Assembly (NCBI GenBank): GCA_016208165.1
Contig: JACQYL010000067.1
Coordinates: forward strand, 1-44,976
Direction: 5' to 3'
Source: Deltaproteobacteria bacterium
GTDB taxonomy: Bacteria > Desulfobacterota > Desulfarculia > JACQYL01
DNA length: 44,976 nucleotides
In this document: positions 1 to 44,976 of the stretch, in pieces
Layout: each line of letters starts with the position of its first letter
Position numbering within the stretch: the first letter of the stretch is position 1
Translations under genes and position numbers: made by a program
The notes under the pieces: generated by a model
Databases searched by the model: none
What the model saw: only the letters and a program-made list of their open reading frames with translations
What the model was told of the DNA's origin: nothing

Positions 1-367
1 AGGGATCGAACTTCTTTACAGCCTGCATCAACCCGATGTTTCCTTCCTGGATCAAATCCAATAGATTCTGCATCCAATATCTTTGGAAATCCAGGGCAAT
101 CTTGACCACCAGGCGCAAATTGGCAGTGATCAACCCGTAGGCCGCATCCATATCCCTTTTTTCATAGTACCGGGTGGCAAGATCCTTTTCTTCTTCCGGA
201 GTCAGGAGCTTGTACTGGTTGATTTCCCAGAGGTAGCGACGAAGGGGATCAAATTGCGCCGGAGGGGTCGAATATGTAGGCGACGTGTTCGAAGACTCCG
301 GCTCAGCCCTGGATTTTCGATCCCGGGAAACGTTTTCGCTTTTTGGCGTTCCTTTGCTCTGCTTCAT
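1..367 (-). CDS. rpoH: RNA polymerase sigma factor, RpoH (sigma-32)-like, 5' part only
   Basis: The gene runs off the left edge of the window, so only the first 122 residues are visible. It is a sigma-70 family factor, which directs core RNA polymerase to promoters. A polar, Ser/Arg-rich stretch of about 36 residues precedes region 1.2 ([16 protein letters not shown], 49-64). Region 2.1/2.2 follows with NLRLVVKIA (83-91) and [17 protein letters not shown] (104-120), the core-binding segment. The spacing and wording resemble deltaproteobacterial RpoH more than RpoD, which carries a longer region 1.1. The RpoH-box that would settle the subtype lies outside the window. Another group-2/3 sigma factor remains possible. 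The ATG at 365-367 is the first start after a promoter-like sequence and has no clear Shine-Dalgarno sequence. Confidence 0.85.
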
Positions 368-374
368 ACCTATC

Positions 375-404
375 TATATAATCTCCGGAGCAAAAACTGG
401 TCAA
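375..404 (-). promoter_or_regulatory. Candidate sigma-70 promoter for the rpoH-like gene
   Basis: On the minus strand TTGACC (complement of 399-404) is followed after 18 nt by TATATA (complement of 375-380). An overlapping TTATAT gives a 17-nt spacer. The predicted transcription start falls almost on the ATG at 367, which would make a leaderless or nearly leaderless message. Box match and spacing only. Confidence 0.4.
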
Positions 405-522
405 TGAAAATATGAAACAACCCGATTTCCGTAGTTAGGAAGCTCCCGACAGCCGGAGGGTTTAGTCCCGGAAAGAATGCCGTGAGGTTTTATCCGAGAG
501 TGGCGGTGGTAGGACCTGCCGG

Positions 523-564
523 GGAAGACAAAGAAATACCGACGCTTCGAGGCTGCGTCGGTAT
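523..564 (-). terminator. Rho-independent terminator closing the liv operon
   Basis: A perfect 10-bp inverted repeat (ATACCGACGC at 536-545 with GCGTCGGTAT at 555-564) encloses a 9-nt loop. Read on the minus strand the stem is followed by a T-rich tail (TTTCTTTGTCTT). It lies about 80 nt past the stop of the lipoprotein gene, the last gene of the liv operon. The rest of 368-646 shows nothing else recognisable. Confidence 0.75.
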
Positions 565-646
565 CGGACTTGCAGGCCGAACGTATGGATTTCAGGGGTC
601 GTCGAGCGCGTCTGATTTCGCCCGACGACCATCTACAAGCTACTGA

Positions 647-1243
647 TTATTCGGGGAATTTTCCTGAGAAAGCGACGACCGCGCTGACGCCGTCGGCGCC
701 GAACTGCGCCGCGCCCTCTTTAACATAGACGGGGAACGAGAAGGCCGAAATTCCCGTCCACCAAGACTCCAGCTGATCGAAAATGGACACATTCTTTTCT
801 TTCAGTTTGAATCCGCCGGTTACACCCAGGCTCATCATGCTCGTTCTCGCGTCGAAAACCGCCGGGACGCGAAGCTCGTTTGTTTTGCCGGCGGGGATCC
901 ACATGGACTCATACGCATTTACGGTATTGAGATCGAAATCCTCGAACGCTACCGTAAACCTGAAATCATCCAACACGACCGGATACTCATTCGGGTTGGT
1001 TATCTCGAACACAAACGCCAAAACCAGCGGAGCGCCTCGATTGTCGGCTTTTCCTTTGGTCGGCTCTACCTGACTTGAGTAATACCACCAACCCCAGTAG
1101 CTTGCAACTTCAACCTGGCTCAACGTAACCGTGGGCATCTTAAAGTTGTCCTGGGACGGTTTGACGGGTATGCATCCTGTGGCGCTAAGAGCGAATGCGA
1201 GAACGATCATCAACCCAACTAGGATTATTCTTCTAATTTGCAT
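647..1243 (-). CDS. LEA14/WHy-like outer-membrane or periplasmic lipoprotein
   Basis: This 198-residue protein starts with a lipoprotein signal peptide: a basic n-region (MQIRR), a hydrophobic core, then ATGC with the lipidated Cys at 24. The mature part contains ITNPNEYPVVLDDF (81-94) inside alternating hydrophobic strands. That pattern is typical of the LEA-2/WHy (LEA14-like) beta-sandwich found in many proteobacterial lipoproteins. The molecular role is not known. The ATG has a good Shine-Dalgarno (GAGGAG). The gene begins only 23 nt after livF, so it is probably the last gene of the transporter operon and may serve the same uptake system at the envelope. The link to transport is inferred from position alone. 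Confidence 0.7.
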   Translation of the reverse strand: MQIRRIILVGLMIVLAFALSATGCIPVKPSQDNFKMPTVTLSQVEVASYWGWWYYSSQVEPTKGKADNRGAPLVLAFVFEITNPNEYPVVLDDFRFTVAFEDFDLNTVNAYESMWIPAGKTNELRVPAVFDARTSMMSLGVTGGFKLKEKNVSIFDQLESWWTGISAFSFPVYVKEGAAQFGADGVSAVVAFSGKFPE

Positions 1244-1266
1244 GCGGGTCTCCTCTTATCAAGGTG

Positions 1267-2082
1267 TTAGGTAAGCCAGCGTTTCCTTCTCTTGTAGTGC
1301 TTGACATCACGGAAACTCTTTCTGCCACCCTTGTCGGTAAGGCCCAAGTAGAAATCCTTGATGTCCGGATTTTGTATGAGCCTTTCCGCTGTATCGTCCA
1401 TTACGATGCGGCCGTTCTCCATGACGTAGGCATAAGGAGCTACGTTAAGAGCCAGCTTGGCATTTTGCTCGACCAAGAGGATTGTAATATGTTGTTCCCG
1501 GTTGAGCTTCGTTATGATGTTGAAGATCTCGTGAATGAGCATGGGAGCCAATCCCATGGATGGTTCGTCGAGAAGGATCATTCTGGGCTCGGTCATAAGC
1601 GCCCGGCCAACGACGGTCATCTGCTGTTCTCCACCGCTCACAAAGCCGGCGGTCTCGTTCCTCTTCTCTTTCAATCGAGGAAAGTATCGGTACACCATGT
1701 CCAATCCGTCTTTTATCGGACTGCCGCTCTTTCGCAGGTGTGCGCCAACTCTTAGATTTTGCTCGACTGTGAGATGCTCGAACACTCTGCGACCCTCGAT
1801 CACCTGCACGATGCCCTTCTGAGCGATCTTTTCAGCGAATTGCCGGTCTATCCGATCACCCATAAACTCGATGTTACCATCCGTAACGGCTCCATCCTCA
1901 TGTTTGAGAAGGCCGGAAATGGCTTTCAGCGTAGTGCTCTTTCCGGCTCCGTTAGCTCCCAACAGAGCCACGATACCGCCGTCACTTACTTCCACGGATA
2001 CGCCTTTGAGGACGAGTATGACTTCATGATACTTGACCTCAATATTGTTGATCTTCAGGATCGATTCAGAGGATTCCGACAA
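1267..2082 (-). CDS. livF: Branched-chain-type ABC transporter ATP-binding protein LivF
   Basis: One of the two ATPase subunits of a HAAT-family (branched-chain amino acid type) ABC importer, 271 residues. Visible motifs are Walker A GANGAGKST (42-50), signature VSGGEQQ (148-154) and Walker B MILLDEP (168-174). LivF rather than LivG is indicated by the intact SGGEQQ signature and by its position at the 3' end of the operon. The C-terminus carries about 20 extra basic residues (KHYKRRKRWLT). The start is TTG: an AAGGAGG Shine-Dalgarno lies 8 nt upstream and no ATG is near. Substrate cannot be read from the sequence. The acyl-CoA synthetase in the operon suggests an organic acid rather than an amino acid. 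Confidence 0.92.
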   Translation of the reverse strand: MSESSESILKINNIEVKYHEVILVLKGVSVEVSDGGIVALLGANGAGKSTTLKAISGLLKHEDGAVTDGNIEFMGDRIDRQFAEKIAQKGIVQVIEGRRVFEHLTVEQNLRVGAHLRKSGSPIKDGLDMVYRYFPRLKEKRNETAGFVSGGEQQMTVVGRALMTEPRMILLDEPSMGLAPMLIHEIFNIITKLNREQHITILLVEQNAKLALNVAPYAYVMENGRIVMDDTAERLIQNPDIKDFYLGLTDKGGRKSFRDVKHYKRRKRWLT

Positions 2083-2151
2083 GGACCTAACCTCCTTGGG
2101 ATTCTTTACGTACGGATAGCGATTTCTTCGCGATTGGGGATACTGGAACTT

Positions 2152-3402
2152 CTACCAGCCGAGCCACTCCTTTTCCCATTTTTCGGACCAACGTCCTTTC
2201 ATATCCACTCGTTCCAGCAGGTCGAACTTGCCTTTCTCCCATTTATATATGTTCACCTGTCCTGCGGGCCTGTGGTCCGTGGCCGTATACGTGACGGGAG
2301 AGGCGCCGAGACCTATGGGCCAATCCGCCATGGTTTCGAACCCTTTCTTGAGGATGCCTTCCCCTGCCAGCGATCCCTCTTTATCGGCGCGTTTCATGGC
2401 TTCGGTAGCGATAAGAACATTGCCCCAGCCCTGAATGGTCCGGATGAGGCGCTTTTCCGCCGGGATGCCGGGATTGTACTTCTTTGCGTACTCCATCACC
2501 TTATCCATCAGGGGCACATTTTCACCGAAAAAGGCGCAAGGGGCGGCGCCGATGGCTCCTTCGGCAGCCTCTCCGGCCAGTCGCGGCAGATTTTCGTCGA
2601 AACCCCAGTTATTGATGATGTGATCCGCGCCCAGATCGAGGGCATAGGCATCTCGAAGCGTAGCCGCAACGCTCATCGTGGTGTTCCCATGCCAAACCAC
2701 GTCCGGCTTGAAATCCTTCATTCCCAGCACCTGACTCTTGGTATCCAAAGCCAGGAGAGACACGTCCTGATCGGGTCCGACCTCGAAGCCCAGCAGAACA
2801 GCCTGGTCTTTGACGGCCTTAATGGGCGCGCTGCAGTAAGGAGAAGCGAACATGTAGGAGCACAAAAACCGGGGTTTTCGTTTCTGATAGTCCGCTTTGG
2901 TGGGCCATACTTTATCGTACCAGGCGGTGAGAGCGGCTCTGGCATTGGTCGAGTAGTCCGTGGAAAAAAACAAATTGTAGGGTGTTTTCTTGGGATCCGT
3001 GAGATGCGCGGAATAGGAGGCGGACACATAGGGCATCTTGTCTTTCGTAACCGTGGGAGACAGCGCCTCTGTGTCACCCGTACCCCATCCTTGCACCAGG
3101 CTACATTTCAGTCGTTTGAACAGATTGTACTTGGTTAGGGCTTCAGGGATGCGGTAGCCGTAATCAAACTGGTACAGCTTGATTTCCTTGCCGTTGATGC
3201 CTCCGTTATCATTCACGTACCGGTAGGCTTCAGCGATGCCCAAGGCATAGTCCTTTCCAACGTCAGACGTGGCGCCGGTCATGTCGTTCAGCGCCCCGAT
3301 AATCACCTTTTCGGCCATGGCCGATGGAACACTAAAGCCGGCTGCCAGAACAACGATCAAAGCTGGAATCAACAACCATCTAAAGCAAGTTTCGGATTTC
3401 AT
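2152..3402 (-). CDS. livK: ABC transporter periplasmic substrate-binding protein, LivK-type
   Basis: Periplasmic binding protein of the HAAT-type importer, 416 residues. The signal peptide (MKSETCFRW followed by a hydrophobic core) probably ends at AMA|EK, residues 30/31. The mature protein opens with the family pattern VIIGALNDMTGATSDVG, followed by NDNGGINGKEIKL and repeated Rossmann-like segments of a type I binding fold. The ATG at 3402 was chosen over a GTG 39 nt upstream because a G-rich Shine-Dalgarno (GGGGGG) sits 4 nt before it and it starts a proper signal peptide. Downstream of livM by 92 nt and upstream of livF. Ligand unknown. Confidence 0.9.
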   Translation of the reverse strand: MKSETCFRWLLIPALIVVLAAGFSVPSAMAEKVIIGALNDMTGATSDVGKDYALGIAEAYRYVNDNGGINGKEIKLYQFDYGYRIPEALTKYNLFKRLKCSLVQGWGTGDTEALSPTVTKDKMPYVSASYSAHLTDPKKTPYNLFFSTDYSTNARAALTAWYDKVWPTKADYQKRKPRFLCSYMFASPYCSAPIKAVKDQAVLLGFEVGPDQDVSLLALDTKSQVLGMKDFKPDVVWHGNTTMSVAATLRDAYALDLGADHIINNWGFDENLPRLAGEAAEGAIGAAPCAFFGENVPLMDKVMEYAKKYNPGIPAEKRLIRTIQGWGNVLIATEAMKRADKEGSLAGEGILKKGFETMADWPIGLGASPVTYTATDHRPAGQVNIYKWEKGKFDLLERVDMKGRWSEKWEKEWLGW

Positions 3403-3494
3403 AGAACCCCCCTTTTTAGCGGATTGCAGGAAAGTTGCCACACTTCTCTACCCAAAGCCGAAGCAGTCGTCACCTCCTTCCTTGTTACTTGTTA

Positions 3495-4625
3495 TTAGTA
3501 GGAAAAGGGCCATAAATTGAAGTAGTTCTTGGCCTGCCACCATCGATACGCCAAGCCGTTGGGCTCGTAAATCAGAAACCCGCAAATGGCCAACCCGAAC
3601 AAACCGTCTTTGACGAACATGGACCGCATCAAAAGCGCCGGAAACACATCGGCCGTGATCATGATAAACTGATTCAGAATCTCGATAAGGATGCCCATGA
3701 AGATGGCGCCATAAATGGCGCCGTGCACGGAGCCGGCGCCGCCGATGAGGATAATCCCTACCAGCCAGAGAGAAAGAAACCAGGGAAAGTGCTCCGGACT
3801 TATAGCGGCCAGATTGCTCACCCAAAAGGCCCCCGCCACGCCGCCGATGAAACCGGCCACAAAAAAGGCAAAAAGCTTGTACTTGACGATATTGATGCCC
3901 ATGGTCTCCGCAGCGATGTCATTGTCGCGGATGGCGACCCACGCCCTTCCGACCTTGGAACGAAGGAGATTCAGTAGACCGGCGCAGCAAAGAATGACCA
4001 GCACGAGCATAAAATAGTAAATCTTGATACCGGAATCCATGAGCCAGGGACCGATCTTAATGGTCCCCGGCGGCAAGGAGAAGGCTTGGCCCCGTCCGCC
4101 AATTTGAGAGACGTACTGTGTCAAGATAAAATCAACGGTGATAAATTGAGCGGCCATGGTGGTCAGAATAAGGTAAAACCCTTTGACTTTGGCCGATGGA
4201 AGACCGAAAAGGACGCTCCACATACCGGCCGTTACGGCAGCCACGAAAATACTGACGGGATATGCCAGTCCCCAGTCAAGCATGAACTGCGGCCAGGGAA
4301 ACTGAAGGATCAACAGGGTGCTCGTATAGGCGCCGACCGCGATAAAAGCCGCATGCCCGAGAGTGACCTGACCGCAATAGCCGATAAGAAGCTGAACACC
4401 CAAAGCTCCTAACACATAGTATCCGATCACGATGAATACGGCAAAGGAAAATACCCCGCCGATGAATTCGACTTCTGCGATGTAAGGTTCGAGGAAAGGG
4501 AAGACCACAAACAGAAAAAGGAAAAGGAGGATCATCTTCCCCTTAACGAACCCTGTTTGCCACCAGGCGTGATCCTGGGAGTAGTTCTCGTGATAGGTAC
4601 CGCAAGGCAGGAAAGTCGTCGACAT
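3495..4625 (-). CDS. livM: Branched-chain-type ABC transporter permease LivM
   Basis: Inner-membrane permease subunit, 376 residues, largely hydrophobic with about eight to ten predicted membrane spans. The LivM signature GYCGQVTLGHAAFIAVGAY lies at 82-100. The cytoplasmic coupling loop is recognisable as GRAWVAIRDNDIAAETMGIN. A glycine-rich segment near GGAGSVHGAIYGAIF precedes the last helices. A soluble N-terminal stretch of 30 residues before the first helix is slightly longer than usual. The ATG at 4625 has GGAG 8 nt upstream. It pairs with LivH and is powered by LivF and LivG from the same operon. Confidence 0.92.
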   Translation of the reverse strand: MSTTFLPCGTYHENYSQDHAWWQTGFVKGKMILLFLFLFVVFPFLEPYIAEVEFIGGVFSFAVFIVIGYYVLGALGVQLLIGYCGQVTLGHAAFIAVGAYTSTLLILQFPWPQFMLDWGLAYPVSIFVAAVTAGMWSVLFGLPSAKVKGFYLILTTMAAQFITVDFILTQYVSQIGGRGQAFSLPPGTIKIGPWLMDSGIKIYYFMLVLVILCCAGLLNLLRSKVGRAWVAIRDNDIAAETMGINIVKYKLFAFFVAGFIGGVAGAFWVSNLAAISPEHFPWFLSLWLVGIILIGGAGSVHGAIYGAIFMGILIEILNQFIMITADVFPALLMRSMFVKDGLFGLAICGFLIYEPNGLAYRWWQAKNYFNLWPFSY

Positions 4626-4688
4626 ACGATCCGCTCCTTTTACTCAACGATTCTCATGAATTGACAGGAAACAGTCACCACGAGTCGC

Positions 4689-5573
4689 TTACACCCGCTC
4701 GATTCGTTCCCAACCCCACAGACCGAAAGGCTTGAACAGCAGAAAAACGGCCATGAATGCAAAGGGCGCAATCTCTTTTACGCCTCCGGGGAAGTATTGG
4801 TCCAAATAGGCCCCGCATAGGTTCTGGAGAACGCCGATGATGATTCCACCTACGATGGCTCCGGGAACGGAGTTCAAACCGCCCAAAACCACGGCAGGCA
4901 ACACCAGTAGGCCCAAATACCCAACGGAAATATTCAGACCGTTGATGTTGCCCAGCAGGCTGCCTCCAACACCTGCAGCCATGAACGCAATGGACCAGGC
5001 GGCCGCGTAAACAAACCGGGCGCTGACTCCGATAGAGAGGGCGGCCATCTCGTCGTCCGCGGTGGCCTGCATGGCCAAACCCCATTTTGTATATTTAAAG
5101 AACCCCACGAAAACGACGAGCAACAACAAAGCTACCACGAAACTCCATAGATACACACGGCCTATGACCAGAAAGCCGATGCGTATCGGCTCCATGGAGA
5201 AAACCGCAGGAGTGAAGACCCGGGTGTCCGTTCCCCAGATGATTTCGACTACGGCTCTGAAGAAGAAAGAAAGGCCTACCGTCACCATGATCACCGTCAG
5301 CACCGGCTCGCCAATGAGTTTGTCGAGGAAAATGCGCTCCGTAAGGATACCCAATATAAGTCCGATGATCAGCGAAATACCCACGGCCAGAACGAAGGGA
5401 ACACCCGCCTCGTAGAAACTTAAGGATACATACGCTCCGATCAATGTGAGCTCGCCCATGGCAAGGTTCAGAACACCGGAACACTTGTAGATCAGCACCC
5501 AACCCAGCGCGATCAATGCATAGATGCCGCCCACCATGACGCCCGTTGTAATCGTCATCAAAAATAGTTCCAT
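4689..5573 (-). CDS. livH: Branched-chain-type ABC transporter permease LivH
   Basis: Second permease subunit of the importer, 294 residues, starting directly with a hydrophobic helix (MELFLMTITTGVMVGGIYAL). The LivH hallmark LNLAMGELTLIGAY is followed by the coupling-loop region KWGLAMQATADDEMAALSIG. Near the C-terminus is GGLNSVPGAIVGGIIIG, common to LivH proteins. The ATG is separated by only 3 nt from the stop of the acyl-CoA synthetase gene and has GGAG within that gene's end, so translation is probably coupled. Confidence 0.92.
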   Translation of the reverse strand: MELFLMTITTGVMVGGIYALIALGWVLIYKCSGVLNLAMGELTLIGAYVSLSFYEAGVPFVLAVGISLIIGLILGILTERIFLDKLIGEPVLTVIMVTVGLSFFFRAVVEIIWGTDTRVFTPAVFSMEPIRIGFLVIGRVYLWSFVVALLLLVVFVGFFKYTKWGLAMQATADDEMAALSIGVSARFVYAAAWSIAFMAAGVGGSLLGNINGLNISVGYLGLLVLPAVVLGGLNSVPGAIVGGIIIGVLQNLCGAYLDQYFPGGVKEIAPFAFMAVFLLFKPFGLWGWERIERV

Positions 5574-5576
5574 TGC

Positions 5577-7508
5577 TTACTCCTCTGAAACAGCCAGATC
5601 GGTCACGCGAAGATCGGTCTTGATATGCGTCTCACGTCCGTCTTCATATTTTATGGTGGTGTCAATATGAATGATTTCCTGATCGCCGTAGAGCCCTTCT
5701 ACAATGTTCGAATATCTCCCCTCCACGAAAGCTCGCCGCAGCTTTCTCGTGCGGGTTAGCTCGTCATCGTCAGGATCGAATTCCTTGTACAGATTGATGA
5801 ACTTATGAATTCGCGCCGGGGAGGGGAGGTCTTTGTTCGCTTCCCCGATCTGTTTGGCAATGAGAGCGCAGATCTCCTCCTTTTGCGACAATTCGTGGTA
5901 GGATGTGTAGTTGAGTTTCTTCTCATCGGCCCACCTGCCCACCACTTCATAATCGATACACGTGACCGCGGTCACGAAAGGCCTCTCATTACCGATCACC
6001 CAGGCGTCCTTGACGTAGGGGCTGAATTTGAGCCTGGTTTCAAGGTATTGAGGGGAAAAGAGGCGGCCGTCCGAAAGAGTCATAACGTCTTTGCTGCGGT
6101 CAAAAACCACCAGATGGCCGTCTTCATCGATGAACCCCTTGTCTCCGGAATACAGCCAGCCATCCACCAAGGTGTTCTTAGTCGCTTCGGGATTCTTGTA
6201 ATACCCGAGGAATACTGAAGGACTTTTCGAAATGATTTCACCACCTTCCGTGATTTTGACTTCCGTGCCCGGAAGGGGAAGTCCTACGGTATCGAACTTG
6301 ATGCTGCCGTTTCGATGAACCACACTGATTCCCGCGATCTCCGTCTGACCGTATATCTGCTTCAGGTTCACGCCCAAGGCATGGAAAAAACGAAAGTGAT
6401 CGGGACCCATGGCCGCCCCGCCGGTGTAAGCATTTCGAATGTTCGAAAGCCCGAGATGGTCTCTCAGCTTCTTGTGGACGGTCCAGTAACAGAACTTCTG
6501 CAGCACTTTCCAATGAAAGGGTACGGGTTTCTTGTCGAATCCGAGATTGGCGACCTTATAGCCCACCTTCATGGCAAAAGTGTACAGATTGCGCTTGATC
6601 CACGTGGAATCCAAATGTTTGACTTGCACCGTTCGGGTCATCTGCTCATACATACGGGGGGGAGCAAACATGACGTGGGGTCCGATTTCCCGGATGTTCT
6701 CGAGAGCGGTTTCAGGTTCCTCGGGAAAATTGATCGTATAGCCAATCTGAAGTCCGCACGAGATGGACATCATTTGCTCTCCAATCCATGCGAACGGCAA
6801 ATACGAAACAAAGTCGTCCGTGGGTTGGCATGGATCCACCGCCATGAGGTTGTGCCCCATGGTGAGCATGTTATAATGCGTCAGAAGGGCGCCCTTAGGG
6901 AGTGCGGTCGTGCCCGAAGTATAGAACAGAAGCGCGATATCATCCCCCTGCCCTTCGTTGATGCGATCCTCGAAAAGCCGGGGTTCTTTTCTGTCCAGTT
7001 TGCGTCCCAGTTCCATGACTTCTTTGAGACTGATCAACACGTTTTGCTGGTAATTGCGCATTCCTTTCGGGTCGTCCCAGACGATCTTTTCCAGCTTCGG
7101 GCATTCATCGAGGATGGAAAGTCCTTTATCCACCTCTTCTTGGCCCTCTCCCACCAGAAATTTGGTGTCCGAATGATCGATGATGTATTTGACTTCTTCC
7201 ATCAGCGAATCCTGGAAGAGCCAGACACCGATGCCTCCGGCGCAGAGCGCCGCTATTTCCGTCCAGAGGCCCTCGGGCCTATTATCGCCTATGAGCGCTA
7301 CCTTATCTCCCCGTTCGAGGCCTAAACCGATCAGTCCCAAAGAGATCAATTTCACTCGATCTAGATAGTCCTGCCAGGTAAGGGGGCGCCAGACGCCGAA
7401 TTCTTTCTCCCGCATGGCGATTCTGGAAGCGCCGTATTTCCGGCACTGTTGCAGAAAAAGCTTGGGTATGGTCAGGTCTTTACTAATCTCGACGGAAGGA
7501 CCGGTCAT
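5577..7508 (-). CDS. Long-chain-type acyl-CoA synthetase (AMP-forming) embedded in the liv operon
   Basis: A 643-residue ANL-superfamily ligase that activates a carboxylic acid with ATP to an acyl-adenylate and then to acyl-CoA. Motif A3 is YTSGTTALPKG (about 196-206). The adenylate-binding motif appears as IYGQTE, and A7/A8 as YSGDKGFIDEDGHLVVFDRSKDVM in two halves. The C-terminal region has RTRKLRR, where the catalytic Lys is expected. Length and wording fit the FadD/FAA long-chain group, but family members in such operons often take aromatic or branched acids. The ATG at 7508 was chosen because GAGGAG lies 6 nt upstream, overlapping the livG stop. An import-and-activate role for the operon is an inference. 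Confidence 0.88.
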   Translation of the reverse strand: MTGPSVEISKDLTIPKLFLQQCRKYGASRIAMREKEFGVWRPLTWQDYLDRVKLISLGLIGLGLERGDKVALIGDNRPEGLWTEIAALCAGGIGVWLFQDSLMEEVKYIIDHSDTKFLVGEGQEEVDKGLSILDECPKLEKIVWDDPKGMRNYQQNVLISLKEVMELGRKLDRKEPRLFEDRINEGQGDDIALLFYTSGTTALPKGALLTHYNMLTMGHNLMAVDPCQPTDDFVSYLPFAWIGEQMMSISCGLQIGYTINFPEEPETALENIREIGPHVMFAPPRMYEQMTRTVQVKHLDSTWIKRNLYTFAMKVGYKVANLGFDKKPVPFHWKVLQKFCYWTVHKKLRDHLGLSNIRNAYTGGAAMGPDHFRFFHALGVNLKQIYGQTEIAGISVVHRNGSIKFDTVGLPLPGTEVKITEGGEIISKSPSVFLGYYKNPEATKNTLVDGWLYSGDKGFIDEDGHLVVFDRSKDVMTLSDGRLFSPQYLETRLKFSPYVKDAWVIGNERPFVTAVTCIDYEVVGRWADEKKLNYTSYHELSQKEEICALIAKQIGEANKDLPSPARIHKFINLYKEFDPDDDELTRTRKLRRAFVEGRYSNIVEGLYGDQEIIHIDTTIKYEDGRETHIKTDLRVTDLAVSEE

Positions 7509-7509
7509 A

Positions 7510-8331
7510 TTATCTCCTCGTAGCATAAAGATCTTCTTCCCCAAGATAGGCCTTGATCACCTCCGGATTGACCTGGACTTCCTGGGGAGTCCCATCCGTG
7601 ATCACGTTTCCGAAATTCAACACCAATACGCGATTTGATATGTCCATTACCACACCCATATCATGCTCTACCAGAACACAGGTCACCCTCCAGCGCTCTT
7701 CTTCGTTCACATCCAGGATGAAGCGCGCCATATCCTCCACTTCCTCGAGATTCAATCCGGCGAGCGGTTCATCCAAGATCAGGAGTTCGGGTTCAAGGGC
7801 CAGCGCCCGGCCTAGTTCAACCCGTTTTTGCAGGCCGTAGGGAAGCATTCCCACGGTCTTATGCCGGATGTGTTCGATTTCCAACAAATCGATGATTTCT
7901 TCCTCGATGAACCTACGATGGTTAAGCTCCTCCTTGGCCGTCTTTCCCACATAGATACTGCCGGCGGCAATCCCCGACTTCATGTGGATATGACGACCGA
8001 GGCGGATGTTGTCCAACACCGTCATGCCGCTGAACAGTTCGATCTTCTGAAACGTGCGGGCGATGCCAAGCTCCGCCCGTCTGTGGGGGCTCAGCCGGCC
8101 GATGTCTTTTCCGGCGTATCGGACGCTTCCCCGTTGGGGCCTGTAGAGACCGTTGATGCAATTCATCATCACGGTCTTCCCCGCACCGTTGGGGCCTATG
8201 ATGGAATGAATTTCCCCTTTTGCCACCTGCAGCGAAACTTCTACAAGCGCGGCCACCTTGCCGAAATGCATATGAACGTCTTCCAGTTCGAGAAGGACGT
8301 CTCCCTCTTTGAGGCCACTTCTTGGGACCAT
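7510..8331 (-). CDS. livG: Branched-chain-type ABC transporter ATP-binding protein LivG
   Basis: First gene of the operon, 273 residues. Walker A GPNGAGKT is at 46-53, the Q-loop at TFQ (93-95), the degenerate LivG signature LPYGLQKR at 163-170 and Walker B LLILDEP at 183-189. The absence of a canonical SGGQ and the ~20-residue insert before it are typical of LivG. The ATG at 8331 has GGAGG 8 nt upstream. The reading frame stays open 34 codons further upstream, but that part shows no family similarity. The coding region ends 1 nt before the acyl-CoA synthetase ATG. Confidence 0.92.
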   Translation of the reverse strand: MVPRSGLKEGDVLLELEDVHMHFGKVAALVEVSLQVAKGEIHSIIGPNGAGKTVMMNCINGLYRPQRGSVRYAGKDIGRLSPHRRAELGIARTFQKIELFSGMTVLDNIRLGRHIHMKSGIAAGSIYVGKTAKEELNHRRFIEEEIIDLLEIEHIRHKTVGMLPYGLQKRVELGRALALEPELLILDEPLAGLNLEEVEDMARFILDVNEEERWRVTCVLVEHDMGVVMDISNRVLVLNFGNVITDGTPQEVQVNPEVIKAYLGEEDLYATRR

Positions 8332-8451
8332 CTGGCTAACCTCCGAGTAACCTGGCGCTGCCGGGCAAGGCAACAATGATGTTTGAATACGGTGCGCAAC
8401 CAAATCGGATTCGTTCTGGTCAAGTTGGATCAAGCAATTTCAACAAAAAAC

Positions 8452-8501
8452 GAAAACTCAAAAAGCCATCCCCGACCGCATTGGCTCGGAAAGGGTGGCT
8501 T
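8452..8501 (-). terminator. Terminator-like hairpin upstream of the liv operon
   Basis: Minus strand: AAGCCA pairs with TGGCTT, extended by CCC/GGG with one bulge and an inner CCGA/TCGG, followed by TTTTTGAGTTTTCG. It lies about 120 nt before the livG start. It could end transcription from upstream or act as an attenuator in the liv leader. Confidence 0.5.
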
Positions 8502-8789
8502 AAGAAACCGCATGTTCAAGTAAGCGGGGACAAAACTGAAGGGCTGATGTTAAAGGAACCAAAAACTTGTCCCGTACCCTCGCCTGTTTTTCTAGTACGG
8601 AGTTGAACGCGCTGGGGAGCGGCATGGATCCAAGGCACACTTCTTTCGCAACATTCCTTTTCTAAAGTTTTCAGGACGGCGTACAGCAGCGTTCTTCTTT
8701 GGAATGGGGTCGGGAACAACCATGGAGACGACCTACACACTGCTTCGTCTATCCTCCCACAGGAACCACAGAAATCCATTTCAAATTTT

Positions 8790-8848
8790 ACCAAAAATCA
8801 CAAGAAGTTAGATGACCTGTTCACCTGCAGGGGCACCTAACTTCTTGT
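8790..8848 (-). terminator. Probable terminator of the dgt gene
   Basis: A perfect 12-bp inverted repeat (ACAAGAAGTTAG at 8800-8811 with its complement at 8837-8848) has a smaller CCTG/CAGG stem in the loop. On the minus strand it is followed by GATTTTTGG. It lies 135 nt beyond the dgt stop, so it most likely ends that transcript. Confidence 0.55.
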
Positions 8849-8982
8849 CATGTTCTACATCCTTTGTCAAGGCAAAAACTGCTTTGAATCCACCTAAAAA
8901 TCCAATATCGTCAAATACTAGTGCTGTATACAGAACGACCGCTTTTCTAAGTCGAACGGGGTACGGACAAGTTGTCGTTACT

Positions 8983-10221
8983 TTAGAACCGATCCGGAAG
9001 ATGCTGGGGAATCAGCCGGCGTCGAGCACACTGCAAGAAGTATCGATCGGTCATTCCGGCGATGAAGTCACGCACGACCTCCTCATGTGAGTGCGTATCT
9101 ACATAGTCTCGCTGCATCTGGTCAAGATAATCCAGAAAGATCTCGCTGTCCGTGCGTTCCAGACGGAGATCTTCCAGAAAGCCTGTAAACAGCTCAGCGT
9201 AGAGTCTGGCGATTTTGGGGCGCTCCGTTTTGATGAGCGGATTCGAATAGATGTGTTCGCGATTGAAATTAAGGAGTTCGCCAAGCGCGTGGACCATCCC
9301 TTCGCTCAAACAGAGCGTGTCCCGATCGAGACTGCTTTCGGCGACGTCTTCCACGAGTCGATACACAATGGTGCCGTTGGAGCGGCCCAGCGTTTTCACC
9401 ACATTCGGCGGGATTTGCTCGGGCCGGACGAGGTTCAGTCGCATGGCGTCTTCCAGATCCCGCCCGACATAGGAGATTACATCGGCAATGCGGACCACGG
9501 CTCCTTCCAAGGTACCGGGAAGAGGCTCCAGGTTGCGGTCTTCCTGTTTGCGCGCTAGATCCCGATCCAGCTCTTCGAATCGGGATCTATGGACGGGTTT
9601 TATCGACGACAATAGCCTCTCGCCGTCGTGACAGAAAATGCCGTCCAGCACCTGCAGCGACAGATTCAGTCCTTTCCCGCCCGATTCGATCTGTTCCAGG
9701 AACCGAACACTCTGAATGCTGTGCTGATAAGAGGGCATTCCATGCTCCCGGCACAATGCATCAAGGATTTCCTCGCCGTCATGGCCGAATGGCGGATGCC
9801 CGATGTCGTGACCCAGGGCGATGGCTTCTATCAGATCTTCGTTGAGACGGAGAAGCCTCCCTACCGTTCGCGCGATCTTGGACAACAGTTGCACGTGGAG
9901 CACGCGATGCGTAATGTGATCATTCCGAATCAGATAGAACACTTGGGTCTTGTCGATGTATCGGGCATAGGAAAGCGAGTGGAGTACTCGATCCACGTCG
10001 ATGGCGAATTGAAGCCGATGACCATGGAGCGCCTTCGGGTCAGGATTTCTCCGCAGCGCGAATCGGCTGCGGGCGGCATGAGGACTGAGCCACAGGTCTT
10101 CCCGTTCTTCAAGTTTTTTTCGAACGTTATCTAAAGGCGAATGACACAACGTATCGGACACGCTGAACCTCGGTCGGAATCTTTTGGAAGCGTACGTTGC
10201 AGCGGATGCTTCGAAGGTCAT
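8983..10221 (-). CDS. dgt: dGTP triphosphohydrolase-like HD-domain protein
   Basis: A 412-residue HD-superfamily enzyme of the Dgt/SAMHD1 group, which splits dNTPs into deoxynucleoside and triphosphate. The characteristic N-terminal pattern appears as RSRFALRRNPDP (51-62), then DVDRVLHSLSYARYIDKTQV (75-94). The metal-binding site is H105 (THRVLHV) plus GHDIGHPPFGHDGE (137-150), and a later RIADVISYVGRDLEDA supplies the last Asp. The ATG at 10221 is the only good start, although its Shine-Dalgarno (AGGG) is weak and distant. The gene stands alone between two long intergenic regions. Subtype and preferred nucleotide are not certain. Confidence 0.88.
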   Translation of the reverse strand: MTFEASAATYASKRFRPRFSVSDTLCHSPLDNVRKKLEEREDLWLSPHAARSRFALRRNPDPKALHGHRLQFAIDVDRVLHSLSYARYIDKTQVFYLIRNDHITHRVLHVQLLSKIARTVGRLLRLNEDLIEAIALGHDIGHPPFGHDGEEILDALCREHGMPSYQHSIQSVRFLEQIESGGKGLNLSLQVLDGIFCHDGERLLSSIKPVHRSRFEELDRDLARKQEDRNLEPLPGTLEGAVVRIADVISYVGRDLEDAMRLNLVRPEQIPPNVVKTLGRSNGTIVYRLVEDVAESSLDRDTLCLSEGMVHALGELLNFNREHIYSNPLIKTERPKIARLYAELFTGFLEDLRLERTDSEIFLDYLDQMQRDYVDTHSHEEVVRDFIAGMTDRYFLQCARRRLIPQHLPDRF

Positions 10222-10543
10222 AATACCAAAACCCTGTTGAAATACAACATACCCTCACCCCTTTCTCTCTGGGAGTGAAGGCAAATGATCCGTCTCCGGT
10301 AAACGGAGAAGCAACGACCGTGACATACGGATCATCCGGCCGGACCTCCTTCCCGTACTGGAGCAAAGGGGTCGCAGGGATATTCCTTAATTTTTCGACG
10401 TGCTTATGGCATGATAACCTTGTTTCCTTGGGAAAAGACGCTTCGAAGGCCTGAAGGCTGGATTTTCACGATTCGAACAGGTAGACCGGAAGCAAACCGA
10501 GGCTGGACGCTTCCGGTCTCCGAATGAGGGAAGGTAACGAGTT
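10222..10543. other. Divergent intergenic region between dgt and the M48 peptidase gene
   Basis: The region should hold both promoters, but no convincing pair of boxes was found. It includes a stretch resembling dispersed extragenic repeats (CCCTCACCCCTTTCTCTC around 10250) and the inverted repeat at 10483-10519. Confidence 0.4.
10483..10519 (+). promoter_or_regulatory. 11-bp perfect inverted repeat in the leader of the M48 peptidase gene
   Basis: AGACCGGAAGC (10483-10493) is repeated in inverted form at 10509-10519 with a 15-nt loop. It ends 24 nt before the start codon and has no T-run after it. It may be an operator or an mRNA hairpin affecting initiation. Confidence 0.4.
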
Positions 10544-11797
10544 ATGATCGAGTGGAACCCCGTTCTCGTCGTGTTCCTATCCGTGTATGTGTTTCAGAGC
10601 GTGTTTGATCTTTGGCTCGAGAAGTTGAATCGCGATCATTTGAGGAAGTGGGGTGACCGGGCGCCCGATTCTTTCCGCACGGTGCTTGACGCAGAAAAGC
10701 TCGGGAAGATGCGCGCTTATACGATCGAGAACAGCAACTTCGATAGCTTTCAAACCCTGATCTCCGACGGCTTGCTGATTGCCATGATTGTGTTCGGGTT
10801 TTTTCCGGGCATCGAGCGTCCCATACAGGAGTGGGGCTTGACCCTTATACCGGCAGGGCTGATCTTCATGCTGGCGGCCGGGACGGTTTCCTTCCTCATC
10901 CATCTGCCTTTCGATTATGCTCACACGTTCGGGATCGAACAGAAATTCGGCTTCAATCATTCCACCTTGGCGATCTGGATCTCGGATCACATCAAGGCGG
11001 CAATACTGAATCTTCTCCTCGCTTCGATCCTCTTGTCCGCGTTGCTCTGGACCATCAAAGCGTTTCCGGACCGATGGTGGCTGGCCGCTTTCGCCATCAT
11101 CTCCGGGATTCAACTCCTGCTGAGCGTACTCTATCCAATAGCGATCGCTCCGTTGTTCAACAAGTTCGAGCCGCTCAAGGACCAGGAACTGGCTCAAAAA
11201 GTCCGGGACCTGACGCGAGAAAACGGCATCCGCATTAAGAAGATTCTGCAGATGGACGCAGGGAAGCGGAGTCGCCATACGAACGCTTATTTTACCGGCT
11301 TCGGTAGGACAAAGAGGGTGGTTTTGTTCGACACGCTCCTTAATTCGCATTCGCAAGATGAGATTCTCGCCGTGCTGGCTCACGAGATGGGTCATCATAA
11401 AGGCCGCCACGTCTGGAAGCAGTTCGGGCTTTTTGAGGCCGCCATGTTTGCCGGCTTGTATGTGAGCTACAGGCTCCTGGATTGGCCTCAACTCTATTCG
11501 GCGTTCGGTTTCGTAACCATGAAACCTTATGTCGGGCTCTTCTTATTAGGGATTTTCTGGCAGAAAGTGGGTTATTTTCTCAGCCCTTTGTATATGGCGT
11601 TATCCAGAAGGCACGAGCGGTATGCGGACTCGTTTGCAGTGAAGCTGTTGAAAACGGGAAGACCGATGGCCGCTGCCTTGAGGCGTCTAGGCGTGGACAA
11701 TCTGAGCAATCTGACTCCCCACCCTTTGTACGTACGTTTCCACTACTCCCACCCGCCTTTGGTCAAGCGGGTGGAAGCCCTGGAACCAGAAGCCTGA
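10544..11797 (+). CDS. M48-family membrane zinc metalloprotease (Ste24/CAAX-protease type)
   Basis: A 417-residue integral-membrane protease resembling Ste24/HtpX-type enzymes, which cleave membrane or prenylated proteins and help with membrane-protein quality control. The zinc motif HEMGH is at 280-284. The third ligand is in ERYADSFA (E358). The N-terminal half has several hydrophobic helices and the Ste24 feature FDYAHTFGIEQKFGFNH. The C-terminal HPPLVKRVEALE closes the domain. Bacteria lack protein prenylation, so the true substrates are other membrane proteins. ATG 10544 has AAGG about 9 nt upstream. It converges with the LbtU-like gene, with 39 nt between the stops. Confidence 0.88.
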   Translation: MIEWNPVLVVFLSVYVFQSVFDLWLEKLNRDHLRKWGDRAPDSFRTVLDAEKLGKMRAYTIENSNFDSFQTLISDGLLIAMIVFGFFPGIERPIQEWGLTLIPAGLIFMLAAGTVSFLIHLPFDYAHTFGIEQKFGFNHSTLAIWISDHIKAAILNLLLASILLSALLWTIKAFPDRWWLAAFAIISGIQLLLSVLYPIAIAPLFNKFEPLKDQELAQKVRDLTRENGIRIKKILQMDAGKRSRHTNAYFTGFGRTKRVVLFDTLLNSHSQDEILAVLAHEMGHHKGRHVWKQFGLFEAAMFAGLYVSYRLLDWPQLYSAFGFVTMKPYVGLFLLGIFWQKVGYFLSPLYMALSRRHERYADSFAVKLLKTGRPMAAALRRLGVDNLSNLTPHPLYVRFHYSHPPLVKRVEALEPEA

Positions 11798-11836
11798 GAA
11801 CATCCGGCGGATCGAGACCCGCGGAACGACCGGTTT

Positions 11837-13096
11837 TCAGAATTCGACGGCGAGCTGCGACGTTACCACATCTTCCTTGTCCAGATCCTCGTCGTTGTCA
11901 TCGTACACGCCATGCAGATATTCGATGGACCAGGTGGTGAACGGGAAGATCTCCCACCCGAACACGCCGCCGTAACGCACTTGGGGAAGCAAGGAATACA
12001 AATCCATCGACCGTTCGTACTTGCCGGCAACCTGGAATTTCTCCAGAAAACTGAACGCCAACTCGAGATTCCAGGCGCTGGGCTTGGCCGATCTAGCCTC
12101 CTCGTTCAACACCGCGAAGTCGAGTTCACCGGGACGAAAGTCGTCCAAGGAAGTAACATATTCCGCCGACAAAGAAACCGGGCCGACGCTCCCTATGCCG
12201 AAAACCGAAAATCCGGCCACCAGCTCTTGCAGTTTCCGGTCCGGAACCCGCTCCGACAGCATATCCGAATCGGCCAGGTTACTGAAATACGAAGCGCCCA
12301 GCTTTACCCTGAAAAGTCCCAGAGTCCCTTCCGGATTATATACCTGAGCATTCGCCCACCAACTGTTGATCCGATCATCTTCTTCATCGGAAACATCACC
12401 GTTGAAACCGCCAATGCTCAAGTTGGCCCACGTTCCCACATATCCTACGGCCGCGGCGCTTTCTCGGGTTTCGGCAACCTCCAACGTCAATGGGTCGGAA
12501 ATGAAATACGTATTGAATTCTCCGTAAGAGGGATAGAACCTCCCGGCCAGAAGATAGAAGGGAAAGGTCTCTGAAGCGCCCAACGTAATGGTCCCTTCGT
12601 CGACATCCAAAGGTTCCGTATCGTCTTCCTCCCACAACAGTATCAGATGAGCATTGACATATTCATGGATCGGGGCGTCGAACTCGAGCTGAGCGGTAGC
12701 CAACGTGATATCGGAGGTCTTCTCGTCTCCTTTGTCTCCTTTTCTTTCGAGGCTTGAATAGGAAGCCTCGATTTCTACAAGGCCGTTTACCGTTACGCGA
12801 TGCGAGATTTCATCCAGAATGCCTTTCATACCCTTGTTCTCCTCCCCAAGGCGCGTCAATTCAGTGGAAACGCGTTCGTCCTCGGATCGAATACGATCGA
12901 ACTCTTGGTGGGAGGACTTTTGCTCCCCGGCGGCGCTCCGCTGCCGGATCTCCTGCTCCAGTTCTTGAACTCGTTCTTTCAATAGTTTCAATTCCAGGAG
13001 CAACTCCTCATTGGACATCTGAGACCGGCTCGGAACATGAGAAACAAGCACAACGAACACACCCAGCAGAACGATGAGGACGCCTTTCAGATACAT
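11837..13096 (-). CDS. LbtU-type outer-membrane beta-barrel protein
   Basis: A 419-residue outer-membrane protein. The signal peptide begins MYLKGVLIVLLGVFVVLVSH. A coiled-coil segment (NEELLLELKLLKERVQELEQ and beyond, about 28-95) precedes a C-terminal barrel of amphipathic strands that ends in Phe, as outer-membrane barrels do. This coiled-coil plus barrel layout fits the LbtU family; in Legionella LbtU is a siderophore (legiobactin) receptor, but most homologues are uncharacterised. ATG 13096 has AAAGGAG upstream, whereas upstream in-frame starts fall inside the terminator hairpin. The long structured leader upstream suggests regulation at the RNA level. Confidence 0.75.
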   Translation of the reverse strand: MYLKGVLIVLLGVFVVLVSHVPSRSQMSNEELLLELKLLKERVQELEQEIRQRSAAGEQKSSHQEFDRIRSEDERVSTELTRLGEENKGMKGILDEISHRVTVNGLVEIEASYSSLERKGDKGDEKTSDITLATAQLEFDAPIHEYVNAHLILLWEEDDTEPLDVDEGTITLGASETFPFYLLAGRFYPSYGEFNTYFISDPLTLEVAETRESAAAVGYVGTWANLSIGGFNGDVSDEEDDRINSWWANAQVYNPEGTLGLFRVKLGASYFSNLADSDMLSERVPDRKLQELVAGFSVFGIGSVGPVSLSAEYVTSLDDFRPGELDFAVLNEEARSAKPSAWNLELAFSFLEKFQVAGKYERSMDLYSLLPQVRYGGVFGWEIFPFTTWSIEYLHGVYDDNDEDLDKEDVVTSQLAVEF

Positions 13097-13148
13097 TTCA
13101 ATCTCCTTTCCCGATCCGCCCCTCCTGGTGAACGGGACGGCCGGCAAC

Positions 13149-13197
13149 AAAAAAGCCATGAAGCCTCTTCCCCCTTCTGGGGGAGCGTCTTCATGGC
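13149..13197 (-). terminator. Intrinsic terminator in the 5' leader of the LbtU-like gene
   Basis: Minus strand: GCCATGAAG pairs with CTTCATGGC (13155-13163 with 13189-13197, 9 bp). After an internal loop TCCCCC pairs with GGGGGA around a 4-nt loop. Six T follow directly. The hairpin ends about 55 nt before the start codon, so transcripts of the porin gene must pass it. That is the position of an attenuator. Confidence 0.65.
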
Positions 13198-13440
13198 CCA
13201 TAAAATACTTTCCGCGGCTTGCCTGAGGCATCGTCGCTGCCTTTGGCCCCGACAGCGACCTCGAAGCAAAAAAGTTATACCGCCGACTCTGCGTGACCTC
13301 GCCACACAGCGAGACCTAAACCGGCGTAAACACAGCCTCAAGACACAATAGCAGACCTTCGTGGTCCGCTTTACGGTGCGTAATAGACCAGATCGTCGGG
13401 AAATTGTCAATAAGCTTTCCACTCAGGGAAGTGTTTCGAA
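13198..13440 (-). promoter_or_regulatory. Foldable 5' leader of the LbtU-like gene, possible riboswitch or attenuator
   Basis: Between the divergent phosphoglycerate mutase region and the terminator at 13149-13197 the minus strand can form several stems. One is GTCGCTG/CAGCGAC (7 bp, around 13235-13260). Another is GCCTCAGGC. A third has outer arms CGCCG/CGGCG around an inner CTCGC/GCGAG (about 13285-13335), followed by TTTTTT. It was compared from memory with TPP, cobalamin, c-di-GMP, fluoride, glycine, ZTP and guanidine riboswitches, and none matched. Confidence 0.35.
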
Positions 13441-13587
13441 TGGTGACAAAAGATGAACGGGTCTCTCCACCTTGATGCGATGGAGATGCGAGGGACGGAC
13501 CGGGGGATGAATTCGCTTGGATTTTTCCCGGCGTTTGGGTATATAGGGGTAAATTTTGTTCAAAAAGCCGGAGCGGGTAGGTGGTTC

Positions 13588-14340
13588 ATGCTGAAATTAG
13601 TACTATTGCGGCACGGTCAAAGCACTTGGAACCTGGAGAACCGTTTCACTGGTTGGACGGACGTGGATCTGTCCGAACAAGGCGTGCGTGAAGCCAAGGA
13701 TTCCGGGAAGCTTTTGAGATCCGACGGCTACGTCTTTGACGTGGCCTTTACGTCCGTGCTCAAACGGGCCATCCGAACTTTATGGATCGTACTTGACGAA
13801 ATGGACCTGATGTGGATACCGGTGCATCGTTCCTGGAGGCTGAACGAGCGGCACTACGGTGCGCTTCAGGGCCTGAATAAGAAGGATACCGCGGACAAAT
13901 ACGGTATGGATCAGGTGCATATTTGGCGTCGGAGTTACGACGTCCCCCCTCCCCCACTGGAGGAAGCGGACAGCCGGCATCCAAAACACGATGCACGATA
14001 TGGCGGTTTGGACGCAGGGGCATTGCCTTCCACCGAGTCTCTCAGGAATACGCTCGATCGTGTCATGCCTTTCTGGCATCAGACCCTGGAGCCGGTGTTG
14101 CGTGAGGGCAAGCGGGTGCTGGTAGCGGCCCACGGAAACAGTCTGAGGGCCATGGTCAAGTATTTGGACGGCATTTCGGACGAAGAAATCGTCGGGCTTA
14201 ATATTCCCACGGGTGTACCTTTGGTCTACGAGCTGGATAACGAGCTGAGGCCCTTGAAACATTACTACTTGGGGGATGAGGAGGCTGTAAGGAAAGCGAC
14301 GGCCTCCGTGGCGGCTCAACTGGGAAAGGATCAAACGTAA
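13588..14340 (+). CDS. gpmA: 2,3-bisphosphoglycerate-dependent phosphoglycerate mutase
   Basis: A 250-residue cytoplasmic glycolytic enzyme interconverting 3- and 2-phosphoglycerate through a phospho-histidine. The active-site motif [10 protein letters not shown] puts the catalytic His at 9. The family segments [27 protein letters not shown] and the second His motif [13 protein letters not shown] are all present. Length matches the family. ATG 13588 was chosen because it starts the conserved [10 protein letters not shown] and has AGGTGG just upstream. An open frame extends 45 codons further without similarity. The gene is monocistronic, divergent from the LbtU-like leader. Confidence 0.95.
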
Positions 14341-14565
14341 CCAGGCTCTCTGAGGCTCCTTTGACCGTTCGAGTCCGGCTTTCAAATCAGATTAGAACCT
14401 CGTTCGCCGGCGAACGATTAAACGATTCCATATCCGGAACCATCCTATGTGCGATTCCCGGCATGGACCAGCGGTCTTCCGAAAATCCGCCGTGGCTCGG
14501 TTCGCCTCATTTCCCTGCAGCGAAACTTTAAAGCCGAGTATTGCCCCGGTTCAAGATCGAGTTTT

Positions 14566-16896
14566 ATGCATCGTTACATCTGTATTCACGGCCACTTTTA
14601 TCAGCCGCTGCGGGAAAATCCCTGGCTCGAGGAAATCGAAGTTCAGGACTCCGCTTTTCCTTACCATGACTGGAACCACAGGATCACTGCCGAGTGCTAC
14701 GCCCCCAACACCGCTGCGCGAATAGTCGACGCCGGGGGTCGAATATCGGAACTGGTGAACAACTATTCCAAGATCAGCTTCAACTTCGGACCGACCCTGC
14801 TCGGATGGATCGAGCGGCACAGACCGGACGTGTATGAGGCGATTCTCGGCGCGGACCGACTGAGTATGGAGAGGTATTCCGGACACGGGTCCGCGATGGC
14901 CCAAGCCTATAACCACCTCATCATGCCGTTGGCGTCCAAGCGGGACAAGATAACGCAGGTACGGTGGGGCATTGCCGATTTCCGGATGCGATTCGGCCGA
15001 AATCCCGAAGGGATGTGGCTTCCGGAGACGGCCGTGGACGAAGAGACACTGGACATACTGGCTGACCAAGGCATCAAATTCACTATTCTCGCCCCGACTC
15101 AGGCAAAACGGTTTCGAAGACTGGGCAAGGCGGAAACTTGGCAGGATGCGAGCTATGGTCAAATCGATCCGAAAACCGCATACGTGTGCCGGCTGTCGTC
15201 GGGCAGGGCCATAGCCCTCTTCTTCTACGACGGCGCAATTGCGCATGAAGTTGCCTTCGGAAGTCTCCTCATGAACGGGGAACGCTTTGCCGGGAGGTTA
15301 CTCGGGGCCTTTTCCGAGGACCCAAACCGGGCCCAAGTTGTCCATATCGCTACGGACGGCGAAACGTACGGCCACCACCACCGCTATGGAGAAATGGCGC
15401 TGGCCTATTGCCTTCACGTGGTCGAATCCCACGAAGGAGCCAAACTCACCAACTATGGGGAATTCCTCGAGAACCACCCACCGGAATTCGAAGTTGAGAT
15501 TCTCGAAAATACGTCCTGGAGTTGCGCACACGGCATAGAGAGGTGGAGGAGCAATTGCGGCTGCCGTGTGAGCCACCGACCCGAGTGGACCCAGGAATGG
15601 CGGAAGCCTTTGAGAACCGCGGTGGACTGGCTCAGGGATCTGGCCGCCGGCCTGTATGAGTTCGAGGCGGCCAAGTATACCGAGAAGCCATGGGAGGCTT
15701 GCGAGGCATATATCGAGGTGATCAGCGACAGGGCAAGGGTGCGGGCGGAACGCTTTCTGGAAGCTCACGCAGGCCGGACGCGTTCCGCGGAAGAAAAGGT
15801 CCGGGTTCTGAAACTGCTCGAGATGCAGCGGCACGCCATGTTGATGTACACCAGTTGCGGTTGGTTTTTCGACGAGATCTCCGGCATCGAAACCGTCCAG
15901 AATCTCCAGCATGCGGACAGGGTTCTTCAACTCGCGGAGGAATTCACGCATGAATCGTTGGAAGCCACCTTTCTGTCTCTTCTCGAGGTGGTGCCCAGCA
16001 ACCGATATCGGAACGGGAAAGAAGTATACGAACAGCTCGTTCGACCTAACCGGGTCGACCTTTTCAGAGTAGCCGCCCACCACGCCATATCATCGCTGTT
16101 CCAGCGGCGTCCGAGCCAAGCGACAATCGGGCAATACGAGGCGCATACGAGATGCTTTGAGCAGGAGGAGGCGGGACGCTTGAAACTGATTGCCGGACTC
16201 AAGACCATTTTCGAAGAGCTGAGAATCGCGTTCAGGAAGTCGTCCGTCTCGCAACTTGTTCGCACCATGGATAAGCATTTTGGCAACCATTCCTATCACA
16301 TATCGGATCTGTTCAAAGACAGGCAAAGAGAGATCATCAATCGCGTTCTCGAGGCCGACTATGCTCAAATTGAATCCTCGTACCGGCAGACCTACGAAAA
16401 CAATTATCCACTGATGTGTTATCTGGAAAGCCTGGGAATGCCTCTGCCGAAACCGCTGTCCGTGGTGGCGAACCACATCGTTAATCTGAATCTGAAATCG
16501 GAGCTGAAGAGGAGCGACACCAATGGAACGGATCTCGAGGCCTTGACCCGCGAGGTTGAGCGCTGGTCCATAGACCTGGACAGGAAGAATCTGGCGTTTT
16601 TGGCAAGTTCGTGCGTTAAGCGTCTCGTGCGCCAGGTGATCGAGAAGCCTGAGAGCGTGCGGCTTCTGGAAAACACGGTACGGGTGTTGGAAGTGCTCAG
16701 GTCTTGGCAACTTGACTTCAATCTTTGGGAGGCGCAAAATGAATTTTTTCTCAAAAGGCGACAACTGCTGGATCGTCTGGCGAGTATGAAGGGTCCTGAA
16801 GACGGGGCCGCCTCGAATCAAATGCAGATGTTGCGACGTTTAGGTCATATGCTCTGCATAAACCTCGACATAGATATTCCAAAGGAGATCGTATGA
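14566..16896 (+). CDS. Glycoside hydrolase family 57 protein with DUF3536
   Basis: A 776-residue cytoplasmic protein. The N-terminal half is a GH57 barrel: HGHFYQP at 8-14, GMWLPETAVDEETLDIL from 149 with the probable catalytic Glu154, and HIATDGETYGHHHRYG around residue 260 with the likely acid/base Asp. GH57 enzymes act on alpha-glucans (amylopullulanase, 4-alpha-glucanotransferase, branching enzyme). The C-terminal half corresponds to DUF3536, a helical domain of unknown role. The exact reaction cannot be assigned. ATG 14566 starts the conserved region, although its ribosome-binding site is weak. The TGA overlaps the ATG of the next gene as ATGA. Confidence 0.82.
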   Translation: MHRYICIHGHFYQPLRENPWLEEIEVQDSAFPYHDWNHRITAECYAPNTAARIVDAGGRISELVNNYSKISFNFGPTLLGWIERHRPDVYEAILGADRLSMERYSGHGSAMAQAYNHLIMPLASKRDKITQVRWGIADFRMRFGRNPEGMWLPETAVDEETLDILADQGIKFTILAPTQAKRFRRLGKAETWQDASYGQIDPKTAYVCRLSSGRAIALFFYDGAIAHEVAFGSLLMNGERFAGRLLGAFSEDPNRAQVVHIATDGETYGHHHRYGEMALAYCLHVVESHEGAKLTNYGEFLENHPPEFEVEILENTSWSCAHGIERWRSNCGCRVSHRPEWTQEWRKPLRTAVDWLRDLAAGLYEFEAAKYTEKPWEACEAYIEVISDRARVRAERFLEAHAGRTRSAEEKVRVLKLLEMQRHAMLMYTSCGWFFDEISGIETVQNLQHADRVLQLAEEFTHESLEATFLSLLEVVPSNRYRNGKEVYEQLVRPNRVDLFRVAAHHAISSLFQRRPSQATIGQYEAHTRCFEQEEAGRLKLIAGLKTIFEELRIAFRKSSVSQLVRTMDKHFGNHSYHISDLFKDRQREIINRVLEADYAQIESSYRQTYENNYPLMCYLESLGMPLPKPLSVVANHIVNLNLKSELKRSDTNGTDLEALTREVERWSIDLDRKNLAFLASSCVKRLVRQVIEKPESVRLLENTVRVLEVLRSWQLDFNLWEAQNEFFLKRRQLLDRLASMKGPEDGAASNQMQMLRRLGHMLCINLDIDIPKEIV

Positions 16897-17876
16897 ATCG
16901 AAAAGCCGTGTGGGCGCTCGCTTGCGCCCTGTTCGTCCAAGTGTCCTTGATAGGAGGAGGCTGGTGCTCGGACAACTCGAAGGAAAGCACTCAAGGACTG
17001 GCTGCTATGGTGAACGGCAAACCCATCACTGTGGCGGCACTCGAGAAGAACCTCGTTATAGCCCAAAAACGATACGAAGCGATGAAGAAGAGGCTCACGG
17101 ATCAAGAACGAAAGGAACTGAGGAGCACCGTTCTGAATACGATGATCGAGGAAATTCTGTTGGACGAAGTTGCGGATCGCGAAGGCGTGCGCGTTGACGA
17201 CGCGGAGGTCGATTCCGTCATTGAGACATTCAAAGGAAAGTACCCTACCGAGGCGGCGTTTCAAAAGGCCGTAAGCGACGCCGGCTCGTCGCTCGATGAA
17301 CTCCGGCAGAATATCCGTCGCGGCAAGCGTATTAAGAAACTTTTGGATAATCGATTCGAGCTGAAGCCCGGTGAAGCGGAAACGATGGCGCAGTCATACT
17401 ACGAGAGTCATCCCGACGAGTTCGTTCAGGAAGAATCGTATAAGGTCGGCAACATCCTCATTCGAAAGAGCGAGAAAGCGGATACCTCCGTGCAGGAGGA
17501 GGCCCGAAAAAAAGCGGAAAAGGCTTTGAGCCGAATCAAAGCCGGCGAGAATTTCGCCGATGTGGCCAAAGAAGTCTCTGAAGGACCTCGAGCCAAGGAG
17601 GGGGGCGATTTGGGATACATAACGAAGGGGCGCATGGTCCCGGAGTTTGAAGCTGTCGCGTTTTCTCTGAAGCAGGGCGAAGTCAGTGACATTGTCGAGA
17701 CGCGATTCGGATACCAGATTATCAAGGTGTATGACATCCGAAAAGGCAAACGAGTTCCGTTTGACAAAATCAAGGTTTCCCTCACCCGGAGAATGGAGCA
17801 GGACTTCGGGCGCGAAAAGACAAACGAATATGTGTCTTCACTTCGAGAGAAAGCCAAAATCGAAGTTTTTCAATAA
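16893..17876 (+). CDS. Exported PpiC/SurA-type peptidyl-prolyl cis-trans isomerase
   Basis: A 327-residue periplasmic foldase. A signal peptide (MNRKAVWALACALFVQVSLI) precedes a SurA-N-like helical domain that opens with AMVNGKPITVAALEKNL. The parvulin rotamase domain spans about 183-280 with GPRAKEGGDLGYITKG and FGYQIIKV. A Cys at 25 (GGWC) is not a good lipobox. Parvulins of this type help outer-membrane proteins fold. The start overlaps the stop of the GH57 gene (ATGA), implying coupled translation with an apparently unrelated enzyme. Confidence 0.88.
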   Translation: MNRKAVWALACALFVQVSLIGGGWCSDNSKESTQGLAAMVNGKPITVAALEKNLVIAQKRYEAMKKRLTDQERKELRSTVLNTMIEEILLDEVADREGVRVDDAEVDSVIETFKGKYPTEAAFQKAVSDAGSSLDELRQNIRRGKRIKKLLDNRFELKPGEAETMAQSYYESHPDEFVQEESYKVGNILIRKSEKADTSVQEEARKKAEKALSRIKAGENFADVAKEVSEGPRAKEGGDLGYITKGRMVPEFEAVAFSLKQGEVSDIVETRFGYQIIKVYDIRKGKRVPFDKIKVSLTRRMEQDFGREKTNEYVSSLREKAKIEVFQ

Positions 17877-17950
17877 GGAAGAGCGAGGCCGGACAAGCTC
17901 CGAGCGCCGGCCCGGCCGTCGGACAAAGTACGCATCGGGAAATTCTTGGG

Positions 17951-18553
17951 CTATACAGGACGTGAGACGGGCTGAGGAAGGTAGAATGCGTATTCGCTTC
18001 CCAGTATGAGGAATTGTTCGTCTGTTTCCTCGCGGATGGCCTGAAACAGTTCCTGCAGGGTCTCCGCTCCCTGAAGATGCCGGGAAAAGTCATTTTCGCT
18101 TCGATGGTAAGTGGCCATGGGAAGCAGGAAATGGTGTACTTGGCCATGCCATTTGACCCGCAGTTCTTCCTTGAGCTTCTCCAAAGTCTTGTAGAACGCG
18201 CGCACCATAACCGTCCTCAGTATGGAATGGGGAACGAGAATCATGCATTCCATCAGGCCGGCCAGATAATACACGTCGCGCATATGATCGGCGTCACGTC
18301 GCCACCGATAAAGAGCCCAAAGAGTAGCATCCGTACCGTGGTGCAGTGAGAAGTGGTTCGGCGTTTTCGGCGGGTAAGGATGTCCCTTCTTCCTGGATTC
18401 CTCGCGGTATTGTTCGAAACGGCGGGATTCTTCCTTTAACAGTTGCATGGGCGAGCCGCCTTGCCAGTCACCCCAGCGCATTTCCAGTGGCTTCCGGGTA
18501 ATGAGATTGTCGTCTGCCTCGGATTCGGGCCTGAATTGGATAATGTCCGCCAT
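17951..18553 (-). CDS. Conserved-looking hypothetical protein downstream of cca
   Basis: A 200-residue soluble protein that was not recognised. It is rich in charged and aromatic residues, with no signal peptide or membrane span. Notable segments are MRWGDWQGGSPMQLLKEESR near the N-terminus, YRWRRDADHMRDVYYLAGLM in the middle and a His-rich WHGQVHHFLLPMATYHR. The several His, Asp and Glu residues could bind a metal, but no known motif is seen. Its ATG lies 7 nt after the cca stop, so the two genes are likely co-transcribed. A role connected with RNA processing is only suggested by position. Confidence 0.6.
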   Translation of the reverse strand: MADIIQFRPESEADDNLITRKPLEMRWGDWQGGSPMQLLKEESRRFEQYREESRKKGHPYPPKTPNHFSLHHGTDATLWALYRWRRDADHMRDVYYLAGLMECMILVPHSILRTVMVRAFYKTLEKLKEELRVKWHGQVHHFLLPMATYHRSENDFSRHLQGAETLQELFQAIREETDEQFLILGSEYAFYLPQPVSRPV

Positions 18554-18560
18554 ATCGTCT

Positions 18561-20108
18561 CTAGGGCGCCGCGGTTGTTCCCGTGACGCCCTCGACTATT
18601 TTCCGAGCCTCGCCAAGGGCTTCTTCTCGTGTTCGGATGCTCCCCTCGATGACACCGAGTTCGATGCGTCGTAATATTTTACCATAGATCGGGCCCGGTG
18701 GGAGTTCGAAAATCGACCGGATGTCATTGCCGTTGATCAGTGGGGCGCGCCTTCTGTCGGGCAAGGACTTCTCTATGTAGATGGCGGTGAGATTGTACAA
18801 GCGGGGCGTCACGTGAGACAAATCTCCGCCGGCGGATTTGGGTCCCAGCGTGGCTTCATAGTCTGCCAGGAAGAGCAGAACCCACCCCCAGAAATCTGTT
18901 CCGGCTCGCTGGACGCATCTGCCCATGGCTCGTGGGGTAACTCTGGGAAGGGTGAGAATCTGTCCTATTCGCATGTGATTCCTCACCAGATTGCGGACCC
19001 ATTCGGCTTCCCTTCGAGCCGGTGCGACCCTCGCCAGAAGGGGTACGATTCTTTCCGATCCCACGAATTCGTGCCTGAAAAAGCGGACCCGTCCGCCCTG
19101 ATCTACAAACCGGCACTCCGGCTTTCCGACGTCATGAAAGAGGGTAGCCAACTTTAGCCAGAACGACCGTTTTCGATCCGGCACCATTTCTTCGGCCAGG
19201 TAGTCCCGAACACGGCTTCGATGTTCGACCGGTATGGATTGGAGGGTTCGGATGTGTTGTTCCAGTCTTTCCAGGGCAAACAGCGAGTGCTCCCACACGT
19301 CCAGATGATGGTATTCGTTTTGGGAGACGCCGCGCATACGATCGATAAAAGGGAAAAGAACCGACAAGACCCCGTCCCGATCCATGTCGCGCACGATTGA
19401 ACTCGCGCGCTCCCCATCCAGAATCAGGTTCCATTCGTCTCGAACCCGCTCCCCTGAAACCGCTTTCAATCCGGAGTTCGTTTTCAAAGCCCTCTGGAGA
19501 TTCAAGTCCAAGCGAGCCCCGATCTGTGCGGCAAAGCGGTACGCCCTCAATATACGGAGCGGATCGTCTTCGAAGGCTGACGGATCGGACAGGCGCAGTA
19601 ATCGTTGCCGTAAGTCCGATTCGCCGTTCAAGGGGTCAATCAGTCCCCGTTCAGGGTGGAACAGGTCCAATGCCATGGAGTTGATCGTAAAATCGCGTCG
19701 TCTTAGATCCTCCCGGATCGTCGGTCCCCTCAATCCGGTGAAGTCGATGAAACGGCCTGCTTCATCGTCTGCCTTCCGAACAATTCGAAACACGGTTTGG
19801 CGATGGTCCAGGCGAAACCACGAAGCGCCGAGGTGGTTTGCCACTTCGCGAACAAAGGACTCCTCCGCTACGGATCCGGCAATATCGAAATCCACGGGCT
19901 TCAAGCCGAGTAGCAGGTCACGAATCGCTCCCCCGACCACAAATGCCGTCCGTCTTTCCTTTTGAGCCAAAGAGTGAATAAGTGCGAGGGCGGGTTCCCG
20001 GAGACAGGTTTTCGTCAGCGTTTCACCCCGCAGGTCTTGTTCCGGAAGAGACATATCAGCACTGGATTCGACCGCAGAAGCGTTCGGTTTGCCCCTAGAT
20101 AGTTCCAT
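18561..20108 (-). CDS. cca: CCA-adding enzyme / poly(A) polymerase family tRNA nucleotidyltransferase with HD domain
   Basis: About 515 residues. The nucleotidyltransferase core shows VVGGAIRDLLLG and the metal-binding DFDIAG (DxD at 73 and 75). It continues with RRDFTINSMALDLF, DPLRILRAYRFAAQIG and the C-terminal helical part. An HD phosphohydrolase-like motif (LATLFHDVGKPE) follows. The family adds or repairs the 3'-CCA of tRNAs or, in some members, adds A only; the sequence does not decide. The start is uncertain: a TTG at 20126, the ATG used here and an ATG at 20054 are all in frame, and none has a clear Shine-Dalgarno sequence. Confidence 0.85.
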   Translation of the reverse strand: MELSRGKPNASAVESSADMSLPEQDLRGETLTKTCLREPALALIHSLAQKERRTAFVVGGAIRDLLLGLKPVDFDIAGSVAEESFVREVANHLGASWFRLDHRQTVFRIVRKADDEAGRFIDFTGLRGPTIREDLRRRDFTINSMALDLFHPERGLIDPLNGESDLRQRLLRLSDPSAFEDDPLRILRAYRFAAQIGARLDLNLQRALKTNSGLKAVSGERVRDEWNLILDGERASSIVRDMDRDGVLSVLFPFIDRMRGVSQNEYHHLDVWEHSLFALERLEQHIRTLQSIPVEHRSRVRDYLAEEMVPDRKRSFWLKLATLFHDVGKPECRFVDQGGRVRFFRHEFVGSERIVPLLARVAPARREAEWVRNLVRNHMRIGQILTLPRVTPRAMGRCVQRAGTDFWGWVLLFLADYEATLGPKSAGGDLSHVTPRLYNLTAIYIEKSLPDRRRAPLINGNDIRSIFELPPGPIYGKILRRIELGVIEGSIRTREEALGEARKIVEGVTGTTAAP

Positions 20109-20132
20109 TGACAAGGTAAATGACAAGTTAAG

Positions 20133-20160
20133 TTGACATCTTCCACGAGTTAGGTATAAT
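20133..20160 (+). promoter_or_regulatory. Near-consensus sigma-70 promoter for the zinc-ribbon gene
   Basis: TTGACA (20133-20138) and TATAAT (20155-20160) are both exact consensus boxes separated by 16 nt. Transcription would start near 20167, giving a leader of about 50 nt before the ATG at 20219. It is the strongest promoter seen in the window. Confidence 0.75.
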
Positions 20161-20218
20161 AATCAAACTGCGGTATGTTGTGTGTGGAACCGCAAATTTA
20201 CGTGAAAGAGATGACACC

Positions 20219-20383
20219 ATGAGCAGAAGAAAATCTGTCAAGTCGATACGCAAAGAAAACCGCATGAAGGCGAATATGAGAAACAAGAAACGTGTTTGCC
20301 GTAAATGCGGTCAAATAATTGAAGGGCCGAACTACTTTTTTTGTGATTCTTGCCACCGGACTGTTTCCAAGACTGTCGCCTAG
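20219..20383 (+). CDS. Small basic zinc-ribbon protein (54 aa)
   Basis: A 54-residue, very basic protein. The first 25 residues are almost all Arg, Lys and polar residues (MSRRKSVKSIRKENRMKANM). The rest is a zinc ribbon with two Cys pairs: C27-x2-C30 and C42-x2-C45, followed by a His. Size and charge suggest binding to RNA, DNA or the ribosome, but no specific family was recognised. The ATG has an AAAGAG-like site 9 nt upstream. A GTG 39 nt earlier is also in frame, without a site. The exact-consensus promoter upstream indicates strong expression. It diverges from cca. Confidence 0.7.
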   Translation: MSRRKSVKSIRKENRMKANMRNKKRVCRKCGQIIEGPNYFFCDSCHRTVSKTVA

Positions 20384-20475
20384 CTCGCCGCAGTTTCGGC
20401 CGCATTCAGGCGGCGGACACCCGTCTTGCTCCTACCGAAATCCTGGGCCGTTGCGCGTCGATGGACGCGTATCCA

Positions 20476-20832
20476 CTAAACAAGGTTTTTCTCCTGCAAG
20501 AACTTCATGGTACGGTTGCTTATCGTAGTCGCTCGGGTCAGGGCTTCGGTTAAATGATGAGACGATTCGAACACCACTCCGGAATCCACCATGACAACAC
20601 CGGTTTCCAGCGATTTTTGTATTTCCTGCCATTCCTTTTGCGGGGACACACGTTCCGCGACAGACACCTCGTTTTGGATCATTCTTAAATACACGGAAAA
20701 CAGGCTCAAAGCTCCTCGAAGCTCGTCGCCCCTCATTCCTTCCATGATCTGAAGCAGAGTGTTTCCCACAATGAGAGAAGCCTTGATGCGCTCGCCCATC
20801 ATCAGTCCCAGAATAGCTTCCTTTTCCGTCAT
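20476..20832 (-). CDS. Small helical hypothetical protein
   Basis: A 118-residue soluble protein, not recognised. It has no Cys, no membrane span and a composition typical of a helical bundle: heptad-like hydrophobics in GERIKASLIVGNTLLQIMEG and LRGALSLFSVYLRMIQNEV. The ATG at 20832 has AAAGGAG about 8 nt upstream, which supports it as a real gene. It converges with the zinc-ribbon gene (92 nt apart) and diverges from the helix-hairpin-helix gene. Confidence 0.6.
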   Translation of the reverse strand: MTEKEAILGLMMGERIKASLIVGNTLLQIMEGMRGDELRGALSLFSVYLRMIQNEVSVAERVSPQKEWQEIQKSLETGVVMVDSGVVFESSHHLTEALTRATTISNRTMKFLQEKNLV

Positions 20833-21104
20833 AAACAGGACTCCTTTTTCTAACAGACGCTGCCTGAGCCTTTTGAAACGGATAGAATCCCAAACCCTGC
20901 GGACCGTCTTTCGAAAGTGAGCCGCGCGTCATCTGAAACCGGGTTCCAGGAACATTTCCGGAACAGGCGAAGTCTGGATTCATTCTCGTCTTTCCCTCAG
21001 AAAACATATCATAGCACTTCATCCCCGGTTTCTGAAAGTTCTTTTCCCTGCTTGCACGCCTGTAACAAACCGTTACCTCCTCTATCCCCCGTCGCATTTT
21101 TCCA

Positions 21105-21134
21105 TTGGTCAAACATTTCGGCATCCCCTATAAT
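21105..21134 (+). promoter_or_regulatory. Candidate promoter for the 21-28 kb gene run
   Basis: TTGGTC (21105-21110) is followed after 18 nt by an exact TATAAT (21129-21134). The expected transcription start falls 1-3 nt before the ATG at 21144, so the first gene would have a leaderless message. That agrees with the lack of a Shine-Dalgarno sequence there. Confidence 0.5.
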
Positions 21135-21143
21135 TGTTTTGAT

Positions 21144-21767
21144 ATGGGTGATCAGACACGCAGACCTCGAGAATCCCACGTGGGGCGCCGGGGAGGCATC
21201 CCTCGAAGCGGCGCAGCCGTTTCCGTACAAGTGTCCGCCTTGGCTCTGGCTTTGATCCTGTTGATCGTACAGTTTATCTGCTTCCGGGAGAGTGTTTCGA
21301 TGTCAAGACCGAAGACCGGGTCCCCCACTGGTCCCATTGCCGTCGAGATAAGAGGGCCGGAGGACTCTTCCCTCGTAAGTCTGTTTGACCGGGAGCCTTC
21401 GCTGGAAAGGGTGCTCGGTAGGGCCGGCTTCGAATCCAAGGAAGGAGCAGTCGCCTCCTCCTTCCAAACAGTAATAGTCCATGGATCTGTGGTGGAATGG
21501 GTCGGTGGGCCCACTAAAGATTCAGTCCGCATCTGCCCAATGGAGGCCCGCAAACGGCTCGCACTGGGCCTTAAGATAGACATCAACCATGCCGGTCTGG
21601 ACGAGCTGACCGCTGTTCCGGGTCTCAGCCGCCGGCGAGCCGAAAGGTTGATCCGGTACCGCTTGGAATATGGGGCCATCGGACAACTTGAAGAACTTAC
21701 GACAAAGCGAGTACTGGGAGTGGAAACGGTTCGTCGAATTCGTCCTTTTGTAGAATGTGTTCTTTGA
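21144..21767 (+). CDS. ComEA-like helix-hairpin-helix protein with N-terminal membrane anchor
   Basis: About 207 residues. One hydrophobic segment (VSALALALILLIVQFICF) anchors or exports the protein after a basic N-terminus. The middle resembles the SLBB-like part of ComEA proteins only weakly. The C-terminus has the helix-hairpin-helix DNA-binding pair: DINHAGLDELTAVPGLSRR and RVLGVETVRRIRPFVE. ComEA binds incoming DNA during natural transformation; many bacteria carry HhH proteins of this type without other com genes, so the role is open. The TGA overlaps the next ATG by one base. Confidence 0.72.
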   Translation: MGDQTRRPRESHVGRRGGIPRSGAAVSVQVSALALALILLIVQFICFRESVSMSRPKTGSPTGPIAVEIRGPEDSSLVSLFDREPSLERVLGRAGFESKEGAVASSFQTVIVHGSVVEWVGGPTKDSVRICPMEARKRLALGLKIDINHAGLDELTAVPGLSRRRAERLIRYRLEYGAIGQLEELTTKRVLGVETVRRIRPFVECVL

Positions 21768-23185
21768 TGTCTCGCGATTCCATTGTTGGGGTGATTCTCG
21801 CCGCGGGATTCTCTCGCCGCATGGGCGATCCCAAGCAATTGCTCATGATTCAAGGGCAACGCCTCTTGGAGAGGGTCATACTGGCAGCCCTTCATTCCCA
21901 ACTCCAAAGAGTTGTCCTCGTATTGGGCGGTTACGAATCGTCTGTCCGGAACGCCCTGGGAGATCTCCTGAATCACCCGAAACTCGTCGTCATCTCGAAT
22001 CCCAAACCGGAGAGGGGAATGGGACGCTCTCTATCCATAGGCGTTTCCGCGATCAAACAGGAGAACATGGACGGCATCATGGTGCTCCTGGGTGATCAGC
22101 CCTTTCTTCGTGCACAGACCATCGATTCGGTCATCCGTCGTTTTCAGGAGTCGGACAAGCCTGTTTGCGCAGCTTTCTACGGGCCTCGAAGAGGGCACCC
22201 GATCGTGTTCGATCGATCGTTGCTGTCCCGGCTCGAGAGACTGACGGGCGACGAAGGTGCTCGTCAACTGTTGAAGGAACATCCGGAGTGGATCGAGCCC
22301 GTGGCCGTCAATCCGGCGCTGGGGTTGGATCTGGACGATCCTTCCGACCTCGGAAGGCTGAGAGAACAAGCGTCCGACACGGTGCGCGAATGTTCACCCT
22401 CGTCATCGGCTCCATTGTCTTCAGCATTCAAACTGGACGCTTGTAGGAGAATCAGTCTTGTGGGGGCTGGAGGGAAAACAAGCCTTATGTTCGCCATGGC
22501 GAGGGAACTCGTGGCTACGGGACATCGGGTCATCACCACCACTTCCACCAAAATCTTCAGACCTACCCCTGACGAGACCCCCTTTCTGGAATTGACCGGG
22601 AAGGGAAACGGCATCTCACAGGACCGCCTCGATCGACTGCTCGACCGCTACGGCCACATCACCCTGGGGGACCGATTACGGGCCGACGAGAAAGTGTCCG
22701 GGCTTTCGAGAGCTGAACTGGCCCAGCTTTTCGAATGTATCGGCGACATCCATGTCCTGGTGGAAGCGGACGGGGCTTCGAGAAAGCCATTGAAGGCGCC
22801 TCGAGCCCACGAACCCGTCATACCCGATGGAACCGATCTGGTGGTTGGAGTTATGGGTCTCGAGGCCGTGAATCAGCCATTTACTGAAAAACGGGTCTTT
22901 TCGATGGACGAGTTTCAATTTGTAACCGGGTTGCCCTTCGGCTCGTTAATCACGCCGGAGGCCCTGACGCGTTTGGCCGTTCATCCGCAAGGCTTATTCA
23001 AAGGGGCGCCCTTAGGCGCCTTCCGGATTCCGTTTCTGAATAAGTATGACTTGCCGGTGGATAAAACCGTGGCAGCGGAGGTTGCGCGGAGGATGCTTCA
23101 AAGCGGTGAGTTCCTCCGAGTCGTAACGGGAAGCCTTTTTCCGGAAATAGACGTACGAATCCTGGAGGTGCAAGATGATGTGTAG
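21767..23185 (+). CDS. MocA-YqeC fusion: molybdenum-cofactor nucleotidyltransferase plus selenium-dependent hydroxylase accessory domain
   Basis: A 472-residue two-domain protein. The first ~200 residues are a MobA/MocA-like nucleotidyltransferase: ILAAGFSRRMGDPKQLL near the N-terminus and LLGDQPFL (about 107-114). In E. coli MocA links CMP to molybdopterin for xanthine-oxidase-type enzymes. The second domain, from about 228, begins ISLVGAGGKTSLMFAMAREL, a P-loop-like motif. It continues with VITTTSTKIFRP, VEADGASRKPLKAPRAHEP and the rest of YqeC, a protein tied to selenium-dependent molybdenum hydroxylases. The two are separate neighbouring genes in E. coli. The start used here gives a TGATG overlap; an ATG 12 nt earlier is also possible. 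Confidence 0.85.
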   Translation: MSRDSIVGVILAAGFSRRMGDPKQLLMIQGQRLLERVILAALHSQLQRVVLVLGGYESSVRNALGDLLNHPKLVVISNPKPERGMGRSLSIGVSAIKQENMDGIMVLLGDQPFLRAQTIDSVIRRFQESDKPVCAAFYGPRRGHPIVFDRSLLSRLERLTGDEGARQLLKEHPEWIEPVAVNPALGLDLDDPSDLGRLREQASDTVRECSPSSSAPLSSAFKLDACRRISLVGAGGKTSLMFAMARELVATGHRVITTTSTKIFRPTPDETPFLELTGKGNGISQDRLDRLLDRYGHITLGDRLRADEKVSGLSRAELAQLFECIGDIHVLVEADGASRKPLKAPRAHEPVIPDGTDLVVGVMGLEAVNQPFTEKRVFSMDEFQFVTGLPFGSLITPEALTRLAVHPQGLFKGAPLGAFRIPFLNKYDLPVDKTVAAEVARRMLQSGEFLRVVTGSLFPEIDVRILEVQDDV

Positions 23186-24650
23186 AAGATGGGTGATCGT
23201 ATCGGCCTTTGTTTCCTTCCTCTGCGCATCTTCACAGGTTGGGGTTTACGCTGCTCCGGACAGGCTCCCGGTCCCACCCTGTAATCTGGCCGGAACCTGG
23301 TATCCGGAGGATCCGGATCAGCTGAGACAAACAATCCAGGCGTTCCTGGATGAGGTCGACGACGAGAAGACGGACGGCACGATCCTGGCAGGGATCGTGC
23401 CCCATGCCGCACTGAAGTACTCGGGACGTGTGGCGGCCAACGTGTACAAACGACTTCAGAGTGGAAGGGTCCGCAACGTGATTATTATCGGCCCGAGCCA
23501 TTACGCCCGATTCCATGGCGCTTCCATCGCCTTGGTGGAGGGGTATCAAACGCCGCTGGGGACGGTTCCCGTCAACCTGGACCTGGCTCGGCGAATCCTT
23601 GAAACCGGAGCCGTGTTTAAAACCATCCCGGAGGCGCACGAGAGGGAGCACTCCGTAGAGATTCATGTGCCTTTTCTCCAGGTCGTACTCGGCGATTTCC
23701 GCTTTGTGCCCGTGCTGATGGGAGGACAAACCATGCAGGAATGCTCCCTTATTGCCGATAGCCTGTACGCTTCCATAAAGGATATGACCGAGCCTCCCCT
23801 GATTCTGGCCAGTACGGATCTGTCCCATTTTCATAACTCGGAAGAGGCCGGACGGTTGGATGGTTATTTTCTCGAGAGGCTTAGCCGGTTTGAGCCCGAG
23901 GGTCTCCTTAGGGACCTCGAAGAGGGGAAGTGTGAAGCGTGCGGAGGAGCACCCGTTGTCACAACGCTTCTTCTCGCTCGAAAGCTGGGCGCCAACCAGG
24001 TCAGAGTTCTGACCTACGCCCATTCCGGAGAAGTGACCGGGGATATGACGCGGGTCGTGGGATATACCGCGGCAGTGGCGTTAAAGGCGCCGGGCCAAGC
24101 GCAACTCGAAACGGACTTGAATGAAAGTCACCGGAAGACGTTACTGGAACTCGCGCGGCGCACGATTACCTGTTCGATCGAAGGGAAACCCGCCCCCTCT
24201 TGTTCTTCAGAAGATCCTTGTCTGAATACGAAACAGGGGCTTTTTGTAACGTTGAAAAAGAGTGGGATGCTTCGGGGATGTATCGGGACCATAGTCGGGG
24301 TAAAGCCTATCGTACAGGCAACGGCGGACATGGCCCGGGCGGCGGCTTTCGAGGATCCCCGTTTTGGTCCGGTCCAAGAAGAGGAACTCGATGGAATTCG
24401 CATCGAGATTTCCGTGCTTTCGCCGCTGCGGAAACTGGACGATACGGATCGGATTGAGATCGGAAAGCACGGCTTGTACATCCGGCAAGGCTATCGTAGC
24501 GGGTTGCTGCTTCCGCAGGTGCCATTGGAATTCGGTTGGGACCGGGAAGCGTTTCTCACGCAGGCATGCCGAAAGGCGGGGCTTCCTGACAAAGCGTGGA
24601 AAGACGGAGCAGAAATATACACCTTTACGGCTCGGGTTTTTGGGGAGTGA
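23175..24650 (+). CDS. Exported Memo-AMMECR1 fusion (AmmeMemoRadiSam system B + A)
   Basis: A 491-residue fusion. After a signal-peptide-like N-terminus (about 1-27, ending VYAAP) comes a Memo domain (about 35-305) related to extradiol dioxygenases. Its conserved His/Asp motifs are PHAALKYSG, GPSHYARFHG, EREHSVEIHVPF, STDLSHFH and CGGAPVV. An AMMECR1 domain follows (about 315-491) with the hallmark LRGCIG (367-372) and FEDPRFGPV. Both domains occur with a radical SAM protein in the 'AmmeMemoRadiSam' gene set, whose chemistry is unknown. No radical SAM gene is next to it. GGAGG lies 6 nt upstream of the ATG, inside the end of the MocA-YqeC gene (11-nt overlap). Confidence 0.88.
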   Translation: MMCRRWVIVSAFVSFLCASSQVGVYAAPDRLPVPPCNLAGTWYPEDPDQLRQTIQAFLDEVDDEKTDGTILAGIVPHAALKYSGRVAANVYKRLQSGRVRNVIIIGPSHYARFHGASIALVEGYQTPLGTVPVNLDLARRILETGAVFKTIPEAHEREHSVEIHVPFLQVVLGDFRFVPVLMGGQTMQECSLIADSLYASIKDMTEPPLILASTDLSHFHNSEEAGRLDGYFLERLSRFEPEGLLRDLEEGKCEACGGAPVVTTLLLARKLGANQVRVLTYAHSGEVTGDMTRVVGYTAAVALKAPGQAQLETDLNESHRKTLLELARRTITCSIEGKPAPSCSSEDPCLNTKQGLFVTLKKSGMLRGCIGTIVGVKPIVQATADMARAAAFEDPRFGPVQEEELDGIRIEISVLSPLRKLDDTDRIEIGKHGLYIRQGYRSGLLLPQVPLEFGWDREAFLTQACRKAGLPDKAWKDGAEIYTFTARVFGE

Positions 24651-24702
24651 TCGGTTCAGGATCTCCCGCCTGAAGCGGCACTGATCGGGGTAGCAAACTG
24701 GA

Positions 24703-25653
24703 ATGAACAAGGGTAGTATCTCGAGGCGGCTCTTTCTGGCGGCGCTGGGCGGGCAGGTCACGTCCGGGGCGAACCGGCCCGAGCGTTCGATGGTGCTCCA
24801 GGCTCACTCGAAAGGGGCACTGGATTCTTCGGGAGCGCTGAAGGAGGATTGCGCGGAAAGGATGATCGAGAGCGTATTCGCTCAATTCGAGGAAGCGACG
24901 CGTCTCTTTGGCCCCGATGAACGGGTTGCCCTGAAACTCAACTGCCTGGCCGGGTCGGGACTGTCTCCCAAGCCTCCCCTGGTTTGGGCCCTCTGCCGAA
25001 AACTGGTCTCTCTTGGCGTGAAGCCCGGAAACATCGTGCTGTGGGACCGGAGCAATCGGGAATTGCAGCGGGCCGGTTACGATATCCAGACGGAAAGCAA
25101 GGATTTCAGGGTGTTTGGCACGGACGCCCTTGATCCGGGCTATGAATCGGAGCCCTTTGTACACAGAAGTGTGGGGTCCTGCTATTCGCGTATTCTGACG
25201 CGTTTCGCCACGATCGTGATTGGTATAGGGGTGTTGAAAGACCATGATTTGAGCGGTGTCAGTGCGGGCATGAAGAACTTCTTCGGGGCGATCCACAACC
25301 CGAACAAGTATCACGACAATCGGTGCGACCCCTATATTGCGGATCTGTGTTCTCAGCCCCTGTTGAAGGACAAATGGCGCCTTTCCCTGGTGGACGCCAC
25401 GCATGCGCAATTCCATGGGGGACCCGCCTTGAACCCGGCTTACCGGTGGGCGGAATCGAGCCTTTTGGCGGGGTTGGATCCGGTGGCCGTAGATGCGGTG
25501 GGATGGCGTCGGATCGAGGAGAAACGAAAAGAAGCCGGTATGAAGTCGTTGGAAGATGAGAACCGGGCGCCGGTCTGGCTGAACACGGCGGATACGTTGG
25601 GATTGGGGAACGCGCGGGAAGATCGCATCGAGCTGGTGCGGATAGAGGTGTGA
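24703..25653 (+). CDS. DUF362-family protein with Tat-type signal
   Basis: A 316-residue protein of the DUF362 family, whose members often carry or accompany ferredoxin domains and are mostly uncharacterised. The N-terminus ISRRLFLAAL matches a twin-arginine export signal, suggesting a folded, cofactor-containing periplasmic protein. Family segments include VALKLNCLAGSGLSPKPPLV, IVLWDRSN, GVLKDHDLSGVSAGMKNFFG and AGLDPVAVDAVG. No ferredoxin Cys cluster is present. It follows the Memo-AMMECR1 gene after 52 nt. DUF362 and Memo genes being adjacent and both exported suggests a shared pathway, which is inference. Confidence 0.8.
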   Translation: MNKGSISRRLFLAALGGQVTSGANRPERSMVLQAHSKGALDSSGALKEDCAERMIESVFAQFEEATRLFGPDERVALKLNCLAGSGLSPKPPLVWALCRKLVSLGVKPGNIVLWDRSNRELQRAGYDIQTESKDFRVFGTDALDPGYESEPFVHRSVGSCYSRILTRFATIVIGIGVLKDHDLSGVSAGMKNFFGAIHNPNKYHDNRCDPYIADLCSQPLLKDKWRLSLVDATHAQFHGGPALNPAYRWAESSLLAGLDPVAVDAVGWRRIEEKRKEAGMKSLEDENRAPVWLNTADTLGLGNAREDRIELVRIEV

Positions 25654-25727
25654 AACGGGTCGCCGGCGCATCGCACACGGCGCCTGTGCTGATAGGCTCT
25701 CACGAACGTGTGAATTGGAGGTGGATC

Positions 25728-26231
25728 ATGGATATCGAAGGCAAGCTGAAAAAACTGGGTCTCCAACTGCCAAAGGCTCCCAGTCCGGTGGGTAACTACG
25801 TCACCGTGCTGCAAACCGGACCTTACGTATACACATCCGGACATATTCCGGTGGGCTTGACCTTTCCGGGCGAACCCGCGGAATGGAAGGGAATCCTGGG
25901 GGCGGACTTGGATGTGAATGAAGGATACCGGGCCGCCCGGAGTACGGTTCTACTCCTGCTTGCAACGCTGAAGGATTTTCTGGGCGATCTGAACCGCGTC
26001 CAGAGGATAGTGAAAGTCACCGGGTTTGTGCGATCCCAACCGGAATTCGAACAACAGCCTCAAGTCGTAAACGGAGCTTCCGACCTGCTGGTGGAGTTGT
26101 TCGGTGAGCGTGGGAAACACGTCCGAAGCGCCGTGGGTGTCGCCGGTTTACCCAAGGGGGTGCCTGTGGAGATCGAGATGGTCGTTGAAGCGGCGCCCGA
26201 ACACGACCTGGCGTACGACGTTTCCGGCTAG
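25728..26231 (+). CDS. RidA/YjgF-family protein
   Basis: A 167-residue protein of the RidA (Rid/YER057c/UK114) superfamily, slightly long for the family. RidA proteins hydrolyse reactive enamine/imine intermediates released by PLP enzymes; other subgroups have different roles. Visible segments are PVGNYVTVLQTGPYVYTSGH, a central AARSTVLLLLATLKDFLGDL and VRSAVGVAGLPKGVPVEIEM at the C-terminus. It lacks the usual catalytic Arg context of archetypal RidA as far as can be judged by eye. ATG 25728 has an excellent GGAGG site. It directly precedes diaminopropionate ammonia-lyase, a PLP enzyme that makes an aminoacrylate intermediate, so the pairing makes biochemical sense. Confidence 0.8.
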   Translation: MDIEGKLKKLGLQLPKAPSPVGNYVTVLQTGPYVYTSGHIPVGLTFPGEPAEWKGILGADLDVNEGYRAARSTVLLLLATLKDFLGDLNRVQRIVKVTGFVRSQPEFEQQPQVVNGASDLLVELFGERGKHVRSAVGVAGLPKGVPVEIEMVVEAAPEHDLAYDVSG

Positions 26232-26283
26232 GAAACCGCAGAATCTCCGATGTCCGGAGCATAGATCGAGAGCCTTCCTTCGC

Positions 26284-26297
26284 CGGGCAATTGCCCG
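26284..26297. promoter_or_regulatory. 14-bp perfect palindrome upstream of dpaL
   Basis: CGGGCAATTGCCCG is a perfect palindrome located 36 nt before the dpaL start in the 102-nt gap after ridA. It could be a dimeric regulator site or a short hairpin. No matching regulator was identified. Confidence 0.35.
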
Positions 26298-26333
26298 CTG
26301 AGCATCCGTCTCCGGCGGAGTGGCCCCCGGGTG

Positions 26334-27623
26334 ATGAGTCTGGAAAGGGAGGCCCCGAGATCGGTTGCGATGGAATGGGTGGAAGGAAAAGGCTTTGGAA
26401 CTCGCGCGCACCCTCGTGTGGACGGAAACCTGTTGTCTGCCGCGGCTGCGGAAACCTGCCGGACGTTTCATCGAACACTTCCAAGCTACTCGATCACGCC
26501 GTTGCACGGCCTGGTTGGTCTCGGTCGCAGCCTCGGCTTGAAAGCGGTCTGGATCAAAGACGAGGCGAACCGTTTCGGGCTGAAATCCTTTAAGGCCCTA
26601 GGCGCGACCTGGGCCCTCTTTCGGTTGCTCAACAAGAGATTGGGACGGAAAGGGAACGAACGACTGGATTTCAGGGAACTGGCCGGTCAGGATGCCCGAT
26701 CGAAGCTGGGCAGGCTTACCTTTGCAACGGCGACGGACGGCAACCACGGCAAGGGAGTGGCGTGGTCCGCCCGACTGCTGGGGCACAAAGCAGCCATCTA
26801 CATGCCCGAGAATTCCGCTGGGGCTCGCATTGCGGCTATCGAGCGTCTGGGGGCGCGGGTGGTGATCGTACCGGGGAACTACGACGACGCGGTGCGCCGG
26901 GCGGCGCGGGACGCAGCGGAACGCGGATGGATCGTTGTCTCCGATACGTCCTGGGATGGATACCGTGAAATACCCACATGGGTGATGCAGGGGTATCTCA
27001 CCCTGTTCGCCGAAACCGCGGATCAGCTCGAGGCCGCCGGGGTCCCACGTCTTGCAGCTGTTTTCCTGCAGGGAGGCGTAGGTTCCCTCGCGGCGGCGGG
27101 CGTTGGGTATTTGTCCAAACGTTATGCGGACCGGGCCCCTCTGTTCGTTTTGGTCGAGCCGGTGAAGGCCGCATGTTTACTCGAATCCGGACGAACCGGG
27201 GCTCTAAGACCGGTGGGCGTGACCGGAGACCTGTCCACCATCATGGCGGGACTGGCGTGCGGAGAACCCAATCCCCTGGCCTGGCAAATCCTCTGCGAGC
27301 GCGTACATGCATACGTTTCCATACCGGATTTCATGGCCGCCCACGCCATGCGGAGACTGGCGCGTCCAATGGAGGGAGACCCGGCCGTGGTATCCGGCGA
27401 ATCCGGAGCCGCCGGACTGGCCGGTCTGATCGCCGTGAGACGGTTGGAGCCGTTTCGGCAACTGTGGGAACGTTTGAATCTAACGCAAAACGATCACGTG
27501 TTATGCGTCAATACGGAAGGCGACACCGATCCGTACGGATATAACGCCATCGTAAACGAGAACGCGCTTGCCGAGCCCAGCCTCTACCGCGAGGCATTGA
27601 ACACCGGTCAACGAACGTCATGA
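26334..27623 (+). CDS. dpaL: Diaminopropionate ammonia-lyase (YgeX type)
   Basis: A 429-residue fold-type II PLP enzyme that converts 2,3-diaminopropionate to pyruvate and two ammonia. The PLP Lys lies in KDEANRFGLKSFKALG (Lys 87 counted from this start). The sequence follows E. coli YgeX closely in TFATATDGNHGKGVAWSAR, YDDAVRRAARDAAERGW, EIPTWVMQGYLTLF, IMAGLACGEPNPLAW and VNTEGDTDPYGY. The N-terminus has about 15 residues more than YgeX. A GTG directly precedes the chosen ATG, and no strong Shine-Dalgarno decides the start. In E. coli ygeX sits in the yqeC/mocA/xdhD region, an arrangement echoed here. Confidence 0.88.
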   Translation: MSLEREAPRSVAMEWVEGKGFGTRAHPRVDGNLLSAAAAETCRTFHRTLPSYSITPLHGLVGLGRSLGLKAVWIKDEANRFGLKSFKALGATWALFRLLNKRLGRKGNERLDFRELAGQDARSKLGRLTFATATDGNHGKGVAWSARLLGHKAAIYMPENSAGARIAAIERLGARVVIVPGNYDDAVRRAARDAAERGWIVVSDTSWDGYREIPTWVMQGYLTLFAETADQLEAAGVPRLAAVFLQGGVGSLAAAGVGYLSKRYADRAPLFVLVEPVKAACLLESGRTGALRPVGVTGDLSTIMAGLACGEPNPLAWQILCERVHAYVSIPDFMAAHAMRRLARPMEGDPAVVSGESGAAGLAGLIAVRRLEPFRQLWERLNLTQNDHVLCVNTEGDTDPYGYNAIVNENALAEPSLYREALNTGQRTS

Positions 27624-28009
27624 GCATGTTCACGAAATCCGACGGCAAAGTCAGCAGCGAGGATTTGTTGTACAGGGAATTGGTGTGTCTGCTGGTCCTG
27701 CTGATCGCCTGCATCCTGGTTTCCGTTCTTTGGGCCGCCCCCTTCGAGTCCGCTCCGGGAAGCAGCGAGGAGGAAACAGCGCCCTGGTTTTTCGCCGGTA
27801 TACAGGAACTGCTCAAGCATTTTCCAGCCTGGCTGGTGGGGCTTGTTTTTCCGGCTTTGTTATTGGCGTTCTGGGCCGCCCTACCCTTTTTTCGGCGAAG
27901 TCCGAGCGCGGAGGACGATCCATTATTCAAATGGCGTTTGCCGGAAGTCCGGGCGTTTCTTCTGACCATGGTCCTATTGGGCGTATTGACGGTATGGGGC
28001 TACTGGTAA
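27620..28009 (+). CDS. Cytochrome b6/f subunit-IV-like membrane protein
   Basis: A 129-residue inner-membrane protein with three hydrophobic helices (about 21-42, 67-92 and 108-129). The segment APWFFAGIQELLKHFPAWLVGLVFPALLLA matches in part (APWFFAGIQELLKHFPAW) the quinol-site loop of the cytochrome b C-terminal domain / subunit IV (compare PEWY...LLR). Three helices is the subunit IV number. It would belong to a menaquinol-oxidising complex, yet no haem-bearing cytochrome b N-terminal half is in the window. The ATG overlaps the dpaL stop (ATGA), and its end overlaps the end of the convergent multiheme cytochrome gene by 10 nt. Confidence 0.7.
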   Translation: MSMFTKSDGKVSSEDLLYRELVCLLVLLIACILVSVLWAAPFESAPGSSEEETAPWFFAGIQELLKHFPAWLVGLVFPALLLAFWAALPFFRRSPSAEDDPLFKWRLPEVRAFLLTMVLLGVLTVWGYW

Positions 28010-29916
28010 CCCAACTCTTCAAGGCGGTACTTTTGATAGGCCCGGGTGGGGTTGAGGAGGCGCCTGAGTTCGTCCGCATTGAACGGCCGTGCACCGCCAT
28101 GCGTGGATACCTGGACCGGACGACCTGTCAGATCCACCATTTGGCTCAGTTGGAAGCTGATGTCCAATCCGTCCAGTCTGGGACGAGTAAGGGGTACGGC
28201 AACGGGTTTATCGCCGTTCAAACGGATTTGAAGGGCTCCGAGCCCGGCGGCTTTGGCGTTCAGGTGACAGCCTTCGCAACGGACCACCTGTCTCCTGATC
28301 GTGTGGGGTGCGTAGGGGTTCATGGCAAATCCCAATTGGCCGTCAAGTGTGCGTGGAATGACGCTGTCCAGTCGGACCGTTCCGGTTCCATCCACCCAGG
28401 TGATCATATATTGATACTGGGGACGGAACACCCGGACCAGACCGCTCGGGTCCCGTCCGAGAACGTTGCCGTCCCATCGCCGCATGCTCCAACCGGAATA
28501 CCAGGCGCCTGACCGTTGTTTCGAATCGATCCAGTCTTTGGTGACGGGCGCGGACCACTGTTCTTCCAACAGGGAGAGGTTTTTCCCCAGCAACTCCTGG
28601 ATTTGGGGGTCGTTTTGCGCCCAAAGGGGTCGCCATTTCTCATATCGAGGCACATCCTCACGGAAAAGATGTAGTCCATAATCCTGGAACGACCAAGCCG
28701 CATGGCAGCTATGACACGTCATGCCGTCCATGTGTTCCACAATGCGGTGATCCGTGGGCTGTGTATCCATGTCCAGAAGAACCGGCACGAGGTGTCGTCG
28801 GCCCGTCACCTTTGAGGTGAGAACGAGTCGCTCTTCCTGCAGGCGGACGTTTGAAATCCGATCCCCGCTTTTTGCGAGGACCGTTCGGTCCATCGGCGGT
28901 TCGGGATCGATAGGATTCGAGCGTTGTGGGGCGGAGGGGGGCACGGTCTCGGGTCTCCGGCGCAGGTCTCCGTGGCAATCCCGGCACGTGACCTTCAGAG
29001 CATCGCGAGCCACTCCGTAAATGTTGCCGTCACCCATGAGTTCGGACTGAACGTGGCAGTCAATGCAATGAAGGCCCTTCTCGAAATGCACGTCGGGAAG
29101 CAGTCGATGGTGGTCGAGACCGTATTTCGGATAGAACTGTCTTCCATCCGGAGATAGGAAACGATAAGCCTCATGATAGTCCCGTTCGAAAAGGCCCAGA
29201 TAGTCGGCCCCAACTCGGTTTCCGTTGTGACAGTGCGCACACTGGGTGTTGGGGATCCGGGTTGTGAATCCGTGCCGAATCGGGTGACCTTGCCCTCTTC
29301 TTTCTTCCTCGGGTTCTTTCGGATCGATGCTGGAGTGGATGTCGAGGCTGAGCCCGTCGTCTGCATAAAGTACATGACAGGCGGCGCATCCCTCGCTCCT
29401 GAAATCGCCAAAACGCCGGGCGCCTCTCGTTCCGAGATGGCACCTCAGACAGCGTCTGCGAAGCAGGTCGTCCACCAGATCGTTTTCCGCGTCCGAAGGC
29501 TCCGGGACCTGTTTCAGGCGGTCGACGGGAGCCGTGGCGTACTCGAGCGATCCTTTTTCCTGACGACCGAACACGTATCGGGTCTGATTGATTATCCCGG
29601 CGGCGGTGGCCATCAAGGAACGTCGTACCCTTTCCACCTCATCCCGATGGCAGGGACCGCAACGTTGCTGAGCGTCATCCAGGGAGGAAGGATTCGAAAC
29701 GAGTTCGTTGTGCGCTTCCGGCAAGGTGTCGGCCTTGTTGTTTCCTCCATGGCAGTCGGAACAGGGAAAAGCGTGGCTGGGACCGATCTCTTCCACGTCC
29801 TTGTGGCAGGATCTGCATCCGTCTACAGAACCCCATGCCGGAGCCAAAGCGGAAATGACGAGTAACGAACAGGCGAGAATCGGAGTTCGGCTCCATAGGA
29901 GCCATTTGCCGATCAA
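28000..29916 (-). CDS. Exported decaheme c-type cytochrome
   Basis: About 638 residues with ten CXXCH haem c motifs: CRSCH, CSDCH, CGPCH, CLRCH, CAACH, CAHCH, CIDCH, CRDCH, CHSCH and CEGCH. A signal peptide (TPILACSLLVISALAPAWG) leads it to the periplasm. The segment DVHFEKGLHCIDCH plus MGDGNIY and the C-terminal HGGARPFNADELRRLL are shared with the cytochrome at 32427-34604, so the two are paralogues. It likely passes electrons from the quinone pool, perhaps with the neighbouring subunit-IV-like protein. The TTG at 29916 is the first conventional start and lacks a ribosome-binding site. The frame stays open to an ATT at 29986-29988 with GAGGAG 5 nt upstream, which may be the true start. Confidence 0.88.
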   Translation of the reverse strand: MIGKWLLWSRTPILACSLLVISALAPAWGSVDGCRSCHKDVEEIGPSHAFPCSDCHGGNNKADTLPEAHNELVSNPSSLDDAQQRCGPCHRDEVERVRRSLMATAAGIINQTRYVFGRQEKGSLEYATAPVDRLKQVPEPSDAENDLVDDLLRRRCLRCHLGTRGARRFGDFRSEGCAACHVLYADDGLSLDIHSSIDPKEPEEERRGQGHPIRHGFTTRIPNTQCAHCHNGNRVGADYLGLFERDYHEAYRFLSPDGRQFYPKYGLDHHRLLPDVHFEKGLHCIDCHVQSELMGDGNIYGVARDALKVTCRDCHGDLRRRPETVPPSAPQRSNPIDPEPPMDRTVLAKSGDRISNVRLQEERLVLTSKVTGRRHLVPVLLDMDTQPTDHRIVEHMDGMTCHSCHAAWSFQDYGLHLFREDVPRYEKWRPLWAQNDPQIQELLGKNLSLLEEQWSAPVTKDWIDSKQRSGAWYSGWSMRRWDGNVLGRDPSGLVRVFRPQYQYMITWVDGTGTVRLDSVIPRTLDGQLGFAMNPYAPHTIRRQVVRCEGCHLNAKAAGLGALQIRLNGDKPVAVPLTRPRLDGLDISFQLSQMVDLTGRPVQVSTHGGARPFNADELRRLLNPTRAYQKYRLEELGYQ

Positions 29917-30016
29917 GAGGAGAAATCCGGCAAAGATGGTCGGCTGCGTCCAAAAATACGATTTGATGAAAGCGCTCTGATTTTGAATGGCATCTCCTCG
30001 AAATAGCCGTTTACCT

Positions 30017-30360
30017 CGAGGTGTTAGAGAGTATCAGAAATCCCTTGCCGGTAAAAGCGGGTTGTAAAATCGGTGTGATGGAGTCCTTCTGCGGGGCATT
30101 TGGCTGAACCGGACTGCTTTTCGAACTCCTAAAGGAAAAGAAGCGGGTACAGGGAGGGGCGAACGTGCTGCCTAACCAGGCCGGCCGGCCACACGAGCGG
30201 GATGGATGGATTGACCCATGGCTCATGTTTTCATAAGATGACGGTCGGATAATCCTCGATACGGCCGGTCGCGCAGAGGACGGACGGATCAATCGAGCAG
30301 GTTCGTCACCGGCAAATGTGTACGTCTATTTCTCCACGTTTGACAGCCCATAGGTACTGA
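30017..30360. other. Divergent intergenic region upstream of the decaheme cytochrome and FapA-like genes
   Basis: No gene is visible. It contains the candidate promoter at 30211-30239 and a GC-rich palindromic stretch (GGCCGGCCGGCC near 30180). No convincing promoter toward the cytochrome gene was found. Confidence 0.45.
30211..30239 (+). promoter_or_regulatory. Candidate sigma-70 promoter for the FapA-like gene
   Basis: TTGACC (30211-30216) and TAAGAT (30234-30239) are separated by 17 nt. The leader to the ATG at 30361 would be about 115 nt. Confidence 0.45.
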
Positions 30361-32100
30361 ATGGAATCCGAAGGCAAAGCGATCACTTCCTGTCCCTCAT
30401 GCCGCAAGAAATACCGAGTTCCTGAATTCCTCGAAGGGAGAACCGTCGCCTGCAAAAAATGCGGTGAGAGTTTCAATGTCGCTTTCACGGAGTCCGCTCA
30501 TGCTGCCGAGCACCCCGGTTCCGGACAGGAAGCATTCGATGTTTCCGTGTCGGACGATCAGTTGGAGGCGTTTATCCTTCCGAAGATCGATACCTTCTCC
30601 ACCATCACCGTTGACGACATCAAACTGAAGTTGAAGGAATTCAATATAACGTATGGAATTTTGGACGACGAACAGATAGAGGCTTTTCTGGAGGACGGAC
30701 CGTACGCGCGGATGCCGTTCAAGGTAGCTCAAGGCAAAGTGCCTGCGCCTGACACGGACGAGCCTCTACAACTATATTTTCCTGCCCGTCGTCTGGAAGA
30801 AGTCGCGAGTGCGGAGATGGCTGCCGCGGATTCCGAGGAACGTCCAATGATCCCCCGGGTGAAACAAGGAGATCTGATCGCCCAGTGGGTCGTACCGATT
30901 GAAGGGTATGAAGGCGTAAACGTCTTCGGAGAACCTGTCGTGCTCTCCGGATTTAGAGGTTCGCGGATTCCCCACGGACCCGGGACGGAGACTTCCGTAG
31001 ACGGGCTGAGGCTTTTTGCCGACATCGACGGCATTCCTAATGTTACCATCGACGGGAGGATCCGTGTACTGCCCGAACTTCGTATACCGGGAGACGTGAA
31101 TTCAAAGACCGGGCCCGTTCAATTTGACGGATATATTGTCGTTAAGGGGGAAGTAAGGGACGGCTTGAGTATTCGCGGCGGCATGCTTGTGGCAGGGGAG
31201 ATACAGAAAGCGGAGATCGACGTCGAGGGCGACGTAGTGGTTACGGGAGGAATTATCGGAGGACGCTTGCGCGCCGGCGGGAATGTGCGGGCTAAATTCG
31301 TCAAGAACGCGGCCATTCGAGCCTTGGGAGATGTCGTAGTACAAAAAGAGATCCACGGTTCACGGATTACGGCGTGCGGCCGAGTCACTACCGAGCAAGG
31401 GAAAATACTTTCCTCCCGAATATCGGCAAAAAAAGGGATTAAGGCGGTCGATATCGGCTCCGTTCCCTCGACACCCTGTCTTCTTAGCGTGGGGATCGAT
31501 GAAATCACCGAACAGGAGACCAAGAGGATCCGGACGTTGATGTCTGAAAAGGATGAATGGATCCATGGGCTTCGATCCATGTTGACCCGGTTGGAGCAAC
31601 AGGCCGTGACTCTGAAGAGGAAGATGGCCGGAACGTCGACAGCGTTGATGGAAGGCAAGGCCGACCTCGCACTGGTAGAAGAGAAACTCGCACAGGCTCG
31701 ACGGGACGAACAGCCGCTGAACGTGGCCCGGCTGGAAAAAGTTGCGGCGGAACTGGACACGAAAATCATTCAAACCGGGAAGACCCTGGAGAACCTGGGA
31801 CAGGATCGCGAGCAACTCATTGAACGGATCGATGATCGGCAGGAAGAACTGGCTCATTCCGAAAAAGCATTGGAGGACCTGGAAGCTCAGTATGAAAGTA
31901 TGCTCGATTGGTCTGCGGCCCAGCCCGCCCACCCGGAGATCATGGTCTCGGGAGTGATCGTTGCCCGGACGTCGGTCCAAGGACCTCACGCGTCAGCCGT
32001 GCTTGTTAAAAACGAAAGAAACGTTCTCATCCGTGAAACCAATATTTCGGGGTCCGCGTTTTCCGACGAATGGTCTTTTTGGATAAGCCCGCTCCGATAG
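30361..32100 (+). CDS. FapA-like (DUF342) protein with N-terminal zinc ribbon
   Basis: A 579-residue cytoplasmic protein. The first ~40 residues form an MJ0042-type zinc ribbon: CPSCRKKYRVPEF and ACKKCGESFNV (Cys at 11, 14, 31 and 34). The centre, about 145-390, is the DUF342/FapA beta-helix-like repeat region (PEGDV-like turns such as GEVRDGLSIRGGMLVAGEI and EGDVVVTGGIIGGRLRAGG). A long coiled coil follows (about 385-525), then a short C-terminal beta segment. FapA influences flagellar assembly in Gram-negatives such as Vibrio; many DUF342 proteins have no known role. No flagellar gene is near. The start has only a weak AGG site. Confidence 0.82.
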   Translation: MESEGKAITSCPSCRKKYRVPEFLEGRTVACKKCGESFNVAFTESAHAAEHPGSGQEAFDVSVSDDQLEAFILPKIDTFSTITVDDIKLKLKEFNITYGILDDEQIEAFLEDGPYARMPFKVAQGKVPAPDTDEPLQLYFPARRLEEVASAEMAAADSEERPMIPRVKQGDLIAQWVVPIEGYEGVNVFGEPVVLSGFRGSRIPHGPGTETSVDGLRLFADIDGIPNVTIDGRIRVLPELRIPGDVNSKTGPVQFDGYIVVKGEVRDGLSIRGGMLVAGEIQKAEIDVEGDVVVTGGIIGGRLRAGGNVRAKFVKNAAIRALGDVVVQKEIHGSRITACGRVTTEQGKILSSRISAKKGIKAVDIGSVPSTPCLLSVGIDEITEQETKRIRTLMSEKDEWIHGLRSMLTRLEQQAVTLKRKMAGTSTALMEGKADLALVEEKLAQARRDEQPLNVARLEKVAAELDTKIIQTGKTLENLGQDREQLIERIDDRQEELAHSEKALEDLEAQYESMLDWSAAQPAHPEIMVSGVIVARTSVQGPHASAVLVKNERNVLIRETNISGSAFSDEWSFWISPLR

Positions 32101-32426
32101 AATCCGTGCCTCATCCCGTGTGACTTTTCGGAGGGACTGCTTTTTGGAAAAAGCCGCCCCTCCGAGCCGCCCCGCGAAAAACCTTGAGCGAGCGCCACGC
32201 CGTCCGCTTGAGGCGCTTTGGTGGGTGCATTGGTCTGCGCGGAATCAACGGCAGCACAGACCATCCGGGTGGCGCGCAGCCACGGGAAGCCTCTCTCGCC
32301 TGTTGATGTGAAACAGGCTTATGATGTGAAACGGACAGCAGCTTGCTGTCTTCCGGATCTCACTGAGTTCGTCCGGAATAACGTTCCCGAAATTGCGAAA
32401 AACAGTCGCCAAAGTCGGAATGGCCG
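32101..32426. other. Intergenic region with hairpins and a direct repeat, no gene seen
   Basis: Between convergent genes. A long imperfect hairpin spans 32129-32164 (CGGAGGG/CCCTCCG outside, GCTTTTT/AAAAAGC inside). A perfect 7-bp hairpin, GACAGCA-GCT-TGCTGTC, lies at 32334-32350. A 10-bp direct repeat GATGTGAAAC occurs at 32305-32314 and 32323-32332. None has a clean T-run, so their role as terminators is uncertain. The repeats may be remnants of a small mobile element. Confidence 0.4.
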
Positions 32427-34604
32427 TCAAGGTGAAGCCTGTTGGGATTCCTCCGGCTCCCATACCGCTTCGGTAGGATCCGGCGGAATGAAGCGCATGT
32501 CGGTCTTTCCGGCCAGAAAATCGTCTTCGAGCTGCTTGTGTTTCGGTTTCAGGGCCTCCTCGAGGCTTTTTCTAAAATCCGAATAGATCGGATCCAATTC
32601 GCTTCTATGACAGACCAGGCAGCGGTTGACAGCGAATATCCGCCTCAGTTCGCCACCATCAAAGGGTCGCGCTCCCAAATGGGACTGACCCTGGTTGGGT
32701 CTGCCTTCGCTGTCCGCCAGGGCCTCCAAAGAATAGCGGAAAGGCAGCCCTTCAGCACCCGGATCCGACAGGGTGACAAATTCACCGGGTTTCCATGAAC
32801 CCACACCGTCTCCCAGGCCCAACCTTTTGGGGTCCGCATGACATTCGTGGCATCCGGGGACCTCGGTCCGCACTGTGTGAGGAAATCCCGGAGTGCTGAT
32901 AATGCCGTTGCCATAAAGCTCACCCCGAAATACGAACCGGTTGAAGGGTTCGATCAGATTTCCGTCGGAATTCAAAGCGTTGAACAGCACCTGACATCCC
33001 GGTATGAAGGGAGCCACCTTGTTTCTGCTGTTGCGTCCCAACGCGGGACGGCCGAAGCGGTAATAATCGCGCGTTTCCAGCCACAGGCCGGGAGAAGGGA
33101 CGCGGGCCTGCGCGTCATAATGGAGGGCGTCTTCCTGCCGATAGTCGTGACATCCATAGCATTGAGGCGCCCAGCTCGTGTGGCAGGCGTAGCATTCCAT
33201 ATTCGAGGAACTGTGGCCGGTGATTCCGTGCGCCCCGCTCTTGCCTGTGATGACGCTGATGCGATGGCGTGACCCGTCTACTTTCGAATAGAGGACCAGA
33301 TCCGTTCCTTCCTGCCGCACGTTGATCAGGACTCCTTTGCGGCCTGTCAGGGCGACACGGTCGCCGGGCCGGTTCGGCGGAATGTTCAGGTACCGGGCGG
33401 CCCAGACGGAATATTCCCCTTCGTCTTCGATTTGGTGCAATTCAGGCGGGGCCTCGAAGGTTCCGTGACAGTCCGGGCACGCCACTTCCACCTGGTCCCT
33501 CATGCGGTCGTATATCTTTCCGTCCCCCATGGCGTCGTTTCCCGTGTGGCAGTCGATGCAATGCAGGCCTTTTTCAAAATGAACATCGGGAGCCAGATGA
33601 TAGGCCGTTCGTCCTCCGCTCAGCCGGGTGGCGTTCATTTCGCCCTGGTGATAAGGTGTCCCGTAACCGTCCGACTCCATCAGTCCCTGATAATTCAGAG
33701 CGATACGAGTGCTGCGATTATGACAGCGTTGGCACTGGGATACCTCCATAGCCGTGGTCAGGCGATGCTTCGCCCCGCGAACCGGGGCCGCCTGCTTCAA
33801 GGTGACGTCTCCTCCATGGTAGCGCCCGTCGTCGGAGTAGGAAACATGGCAGGCGACGCATCCTTCGCCGTGCACACTGTGGCCCTCTTCCCGAACGTTC
33901 CAAAGATGGCATCGCGAACAGAATTTCCTCCATTGGTCGTCGGCCCATTGGCCGGATATGGATATGGGGTGTCCCGTCCTGTCTTCGAGTTCCGGCCTGT
34001 TGTTCGGACCCTTGGGCGCCTGAGCTGGGCCAAAAAAAGGCACGGGATCGAGTCGCTTCTTGCCGTCCAGGGACTCGACGGTCTGCGATGCAAACCGGGG
34101 TTCCATCGTGTCCTGAGCGTTCCAGACCACTCGCAGCGAGGCGATGACGCCCGCCATGGTCGCCATGAGCGCCCTGGGAACGCGTTCCGTCTGGCTCCGG
34201 TGCAGGTCCGTCCGGCCCCCGTGACAGGCGGCACCGTCCGGAGCGGTTCTTCCACAGGTGCGGTCCACGACGTCCAGTCGAGAGGGATTCTGCGCTCCGA
34301 GCAGGCCGGCGTGCGCCGCCTCCTTGTCCAAAGAGCGCCCGTCTCCACCGTGGCAGATGGTGCATCCAAACGCCTCGACCGGATGAGCGGAACTGATTTC
34401 CTCCAATCCGATATGGCAGGTAGGGCAGCGGTCGACAACGTTCCATTGCGGGATGCGAACCTCGACAATGGCCGGTTTTTTCGTTTGGTCCCATGCCTTC
34501 TGGTATTGGGTCCATTCCGGATTCATTGCCTTGTAGGACGCCCAGATCAGGGTCAAGAGAAGTATCGACAGCAGCGAGCAGATCATGAGGGCTTTTCGTG
34601 TCAT
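32427..34604 (-). CDS. Membrane-anchored multiheme c-type cytochrome with an atypical CX9CH site
   Basis: A 725-residue protein with an N-terminal membrane helix (ALMICSLLSILLLTLIWASY) and the rest periplasmic. Eleven canonical haem motifs are visible: CPTCH, CTICH, CSRCH, CVACH, CQRCH, CIDCH, CPDCH, CYACH, CYGCH, CHECH and CLVCH. A further site, CGRTAPDGAACH (117-128), is CX9CH; it aligns with CGPCH of the paralogue at 28000-29916. If loaded, this makes twelve haems. DVHFEKGLHCIDCH, MGDGKIY and HLGARPFDGGELRRIF are shared with the paralogue. A role in periplasmic or extracellular electron transfer is likely; the partner is unknown. The ATG has no clear Shine-Dalgarno sequence. Confidence 0.88.
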   Translation of the reverse strand: MTRKALMICSLLSILLLTLIWASYKAMNPEWTQYQKAWDQTKKPAIVEVRIPQWNVVDRCPTCHIGLEEISSAHPVEAFGCTICHGGDGRSLDKEAAHAGLLGAQNPSRLDVVDRTCGRTAPDGAACHGGRTDLHRSQTERVPRALMATMAGVIASLRVVWNAQDTMEPRFASQTVESLDGKKRLDPVPFFGPAQAPKGPNNRPELEDRTGHPISISGQWADDQWRKFCSRCHLWNVREEGHSVHGEGCVACHVSYSDDGRYHGGDVTLKQAAPVRGAKHRLTTAMEVSQCQRCHNRSTRIALNYQGLMESDGYGTPYHQGEMNATRLSGGRTAYHLAPDVHFEKGLHCIDCHTGNDAMGDGKIYDRMRDQVEVACPDCHGTFEAPPELHQIEDEGEYSVWAARYLNIPPNRPGDRVALTGRKGVLINVRQEGTDLVLYSKVDGSRHRISVITGKSGAHGITGHSSSNMECYACHTSWAPQCYGCHDYRQEDALHYDAQARVPSPGLWLETRDYYRFGRPALGRNSRNKVAPFIPGCQVLFNALNSDGNLIEPFNRFVFRGELYGNGIISTPGFPHTVRTEVPGCHECHADPKRLGLGDGVGSWKPGEFVTLSDPGAEGLPFRYSLEALADSEGRPNQGQSHLGARPFDGGELRRIFAVNRCLVCHRSELDPIYSDFRKSLEEALKPKHKQLEDDFLAGKTDMRFIPPDPTEAVWEPEESQQASP

Positions 34605-34697
34605 GGGAGAGCGATCGCTGTTTTTCGTGTTTGATAGGGATCTTAACGGGTTGGCCGGATCGGGCCCCTGAGGAGAGACCCTATCTCTATATCCATC

Positions 34698-34726
34698 AAG
34701 CTATTCCATGGGCAGGCGGGTGTCAA
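34698..34726 (-). promoter_or_regulatory. Candidate promoter for the multiheme cytochrome gene
   Basis: On the minus strand an exact TTGACA (complement of 34721-34726) is followed after 17 nt by TAGCTT (complement of 34698-34703). The -10 box is poor. The leader would be about 85 nt. Confidence 0.35.
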
Positions 34727-34886
34727 TGTATGAAAAGGGTTTGGATTGCAGGCGTCGGCTTCGAAGGGAGGCCCTTCCACAGCGGCTCCCGGAACCGTAA
34801 GCGCCTCCGCCGTGGAGTTCCGGCCTATTCCGCCGGACCCGATGGCCGCCTGTCTAGTCAAAAGCATAGAAACTCTCTGAAACTAT

Positions 34887-34914
34887 TTGAGAAACGGACG
34901 AGATGTCATATAAT
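34887..34914 (+). promoter_or_regulatory. Candidate promoter upstream of the fic remnant
   Basis: TTGAGA (34887-34892) and an exact TATAAT (34909-34914) are separated by 16 nt and lie about 130 nt before the fic start. Confidence 0.5.
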
Positions 34915-35043
34915 GAGGGCTATTCTATTGAAGGCGGACTGTATGGAACCCTCTGAACACTGCATGGACCTGAAGTTTTTCCTCAAGGGTTTCTTCCGAC
35001 GGCCTTTAGACCTCGTTCTGGATGCCGGCGGAAAGGAAAAGCC

Positions 35044-35726
35044 ATGATGACCCTGCGGCTTTTTTCTCGTAAGTTCGAATCCGTGCCCGCTGCCACAGCC
35101 TGGTATCTTGCCGACCTGAGTGAAGCGCGAGGTAAGCAGGAGCTGTTCACCCGTCTGTCGCCGCAACGTCTCAAGGTTCTCCGGGAGCATGCCCTCATTG
35201 AAAGCGCGGTATCGTCCAATCGAATCGAGGGCGTGGAGGTCGATCAATCACGAGTTGCCACTATCGTTTTCGGCAAGCCGCTCCTGCAGGATCGAGATGA
35301 AGAGGAAGTCCGGGGATACCGGCAGGCGCTGACTTGGATTCATGAGCAGGGTGCGAAACTCCATATATCCGAAGAGACCATTCTACAGCTCCATCGCCTT
35401 ACCCGAGGGGAGATCTGGGATGCCGGAAAATACAAGGACCATCAAGAATTTTCCTGCTGAGTTTTCACTGGGCGATTTGGAGAGAGCTTGTCCGGGTGTA
35501 AGCCGGGATATGGTTCGCAGGGTTCTTCGGGATCTTCAGGCCAAAGGGGGTGTCGAATGTCTTGGGCGAGGTCCCGGTGCTCTTTGGCGAAAGGATTAAA
35601 AGGGGTAATACCGTTAAAGGGTGTAATAAAGAGGGTAATAGAATGACGGATGGAACCATGAGAAGGGCTGATAGGATAACCTTATCACGAACCGTCGAAG
35701 TGATAAGAATGCACGTTTTTTGGTAA
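35044..35726 (+). pseudogene. Fic-domain protein gene with internal deletion and frameshifts
   Basis: The 5' part (35044-35441) encodes the N-terminus of a Fic protein, an AMP-transferring enzyme family. It includes the inhibitory-helix motif SSNRIEG (S/T-x3-E-G) and the conserved RLTRGEIWDAGKYKD. There the family's catalytic core with HPFxxGNGR should follow, but about 180 residues are missing. From about 35446, in another frame, the family's C-terminal winged helix appears: FSLGDLERACPGVSRDMVRR and VECLGRGPGALWRK. After a second frame change, at about 35592, the GN-rich tail (KRGNTVKGCNKEGNR) continues to a stop at 35724-35726. The GGGTAATA-type DNA repeats there encode that tail. The gene cannot make an active Fic enzyme. 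Confidence 0.82.
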
Positions 35727-35806
35727 ATATATCTTGGTAGAATATATAGAGTCGGGGCCTAATATCTCTCAGGCCTGTTGCTTGAAATGGCAGGAGGGCA
35801 AATGTC

Positions 35807-36346
35807 GTGGATTATCTACCCGACAACCGAACAGACTTTCTGTTTTATACCTCGGCAGCCGGCGAAGTAAAAGCAGAGGTTTTTTTGAAGGATGAATCGG
35901 TCTGGCTTACACAGAAAAGCATGGCGACGTTGTTTGGCGTCAAGGTTCCGGCAATAAACAAACATTTAAAAAATGTCTTTGATTCCAAAGAATTAGATGA
36001 GGATTCAGTTGTTTCCATTTTGGAAACAACTGCTGCGGACAATAAAAAATACAAAACAAGGTTTTACAATCTTGATGCTATTGTCTCGGTCGGATACCGG
36101 GTCAATTCCTACCAGGCAACCCAATTCCGCTCAAAATATTTTTGTAAAATGCGTGGGCCTGACCCTGAGACCCTGCCCCGATGGGAAATGGCCGCTCAAG
36201 TCGCCAGCCAAGTCGTCGCACATGCCTGCGCCAAAGCGGCTTGGGCATCCTGGCAAGTCGCGGCAGGATTTAAGTGCTGGAGTATGGGGAAACGGGGTTT
36301 AGTTGGAATCAAGGAAGCAGTTGCCGGCAACACCGACAGAGAGTGA
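35807..36346 (+). pseudogene. Truncated RhuM-family gene with unrelated 3' end
   Basis: The first ~107 codons (to about 36129) match the N-terminus of RhuM-family proteins. Shared segments are ESVWLTQKSMATLFGV, INKHLKNVF and RFYNLDAIVSVGYRVNSYQATQFR in part. Here RhuM proteins continue with IWAT..L.E, but the frame switches to a GC-rich, low-complexity sequence of about 70 residues ending AGNTDRE, which was not recognised. The abrupt change in composition marks a deletion or insertion joint. RhuM proteins are accessory genes with HTH-like N-termini and unknown function, named from a Salmonella pathogenicity island. The start is GTG with GGAGGG 9 nt upstream. Confidence 0.75.
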
Positions 36347-36352
36347 CGTCCG

Positions 36353-36592
36353 ATGTACCTATCTGAACTTCGTATAGAGAACTTCCGAATGTTCGGCGAG
36401 GGTGATGCAGCGCTGCTCATGCCGCTTCACTCCGGCCTCAATGTCCTCGCGGGTCAGAACGATTCCGGCAAGATGGAAGCTGCACTGCTCAAGAAGATCG
36501 TCGCCAACCGGGGGGCGCTTTTGGAAGAAGGGCTTTCCGGCGTAGAAGTCAAGGCCGAGCAGCCGACGCTGTGTTCAGAAGACGGGGTATAA
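36353..36592 (+). pseudogene. Remnant of an OLD/RecF-type ATPase gene cut at the Walker A motif
   Basis: The 79-codon frame starts like AAA ATPases of the OLD/RecF group (LSELRIENFRMFGEGD, then GLNVLAGQNDSGK). The Walker A motif GxNxSGKT is interrupted straight after the Lys, where Met-Glu-Ala replaces the expected Thr and following helix. The remaining 38 residues do not resemble the ATPase domain and may come from the far 3' end of the gene. OLD nucleases are often phage-defence proteins. As it stands the product cannot bind ATP normally. Confidence 0.65.
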
Positions 36593-36637
36593 GATCACTA
36601 AAACGGAGTCGGAAACGGCAGGGGAAAGAGGAACGAC

Positions 36638-37903
36638 ATGTTCGATACCATTGCGGAATTACTAGAAAAGCTGCGACTGGGCGAAGACACCTACCTCGAA
36701 TCGAAGGCTGTTCGATTCGCGGGGGGCAAAGTCGCCGCTCCGCATCGGGACAGTCTTGCCGACGAACTAGCGTCAATGGCCAACAGCCGGGGAGGAGTAT
36801 GCCTGCTCGGGGCGGAAGATGAGACCCGAGACGCCACCGGTATCCCGTTAGAACATCTTGATACGGTTGAAGATTTTGTGCGCGAGGTTTGCACGGATTC
36901 CATCAAGCCGGGTCTTGCGCCTGTCATTGAGCGGCTCTTTCTTCCCGATGCGACAGGAACTCGAGTCCCGATCATTAAGGTGGAGGTGCCCCGCAGCCTG
37001 TTCGTTCACCAGAGCCCGGGGGGCTATCTATACCGAATCGGCAGCGCCAAGCGCCAGATGCCGCCGGATTACCTGGCGCGGCTTTTTCAACAACGCAGCC
37101 AGACCAGATTCATCCATTTTGATGAACAAACCGTAGCCGGCAGCCGGCTCGATGAATTGGATCCTTCGCTCTGTCGCCGTTTCGCCGGCTTGAATCAGGG
37201 CGGCCTGGCCGAGGATCTCCCGATCAAACTCGGAATGGCGCGAAAGGACGGAGACGGCGTGGTTCGCCCCACGGTGGCGGGTGTTCTCATGGCGACGCCC
37301 GAGCCCCGACGATGGCTGCCCAATGCGTTTGTTCAGGCCGTAGCCTATCGGGGAACTACAGTTAGCACCGGCGAGGACGGGATCTACCAGCTCGATGCGT
37401 CCGATATATCGGGGCCGCTAGACAAGCAAATCACAGATACTTGCGCCTTCGTGAGGAAGAACATGAAGGTCGCAGCGATAAAACGTCAGGGACGCACAGA
37501 CCTGCCCGAATACGATATGACCGCTATTTTCGAGGCGGTCGTAAACGCCGTGGCGCACCGTGACTACTCGATTCACGGTTCGAAGATCCGCTTAAAAATG
37601 TTCGCCGACCGCCTGGAGATCTATTCACCCGGAACGATCCCCAACACAATGACCATAGAAAGCCTTCCATACCGTCAATCGGCCCGCAATGAAACGCTTA
37701 CCAGTCTGCTGGCCCGCTGTCCCGTTGGCGGCGGGGATTGGGCCCCGCACAGATCCCACATGATGGATAAACGAGGCGAGGGGGTCCCGATTATTCTGGA
37801 ACGCAGCCGTCAACTGAGCGGTCGCGAGCCGCAGTATCGGCTGATTGATGACACGGAGCTTATGCTCACCGTGTGGGCGGCTCGGCCGGATAAATACAAT
37901 TGA
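36638..37903 (+). CDS. AlbA_2/Schlafen-type ATP-binding protein with HATPase_c_4-like C-terminus
   Basis: A 421-residue protein. The N-terminal AlbA_2 (divergent AAA_4/Schlafen-like) domain runs from ESKAVRFAGG through LADELASMANSRGGVCLLG to YLYRIGSAKRQM. The C-terminal part holds EAVVNAVAHRDYSIHGSKIR and RLEIYSPGTIPNTMT, the ATP-lid architecture of the RecG-like/HATPase_c_4 family, followed by RGEGVPIILERSRQL. Such proteins are common in accessory and defence regions, and are often called putative transcriptional regulators or helicases without proof. The ATG has AGAGGA upstream. Full length and free of frameshifts, unlike its three upstream neighbours. Confidence 0.8.
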   Translation: MFDTIAELLEKLRLGEDTYLESKAVRFAGGKVAAPHRDSLADELASMANSRGGVCLLGAEDETRDATGIPLEHLDTVEDFVREVCTDSIKPGLAPVIERLFLPDATGTRVPIIKVEVPRSLFVHQSPGGYLYRIGSAKRQMPPDYLARLFQQRSQTRFIHFDEQTVAGSRLDELDPSLCRRFAGLNQGGLAEDLPIKLGMARKDGDGVVRPTVAGVLMATPEPRRWLPNAFVQAVAYRGTTVSTGEDGIYQLDASDISGPLDKQITDTCAFVRKNMKVAAIKRQGRTDLPEYDMTAIFEAVVNAVAHRDYSIHGSKIRLKMFADRLEIYSPGTIPNTMTIESLPYRQSARNETLTSLLARCPVGGGDWAPHRSHMMDKRGEGVPIILERSRQLSGREPQYRLIDDTELMLTVWAARPDKYN

Positions 37904-38354
37904 GAGGAAGAGCGGTTATGAATTCACTTTCTCTTTGTCCCTGAACCGACCCGATCGAGTTCCATCCTAACGTGTAAGCGGGGCGCTAACTGAGGCGGCG
38001 TTGGATTTGACGCGACTAATGACTCAATCCCGTGACCCAAAAACCTACGACCTGAAGTCGCCCGGTTTCCACTGCGCGTGAAACGCCTCGCTTTTTCCAA
38101 CACGTTGAATAGAATAGACTCGGTTGGCAGTGATCGAATTGTGAAGGGGCGTGGAGGCGTTTGCATTCTCGACCCCCTTTCCTCTCTCACGATAGATATC
38201 TGTACGAAACTGCAGCGCGGGAACCCATTATCCATGGACTTCACATCTCCTGGTTCGAACCCATGCGCTTGTTTCGGCGATGCACAATGCCGGCGAACAA
38301 GCGGCAGACCTCGGTAAGAAGCCGCTTTGTGGTTAATTATTTTGGAGCACGCAA
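37904..38354. other. Intergenic region containing a diverged copy of the helicase 5' region
   Basis: No gene is convincing here. The main content is repeat copy A (38132-38263). The stretch 38248-38262 contains GGTTCGAACCC, which looks like a tRNA T-loop, but no tRNA can be folded around it. Confidence 0.5.
38132..38263 (+). repeat. Diverged direct repeat, copy A (upstream of rhuM)
   Basis: This segment aligns with 39504-39624. Identity is interrupted over the first ~90 bp (TCGAATnnTGAAGGG, GGAG, CCCC.TTTCC), then complete over 22 bp (38226-38247 with 39590-39611). That block includes an ATG followed by codons for DFTS, the start of the helicase gene. Copy A therefore looks like a decayed duplicate of the helicase promoter and first codons. 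Confidence 0.7.
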
Positions 38355-39416
38355 ATGACCAAATTTCCGGACAAGTTCGATCGCTCCGAAATCGTCCTCT
38401 ACCAAACCGAAGACGGCCGCACGCGCATCCAGGTGCGGCTTGAAAACGAAACGGTTTGGCTGACCCAGGCCGACATGGCCAGGCTTTTCCAGACCACACC
38501 TCAAAATATCACGCTTCATCTGAAGAACATCTTCCTGGAAGGTGAATTGGACCAGGCGGCAACTTGCAAGGATTTCTTACAGGTTCAAACCGAGGGAAAT
38601 CGAAAGGTCCGCCGCAGCCTCAGGTTTTACAAGCTGGATGTGGTCATTTCAGTGGGTTACCGGATCAAGAGCCATATAGCCACCCGGTTCAGGCAATGGG
38701 CCACTCAGCGACTTCGGGAATATATCATCAAAGGCTTCGCACTCGACGACGAACGGCTCAAGCAGTCGGGCGGTGGCAACTATTTCGAGGAGTTGCTGGC
38801 CCGCATCCGGGACATTCGTTCCTCGGAAAAGGTTTTCTGGCGCAAGGTGCTCGATATTTACGCCACAAGCATCGACTACGACCCGAACACTAACATGTCC
38901 CACAAGTTTTTTCAGGTGGTGCAGAACAAAATACACTGGGCGGCACATGGTCATACCGCGGCCGAAATTATCTCCGCACGCGCCGATGCCGCCAAACCCA
39001 ATATGGGACTCACCTCGTGGACAGGAGCCAAGCCCACGCAAGCCGGCAGCGAAATCGCCAAAAACTATTTAACCTTAGAGGAATTGGACACCCTCAACCG
39101 GATCGTCGCCATCTACCTCGATTTTGCGGAGTTGCAGGCCCTAAACCGAAAGCCGATGTACATGAAGGACTGGATTGCCAAGCTGGACGAGTTTTTGAAA
39201 GTCAGCGAGCGGGACATTCTCAAACACGCGGGCACAATCAGCCACGAGACGGCCATTGAAAAGGCGCGCAGCGAACATGAAAAATTCAGGGAAAAGATGC
39301 TGAAAGAGCCATCGCCGGTGGAGCGTCACTTCATGGAGGCGGTGAAGGAAGTCAAAAACCTGGATAGGGGGAAACCACTAACCGCACGCAATACACCAAG
39401 GGAGAAAACGAAGTGA
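38355..39416 (+). CDS. RhuM-family accessory protein, full length
   Basis: A 353-residue protein of the RhuM family. Segments are ETVWLTQADMARLFQTT, ITLHLKNIFLEGEL, RFYKLDVVISVGYRIKSH, TRFRQWATQRLREYIIKGFA and the downstream DIYATSIDYDPN and LNRIVAIYLDFAELQA. The N-terminal part has an HTH/KilA-N flavour. Function is unknown; the family is scattered among genomic islands. GGAG lies 7 nt upstream of the ATG. It is complete, in contrast to the truncated relative at 35807, and is flanked by diverged direct repeats, which suggests arrival as a cassette. Confidence 0.82.
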   Translation: MTKFPDKFDRSEIVLYQTEDGRTRIQVRLENETVWLTQADMARLFQTTPQNITLHLKNIFLEGELDQAATCKDFLQVQTEGNRKVRRSLRFYKLDVVISVGYRIKSHIATRFRQWATQRLREYIIKGFALDDERLKQSGGGNYFEELLARIRDIRSSEKVFWRKVLDIYATSIDYDPNTNMSHKFFQVVQNKIHWAAHGHTAAEIISARADAAKPNMGLTSWTGAKPTQAGSEIAKNYLTLEELDTLNRIVAIYLDFAELQALNRKPMYMKDWIAKLDEFLKVSERDILKHAGTISHETAIEKARSEHEKFREKMLKEPSPVERHFMEAVKEVKNLDRGKPLTARNTPREKTK

Positions 39417-39503
39417 GTTGATTTTTCTAGTGATACTTGTATCTCGTGTTTCAATTTTTTGGAGGATTTCTTCGACCTGATCATCGTCGGGGAACTTGAT
39501 ATC

Positions 39504-39624
39504 GGTCGAATAATGAAGGGTCGCGGAGAGGTATGCGGACGCGGCCCCTTTCCCACACTTATATGTACTAAACAACGGCGCAGGAAACTCATTATCCATG
39601 GACTTCACATCCGATTTGAATCCC
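39504..39624 (+). repeat. Diverged direct repeat, copy B (start of the helicase gene)
   Basis: Partner of 38132-38263. It covers about 90 bp before the helicase ATG and the first ~9 codons. The 22-bp identical block is 39590-39611. Confidence 0.7.
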
Positions 39625-41544
39625 GAGCAGAAAGAAGCGGTTCTGGCGGACGAACCGTATATTCTGGTGAATGCGGGACCGGGGACGGGAAAGACGCACA
39701 CGTTGATCCGGCGAATCGCCCGCTTGGCAGGAGAGCCTTCTTCCCCAAAGGCGTCCATCGTGGTTCTTACGTTCACCCGCAAAGCGGCCGAAGAGCTGAA
39801 GTCGCGCTTATCGGGCGTAATGGCGGACGCTCCGGAGACCTTGCAGAACATCTGGGCGGGAACCATACACGCCCGGTGCGTACATCTGCTTCGGCAGGAT
39901 CATGAGAAAAAGCAGGGCGAGTTCTCGTACAGCGTCTTGGATCGGGAAAACCAACTCGAACTGGTGCGAATGCTGCTCGAAAGTGGGGTCATGCCTGCGT
40001 GCGAAGCCACGGGCACGGAGGTACTGAACGCATTTTCCTCCGCCAAGAACGGGTGCCTCGATGGCGAGCCCTTTGCGGGGTGGCGGGAAGCGCTCGAGAT
40101 CTATCAGAAGACCCTGAAACGAATGAAGGTGCTGGACTATGACGACCTTCTGATCGAAGCCCTCGAACTCCCCGACTACGAAGCATCGACGCCTGCGCAC
40201 GTTTTGATCGACGAATACCAGGACGTCAATCCGCTTCAGCATCGGCTGGTCCGAAAATGGGTGGCAGACACAGGTCGTCTGTTCGCCATCGGAGACGCCG
40301 ACCAGTCCATTTATGGATTTCGCGGAGCCGACACCGGTCGCTTCCTTCGCTTCGAAAATGAGTACCCGGGGGCGCGAGTTCTGCGGCTGACCATGAACTA
40401 TCGCTGCGTTGCGACCATCGCGGAAGCGGCGGGAAGCGTAATCCGCCACAACAAAGAGCGGGTGTCCTCGGTGATCCGGGCCCATCGGGAACAGGGCGAA
40501 CCTCTTCGGTGTGTCGAGGTTGACGATGAAAGGGCCGAGGCCGATTTCATCGCTCGGGACATCGAGCGTTTGATCGGGGGGACGCACAGCTTAGGGGTCC
40601 GCCGCCTGCAGACCGGCGGAGAGGACTCGGAGTCGGAATTTCACTTCGGGGATGTGGCGGTCCTGTTTCGGACCCATGCCCTGGCGCAGCCGATTCGAAA
40701 GGCCCTCGAACAGGCGGGATTCCCTTGGAAAGAGGCCGCCAGGGACCCTCTGTATGAGAGCGATTCGTGTCGAGGCGCCTGGAGTCTGGTTCGCTTCTGT
40801 TCGAATCCGTCGGACGATCTGGCGTTGTCTTCATGGATTCGATGTCGATGGGGCGCTCCAGCGAAAGCTCTTCTAAGCGCACTTCGAAGAGGGGCCCTGG
40901 AAACGGAAATGAACATCGAAGCGGTTCTGAGCTCCTATATTCCCCATACCACCGCGCAGGAAAGCATCCTGGGTCCGTTAAGGGAGGAGCTTGTCGTCCT
41001 CTCCGAAGACTTCGAACGGCGGACTATGGCCGAGCTATTGAATCGGATCGGGAATCTTCTCAATGTGGATTCAAGATCGGAGGCCTTCTACGCGTGGGAG
41101 CACCTGACACAGCGAGCAACCTCCTTGGACCCGGCGCCGGCCCGGGAATCGGCGCGGGATTTTCTGGACTTCTTCAACTTGAAAAACCCGTCGGAACGAT
41201 TCTACGAGCGGTCGGAGGCCGTTTTTCTGTTGACGCTTCACGCGGCCAAGGGACTCGAATTTCCGGTGGTGTACGTGGTGGGATTGGAAGAAGACCTGTT
41301 GCCATACAAGAAAGAAGGAGAGGTCACGGACATCGAGGAAGAACGGCGGCTGTTCTATGTGGGCATGACTCGGGCGTCGGACCGGCTGGTTCTGACCCGG
41401 TGTGAGAACCGAGTCGTTTGGGGGCGGAGACGGTCGTCCAAACCTTCCCGGTTTCTGTCCGAATTGGACCCCAGCCTGGTGGTATTGGAACGGGTGAGGA
41501 AAAAACCCGCTCCAAAAAAACAACGGCAGAAAACCCTTTGGTAG
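39598..41544 (+). CDS. UvrD/PcrA/Rep-type superfamily 1 DNA helicase
   Basis: A 648-residue helicase with all SF1A motifs: Q-motif LNPEQKEAV, Walker A AGPGTGKT (26-33), Ia VLTFTRKAAEEL, Walker B LIDEYQDVN, III IGDADQSIYGFRGA, IV LTMNYRC, V TLHAAKGLEF and VI EERRLFYVGMTRA. It is somewhat shorter than UvrD (about 720), with a short basic tail. Members unwind DNA in repair or remove proteins from DNA. Which one this is cannot be decided. The ATG lies within the duplicated 22-bp block. The Shine-Dalgarno (AGGA) is weak and 11 nt away. Confidence 0.92.
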   Translation: MDFTSDLNPEQKEAVLADEPYILVNAGPGTGKTHTLIRRIARLAGEPSSPKASIVVLTFTRKAAEELKSRLSGVMADAPETLQNIWAGTIHARCVHLLRQDHEKKQGEFSYSVLDRENQLELVRMLLESGVMPACEATGTEVLNAFSSAKNGCLDGEPFAGWREALEIYQKTLKRMKVLDYDDLLIEALELPDYEASTPAHVLIDEYQDVNPLQHRLVRKWVADTGRLFAIGDADQSIYGFRGADTGRFLRFENEYPGARVLRLTMNYRCVATIAEAAGSVIRHNKERVSSVIRAHREQGEPLRCVEVDDERAEADFIARDIERLIGGTHSLGVRRLQTGGEDSESEFHFGDVAVLFRTHALAQPIRKALEQAGFPWKEAARDPLYESDSCRGAWSLVRFCSNPSDDLALSSWIRCRWGAPAKALLSALRRGALETEMNIEAVLSSYIPHTTAQESILGPLREELVVLSEDFERRTMAELLNRIGNLLNVDSRSEAFYAWEHLTQRATSLDPAPARESARDFLDFFNLKNPSERFYERSEAVFLLTLHAAKGLEFPVVYVVGLEEDLLPYKKEGEVTDIEEERRLFYVGMTRASDRLVLTRCENRVVWGRRRSSKPSRFLSELDPSLVVLERVRKKPAPKKQRQKTLW

Positions 41545-41832
41545 GAATAACCGTTGAGGGCTTACATTCAAAAGGCGGTTGAACCGTTTTCAGCATCGTC
41601 GTCATGAGAAGGTGAGCGATAGAGGTCGTCTGATTGCATTGAAAGGATCGGTTCAACGCATAAGCCGTTGCGTCCCACTTGTTTTTGCTATAGCATTACC
41701 CATGTAGACATAGGATTTCATGGATTCCGTTATGCGGATCGCGTGTATTGTAAACGTGTAATTGAACATTAAGAGTGTCCCCCTGCTAATAGTGATCTTT
41801 GGTGATAACCGAATTGAGAGAGGGAATTCGTG
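41545..41832. other. Intergenic region before the cNMP-methyltransferase gene
   Basis: About 290 bp. It contains CGGTTGAACCG (41577-41587) and a related inverted copy near 41649. No promoter or terminator is clear enough to call. Confidence 0.4.
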
Positions 41833-43374
41833 ATGTCGGGACAGGAAACCTCGATGGAGCCTTTTCACAACGTAGCGGCTGCAGAAATAGACAGTGAAGC
41901 ATTTGAGAAGATACTGTCGGCTTCCGAACCTGTTAAATACAGCCAAGGCGACGTGATCATGGCGAGCGGTTCCGATTCGCAATCGATCTGCTACGTGGAA
42001 AAAGGGACCGTGGAGGTTTCGTATTCTACGAAGGGTACCAATATCGTAGTGGCTCTCATAGGACAGGGGGAGCTGTTCGGCGAAATCGGCTTCTTCGACG
42101 GGGTTTCCCGCGTGCGTAATGTCCGGGCCGTGGAGAATTCGACCCTTCGGATCTGGGAACGGGATCAGGTGCTCCGGATCCGGAGCGAGGATCCGGGCCT
42201 CTATGGGAGCTTCGTTACCTTGATGGCTCAGTCCATCTGCAACAAATTCCGACGAGTGCTGGAAGATCGCGAGCCGCTCACAGGATATGCCGCGTCGTTA
42301 TCGACGGGCAAAAGAACCTTCCGGGAGGCGCGAGCGATACCGGAACATCTTTTCGTCACGGAGGAATGGCGGCTGGTGAACCGCCTCGTGGAACAGTGCA
42401 AGGCCGATTTTTTCGGTCTCGGTTACGAGTTGCAGCGAGAGAAGGGAGAGGAGGTCAGCGAAGAGAGGCGCTTGGAGTGCCGCGGCATACTGGATCGATT
42501 CAATGACGGGCTCCAGGATTGCATCTCCCTGATCGACGACGAGCAAATTGAAGAATACTTATGGGGGTTCGTGTTCAAGGAAATATTTCCCTATTTCATG
42601 AGGAGCCGGTTTGCAGAGCGAGCGTTTTACAAACCCAAAGGCTACGCGGGCGACTTCCTCATGATGGAAATGATCTATCAGAACCGACCGGACGGAGACG
42701 GCAAGTTGGGCAGGCTGGTCGACGAGTGGTGCATCAATACGGCAGCGGCGCGAGCCGTTCGGGGGCGGAGGGAATTGCTGAGCTCCATTCTGGAATCGTG
42801 GTGTGAAAAACATCGATCGCGGGAAGCCGCGACCCGTATTCTGAACCTGGCCTGCGGCTCGAATCGGGAGCTGTTCGATTTTCTCGGACGCTACAAACGG
42901 ACGGAATCCATCGAGGCGACCTGCGTGGATGCGGATACGGAGGCCCTCGAGTATACCAACCGGCACGTGAATGTTGTTCCCCATCGGGCCGCCGTGCGAT
43001 TTATGCAGGACAATGTGATAAAATGGGCCCTCGGCCGTGTCCGGCACAAATTGGGACAGATGGACATCATCTATTCCGCGGGTTTGACAGACTATTTGGA
43101 TCGGAAGTTGCTCCAAGCGTTGGCCAGACAAAGTTATGAACATCTGAAGCCCGGAGGCGTGTTTGTGGTGGGCAACTTCGGCTTGAACAATCCCAACAGG
43201 GCCATGATGGAACATCTGCTGCAATGGAATCTGATTCATAGAAGTGAAGATGATCTTCGGAACATTTTTCTCAATACACCGTTCGGAAAAAACATCGATG
43301 TACTGTCCGAATCCGAAGGAATAAATCTGTTTGCAGTGGCCAGAAAGCAACCTGAGGGAAGCCTGACGGTTTGA
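41833..43374 (+). CDS. Cyclic-nucleotide-binding domain fused to PhcB-like SAM methyltransferase
   Basis: About 513 residues. An N-terminal cNMP-binding fold (about 20-130) shows the phosphate-binding-cassette region GELFGEIGFFDGVSRVRNVR. A helical linker follows. The C-terminal half has FYKPKGYAGDFLMMEMIY (about 267-283), a signature recalled from PhcB-like 'EF 3-hydroxypalmitate methyl ester biosynthesis' proteins. Then comes a Rossmann SAM site (ILNLACGSNREL, 337-348; ATCVDADTEAL) and a late MDIIYSAGLTDYL. PhcB of Ralstonia makes the quorum signal 3-OH PAME. Here a lipid or other methyl acceptor is inferred only. The ATG with GAGGGA 8 nt upstream is preferred over the adjacent GTG. The stop overlaps the next start (TTGA). 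Confidence 0.72.
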   Translation: MSGQETSMEPFHNVAAAEIDSEAFEKILSASEPVKYSQGDVIMASGSDSQSICYVEKGTVEVSYSTKGTNIVVALIGQGELFGEIGFFDGVSRVRNVRAVENSTLRIWERDQVLRIRSEDPGLYGSFVTLMAQSICNKFRRVLEDREPLTGYAASLSTGKRTFREARAIPEHLFVTEEWRLVNRLVEQCKADFFGLGYELQREKGEEVSEERRLECRGILDRFNDGLQDCISLIDDEQIEEYLWGFVFKEIFPYFMRSRFAERAFYKPKGYAGDFLMMEMIYQNRPDGDGKLGRLVDEWCINTAAARAVRGRRELLSSILESWCEKHRSREAATRILNLACGSNRELFDFLGRYKRTESIEATCVDADTEALEYTNRHVNVVPHRAAVRFMQDNVIKWALGRVRHKLGQMDIIYSAGLTDYLDRKLLQALARQSYEHLKPGGVFVVGNFGLNNPNRAMMEHLLQWNLIHRSEDDLRNIFLNTPFGKNIDVLSESEGINLFAVARKQPEGSLTV

Positions 43375-44744
43375 AGCACAGGGATAAAGATCTCGAAGGA
43401 CGGTTTCGAAAGGACCAGGAACCGCTCGTCCGCGGCAGGGTCGGTTTCATATTGATGATGGGCGTGATCTTCGTGCCGCTCTTCAGATTGATCGATTACC
43501 TGCTGTTTCCCAAGTTCTTCAACACGTTCGCGCTGTACCGATCTCTGGCCTCCGGAGGCTGCCTTGTCCTTTATCTGGTTAATCGGTACGCGGATCTGGG
43601 GTTCAAGAGCTTCTATCTGGGAGTGGCGGGCTACTACCTGGTGGGGTTCAGCATCATCAAAATGATTCTGGACCTGGGAGGGTATACTACAAGTTACTAC
43701 GCCGGTTTGAATTTGGTATTCATCGGATTCACCGTAATCCTTCCTTTGGACACACGCCGCACGGCAACTCACTGTATTTTACTCTATCTGATCTATACGG
43801 CGGCGCTGTTGTTGACAAAGCGGCCCGAGCACCTCGCCCTGTTCCTGTCCAACAATTCGTTTGTAGTCAGCACCCTGGCCATCGTGATTTTTGCGGCGTA
43901 TGTGAATTACCAACTCAGATGGAAAGAGTATATTTCCCGCATTCATCTCGAAGAGCTTCGGAATCAACTGAAACGTTATTCCGAAGGCCTCGAAAATGTG
44001 GTGGAAGAGAAGCACAAGGCCCTCATGAAAAACATCGAAGAGCTGCACGAGCGCCAGGCAATGCTGGTCGAAACCCAGAGAGCGGCCATTTTCGGATTGG
44101 CCAAGCTGGCTGAATCCAGGGACAAGGAAACGGGAGAACACCTGGCTAGAATGAGGTGCGTGTGCAAAGCCATCGCGGAAGAGCTGATTTTTTCCGACGG
44201 ATACAGCGATCAAATGGACCGGAAGTTCATTGAGGATCTCGCGGATTCGTGTGCATTGCACGATCTGGGTAAAGTGGCGGTGCCGGACGCCGTCTTACTC
44301 AAGCCGGGGCCGCTCACCGACGAAGAGTACGAGGTGATCCAGAAGCACGCCGCCATAGGGGGCGACGCTCTCAAGGCCATTGACGAACGGTTGGGAAACG
44401 AGAGTTTTATACGAATCGGGCAGGAGATCGCGTATTCTCATCATGAACGCTATGACGGTACGGGTTACCCCACGGGGCTGAAAGGTGAAGAAATTCCCCT
44501 TGCCGCGCGCATCGTGGCGGTAGCCGACGTGTATGATGCACTGACTTCGAAGCGCTGTTACCGGGCGCCGGTCACGCCCGAAGAGGCGTTGGACTATATT
44601 GTGAGAAGCAGGGGACGTCACTTTGACCCCGACGTGGTGGACGCTTTTTTGAGGGCGTATCCCCGGTTGCGGAGAGAGACCTCTCCTTCCGGTGAAGACG
44701 ATTGCGACGAAGGAGGAGGTAAGTCCGCCAAACCTGGCGAATGA
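43371..44744 (+). CDS. Membrane-anchored HD-GYP c-di-GMP phosphodiesterase
   Basis: A 457-residue protein. The N-terminus carries about six hydrophobic helices (25-180) with the motif TTSYYAGLNLVFIGFTVILP between them. A coiled coil (190-235) connects to an HD-GYP domain: HLARMRCVC (H257), LHDLGKVAVPD (H297-D298), QKHAAIGGDAL, HHERYDGTGYP (357-367) and VADVYDALTS. HD-GYP enzymes hydrolyse c-di-GMP. All expected metal ligands and the GYP signature are present, so activity is likely. The start is TTG overlapping the previous stop, with GAGGGA about 12 nt upstream; no later start precedes the first helix. The membrane part probably senses a ligand. Confidence 0.87.
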   Translation: MKHRDKDLEGRFRKDQEPLVRGRVGFILMMGVIFVPLFRLIDYLLFPKFFNTFALYRSLASGGCLVLYLVNRYADLGFKSFYLGVAGYYLVGFSIIKMILDLGGYTTSYYAGLNLVFIGFTVILPLDTRRTATHCILLYLIYTAALLLTKRPEHLALFLSNNSFVVSTLAIVIFAAYVNYQLRWKEYISRIHLEELRNQLKRYSEGLENVVEEKHKALMKNIEELHERQAMLVETQRAAIFGLAKLAESRDKETGEHLARMRCVCKAIAEELIFSDGYSDQMDRKFIEDLADSCALHDLGKVAVPDAVLLKPGPLTDEEYEVIQKHAAIGGDALKAIDERLGNESFIRIGQEIAYSHHERYDGTGYPTGLKGEEIPLAARIVAVADVYDALTSKRCYRAPVTPEEALDYIVRSRGRHFDPDVVDAFLRAYPRLRRETSPSGEDDCDEGGGKSAKPGE

Positions 44745-44976
44745 AAACGGGTTTTGCCGGTTGCATATGAAGAGGCCGGCGACGGGAAACCCCCTGCCCG
44801 CATCGGAACTCTTCAGGCAAGCTCCACTCCGCCGGAGGCGGGCGCCCCGGGACCACGCGGTCGGTTGACTCGGCGAGCGCGCAGGGGCTACTCCGTCATG
44901 GGCCGGCGCAAGCGTTGGGCAGTGGTTCGTAACCCGTTCCGTGTTTCTTCCGAGGCGTTCCCCCCAGACGACTTCC
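44745..44976. other. Right-end non-coding stretch
   Basis: No gene is visible in the last 230 bp. CTCCGCCGGAG near 44825 can form a short hairpin without a T-run. Confidence 0.4.

Follow-up and report, generated by a model that had tools for sequence, protein, structure and literature searches.

Two genes at the end of the stretch of DNA analyzed here (the window: all 44,976 nucleotides of contig JACQYL010000067.1) raise the question of whether a methyltransferase carrying a cyclic-nucleotide-binding domain and a membrane-bound HD-GYP protein form one signaling circuit: that is, whether a lipid signal made by the first gene product could be turned by the second directly into a change in c-di-GMP. 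An initial annotation had proposed such a circuit, by analogy to PhcB and PhcS of Ralstonia. The features of the pair are:

41830..43374, + strand: CDS 1; GTG 41830 or ATG 41833 start; 514/513 aa
41932..42186, + strand: cNMP-binding domain of CDS 1; Pfam cNMP_binding, residues 34-118, E 4.9e-16
42526..43359, + strand: methyltransferase domain of CDS 1; KPKGYAGDF, ACGS SAM motif, GLxDYL motif
43371..44744, + strand: CDS 2; TTG start; 457 aa; six-helix PhcS-type sensor domain plus HD-GYP
43374..44015, + strand: six-helix membrane sensor domain (about 200 aa) and beginning of coiled-coil linker; invariant Arg/Tyr-Gly motif (YYAGL)
44100..44636, + strand: HD-GYP domain; H257, H297-D298, H325, H357-H358, D386; HHERYDGTGYP; metal-ligand motifs intact

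Domain content and arrangement of the two genes

In its ATG form, the CDS 1 protein comprises a cNMP-binding domain (about residues 19-145), a helical linker, and a PhcB-type SAM methyltransferase (about residues 235-505). Pfam methyltransferase models cover about residues 278-444, indicating a class I SAM methyltransferase, and KPKGYAGDF occupies residues 267-275; the fusion of a cNMP-binding domain to a methyltransferase bearing this motif, read from the sequence by the initial annotation, is borne out. Glu84 and Arg93 of the phosphate-binding cassette (FGE84...R93) do not vary among 18 relatives. With 6 class III cyclase, 13 GGDEF, and 10 HD_5 domain matches in the source genome, the cell may plausibly contain cyclic mono- and dinucleotides.

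In the N-terminal half of the CDS 2 protein, six hydrophobic segments lie between residues 17 and 183; an HD_5/HD-GYP match (Pfam) follows at residues 244-422 (E 3.1e-35). The HD-GYP domain aligns over its full length with PA4781 (4r8z; E 4e-49), a c-di-GMP phosphodiesterase, and also matches PmGH (4mcw), similarities that suggest that CDS 2 hydrolyzes c-di-GMP; the cGAMP-specific phosphodiesterase 5z7c is likewise matched. A Pfam scan found no HisKA/HATPase in CDS 2, and the output is the HD-GYP domain. The idea that c-di-GMP breakdown here takes the place of a kinase is accordingly upheld at the level of domains, in that the ligands of the HD-GYP domain are intact and kinase domains were not found, with hydrolysis itself being predicted.

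The TGA stop of CDS 1 (43372-43374) overlaps the TTG of CDS 2 (43371-43373), with the two genes sharing TTGA (4 nt). Homology between CDS 2 and its relatives starts at residues 3-8, ahead of other start codons, which supports the TTG start, and the description of a multi-helix HD-GYP protein whose TTG start overlaps the methyltransferase stop holds in full. The sequence itself shows the overlap, and the two genes may be translationally coupled; intact pairs in relatives mostly have a gap of 3-50 nt, not the overlap seen in the window. A UvrD-type helicase gene (39598-41544) precedes the pair, with a gap of 285 bases, and the contig ends 232 bases past CDS 2. Further upstream lie two RhuM-family genes (35807-36346 and 38355-39416), one of them short, with 46/252 profile positions matched, and between them an AlbA_2/RecG-C-terminal-type ATPase gene (36638-37903); these genes possibly constitute a defense or mobile patch. 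Structure models made from two-row alignments were poor (pLDDT 49 and 53), and no conclusion rests on either.

Relationship to PhcB and PhcS

As the yardstick for Phc quorum sensing we used a plasmid cluster of Paraburkholderia graminis, a proxy for Ralstonia PhcB/PhcS on which the term 'PhcB-like' rests. The cluster has the order methyltransferase, histidine kinase, two response regulators; for Ralstonia, the order phcB-S-R-Q is inferred from the tags RSc2735, RSc2736, and RSc2738 (PMC6989110) and the operon name (PMC10653808). The Paraburkholderia PhcB-like protein keeps Arg22, the position mutated in Ralstonia phcB R22C (PMC6989110), and the PhcS-like kinase has its phospho-His at position 233 (H230 in PhcS; PMC11960443). 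PhcB is reported to be a methyltransferase that produces 3-OH PAME/MAME (PMC6989110, PMC10653808), and Phc clusters are reported to be restricted to Betaproteobacteria (PMC10653808).

CDS 1 aligns with the PhcB-like protein over 276 aa (29%, E 7e-36), and its methyltransferase domain belongs, like that protein, to the KPxGYxGD family; a grouping of the methyltransferase outside the PhcB family, which we looked for, was not found. A phylum-wide search identified the full cNMP-methyltransferase protein in 17 other genomes (47-57% identity), together with further methyltransferases that match the C-terminal part of CDS 1 only. The front end of the methyltransferase varies, being cNMP-binding, PilZ, or neither, and the G-Y-G-D, GxxDYL, W, and R columns of the C-terminal part, which CDS 1 and the PhcB-like protein share, are invariant across 32 sequences. 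In a tree with long branches, the cNMP-domain enzymes form one clade (99/99) that includes the window enzyme, and the PhcB-like protein and methyltransferases with PilZ N-termini fall outside it. The Paraburkholderia PhcB-like protein has no detected cNMP-binding domain. A PilZ-like N-terminus suspected by eye in that protein was rejected, as it matched neither the PilZ-type relatives nor Pfam PilZ. An RsbW-type ATPase appearance was noted by eye at the N-terminus of one methyltransferase (L061). The window methyltransferase belongs to the family of the PhcB-like protein, but sits in a cNMP-domain clade of its own; judged by alignment and tree, it is related to PhcB without being an ortholog.

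The comparison of the membrane region with PhcS-type sensors, suggested at the outset, gave a positive answer. A profile of the six-helix domain (A2) built without the Paraburkholderia kinase finds the sensor of that PhcS-like kinase with E 1.3e-21, and direct BLASTP of the CDS 2 sensor against the kinase aligns 181 aa at 22% (E 5e-5). We conclude that the CDS 2 sensor is homologous to that of the PhcS-like kinase, the proxy for PhcS.

Conserved pairing and exchangeable outputs

The same set of 395 genomes from the phylum was searched with profiles for the methyltransferase (A1) and the six-helix domain (A2). Where the methyltransferase profile matched strongly (37 genomes), 33 have the six-helix domain, vs. 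24 of the 358 genomes without such a match (Fisher p 2.7e-28, a value that overstates significance, as genomes are non-independent, with the spread over families being unaffected). The methyltransferase gene and a six-helix gene lie within about 2 kb of each other in 26 of the 37 genomes, representing 13 family codes, and in all 26 are on the same strand. Pairwise distances of the partners correlate (r 0.63; 0/2000 permutations), a result that shared descent alone could give. The pairing has exceptions: four of the 37 methyltransferase genomes lack the six-helix domain, many six-helix proteins have no methyltransferase nearby, and in methyltransferase clade f37 the partner domain is encoded elsewhere in the genome. 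By eye, the unlinked six-helix gene of family f37 (L071, L072, L075, L076) follows acyl-CoA ligase- and radical-SAM-like genes. Linkage is underestimated by these counts, because diverged methyltransferases adjoin six-helix proteins in three genomes of one genus (L082:2776-3816, L083:2254-3261, L084:2565-2990; both ORFs are shorter in L084).

For almost every full-length relative of CDS 1, the next gene begins with a homolog of the six-helix part of CDS 2; what follows that part is exchanged. PAS-kinase-receiver is the commonest partner output, SpoIIE occurs in L058, PAS-HD-GYP occurs in L041, L043, L047, and L048 (two other families), and HD-GYP directly behind the six-helix domain, the same pair as in the window, occurs in L038. 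More distant methyltransferases adjoin kinase-receiver and PAS-GGDEF partners. In one further genome, two six-helix proteins lie beside a methyltransferase (L061:3301-5088 and L061:6471-7862, both - strand), one SpoIIE-like and one with a class III cyclase by eye.

Outside the phylum, plasmid sequences gave no BLAST match to the six-helix domain, and a profile search was needed. In Pseudanabaena the A2 profile picks up a kinase whose gene converges with that of a methyltransferase (E 9e-24); in rhizobia it weakly matches (E 1e-6 to 1e-7) GGDEF proteins, one of them with an EAL annotation, whose genes diverge from those of methyltransferases. On rhizobial plasmids (L098:1338-3332, L101:1579-3585, L070:3663-5609) a KPRGYSGD-type methyltransferase is divergent from the weak six-helix GGDEF match, possibly an undescribed signal/c-di-GMP pair. 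Adjacency of the pair is thus not confined to this genome: the pairing extends over no fewer than 13 families of the phylum and beyond it to other phyla.

Proposed mechanism and alternative explanations

The most likely reading is that the locus encodes a second-messenger-gated lipid-signal synthase and a one-component c-di-GMP-phosphodiesterase receptor. According to this reading, binding of cAMP or cGMP by the N-terminal domain of CDS 1 would switch on the methyltransferase, which would transfer a methyl group from SAM to a lipid-like acid; by analogy with PhcB, this acid is most likely a (3-hydroxy) fatty acid. The resulting ester, being membrane-soluble, would be sensed inside the six-helix bundle of CDS 2, in the same or neighboring cells, and the coiled coil would relay the signal to the HD-GYP domain, directly altering c-di-GMP hydrolysis without a kinase or response regulator in between. 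Sequence comparison establishes the domain make-up, the intact catalytic and ligand-binding residues, the homology of both partners to the PhcB-like/PhcS-like pair, and a conserved pairing in which the outputs are exchanged. A 3-hydroxy fatty-acid methyl ester as product, and as receptor ligand, is suggested by analogy to Phc, and the cNMP gating, the sign of regulation, and a cell-cell rather than cell-autonomous role are presumptive. To our knowledge, a product, ligand, or activity is known only for the Phc systems among family members. We consider it somewhat better than an even bet that CDS 1 and CDS 2 are a two-gene signaling module related to PhcB/PhcS that works as proposed.

The same components could operate without cell-cell signaling, with the six-helix domain sensing a membrane lipid or quinone modified by the methyltransferase. 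In its favor, endogenous lipids act on the six-helix bundles of adenylate cyclases (PMC11606603, PMC12505454), the A2 profile matches mammalian adenylate cyclases 8 and 5 in their membrane domains (8buz, 8sl3; E 2e-4), and in one relative a gene annotated as fatty acid desaturase is nearby. However, the closest studied synthase/receptor pair is a quorum-sensing pair, and no quinone or lipid biosynthesis gene adjoins the pair in the window; we regard this cell-autonomous role as unlikely. The enzyme might instead act as CheR does, methylating the neighboring receptor or another protein for adaptation, with no diffusible signal. Strict pairing with a receptor suits a modifying enzyme equally well, and some family members (L049, L052) score above the Pfam CheR cut-off, with one relative annotated 'chemotaxis protein CheR'. 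The window protein, however, is below that cut-off (17.4 vs. 27 bits), the studied relative PhcB is reported to make 3-OH PAME/MAME (see above), and no shared methylation helix region is evident, because the output domains vary so much; receptor adaptation appears distinctly improbable.

That CDS 1 and CDS 2 are unrelated neighbors sharing a transcript by accident is scarcely credible: a different gene adjoins the methyltransferase in L036, which has the same genus code as the paired L038, but same-strand adjacency recurs across the families counted above, and the two domains co-occur even when unlinked. We therefore retain the synthase/receptor module as the preferred interpretation.

Relationship to known systems

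The literature searched contained no description of a PhcB-type protein combined with a cNMP-binding domain, and none of a widespread family of gated synthases and six-helix receptors; PhcB and HD-GYP occur together in one paper (PMC10667535). The initial impression that the combination is undescribed stands to this extent, but the arrangement is not peculiar to the window, given the same pair in L038 and the PAS-HD-GYP partners in two families. The family-wide modularity is the most interesting part. With the chances about evenly balanced, we propose a widespread family whose PhcB-type synthases are gated by an N-terminal cNMP-binding or PilZ domain and whose PhcS-type six-helix receptors, reading the product, carry freely exchanged outputs (kinase, HD-GYP, GGDEF, GGDEF-EAL, SpoIIE, and apparently class III cyclase); the window member would link an intracellular cyclic mononucleotide to c-di-GMP through a secreted lipid. 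The distribution over many families of one phylum and over rhizobial and cyanobacterial plasmids suggests that the synthase and receptor at the core of Phc belong to a modular family of far greater breadth. The family would suggest candidate ligands for six-helix receptors that resemble the membrane domains of adenylate cyclases, and ligand and output are simple to test in cultivable relatives.

The RpfF synthase is no methyltransferase, and its receptor RpfR is soluble, with PAS-GGDEF-EAL domains. RpfF/RpfR nevertheless provides precedent for the circuit idea, with other protein families, as a synthase and a receptor that directly degrades c-di-GMP (PMC6361424, PMC3703271). In the RpfF/RpfR systems for DSF/BDSF in Burkholderia and Cronobacter, as proposed here, a fatty-acid signal synthase works with a one-component c-di-GMP-hydrolyzing receptor; there, however, a crotonase-fold synthase is combined with a PAS-GGDEF-EAL receptor, and here a methyltransferase with a membrane six-helix HD-GYP protein. 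The Pfam content of the two pairs differs, and the likeness is one of analogy only. CqsA/CqsS and LqsA/LqsS differ from the window pair in having histidine-kinase outputs and PLP-dependent synthases, CqsA being one. LqsA is another (PMC10653808). CqsS and LqsS are six-helix receptors for lipophilic signals (PMC4821796), likened to the window sensor by description. Lipophilic ligands act both on CqsS and on the adenylate cyclase membrane domains (PMC4821796, PMC11606603), which favors the proposed lipid sensing by CDS 2. The A2 profile also matches a diguanylate cyclase (8wcn; E 4e-7).

The HD-GYP phosphodiesterases PA4781 (4r8z) and PmGH (4mcw) share with CDS 2 a catalytic domain with intact motifs; they carry a receiver or GAF domain, whereas the HD-GYP domain of the window is attached to a PhcS-type membrane sensor. 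In Bdellovibrio Bd1971 a cNMP domain controls an EAL enzyme, and in the window the cNMP domain is on a methyltransferase. With Phc (PhcB/PhcS/PhcR/PhcQ) the window pair has in common a family-related methyltransferase beside a receptor with a homologous six-helix sensor; it differs in the cNMP domain on the enzyme, the enzyme clade, and the HD-GYP output in place of a histidine kinase. Whereas Phc quorum sensing ends in a kinase cascade, the window variant would feed the lipid signal straight into c-di-GMP, and synthesis of that signal would be set by another second messenger.
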